This document shows, in pieces, positions 1 through 20,597 of a DNA stretch of 20,597 nucleotides. This DNA comes from Saccoglossus kowalevskii. Taxonomy: Eukaryota > Hemichordata > Enteropneusta > Harrimaniidae. Made by a program: the position numbers and the translations under genes. The stretch spans positions 39,562 to 60,158 of the forward strand of contig NW_003156257.1 of NCBI RefSeq assembly GCF_000003605.2. Reading direction: 5' to 3'. The first letter of the stretch is position 1, and the number at the start of each line of letters is the position of its first letter. A model generated the notes under the pieces. The model was not told the origin of the DNA. It saw only the letters and a program-made list of their open reading frames with translations, and did not search any database.

Positions 1-129
1 GGTGACTTAATTCAATGCATAATGAGATGGTCATAACATTACCCTCAGGAAATGGTTTTACATGTTATTATCGCACTACTTTATTAATTTCATACTTCAT
101 TAGTTAGCAACATATCAGTACCATTACTA

Positions 130-165
130 AGCACCAGCTAGTGGACGAAATAATTGTATGTACTC
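130..165 (+). repeat. dispersed repeat, copy A
   Basis: A segment of about 36 bp recurs in the same orientation at 9174-9209. Positions 141-165 match the second copy exactly over 25 bp, and the AAGCACC just before it also matches, separated by a short indel. Similarity fades on both sides. It is probably the end of an interspersed element, but too little remains to name the family. Confidence 0.7.
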
Positions 166-1350
166 TTAGATCACTCTATTAACCTAAGTACAATTAAAAA
201 TCAACGTGTCGATGTACCTCGTGGCCTGATGGAGTTTGATTTCCCGCATTTAGAGACGGAAGTGGTGTCATGTATCACGTCAGAGCATTTTCATAAGTAA
301 TTTAAACATTTTATGCGACATCTGTACCGCTGTATGGGCTCATTCAACGTGAAGTATAGTTTAATATATTGTATTGGTTCTCTTTTGCTCCTATTGGCAT
401 TTTATCAGAAATAGACTCCTCAGAAACATGGCAATCCAAACATTGTTCAAAACGAAAACATCTATTGCATCAATCATAATGAGTATTCTCTTTGTAGTTG
501 AATATAACAAATCTGTGACAAGAAAATTAAATATTGGTAAGTTGGAAGGTGTTTTTTTGTTTTAGTTATTTGTGATGTTCATAATTTGATCACCTCATTG
601 TTACTAGAATAATTCAAATTCTACTTTGTGCTCCATGGTTGAAATGAGCTTCAGAATATTATTTGCATGAAAATTAGTCTTTATTGGCGATAACTACGAG
701 TTGCAATTTAGACGCGAACAGTTATATGGGCAATATGATGATTATAACAATTTACACATACAAGTGGTGATATTGTGAAAACAATATTATTATTGTTTTG
801 TATCCAAGGAATCCGAGAAAAAAGAGTATCGGCACGTCAGTGTTTTACACCATGCAAAAAGTAGACTCATATCATGAAACACGACAATGTATCAGACTCA
901 GAACCTAAATTATGCATTGGTTTGTTTTCATCATCTGTCTACACAAAACATACAATGCTCTAGCAATTGACTGAAAAGGCAAAATAAGTCGAACGGTTTC
1001 ATCTAATACAAATCTTAGTGCAGTCCTGGCCACACTTGCCTAACCATTATACTAAGGCAAATAACCATAACAATTTGGTGGGTTTCAAATGCGTCTACAT
1101 TTTCTAGGAAGTGAATCGTTTTCTGAGGTGTTTTAACTTAACCTTAAATTCTTTATAACGTCCTCCAGGTGTATATTGGATATCAAGCTGGTCCAACAAC
1201 ATTGATGCCCTAATCAGGGTACCTGTATCGCGACATGATTTCTCCTCACCGCCGAATAGTTGAATTCATTGTTTATTTATATTTACTACTTGTACCATAT
1301 CAACATTTAATGTTGTTATAAAACTTTTTATTTTTTGTTGAAATCATTTT

Positions 1351-1371
1351 CATTCATTCATTCATTCATTC
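1351..1371 (+). repeat. (ATTC)n microsatellite
   Basis: Five uninterrupted CATT units in tandem, preceded by an imperfect copy. This is a simple sequence repeat with no gene nearby. Confidence 0.9.
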
Positions 1372-1609
1372 GATCAACACTACCTCTTCATTATGGGCAT
1401 CAATAATACCTGCAGTAGAACTAAATACTTACCCTAACTCAGTCATCAGAGATTCGCTAACATTTTTAATATTTGGCTTGATAATTACTTTTTTTTGTGA
1501 TTTGGTTCTGGAATCACTAATTGGTTTGTGTTCACTTCTTTCTGTTCTTTACAACTTTTATAAAACACATCTTTAGCAGAGTGTGTATCTATCTATATTA
1601 TGGTGATTT

Positions 1610-1855
1610 AATAAGATGATTCGTCTGGCGTACCACCTGATGTTTTTTCCATCTACCGGCGATCTTAACTTTTTCTTCGAGATTCACATCATAACAAACA
1701 CAGTCTCCATCCTTAAACATCACTTCTTGAACTTTTTCATCATACTGAGTGTCGTCTTACTGAGTCATTGCAATCTGTTGAGAACGTCAATGCATTCCGT
1801 CAGATCCACCGGGTATATTGTCTTGAGCTTTTAGTCCAAACATTAGTTCTTCGAT
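1610..1855 (-). pseudogene. Ty3/gypsy integrase C-terminal fragment, broken
   Basis: Reading down the minus strand there is EELMFGLKAQ near 1850. After two stops comes the open segment VMFKDGDCVCYDV, then GRWKKHQVVRQTNHL, ending near 1610. In Ty3/gypsy integrases the block 'ELMFGR' follows the core domain, and 'F..GD.V..Y....' then 'W.GP..V.RQ' forms the SH3-like C-terminal domain, so order and spacing fit. The core catalytic domain is absent. This tail resembles a different gypsy lineage from the Gmr1-type integrase at 2465-3215, which usually has a 'VLVLLP' type C-terminus. It may therefore be a second, nested or adjacent element. Stops make it non-functional. Confidence 0.45.
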
Positions 1856-1929
1856 GATGTTTGATTAAAAACTGTTGACCTTGGTCCAATTGTATTCTCG
1901 TTGAACATCAGTAGTGTTAGATGAAATCT

Positions 1930-2452
1930 TCATACAGATATTTTGCTGTTGTTATTGAGGTCTGGTTTATGTTTCAACTTTACAAATTTGGTTATATGGT
2001 TTATGCTAACCAACACGTCATTAACACCTCCCCTTGCTTCTTCAAGTGATATCTGTTTGGATGTTATAATGGATACCACTGGGGCTCTGGTTTTCGTACG
2101 AGGTAGATCATTCTTTTCTGCAATCATGAATTGGCATTATTGAAATTGTACTCTCATTTAGAAATTTCAGTGGATCATTGAACTGAGGAGTTATAGCCTT
2201 GGTAGTATGTGCATTTGCCTTAATCAAATGTGTTTCTTCACTGGAAATACAATATTGTATTTCATCGGGAGTTATTATAATTTCTAAAAGGCGAGGCCCA
2301 TTCTTGATTGTCATAACAATGTTATGTCCACTTGAGTAATTTGCCAATGCAGCCCACTTTTTTTGGTGGGTGCTCATAACAGTAGTCTCAAAACTTTTCA
2401 GTTCAGTTTTAATGCAAGATATTTCAGTTTGTGGGCTGTGTACTTTTTTCAC
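1930..2452 (-). pseudogene. unrecognised decayed ORF pair
   Basis: Two overlapping minus-strand reading frames, 2452-2108 (114 codons) and 2127-1930 (65 codons), are offset by a frameshift near 2110-2127. Together they could encode about 175 residues. The first is unusually long for this AT-rich window and looks protein-like (for example KNGPRLLEIIITPDE). It shows no motif I can assign: no zinc finger, no DDE triad, no membrane segment. It lies between the end of the Gmr1-type integrase and a second integrase tail, so it is probably part of an inserted or recombined mobile element. A decayed host exon cannot be excluded. Confidence 0.35.
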
Positions 2453-2464
2453 TTGCAGACAGGT

Positions 2465-3215
2465 TTACACTTGAATGTGCCTGTCACTGTTGAGAGAACC
2501 TAAGACTATACTGTGGCACCTCTCTATATGCAAAGAGTATAGCTGGTAGATAGAGGTCCCAGTCATTAGGGCGTTCATTGCACATCTTTTTCAACATTGA
2601 CTTAAGGGTTGCGTTGAATCTTTCAACTAAACCATTTCCCAATGGGGTGGTAGGGCTTTGTGGTTAGCTGCTTAATCGATATTAATCTGCTTACATCGTG
2701 CATCTGATCGGAGGTGAATTAACTACCCATGTCTCTTAGTACTTCGTGAGGAATACCTACCCGACTATACACCTCCTTCAATGCCTCAGCTACACTTTCA
2801 GTATCATTTTTTTAGAGGAATAGCATCCAGATACCTGGTCGCAAAATCAACTATAGTTAGTATACACCGGTATCCTCACTTTGACATATGTGTTATTGCC
2901 CTCACCAAATCTACTGCAACCCTTTGAAATAGGCATCTTACTAAGTGCCACCTTCTTAACCTTACCTTTCGGGATTGTCCGTTGACAAATGTCACAAGAA
3001 CAGCAGAACCTAGACACCATGGAGCCCTGGTCAAAAGAAGTTCCTCATTATATAAGCAGATGTTTTACCAATTCGCAAGTGCCCCATAGTCAATTCATGG
3101 GCAAGTTTCAACACTTTGGACCTCAACTGTGATGGTATAACCACGTGATTTATAGCTTCACCATAATTCATCTTGGAGCTTTGAAACATCTACTACAATA
3201 TACCATGTTGGGTAG
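2465..3215 (-). pseudogene. Gmr1-type integrase, broken
   Basis: The integrase inserts element cDNA into the host genome. The zinc-binding HHCC domain is visible as LAHELTMGHLRIGKTSAYIM, then CCSCDICQRTIPKGK about 30 codons later. The catalytic core follows: first Asp in ILTIVDFATRYLDAIP (about 2870-2825), second Asp in EVLRDMGS.FTSDQM (about 2740-2695, with a stop inside), and Glu in GNGLVERFNATLKSMLKK (about 2645-2590). CNERPNDWDLYLPAILFAYREVPQ then closes the core. Homology ends shortly after, near 2465, where 'GFSPFELLYG' would be expected. Several stops and at least four frame changes are needed to read it, so it cannot be functional. Confidence 0.85.
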
Positions 3216-3298
3216 TAAACCAAGACTTGTTTTCACCCCGGCAACTTTTGACCTCTCTCTGAGAAAGTTTAATGTCTTGTCCACAGACTGTGCTTCCC

Positions 3299-3720
3299 TC
3301 AGGCTACATTCACCATGATCCAAATCAATGCCAAATGCTTTATTGTTCTCTCAGCCCACTGTGCTCTGGTCACTACACTTACTTGCTCACACTGCCTTCC
3401 CCAAGTGGGATCATCATCTTCATGATTCCTGGCTCCCTGCAGGTCAACAATGATTACATTGTACAAAAGGTTTTCAAAACACAGCCTCAAAACGTTCTAC
3501 AATGAATGGGATACTAACCTCTAACCTCTACTATGGGCTGTTGGTACGTTCACGCAATTCCCACTGACTGTATAGCATGATACTTCCTTACCTTTGTACT
3601 GCTCTTTATTAACAAACTTTTTGTTGACAATTGCACCCCTGCATCCAGAATCTCTTAATACTTTACTTCTACTTCCCCAACATAGCTTCTGTAAACTGGC
3701 ATACTGATTCACCACTGGTA
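3299..3720 (-). pseudogene. retrotransposon aspartic protease and linker, broken
   Basis: The segment VLRDSGCRGAIVNKKFV (around 3660-3610) carries the DSG active site of a retropepsin, followed by YKGKEVSCYTVSGNCVNVP, the usual strand after the active site in this lineage. A second open segment, 3490-3299, contains VIIVDLQGARNHEDDDPTWG and then VVTRAQ. That is the characteristic linker after protease in these elements ('GN.PGAR.P.DPD...VTRAQ'). The two segments are in different frames with a break at about 3490-3521. The protease would process the Gag-Pol polyprotein. Confidence 0.75.
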
Positions 3721-3839
3721 CCAAACCCTTAATGATGTCTGTCTGGGTGAATGACCTTTTGAGTTGACATAATTTCCACACATGCGCCTTGTTGGAACTT
3801 GCACTGGCAGCAACATCCCTCGCTCGTTTTCCCACTGAT

Positions 3840-4125
3840 GGTATTTTCCAGCTTCAATAATGCCACACCAAATTCCTTTTTACCTTTTTGGCCACCTATA
3901 CCGCTCGCCCTATTCTCGCATTCTATTGCTTTATGACCCCATACAGGTGGCATGTACCTCGTCAGATGGCCTCTGATTGCCAGGCCTGGAATCTGCGGAC
4001 TTAACTGGATACTTATCCTTGTATCACATTCTCAGATACCGTCTTCCCTCTCACCTAGATAAACCTCTCGGCCAATTCTTTTACTGATGCTAAGCCCTTT
4101 TCTCTGAGGTCGCCAAATTACAAAA
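3840..4125 (-). pseudogene. gag 3' end with SCAN-like helix and zinc knuckle, broken
   Basis: Near 4100-4070 the minus strand reads GLASVKELAERF in interrupted frames, resembling the SCAN-like helical segment near the gag C-terminus of Gmr1-type elements ('..EMAE.YL.A.G'). Around 3955-3915 a CCHC zinc knuckle survives across a frameshift: the bases encode C-x2-C in one frame and GHKAIEC in the next. The rest of gag, upstream on this strand, is absent. Similarity stops at an A-rich run near 4125-4135, suggesting a deletion joined the gag 3' end to leader or LTR sequence. Confidence 0.6.
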
Positions 4126-4139
4126 AAAAACATGCACTA

Positions 4140-5040
4140 AGCTGCGAAGCCCGATCGTGATGACGTGTACTAGAATATTTCTAAAATACAAATATTAAGA
4201 TCATAGCACGCTCGCCAAGTGTCACAGGTTCGAGGCGTTATTATTCGCACACGAAAGTCACTCGCATACAATAAAAACACCGTGGTACATTATATCATAT
4301 TTATATACATAAAGTAAGAAAACAAAACTAACGTACATAACGGTTATATTTCTGAATTATGGATTCAATATGCATATTGTTCATTTAAATACAATCGTAC
4401 TCACGTATTCTATAGTCTGGCTTTAGGGATAATTGCCAAAATAACTTCACATTAATTATCAGTACTAAGTTCTTTCATCATTGCAAACCAAATTAATCAA
4501 TACCTATTCAATAATTACCCGGACGGCCACGCCAAAGTAACCAACAACTGATCCTGCGTTAACTTACAAATACATAGATAGAAATTACAATAAAATTACA
4601 CAGAAACGCTATACACTACCATACACGACTCAGCACTGGACGGTCAATGTGCGTGGTCCATACAGTTAGCGACAACTAGTGTGACATAAACAGCTGTCTC
4701 TCCCTCTCTCCAACATTTCCTGTATGGACCTTGCTAATATCAACTGCAGATATCCGCTCGTAACGTGCATATATTCGCCATACAGTAGTTGATCTAGAAA
4801 AACGTAGAACTGACAGCAAGTTCCAATCTGAGCCCCGGCTTCTACAGCGTAAATCATGCATAAACTTGACACTACGGAGTTACGACCACTCAGTGCGCCG
4901 ACCGCCACACCCCAGCTAGGTTGCCTGAAGGCGATAATAAAAAAATTACATTCACAGCCAAAATGCTGCATAAGCGTAGTACACAAAATGACCTACAATA
5001 GTTACTTTCCGTGACTGCACAGTTTCAGTCAGCAAACTGG
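4140..5040 (-). other. possible 5' LTR and leader of the Gmr1-type element
   Basis: This 900-bp non-coding stretch lies just upstream, on the minus strand, of the gag relic and keeps more CpG than its surroundings. On the minus strand there is a TATA-like TGTATATAAATA (about 4315-4300). About 80 bp later comes GTGACACTTGGCGAGCG (about 4230-4212), which resembles an LTR end (..ACA) followed by a 'TTGGCGA..' primer-binding site common in gypsy elements. I found no matching 3' LTR in the window, so the LTR start and identity are unproven. The 106-codon ORF at 4986-4666 overlaps it and resembles nothing I know. Confidence 0.3.
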
Positions 5041-5159
5041 TAAAATCAGCCGAGGCAACCACTAAGTCAAATTAATAATTTAATGAAACAAATGGGCATA
5101 TATTACAACAATATGAGCCAAAATCGAGCTCTCGATCACAACAAACCCCTGTCACCACA

Positions 5160-5390
5160 GACAATCACATTGATTGACACAGAAACAATTAAATGTTGTC
5201 TATATGTGCAATGAATCAATATATGTTAATCATCAATAAATTATCACAAACAATTGAGTTTTCACTGTCCCATGTTTGTGCCAGAGATTTACTAATAAAG
5301 TGCCAATGATTAATAAATTGACACAAGACAATCAAATGTTGACTATATTGTAGCTGTAATGTACAATCAATCGATATGTAATAATGTAAC
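5160..5390. repeat. degenerate tandem AT-rich repeats
   Basis: The block starting ATTGACACAGAAACAATTAAATG near 5174 is echoed near 5317 as ATTGACACAAGACAATCAAATG. Both continue into TTGNCTATAT...AATCAAT..ATATGT. A weaker third copy (AAATTATCACAAACAATT) lies between, near 5238. The spacing is about 145 bp. It looks like a decayed tandem duplication and encodes nothing. Confidence 0.5.
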
Positions 5391-6400
5391 ACCTGGGTAA
5401 TGGCTGCTCTCTGTTTGACTCAACTATTTGTCAAATGTACATCAACAAATTAGTGTGTTTAGTTACTGATGGACTAAATTAACTCTTTGTAGCTATAGAC
5501 AAACAATATTGACAAGAGAAGTATAATGTACTGGGTGGGCTCGTCTTTTAAATATTGATTTCAGGAAAAATAATTTCTCTAGTGCAGTGTGTAATATGAA
5601 ATGCAATTTGGTATTCCATTATACAACAAAGGAGGTACTATGCTTACCTCTAATTATTTGTCAGTTGCCAATAGTTTAATAGTATGTACTCAAATACTCA
5701 TCATATGAAATGTTCATTATTATTTAAATACCACATAAAGCCGGTTCACACCAGTTCATATTTCTTTCTAATTACCTTTCTCTTTATATAATTAAATGAC
5801 ATTTTCGTTATTTAATTTATTCAAGTTCCAAATTGTCCCGATTTAGTTCATGTGGTTGATGCTTACCCTTTAACTTATATTAAAATTATTATTTGTATGC
5901 GACATATATGGTTGACATTTACAAGACCATTTAGTTTGACACATTTCCATTACAAAGGCACGATTACATATGTTGTGATACAAGTTAGAAAAAATAAACT
6001 GAATAAATGCCAGTAAAAATAACTGGTTTTACCGTACCATTGGGACTTACCTTCATTAATGTGTTTGTATAAACTGCTTCCTGGATAACATCACTAAATG
6101 TGGGGTATACATTACGATGAAGCTAAAGAAAACCCCATAATTGGGAGTATTCACCAATATAACATTGGAAAATCATCTTTACCAATGCCGTGATACGGGT
6201 AAGAAATGTTATAATATATTAATTCCACAACAGAGAAACACATTTTTATTTTTTATTTTTTGATTACATTGAATTTAGGATATACTTTTTTCTTGCCTTT
6301 CCTCATTTCTACGTCTATTACAGGTGAATTTGAATGCCAGGATAAGCTTTAGAACTCAGAATTAATCTTCCACAGAACAAACGTTTATGCTTGTGAGCAA
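5390..6400. other. intergenic stretch with a possible splice acceptor
   Basis: No gene is seen. At 6288-6324 a long pyrimidine tract ends in CTATTACAG. This is a good splice acceptor about 80 bp upstream of the hydrolase start codon, consistent with an intron in that gene's 5' untranslated region. Confidence 0.4.
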
Positions 6401-6403
6401 ATA

Positions 6404-7314
6404 ATGGCAAGGACGCTGCAGCTCGTTATTACTGTCATGGTAATCATTTCCTGCTATGGTATATTCATCACATCATATTCAAATTTAGTTCAATTTAACC
6501 TCAAAGAATTTCAACAAAACACGACGATAAATATATACTCGCGTAAGTCTCTGTACCCAAAGGGCATCTTAAAAAGATTAGACAAGTTATCGGTGAGGCC
6601 GAACCAACTCCATGGCACGTTGAACATGACAAGCGACATGGTGTCGGCTGGATTTGCACATAATGGATCAATGCGTAGACTACATGATTTATTAAATGAC
6701 GTATTATTGCAAAATCGGTCTCTTAAAATTGGTATAATAGGAGGATCTATTTCGGCAGGTGGCGTTCTCGGGGGAGAAGAGTTTATTTATTCCAGTATAC
6801 TGGGAGATTTGCTGTGTCTTGTGTTGAATGGCCGTATTTAAATACATATCGCAGCAATAGGTGCAGCAGATAGCAGTTACTATAGATATTGTTTAAAAGC
6901 ACACCTCAACGCATCAGATATGGATATTATTGTATGGGAATTAGCTCTCAATGATTACCTTGTAAACATTGGGCCTGGTTTCCAAGAAGATTTGACGAGG
7001 CAACTCTTAGAATTACCACAGCAACCGCAGTTATTTTATGTTAATTTTGTCCATCGAATACTATTTACCACACCACGTCCATGCAGGGTCCTTGAAAAAG
7101 CTGGAAGCGATCCACTGTCTGTTCATTATGAAATACCGTCTGTAAGTTTGCCCAATGCGCTGTGCACATTGCTGAGACAAGCATCCAGGTCATATGCCAC
7201 ACAAAATGGCTGCGATATTTCTTGCTTATTTAATAGAAAGTGGTTTTCAACGTATTTTATCATCAGAACAAATCTATGGTATTGAAACACTTCCTCTTCC
7301 ATTCTTCAATGGAT

Positions 7315-7345
<31 letters not shown>

Positions 7346-7771
7346 TTCCCACAATGCAGGTCGTCATTAAAAACAAAAGAAGGCAATTATCATGCTTTGA
7401 CACCACTTCGATATGATAAAGATTGGGCGGTGATGGAACAAACAAATGAGGGTGAGGAAAGCAGAATAGATAGCAAACCATTATGGAAGTGTAAGAGTGA
7501 ACGGAAAACCATAGTATTTCCTATAAACAACATTACAATTATAAATGTACCAGTATTCAATGTGCATGTCGCGATGCTAGGCTGCATAGAATGTGGTCTT
7601 GCTAGAATTTTCGTTGATGCTATGAAATACACCAAAATCAATGCTTACTGGAAATGGAACGTTCCAAGAATTTTCAATATTACAGCTAACTTGCGAACAG
7701 GTAGGCATAATGTGACGATAACCAGTGTTTCAAATCAACTTATACGACTGATTGCTGTTATTGCTGGATAG
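6404..7771 (+). pseudogene. SGNH/GDSL-type hydrolase, broken
   Basis: SGNH hydrolases are mostly esterases or lipases acting on acyl esters; the substrate here is unknown. Residues 5-22 form a hydrophobic signal anchor, so the protein would enter the secretory pathway. Block I is IGGSISAGG (Ser about residue 115), block II AIGAADSSYYRYC, block III WELALNDY (Asn) and block V DKHPGH (Asp/His). A C-terminal region follows to 7771, including NYHALTPLRYDKDW and GRHNVTITSVSNQLI. Three lesions break it: TAA at 6839-6841 in an otherwise continuous frame, a one-base shift near 7175 just before DKHPGH, and a frame change at the CA repeat 7315-7343. The stretch 6404-7771 has no obvious intron. It could be a pseudogene, or a real gene with assembly indels in low-complexity sequence. 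Confidence 0.8.
7315..7343 (+). repeat. (CA)n microsatellite inside the hydrolase frame
   Basis: Twenty-nine bases of pure CA repeat separate LPLPFFNGS (one frame) from CRSSLKTKEGNYHALTP (another frame). Length change in this tract probably caused the frame loss. An intron ending at the CACAATGCAG just after it is a weaker alternative. Confidence 0.9.
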
Positions 7772-8089
7772 ACATGATTTTGGGAAGAGTATATGTTTAA
7801 TATACAATATCGTGAGTTCTTATATAATGTTTTTTTTGTCAAACAAAAACAATCGAAATAATGAATTAGTGCTCCGATTAGAAATTTCGTCTCATGATTA
7901 GACAAGGTCCCTAACACCTATTGTTGACTTGATGTTCGGTGAAGAGCAATGATTTATATCGATTATTCAATTCATCAGAGATTCATCAGACATGGAGAAA
8001 GGGGCGTATAACTGCAAGAAAGCAAGTGTAAAACGAGAGATACAAGCTGAGAACAATATTGGCATATATTGAACCACACACGGTTTATT

Positions 8090-8563
8090 TTGTCGTATCG
8101 GAAAAATACAAGTTTATGTTCAAGTTGGTGCTTAAAGTGTCATCCACAACTTGGACACACTTTTTGCCGATTATGAAGTGTATGGAGAATGCAAATATGA
8201 TGAAATTGTTGAACCTCACTAAACGAGATATGGAGAAATATACCAAAATGATGTTCTGCCGAGAACCACAGGAAGGACTAATGTAATTTTACTATAATAA
8301 CATACATTACAAGGTAAACCAATCGATCCAAAATAAGCAATTTGATGATCTCATCAAGAATATTGGATTACGCAATCACAGCGTGATAGCATATAACCCT
8401 TAGGGCCATGCAATATATAATATAACATTTATAGAATTTGTGAAGATGGTCATTCACCATCATTCATATGGGGAATATGTGGACCTTGGTGGGCAGTTTT
8501 ATAATATCAAAGATCATATGTATGTTTATTTGAGTAAGATTGTATCAGTCATTTTGAACATCT
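8090..8563 (+). pseudogene. CUB-like domain fragments, broken
   Basis: Two decayed plus-strand segments look like CUB domains, extracellular beta-sandwich modules. The first (about 8100-8286) reads IQVYVQVGA, stop, SVIHNLDTLFADYEVYGE, CKYDEIVE, stop, then RYGEIYQNDVLPRTTGRTN. This matches the CUB pattern 'L.F..F.....C.YD.(L/V)' followed by 'G.(Y/F)CG..LP'. The second (8339-8563, one stop) reads GHAIYNITFIEFV, then HHHSYGEYVDLGGQFY, similar in style but lacking the cysteines. The fragment lies 0.3 kb downstream of the hydrolase on the same strand, so the two may once have belonged to one extracellular gene or array. This is motif similarity by eye only. Confidence 0.35.
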
Positions 8564-9173
8564 AGGCGAGAGCGTGGTTTACTTTAACCTATAGACACCC
8601 GGAACAAGTTGCGTGGAAAGCAAGATGTTGGTGATGGTGGTTATTAAATTGTGTTGTACTACAGCTGATCCTAGTTCAATGATTGTTTCAACACTATAAG
8701 AGTAGGTCATACAGAAATTACTTAATAGGTTCATACAATAGTGTTTGTCCCTTATTATTGAAATTGGTAGCATCGGATAGTAATCATGTACTATTTTAAG
8801 TTAATTTGTGAAATTGTTTTGTGATCTTTTATTTTGCTGTGCTTCATGTTTCATTTTCATTCTGGCTTTGTGGTAATTCCATGTTTCACTTCTATAGTGT
8901 ATACGCATTAAATGCTTTATCGTGCCATACAAATATCGCCCTCATTCTCAAACCAACTGTCACGCCGTAACCTTAAGTTTACAGTAATCTAAATTGACTT
9001 AATTCGAACAGTGACGAAATTTTGGAACAATACAGCATGTCATAATATGTCATGACACAGACGGGATAGACACAGAAGAGATGGCATCCAATTGTATGAT
9101 CGATGATTCTATATCTTGCAATAACGATAATAACATTATGTGTTATGATGTCACTACTTTAATGACCCATCCC

Positions 9174-9209
9174 AAGCACCACTCGTGGACGAAATAATTG
9201 TATGTACTC
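9174..9209 (+). repeat. dispersed repeat, copy B
   Basis: Direct-orientation partner of 130-165. The last 25 bases are identical and the AAGCACC upstream is shared. The copies are 9.04 kb apart and bracket the retrotransposon relic and the hydrolase pseudogene. With no longer flanking match they are more likely two copies of a short interspersed element than LTRs. Confidence 0.7.
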
Positions 9210-9819
9210 CTATAATTACGTTTAAATGCACCAACAAGTTTTCATGACTTGTTTTAAAGGATTGTTTTCAAATCAATGACCACTACTCTGTATGTGCTTA
9301 CTGTTTATGAATGTTGGGGTGAGCGTCGACCAACCCCATCAACTCCTATTATGAAGCATATGCATTGATCCCTATTAGAAAGACAAGTTTGATGTATTTA
9401 AAATGGAAATAGTGATATCATAGGACATTTTTATCACAATTTACATTTTCAATATTTTCTATATCTAAATATAGTTCGCTTTGTGATATACATTTTTTTT
9501 TTATTTTAACCAATTGGATACAATTTGAACTATTAATCAGGTAACATTACTAAGAGAAAACACTCTGTGTGGAATATACCACATAAGTCTTTCTATATAA
9601 TTGTTTGTTGAATGGCCTAAACATATGATTTAATCGTTCTGGTACGATTGGTGTAAAATAAAAGTTGGATTATTGCGTCAAATCTGACTTTATTATATTT
9701 AATACACTTCGTGGGTCCTGTTAATACTGAAACCCAACTTCAACAAAATAGCGCCTCCAAGATGTGGATGATAAATGACTCAAACAAAAACTTACAATGT
9801 AAGTAAATCGTATACCTTT

Positions 9820-9847
9820 GTGTATACGTATACATGCGCATATGTAT
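9820..9847. repeat. alternating purine-pyrimidine tract
   Basis: Twenty-eight bases alternate perfectly between purine and pyrimidine and include the palindromes GTATACGTATAC and ATGCGCAT. Such tracts can adopt Z-DNA under supercoiling. No gene lies nearby. Confidence 0.6.
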
Positions 9848-10652
9848 TCTTAACTAAAGATACAGTACGCATAAGCAATATTCAACAAAAGTGCTGCACT
9901 TAAACTTGTGTGTTAATTGAACGTAGTCATATTACTGTAGTTTGTACAACATATGTGTTTCATAACGCATGTCAAAATGCGATATTGTACTTGGACGAAT
10001 AAATTCAATTGAATGATATAATTTAATATATATATGAAACAAATATATGATAGTTGACATCATGTGCTAAACGGATATCCATGCATTTAATTGAATTCAG
10101 TTTATTAAGTTGATAGTATTGATAATTTGGAGACAAACTATTAAACTTTGAATGTTCATTTTTTTAGTATAGCCAATTACAAAATTGAATTTACTGCTTG
10201 GGTAAAGTTTGATACGATTCATCGTAAATTTTGCAAATTAATAATCACTTAACTGTAGTACATCCTGTATATTAAAAATAATCTAAAATAAAATACATTA
10301 TACAATAACATACAACATGACAAAAGTCATCAGGTCCATAAGACGCACAATTCACCAACAGTGTAAGTATAGACTAGCTTGAACCACTCTACAAGTGTCT
10401 GTACAAGTAGTGGTACCAAGTGTTCGGAATGGGTAAGCGTCCTTTAGTCGCATGCTACACCTGTTACACCCGTCAAGATGATACCAATAACTCCAGAAGC
10501 ATGTAGCCATCTGGGCAAGCTATAAAATAGTCATATCCAGGAATACTGTTTCTTATCATTTACGAGACATACATGTCAAATTTTGAAATTAAATGCTTGT
10601 ATCTTCAAGCTTTTAAAAGTTCCAACAAGCACTAATTTTCAGTATCCTTGCT

Positions 10653-11341
10653 TCACCAGCTTTCAAGCCAGTGTCTTACCCGAAAATCGTCGTACAATAC
10701 ACAAGCTCTACAATATCTAAGAAGTTGTGAGATATAAATTCCATAAGCTGGGGATGATGGAATATTGTTAGACAAAAGATAATTAACAATTTCAAATTCA
10801 AAATCATCCCTTTTGTCATACAGTTTAGTATATAGACCATTCGGTCTAATTTGGAAAAACAAATCAACGTAGGAAGCAGAATCCTTGTTCTCGGTGGTCT
10901 CTTTAATTTAAAGCTCACGCAGATATATCAGGTCTAGTAATTTCGAAATGCCCTGATTATTGAAGCTCAGCAGATCATCAATGTATCTGTGTTTGTTGTT
11001 AAAGCGCTTTGCAAGTTGTTTCTTTCCTGATTGATGCATGAATTCTGAGACTGCATGAATTCTGCCTCATATGAATATAAGAATAGGTCAACAAGAAGTG
11101 GTGCACAGATGTACCCATAGGAATGCCAACAGTTTGTCTAAAAGTCGATCCACCAAATTTGACAAAAATATTATCAATGAGAAAAGTGGTCATAGATGTA
11201 ATATCTTCTTCTGTATATTTATTTCAAGCATCTTCATTGTTACTAAAATATCCAGAGTTATGTGTAATAACAATAAACTTATACCTACGACTGCCATTCT
11301 TCTTAAAGATGGCTTGTTGCACTAGAGATGTTAATCTAATT
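10653..11341 (-). pseudogene. Penelope-like reverse transcriptase, 3' half
   Basis: Minus-strand RT relic beginning at RLTSLVQQAIFKKNGSRRYK (about 11332-11280). After an in-frame stop it continues with FLIDNIFVKFGGSTFRQT, then the palm motif VGIPMGT (11127-11110). The catalytic metal-binding motif RYIDDLLSFNN follows at 10988 onward, then LYDKRDDFEFEIVN, IPSSPAYGIYISQLLRYCRA and a short tail to 10653. These blocks fit the RT family of Penelope-like elements ('GIPMGTNCAPLLADLFLYSYE', 'RYIDD', 'LYDKRDDF..PIVN'). A frameshift just after GIPMGT and further stops break it. It lacks the fingers segment, which lies 5.7 kb away at 17226-17007. No GIY-YIG endonuclease was seen. Confidence 0.8.
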
Positions 11342-11345
11342 TTAA
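11342..11345. repeat. left target-site duplication TTAA
   Basis: TTAA directly abuts the left inverted repeat and is matched by TTAA at 17003-17006. In the split RT it corresponds to the Leu-Lys codons of the target. Confidence 0.85.
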
Positions 11346-11363
11346 AGATGCAATATGGACGAG
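11346..11363 (+). repeat. left terminal inverted repeat
   Basis: AGATGCAATATGGACGAG is the exact reverse complement of 16985-17002. Beyond 18 bp the match continues as AATTGA against AAATTGA with one gap, then is lost. Confidence 0.9.
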
Positions 11364-11479
11364 AATTGACATTTATTTCACTCTTTAATAAAGTGAATTA
11401 ACCACACATAATAGTAGTTTACCTATTCAATCTAAGAATCATGCTTTCAAAATGCCGATATGTGTTTGTAAACATAGTT

Positions 11480-11580
11480 TGAATCCGCCGCCATTGCTGG
11501 AGATATGGGTCACGTGATTCCGAACGCAGAAAATTATGTCATAGCGGTAGTAGGTCATCACAACAATGGCCGCCGCTTCC
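11480..11580 (+). promoter_or_regulatory. promoter-like motifs at the left end of Kolobok
   Basis: Within 100 bp there is GCCGCCATTG (11487-11496, YY1-like), the E-box CACGTG (11511-11516) and the inverted CAATGGCCGCC (11564 onward, YY1-like). The last includes an ATG in good context (ACAACAATGG), giving a 20-codon ORF that starts MAAASRTAAHS. This is a local GC- and CpG-rich patch in an AT-rich element, consistent with a transposon promoter. Function is inferred from motifs only. Confidence 0.35.
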
Positions 11581-11783
11581 AGAACTGCAGCCCATTCCCT
11601 TTCGGAATGTTCGTGGCAACATTCTTGAAAACTGTGAAATGGACACTAAAAAGTTAGTTTCACAAAGAAATGCTTTTACACAGGTGTAAACACCGCTATT
11701 ACATCGGCAAACACGTCTGGCATAATACACAGGTGTTGCATCGGTGTTGATTCACTGTTGACAGCTCTTCCCGGCGTGAAATG

Positions 11784-11860
11784 TATAAAGGGACACAAAA
11801 ATGAAAGGAGGACTGCCAGTCGGTTAGTGCTGGGTTCTTTTGTCACCATCCGGAATACCG
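11784..11860 (+). promoter_or_regulatory. TATA box and possible first exon, plus strand
   Basis: TATAAAG at 11784-11790 is followed about 70 bp later by a strong splice donor, ACCG|GTAAGTAATG, cutting after 11860. Spacing suits a short untranslated first exon starting near 11815. Candidate later exons, judged from splice consensus, are 12735-12903, 13129-13247 and one beginning at 13952. Confidence 0.35.
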
Positions 11861-12734
11861 GTAAGTAATGAATAATGCTTTTCTATCCAAACTTTGCATG
11901 CAACTGTATGATTTTTAAAGAAAATACCTCTACGGTAGATCATTTAGTACAGCACATTGTTTTCGTTACCGTGGGGCAAAGTTGGTTAGCGGCCGGAGAG
12001 GGGGTTCTCTGAATAAAATATGGTATGCATGCTGAAGTTACTAGTATTTGTCACGTATACGCGTGTACAGTAATAAAGTCTATGTTATGTTTCTGCACTT
12101 GAAGGGGTATAATTTCACAAAAATAAGTGTTTAGAGGGGCTTTTTGAAAAGCTATACTTCAGTGTGGGTACCAGGTTGGACTTTGAGTACCCCCTGGAGT
12201 TAGCATTGTGGGAAACATCGTGGGAAGGGAGGAAAATTCATTGTCGGTATTTGAGGATCGTGGCTAGGTCTGAGAATTGAGCATACTCATTGGATCTCCC
12301 CAGTTTACAGACATTTTGAGAACGCAGTAAATTGAATTAACTTGTTTATGGTACAAGATTGTGTATTCTTATTATACGGGCAGTTCGTTCGTTTTATGTC
12401 CAACAAGGCTTTATTGCCGCTTGGGAGTTGAATTAAACAAAATGTTGTTATGTACGTTTGTTTCTATAACTGGATATGTGCAAGTACACATATATCAATT
12501 CTAAAGTGTTTCTTGATGTTTAATTTACATTTCTGTTGATGACATGCTTTTAAATGACCATTTTCACATAATTCATGGTTCAAAACTAATTTGCCATTGG
12601 CGACTGGCAAAGAATTATCAGAAGCCCAGTCGTTAATATAAACCAAATGAATTTTTTTGTTGAGTGGTTTTGTAACTAAAATAAAATGTTACGACCTTTC
12701 TGATGCATTTTGTGTACTTTTTTTCATTATCCAG

Positions 12735-12903
12735 ACAAATTTTACATAAATGCCATCATCAAGTGATGAGATTCAAAGGTTGTACAAGAAAAAATAGGTT
12801 CAAAAAGATGTGGAAGAGGCAGAAAGTCAGTGAGAGGTGGTGAGGCAGTCAGAAGAAAATCATGTAAAGAGAGAGAGAGAAATGAAGGGAACATTGAGAA
12901 ATA
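12735..12903 (+). pseudogene. possible second exon of a plus-strand Kolobok gene, decayed
   Basis: A pyrimidine-rich acceptor (TTTTCATTATCCAG) precedes an ATG at 12750 that reads MPSSSDEIQRLYKKK, a stop, VQKDVEEAESQ, a stop, then EVVRQSEENHVKREREK. The composition is highly charged, like a coiled-coil or basic region, and a donor (GTGAGT) follows at 12904. Further acceptor/donor pairs bound 13129-13247, and a strong acceptor (TTTTTATTACAG) precedes 13952. No frame stays open across these pieces. Autonomous Kolobok elements can carry a second protein besides transposase, and this may be its remnant; a non-coding transcript is also possible. Confidence 0.3.
12868..12881 (+). repeat. (GA)n short run
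   Basis: A run of AG units within the possible plus-strand exon. In one frame it encodes the REREK portion of the charged segment. Confidence 0.6.
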
Positions 12904-13934
12904 GTGAGTAATGCAATCATTTATAATTTATTTTAAATATACAAAAAATGTATAAAATATAGGTCTCTGGTAACAAATGATTTTCAACAACGATGAAAGG
13001 ACCAGTTACTGCACAAATCCCTACTCTCCGTGGGACCCACCCAATACGAAACCCACTTACTGCGAAGCTACTAGTAACAAATGAATATATATGTAAATAT
13101 TAAAATTTGTTATTTTTTACAATGGTAGACAACCTGTGAAGCCATGACAAGAGAGCAGTGAAGTGATTATTTAATCGTTAACCAAGCATGAAGTCGACAG
13201 ATGCCATCACTACCAGAATGCATCTGTTGCGGATGGCACAAACAAGAGTAAGTTCAAATTCTTATTTCACACTGTCAGGGATTGATTATTGAAAACAGAA
13301 AATCTGAACAAGAAAACAGAAAAAAAAATCTGCACACCCAGAATAAACAAAAAAATTAACACAAAACTAAGTGATAGAAAAATAGTGCTTAGCTTTTTCC
13401 ACCACTGCCCCACCCAGAATTTCTAATGATCTATCCCTAATCATTTAAGAATACATTGTAGAAATAAAACCGTTCAGAAACACCGGTACTGTATTACATG
13501 TAGTAGTGCGTAACATTACAGGTATGACTGTCATAAAAGTTGTATTTTTTATGATCAGAATACAATAAATTCAATTTTTGGTTTAAACTTGATTCTACAA
13601 TAGAGTAACTACTCATCTGCAAATGTGTACCCTAGAATATTTTTGTTAGCTAACCATTGGTTTTCTTAGCAACAATATATCTGAGTATTAACTGCTTTAA
13701 GAACGGAATAAATTATGAGAGTGTGGTGTAATTTGAATACTACAGGTTGAAGGTAAATATTGCTGTTCATATGATTTATGCAGGATAATTTTACTGTTGC
13801 ATTTCTGTTCTGGGGTGTAAGCTTCCTTATAGTAAAATAGTGTGGTGACCTTTTAAAATAACATTAGTGTAGCTAAATGTAGTACATTAATTATTTCTAG
13901 GGGTATCAAATAAAAGATCTTTTTAAATGATAGT

Positions 13935-13940
13935 TTTATT
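13935..13940 (-). terminator. possible polyadenylation signal of the transposase gene
   Basis: On the minus strand AATAAA lies about 150 bp past the last transposase stop (14089) and is followed by a second AATAAA-like run. Position and orientation suit a 3' end. It overlaps a plus-strand splice acceptor, so the two units would converge here. Confidence 0.3.
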
Positions 13941-14088
13941 TTTTATTACAGGAATTTAGAGAGATGATTATGCACAAGGGTATCCTAGCCACTACAAGGG
14001 GATAAGATGTATTACAACTACAAACTACAACAACTGAACAATTTGCATGAAAATGTATGATTTGTGTGTTTAATGCGCTAGGATGTTT

Positions 14089-16745
14089 CTGTTTTACATA
14101 ACACTTGCTCCTCTGCCAATGTAGCTATTGCAGGTGGTGGTATAAGAGCAATGTCAGCAGAAATGTGTCTCCGGTCATCAGGTTCATGTACCATCGGTCT
14201 ATACATCCATATCTGTCAGCCATTCTGAGATCCAGACTGTTGGTTTTTAATTGTGCGATATGAGAATAGGTCTTGTCAGTTTTGATTGGTGCCACCAACC
14301 ATCAAGCATTTTAGATTCTTTTGTACCTAGATATAATAAAAAATACATTATATAAATGGCACTGTAACCACATCAACATACATACAGTACTTTGTAATAT
14401 TAAAGTTTTGGTTCAAATCATAATATTTATATCTGTACATATTTATGCATTAAGATACAACATTCTTAGAAAATATAGCTAATTTTGTACTCACCATTCT
14501 GTTTTTTCCTTATTTCTCTATTACCAGTATAATGTACATTGCGGTATATTACTGCAAGACGGTTCCTAGCTTTATAAACTGGCAGTATGTATACATGCAA
14601 ACCATTTACTGACATATTGCAATATTTGCTGTTGAAATGTTTCAAGCTCACTTATCTCCCTGTAAATGTAGTAAAAAAATGATTTCCTAGCTTCATACTT
14701 TCATCAATATAAATTCCTTCTAATATAGAGACTTGTTCAAAATATCTTGATCACCTAGCATTCAAGTAGTAAGATATCTTCTTCAGAAAGTGTTTATCAA
14801 ACACAATATGACCGCAATGCCTTGGTTCCCCTCTGCAACCACTCGCCATCACCGCTAGCTTCTTCTGTTAAAGGGACATGCTGGCACTGACCAGTTCCAG
14901 TCTTGTCCACAATCAAGGTTCACTCATGTTCATTGCCAACATGGCATAATAAGCTACTCCATATTCCCTGTAATGAGAATAAATATAAAACTGTCTGCAA
15001 TTTGCCTTCATTTGGATTTCCATTTCGGGACACAATAGCAGTCATTGAAACAAAGTATTACCATGTACATTAAACCAAGATTTTTTTCAAACAAGGGAAG
15101 AGGGGCGCAGCTCTCTCAAGCCATAAAATTATCAAAAACTCCACACCCTGGTAGGGAGAACCCTATCCCCCACTTGGTGGCACTGCTGAATTGCAGTGCT
15201 CCCTCTTGCTGTTTCTTTTCTAGAGATCAACCCTGTTAAACAAAAGCCATTGTCAATGACATACTCCCAGTTTGTAGTAGCCTTTTACGACGGACAAGTC
15301 ACAGTACAAGATGAGAGGATGGCGATTACAGCGATCATAGCATAGGGTGGGGAAAGTCATCTATGTATATAGATATATCTGTAAAATGTTAATAGTAGTC
15401 ACCTAATTAGAATGTAGCAATGGTTTTTTAAAGCAACAATTTAGATAAATTTAAAAACAGGTGTAATGTAAGTGTGTAATATGTACAGAAACAAGAGTTG
15501 AAGTTATCCATGCTGTTTATTTAAATTGAATGATCTGGCCCTTTTATTTACATTTTAATATTTACATTTTTTTTTATTTGTCAAAATTATTGTGAATTTG
15601 TTTATCATAAACTACAACAAATTTTCCTAATCAATCTGATGATATTACTATTACTCTACTCAACAAAGAAAAGTGTTTTATCTATTTTACCATTACAACA
15701 ATCTCAAAATAAATAGATTAATTGTAAATTGATGTACTATGACTTTGGAAATGAAACCTCAAAATAGAACAAAAATACAACACCAGCAAATGCCTACATG
15801 ACTCTGAGGCATTTAAATCACCTACACACTCATGGACGGGCAGGCATTTGTACAAGACTACCTAAATTGATAATTTCCTTGGTTAGAATCCTAGCAGTAT
15901 GTCATATGTTCAAGGAATGTTTAATTTCTGAATATATATTGTTTTCAAAAAGTAAATGAAGATGTGATTAGGTCATCATTCAAACCATCTATTAATAACA
16001 AAGTACGATTTAAAAATAAGTTGTATAGTAAAATATAGTCCAAGAAAAGCAATGTGCCTTAAAAGCAATACTATATTTTTTCATAATAATGTCACCAGGT
16101 AACAACATCATATATACTATGGCTTGCCAGTTCATTTATTCAGCTTTGACTAGATTGCTTTGAATCTGGACAGAATTTAAATTTACTCATCTCAGCTCCA
16201 ATTTGTGGATGAGCATCAGTCACAATCAACAAGCAGCTGCAAGCCACCTAGAAACTGACGCCGCCAACCCATGTAAAGGTACATAGATACTGTAAACAAA
16301 CAGTACCCGTGATGGGAGACAATACAAATAATACTCCGATCAACAATCAGTTACTTGACAATACAAAAAAACAAAAACAGAAAAATTGACATCTCAAACA
16401 CCGAAATTACCACATGCTTTAAACTTCAAAAGCATGTCAGTCTACGTTCAATGGATAGCTACTGGTCTGTCCTGTCGGTGTGCATATTTCGGTGACGATT
16501 GGCAACTGGCTGACGACTAACTGTTACCACTGAATTGACATCAGTAACGATAAATGTAAACAACGAATTATTAATGTGAAATATCAATGAGTGGTGGTCT
16601 GCAAACACCAAGAGTCGTAGTCCAAATTAAACAAAACATATGTATAATCTGCGTATCAGTCAACTTACTGATCCATAACGATGGTACGTTCTTTACCGGA
16701 GTTTGTAACGTAAGGTCATCCTTTACTTTTCCGCAGCGCGGCCAT
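14089..16745 (-). pseudogene. Kolobok transposase, broken and partly missing
   Basis: The transposase would cut at the element's ends and paste it at TTAA. Minus-strand pieces, 5' to 3': a candidate first exon 16745-16669 (MAALRKSKG, stop, PYVTNSGKERTIVMDQ, then donor GTAAGT); 16289-16140 after a TTTACAG acceptor, with LLIVTDAHPQIGAEM holding the second acidic catalytic residue; 15041-14920 with SRNGNPNEGKLQ and IWSSLLCHVGNEHE, stop; 14905-14810 with CQHVPLTEEASGDGEWLQRG; 14800-14753 with HFLKKISYYLNAR; 14651-14466 with YKARNRLAVIYRNVHYTGN; and 14325-14089 with WLVAPIKTDKTYSHIAQL and, in another frame, ISADIALIPPPAIATL. All these fit the C-terminal half of Kolobok transposases in order. The block holding the first catalytic Asp ('DSPGH.A.Y..Y') and the 'DIWH' block were not found. 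Multiple stops and frameshifts make it inactive. Confidence 0.75.
15095..15240. repeat. GC-richer island with hairpin inside Kolobok
   Basis: This segment is visibly less AT-rich than its surroundings. It contains the perfect inverted repeat CACTGC-TGAATT-GCAGTG at 15180-15197 and a direct run of short motifs such as CACCCTGGTAGGGAGAACCC. It interrupts the region where transposase blocks would be expected, so it may be a short inserted element. No A or B box of a tRNA-derived SINE was clear. Confidence 0.3.
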
Positions 16746-16780
16746 ATTTGCTCCGAATTTGTACTGACGCATGCGCAGTA
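16740..16780 (-). promoter_or_regulatory. NRF1-like and YY1-like motifs at the right end of Kolobok
   Basis: GCATGCGCA at 16769-16777, within ACGCATGCGCA, matches the core of NRF1 sites. GCGGCCATATTTG at 16738-16750 resembles the YY1 site and overlaps the candidate transposase start codon, an arrangement common in animal housekeeping promoters. It sits correctly to drive the minus-strand transposase. Inferred from motifs only. Confidence 0.4.
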
Positions 16781-16984
16781 TCAACCTATGGCGTTGCAAT
16801 TTCTGTGTTTACATTGATGTTGCCTGTACGTACAATAACAAACTGAAGAAGCCTGTTTTGTTGTTTCACTGAACGAATACTATTTAGTGCGTCACAAAAG
16901 TTATGCTTTTAGATTCTGATAAATCACATTACAATCTCTTCTATAGCATGTAGTATCAAACGACTGTGATTAAAGTTTCAATTT

Positions 16985-17002
16985 CTCGTCCATATTGCAT
17001 CT
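16985..17002 (-). repeat. right terminal inverted repeat
   Basis: Exact reverse complement of 11346-11363; marks the right end of the Kolobok element. Confidence 0.9.
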
Positions 17003-17006
17003 TTAA
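17003..17006. repeat. right target-site duplication TTAA
   Basis: TTAA abutting the right inverted repeat, matching 11342-11345. Confidence 0.85.
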
Positions 17007-17226
17007 GTTTATTATGTGGAATTTTAGTGTACAATGTAGAAAAATCAAATGTATGAATAGAACTGTACCTAATGCTGCACTTACTTTGCCAGCTATCTAA
17101 CAGTTCCTTTGAGTTCTTAAGTATCCACATTTGGTTAAGACCACTGGTTTCATAAACCTTGCCACAATAGCGAAAAATGCCAGTTTTAATGGTAGTCAGA
17201 ATGGTGGTTAACAATTGTGACAAGCG
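17007..17226 (-). pseudogene. Penelope-like reverse transcriptase, 5' portion
   Basis: The minus strand is open from about 17223 and reads LSQLLTTILTTIKTGIF, then GLNQMWILKNSKELLDSWQS, then SIHTFDFSTLYTKIPHNKLK. 'TFDFSTLYT.IPH' is the first conserved acidic RT motif in the Penelope-like family, and 'NQMWILKNS' precedes it at the usual distance. Family similarity ends exactly at the TTAA where the Kolobok inverted repeat starts, and resumes without gap or overlap at 11341. Upstream of 17226 the frame hits a stop and similarity is lost, so the copy is 5'-truncated, as is usual for target-primed retroelements. Confidence 0.85.
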
Positions 17227-17229
17227 TTA

Positions 17230-18600
17230 TACCATATATGATATATAAAAGTGCAGTTGATAATCGCACAAGTTTGTAACAATCGTATTGTTCAAGGATC
17301 GCAACCAGGACACATTACATCACATTCGCATGTCTATTTAATTTCTTATGTCTTTCTTGTGGAAATACCCAACGCAAATTTGTACAAGCTGACAGTCACT
17401 CAGTGCTTTCGTAATCAGATGCACGCACACGGGTAGACAGTTCTAGAACACATACACATCCTAGAACTTAGGTTCGACACAATGAGAAACACGAATGGCA
17501 AATGAAAAATGAATTTTACAACCCAGTTTATATAATAACGAGCCTTGGCCTATAATACGTTCACCCATACTGTTTATATATACCTAGTCCGTATTATTAC
17601 ATTGTTTGAGTGTTCCCAGTGTCACCTAGGTATAATAGGTTCAACAATGTATGCAATATATATTGTGTACGTCTGACGCAATTTAACGGTATATATCCCA
17701 GATTACAACGACCAAAAACAGCACGAAGTAAAGTCAAATATTCCAAAACACCTGTACACCCGAAAAATGAAGGGAATCGGTAATTTTTAAAACATTCCAA
17801 TTTCATTAACAAAAGTGAACTTCATGATCACACACACTGTATGGTGACATCATAATTTAAACAACTTTCCACTCTACATCACCACAAATACATTCGCCAC
17901 AGTTAAGTTTTGTTAAAGCTCGAACCAATTTATTTTAAAACAAAATAAAATGTTCTGCATATTGTAATACATGGTAATATGCTCCGTAAAACCTTCACTT
18001 TTTATATACTTGAGGAAATATAAACGACAGGTGACATCAAATATGACACAGACGTGAAGATATCAATATTTAAAAAAATAACCTTTATCTATTCAATTAA
18101 AGCATCTCTCAATTAAAAATTACTATTCTATAAGCAAATATCCTTCAAGGTAATTCCGTGTCCCCATCCCGACGAACAATTGTACCAAAACTCATTTGGA
18201 AGTTCCCTTTGCAGTTTAAATTTTTTTGCATATTTCGCTGAATTTGTGTTCCCAAATTATACCTGGCCCAATGCACTATTAGAAATCTACACTTTGTATC
18301 ACCACAGCATCCCACAAACAATTTCGCCAAAGGTAATTCGAACAAAATTAATAGGCTCATGGGCGGCACCAGCACATCAACTCTAATAAACCATTCAATA
18401 TATCATTGAGAATGTCGCCCTCAATATTATAATTCGTTGTATCAGGATGCATACATGTATATTGGATGGGAACTGGGAATTAATATCATATAACAAGTGA
18501 TGATGTAAATTGCATCACGTTGAAAATGCTATAAACAAATATCCAGAGTTAAGTTACCAGCTCTATAAATTGGTGAAGTTCACTGAAGTAGACGTGGATT
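17230..18600. other. AT-rich stretch without a recognised gene
   Basis: The longest frames are a 71-codon ORF at 17812-17597 and a 76-codon ORF at 18375-18145 (both minus). The latter lies over a plus-strand ORF of similar length, and neither resembles a known family. No RNA gene or transposon end was seen. Confidence 0.5.
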
Positions 18601-18629
18601 ATTTATTGACTATTGTTTGTTTTCAAGGA

Positions 18630-18890
18630 CACTAGGGTTGTGTCTTGGGAGGAAGAAGGTAGATGGCTGTGGAGGGTGTTATTAAAGAATGGGTAATGAA
18701 GCCAGAAAACATGAAGTTCAAAATTGTCTCTAAGTGGCATTGCCCTCTCCAGATCGACATCACTTTTTACAAACTATACGACAACATTGTCATGCGTTGT
18801 GGAACACATAATAAGGATGTGAAGCATGGATACTACATACACAGTATGCCAATAGCTTTATTGAGGTTAGTATGTAGACATATCTTATGA
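18630..18890 (+). CDS. possible exon of unknown gene
   Basis: A pyrimidine-rich acceptor (TTGTTTGTTTTCAAG) ends at 18629. It is followed at 18663 by an ATG opening a 75-codon frame (MAVEGVIKEWVMKPENMKF ... KWHCPLQIDI) that ends with TGA at 18888-18890. A second frame, 18887-19099, overlaps its stop. The protein has a balanced composition but no motif, signal peptide or repeat that I recognise. It may be a decayed exon or a chance ORF. Confidence 0.2.
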
Positions 18891-19099
18891 ACAATGTTAA
18901 AGTATTAAAAGAAAATGTTCATTGGACGCAACAAGCACATATTTTTTGGCCTAAACCCACCCACCATGTATATTGTGGCTATAGGATGTCTGTACACGCT
19001 TTCTCCCGTACTGAACTTTTGCAAGCCACTAAAAACTTCGAAATTATACAGCGCAACCAGCGTATTTTCCCGGCTCTATACGTTAAGCGGTTAAGATGA

Positions 19100-20597
19100 T
19101 CAAAGTAATGTTTTTATCTAATGATGCAAATGAGGCATTGGTATCCAAGCATGTTAGGTAATATCATGACACTTCGTTGACATTATATGTGACGTAATGG
19201 AATAAAATGTGCGTTGGAAGTTGGGGTGCAGATTCAATCGTGTTTTTTCACTTCTATGTTGCGTTTAGTTGATTACTCTTTGGTCAAAAGCAGTGCGTAC
19301 CAATTTGCCGCGCTTCTACTGCAGCAGAATTGATGGTGATGTTTGCGTATAAATCCTACGGCAGAATTTAAATATCATCTACGCCGTGAAACCAAGGCTA
19401 TGTATATTTTCATGCAGATCGTTATACTAAACTAAAATAATTAGTAAAGTGTTCGATAAAAATTATATGTAATTTACCACCATGCTACTAGGATATAGAA
19501 AAAAGTTTCTTTTTTGTGTTCTTTTTCTTTAAGCATTTCTTATATGAGGTGTAGCATTATCATTTGTTATCCATGTAATAAAACATATTAATAAAACATG
19601 GCACTCTTAAAGCACACGGGTGGGTTCATGAAACAAGCAAGCGATTAAAATGATTACTCTAGAAATGCATCATGGTTTATTTTTTGTGTTTTTTTGTTTA
19701 TTAATTCACTTGATTGCCTGATACAGAATACAGTGTATCATCCCTAAGAAGAAACAAATCTTATTATTGATATAGTTGAGGTACTTAAATGCCTCAATTA
19801 GAAAGCACTTTGTTTTGTGTAGTTTCCCTGCAATTTTTGGATGGAGGGTTTGATACATTCCGTCAGTTACATTGTTCATCCAATAAATAAGGTATACCCG
19901 TCGTGTTCATTGCAACAGCTGCAATCGTTTTAATAATACAATAATCATAACTAAAACTCAGTAGGGTAATGGTAGAGATTACAATATGTACAGAGTAAGC
20001 TGCTTAGCTGCTTGACTAGACTTCAATCATTCAAATTAGTGTTTGAGATATAGCACGAAGAATTTACAAAAAATATGACAATAGAAAAAGGTAAATTGAA
20101 TTAGCACATGACTTCAATCCCTAGATAAATATTACTATACACAATTAACATTACAATTTATACGCATTTTTCACGGAAATGTAGCAAAATGTTGTAAAAT
20201 AACACATTCACAAAGTAATATATCGTCGTAGTGTGAGACATGAAATTGAACACAGCGCCCTCTTGAGACGATTTTTGGTAATTTTGAGATTTTTCTGTGA
20301 AATGATTTTTCTGACATTGTGAAGTGCCCTATTGTTGTAATTGCATATCTTTGATAATGCAATGCTTGGATTTAACACTATTTTTATCGGAGAACAATTT
20401 CTTCATTTACTTTCTTTTGACCGGTCAAAGGTCATGTTTCAGCATCCGTCCATTTTTAATGTTGTCTTCTGCTAGGTTGGCAGAAGATTCTTCTTCTTTT
20501 CTGAGTTAATTTTGGCCATCAATCATTCATTTTGATGCCAATGTCACTGGTAAGCAATGTTTTATTATTTTGTATTTTCTTCAGCATTGTATTTCAT
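19100..20597. other. gene-free AT-rich stretch
   Basis: Only ORFs of about 60 codons occur, on both strands, with no recognisable content. No repeats longer than homopolymer runs and no RNA gene were seen. Confidence 0.6.

Follow-up and report, generated by a model that had tools for sequence, protein, structure and literature searches.

The stretch of Saccoglossus kowalevskii DNA analysed here (hereafter the window, 20,597 nucleotides, G000:C4577:39562-60158) holds two separated parts of a decayed reverse transcriptase (RT) sequence, with a DNA transposon copy lying between them. Comparisons were made with the source genome, which comprises 572,110,611 bases in 4,830 contigs. The features of the locus, in positions of the window, are the following:

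10268..11345, minus strand: downstream part of the RT relic, frameshifted, with motifs QTVGIPMGT and YIDDLLS, delimited by comparison of copies
11342..11345, no strand: left copy of the TTAA target-site duplication; a single TTAA stands at the matching point of paralogue L052
11346..17002, plus strand: Kolobok-like (TTAA) DNA transposon copy of 5,657 bp without detectable transposase, as judged from its ends, the empty site, its relatives and six-frame Pfam scans
11346..11363, plus strand: left terminal inverted repeat, AGATGCAATATGGACGAG
15078..15236, no strand: repeat of about 155 bp inside the transposon, with approximate edges and no target duplication defined, missing from five aligned relatives
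16985..17002, minus strand: right terminal inverted repeat, 18 bp identical to the left one
17003..17006, no strand: right copy of the TTAA target-site duplication
17007..17228, minus strand: upstream part of the RT relic, with motif ...TFDFSTLYTKIPHNKL; similarity to L052 and L053 stops at 17228

The two ends of the insert are identical over 18 of 18 bp (11346-11363 against the reverse complement of 16985-17002), and both adjoin TTAA on the outer side (11342-11345 and 17003-17006). Taken together, the terminal repeats and their flanking TTAA rank first among the window's inverted repeats (I1, 29 nt, 93% complementary). When every two TTAA sites of the window separated by 1 kb or more were paired, the highest agreement between 18-bp termini was 18 of 18, compared with a maximum of 15 and a mean of 13.1 for 100 mononucleotide-shuffled windows. 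The perfect inverted ends abutted by TTAA, described in an earlier note made from the letters of this DNA, thus exceed what shuffled sequence yields, and the coordinates and length of 5,657 bp that it gave between the TTAA copies are correct.

An empty counterpart of the insertion site was found on contig C1299. The match of the left flank (10400-11345) runs to C1299:207793 and that of the right flank (17003-17260) begins at C1299:207790, the four bases where the two matches overlap being one TTAA. Aligned to this locus (L052), the flanks are 89% alike over 300 bp and 88% over 226 bp. L052 is a paralogous empty site, in which the flanking sequence runs on unbroken and a single TTAA stands precisely at the insertion point. 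A second paralogue, L053 (C3976), also lacks the insert, but the bases of the site have been lost, so that the single TTAA is not seen there. When 8500-11345 and 17003-19500 were compared, similarity to L052 was confined to 10319-11345 and 17003-17228, a restriction that makes L052 and L053 look like paralogues with an empty site rather than alleles. The 300 bp of flank on each side of the insert matched RT-family loci only, and none of the other transposon copies compared.

With the insert removed and one TTAA kept, the minus-strand frame runs on across the join, its 147 codons including 1 stop. The peptide read there is homologous to the uninterrupted peptide of L052, a locus which has stops and a frameshift nearby. 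The claim that excision of 5657 bp plus one TTAA preserves the reading frame is therefore borne out. So are the exact boundaries, the TTAA duplication and the order of insertion proposed at the same time, which the empty-site paralogue and a genome-wide family of ends both uphold. We regard the observation as a confirmed, well-bounded nested insertion of one mobile element in another.

That family was detected with a pattern of 21 bases (TTAA plus the repeat, up to 2 mismatches), which occurs at 280 places in the genome; the control, the same pattern read backwards, occurs at 1. Searches with the left end and with the right end each returned 15 matching pieces, the window's own included (E up to 0.001). 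Fourteen other element ends were placed by sequence, not by TTAA, using fetched loci whose match to the query extends to its first or last base or stops no more than one base short (C179 qualified too and was left out). TTAA directly adjoins 12 of these 14 ends, the exceptions being L041, which has an additional A, and L037, whose right end has GCAA; in L043, one of the 12, a T replaces the first base of the repeat.

Members of the family differ in layout. L034 (C3850, 7,605 bp) has both ends and is enlarged by a block carrying a different RT (RVT_1, E 5.8e-21); its divergence from the window copy is 0.05-0.09 (K2P) depending on the segment. L035 (C2601) has the left-type end on both sides, with long inverted arms 82-92% alike. 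At four of 20 loci (L055, L066, L067 and L071), two facing repeats stand about 290-365 bp apart, forming miniature copies (MITEs), some of which have an altered outer TTAA or repeat. One might suppose that the insert is host or foreign sequence kept by chance, its inverted ends being coincidental, and the lack of any coding capacity found within it would agree with this. Such an origin is vanishingly improbable, and is refuted by the transposon family (280 sites with TTAA and repeat against 1 for the reversed pattern, and other long copies with these ends) and by the empty site.

The insert contains no open reading frame of at least 100 aa, a 104-aa frame at 11087-11401 lying mostly in the left flank. 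Six-frame Pfam scans matched no family in the insert (E up to 1) and no transposase in its relatives L036 and L051 (E up to 0.1), the only matches from these two being two below the cut-off in L051, to a Midasin lid domain and to TNF. A codon-phase test over 176 overlapping segments of 120 bp gave a few low p-values, the best being 2e-7 around 12396-12545. In the six top-listed segments, a frame near 12306 (minus strand) is free of stops, and the other implied frames contain 1-5 of them per 40 codons; because these frames mostly hold stops, the segments were not taken as coding and the signal was rejected. Translated comparison of 11 element sequences revealed neither a convincing coding stretch nor a conserved series of exons free of stops. 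Nothing in the window was matched by Rfam or tRNA searches.

An exon-like stretch at 12640-12930 has 12 matches in the genome, all on contigs already matched by the earlier searches. After an acceptor-like site, an ATG at 12750 opens with MPSSSDEIQ, and starts reading MPSSSDEIQ or MSSSSDEIQ are also present in L034, L036 and L050. This recurring start may be the remnant of a first coding exon. If the insert were still autonomous and its spliced gene had escaped the searches, the recurrence would be accounted for, as would the following features noted by eye: a TATA-like box (near 11785), a GGTAAGT donor (near 11860) and the acceptor-like site before the ATG. The Pfam searches of the insert covered frames and not spliced products. 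Autonomy is nevertheless very unlikely, as stops follow ATG 12750 in the window frame (by eye), neither L036 nor L051 has a Pfam transposase match, and the translated comparison gave no conserved set of open exons.

Elsewhere in the genome, 29 contigs carry a total of 50 matches to the 'Mutator-like' family PF20700. Not one of the 29 holds the terminal repeat among the 100 places listed of the 280 counted. At the best PF20700 locus (L074, 6 kb), TTAA-abutted inverted ends were not above control (1 against 0-2 in 20 shuffles). One PF20700 gene is followed by a YqaJ exonuclease domain.

We turn to the sequence that received the insert. On its outer edge, four fetched copies (L053, L025, L026 and L032) end at 10268-10270, and the matches of L028, L052 and L027 are shorter, ending at 10291, 10319 and 10339 respectively. 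On the opposite side, similarity of the window copy ends at 17228, and the mutual match of L052 and L053 continues beyond. Because these two keep matching each other past 17228 and the window copy does not, the target is, judging from this comparison, a 5'-truncated, decayed RT relic on the minus strand. The flanks had been described as two halves of one RT; together they make up a truncated RT, not a whole one.

Stretches resembling RT motifs A, B and C were read by eye in the relic, spread over several frames: TFDFSTLYTKIPH, QTVGIPMGT and YIDDLLS. An open relative of 230 aa (L075) carries TYDFSTLYTTIPH, QTIGIPIGTNCATLLADLFLYSYDAEF and YIDNVLS. By their order and wording, we take the motifs of both to be Penelope-like. 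One frame of L052 matches Pfam RVT_1 weakly (15.5 bits, cut-off 29.6), no RT match was obtained by Pfam in the window pieces, and L075 (E up to 10) gave no RT and only three unrelated matches below the cut-off; a PDB search with an RT paralogue found nothing. GIY-YIG has 4 matches in the genome, none of them on the contigs where the 32 RT-family matches lie. The C-terminal GIY-YIG endonuclease is missing from some Penelope-like elements (PLEs), and the GIY-YIG domains of PLEs may escape Pfam. The relic is probably Penelope-like, as the earlier note had it: the motif reading speaks for this name, whereas Pfam at its cut-off and the location of the GIY-YIG matches do not add to it.

The third component of the locus, the repeat of about 155 bp, is missing from L036, L037, L050, L051 and L041 when these relatives are aligned to the window copy, and its segment 15124-15235 recurs elsewhere in the genome at 86-93%. 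The simplest reading of these alignments is that the repeat arrived after the transposon family had spread. Three layers are superposed here: the RT relic, the TTAA transposon and the repeat of about 155 bp.

As to the superfamily of the transposon, Kolobok elements are characterized, in the part of PMC9587614 consulted, by TTAA duplications and 5'-RR/YY-3' termini, which separate them from piggyBac. In the sections of PMC6004289 consulted, every full-length Kolobok copy of Xenopus in Table 5 has AG ends, all but one retain an intact TTAA on either side, and T2-MITEs are presumably non-autonomous Kolobok members. The insert has AG...CT termini, of the 5'-RR/YY-3' type that defines Kolobok, and TTAA, the Kolobok target, is present twice in the window and once in the empty paralogue. 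The Kolobok DDE transposase, usually joined by THAP, gave no match in six-frame scans of the insert, L036 and L051, scans by which decayed spliced exons could be missed; non-autonomous members of the superfamily have no such gene. Because no transposase was found, the element is called Kolobok-like from its ends and target site only, and is most likely non-autonomous or decayed. The name given initially, Kolobok, thus agrees with the TTAA and the RR/YY termini, but neither the coding content of the insert nor the PF20700 contigs (0 of 29 among the places listed) add a transposase to it.

We consider it highly probable that a Kolobok-type TTAA cut-and-paste transposon inserted in a truncated Penelope-like copy, duplicating the TTAA, and that it carries a smaller nested repeat. 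The truncated retrotransposon copy would have been present first, and the TTAA-specific transposon would have inserted at a TTAA within it, which became duplicated. Cutting and joining would be performed by a DDE transposase acting on the 18-bp ends, as the TTAA and the AG/CT termini suggest. The window copy itself, presumably non-autonomous or decayed, would owe its movement to a transposase that was provided in trans or has since disappeared.

TTAA is also used by Sola3, and piggyBac termini are CCY. A TTAA-specific transposon of another superfamily, be it piggyBac, Sola3 or an undescribed one, would produce the same target duplication, which is not unique to Kolobok, and the transposase that might have told them apart was not found. 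We hold this to be unlikely, in view of the AG...CT termini, which fit the RR/YY rule distinguishing Kolobok from piggyBac in the consulted part of PMC9587614, and of the Xenopus Kolobok copies, all ending in AG in that of PMC6004289. A literature search with the first 13 bases of the repeat led only to a paper on piggyBac delivery in pigs, and in that search no printed description of the AGATGCAATATGGACGAG end was found. There is a slim chance that this end marks an undescribed TTAA lineage, comprising a fold-back form and miniatures besides long members (about 5.7-7.6 kb), and perhaps driven by a transposase of a type unknown to Pfam. For the locus as a whole, the insertion of a Kolobok-type element remains our preferred reading.

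These results provide exact ends and a target site for a transposon family, which helps annotation of the source genome. They also give the relative order of events: a retrotransposon copy came first, a TTAA transposon followed, and a small repeat lies within the latter. These are ordinary nested mobile elements with unusually clean junctions, and no mechanism is understood differently as a result.

Compared with known systems, the target resembles Penelope-like elements in the order and wording of what we take to be its RT motifs, being a 5'-truncated copy, whereas GIY-YIG was not found near its family and RVT_1 stays below the Pfam cut-off. With piggyBac the insert shares the TTAA target, but its AG termini are of the RR type, a criterion drawn from the consulted part of PMC9587614. 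The gene of this genome in which PF20700 is followed by YqaJ resembles the layout of KolobokE, where, according to the same part, a lambda-exonuclease-like nuclease lies downstream of the transposase; this gene could not be tied to the AGATGCAATATGGACGAG ends. KolobokP (Kojima and Bao 2022, PMC9587614, same part) has short terminal inverted repeats of up to 18 bp and RR/YY termini, as the insert does; the insert differs in having no long terminal direct repeats, its ends sharing only the inverted terminal stretch. Lastly, while no transposase, THAP or accessory gene of Kolobok was found in the insert, it resembles Kolobok and T2-MITE-like members, as far as the consulted parts of these sources describe them, in its TTAA duplication, its AG...CT termini, its short terminal inverted repeats, and the coexistence of long copies with miniature ones of a few hundred bp.

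Two further long copies of the transposon family, which share the 18-bp terminal inverted repeat of the window copy, were examined. One of them is:

L035 917-6864 (G000:C2601:133116-139063), family copy with a left-type end (that at window 11346) on either side

TTAA adjoins both ends of this copy, and its inverted arms (~1.4 kb) are 82-92% identical; by its structure, it reads as a fold-back form of the family. At about 2373-4826 the other, L034, carries a further reverse transcriptase (Pfam RVT_1, E 5.8e-21), inside a block that the window copy lacks; it reads as a nested retroelement.

Within the window itself, Pfam matches to the integrase zinc-binding domain (26.3 bits, cut-off 25.5) and, under its cut-off, to the integrase core (22.2 bits against 32.6) mark 2462-3282 (-) as a decayed LTR-retrotransposon-like piece. 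Pfam was also run on a second region:

window 6398-7771, +, ~450 codons, a frame that is almost open but interrupted by stops

GDSL lipase (13.4 bits against a cut-off of 32.9) and DUF2102 (17.3 bits against 25) match this frame weakly, both under their cut-offs, and it is probably a lipase-like pseudogene. The window also holds a 31-bp direct repeat (138-168 and 9182-9212, 94% identical, spacing 9,044 bp).

Elsewhere in the genome, a profile search with PF20700 (Pfam 'Mutator-like') gave matches spaced ~3-4 kb, all in the same orientation, over about 1-34000 of G000:C739. Judged from the match positions, this array is perhaps a tandem multimer resembling those of KolobokP, a Kolobok group of PMC9587614. 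The best PF20700 locus is:

L074 1277-3533 (G000:C809), Mutator-like transposase ORF, with the domain's remainder and a YqaJ exonuclease domain (Pfam) in a frame that follows

This transposase-then-YqaJ arrangement is a KolobokE-like layout, KolobokE being the group for which PMC9587614 describes a transposase with a downstream lambda-exonuclease-like nuclease.
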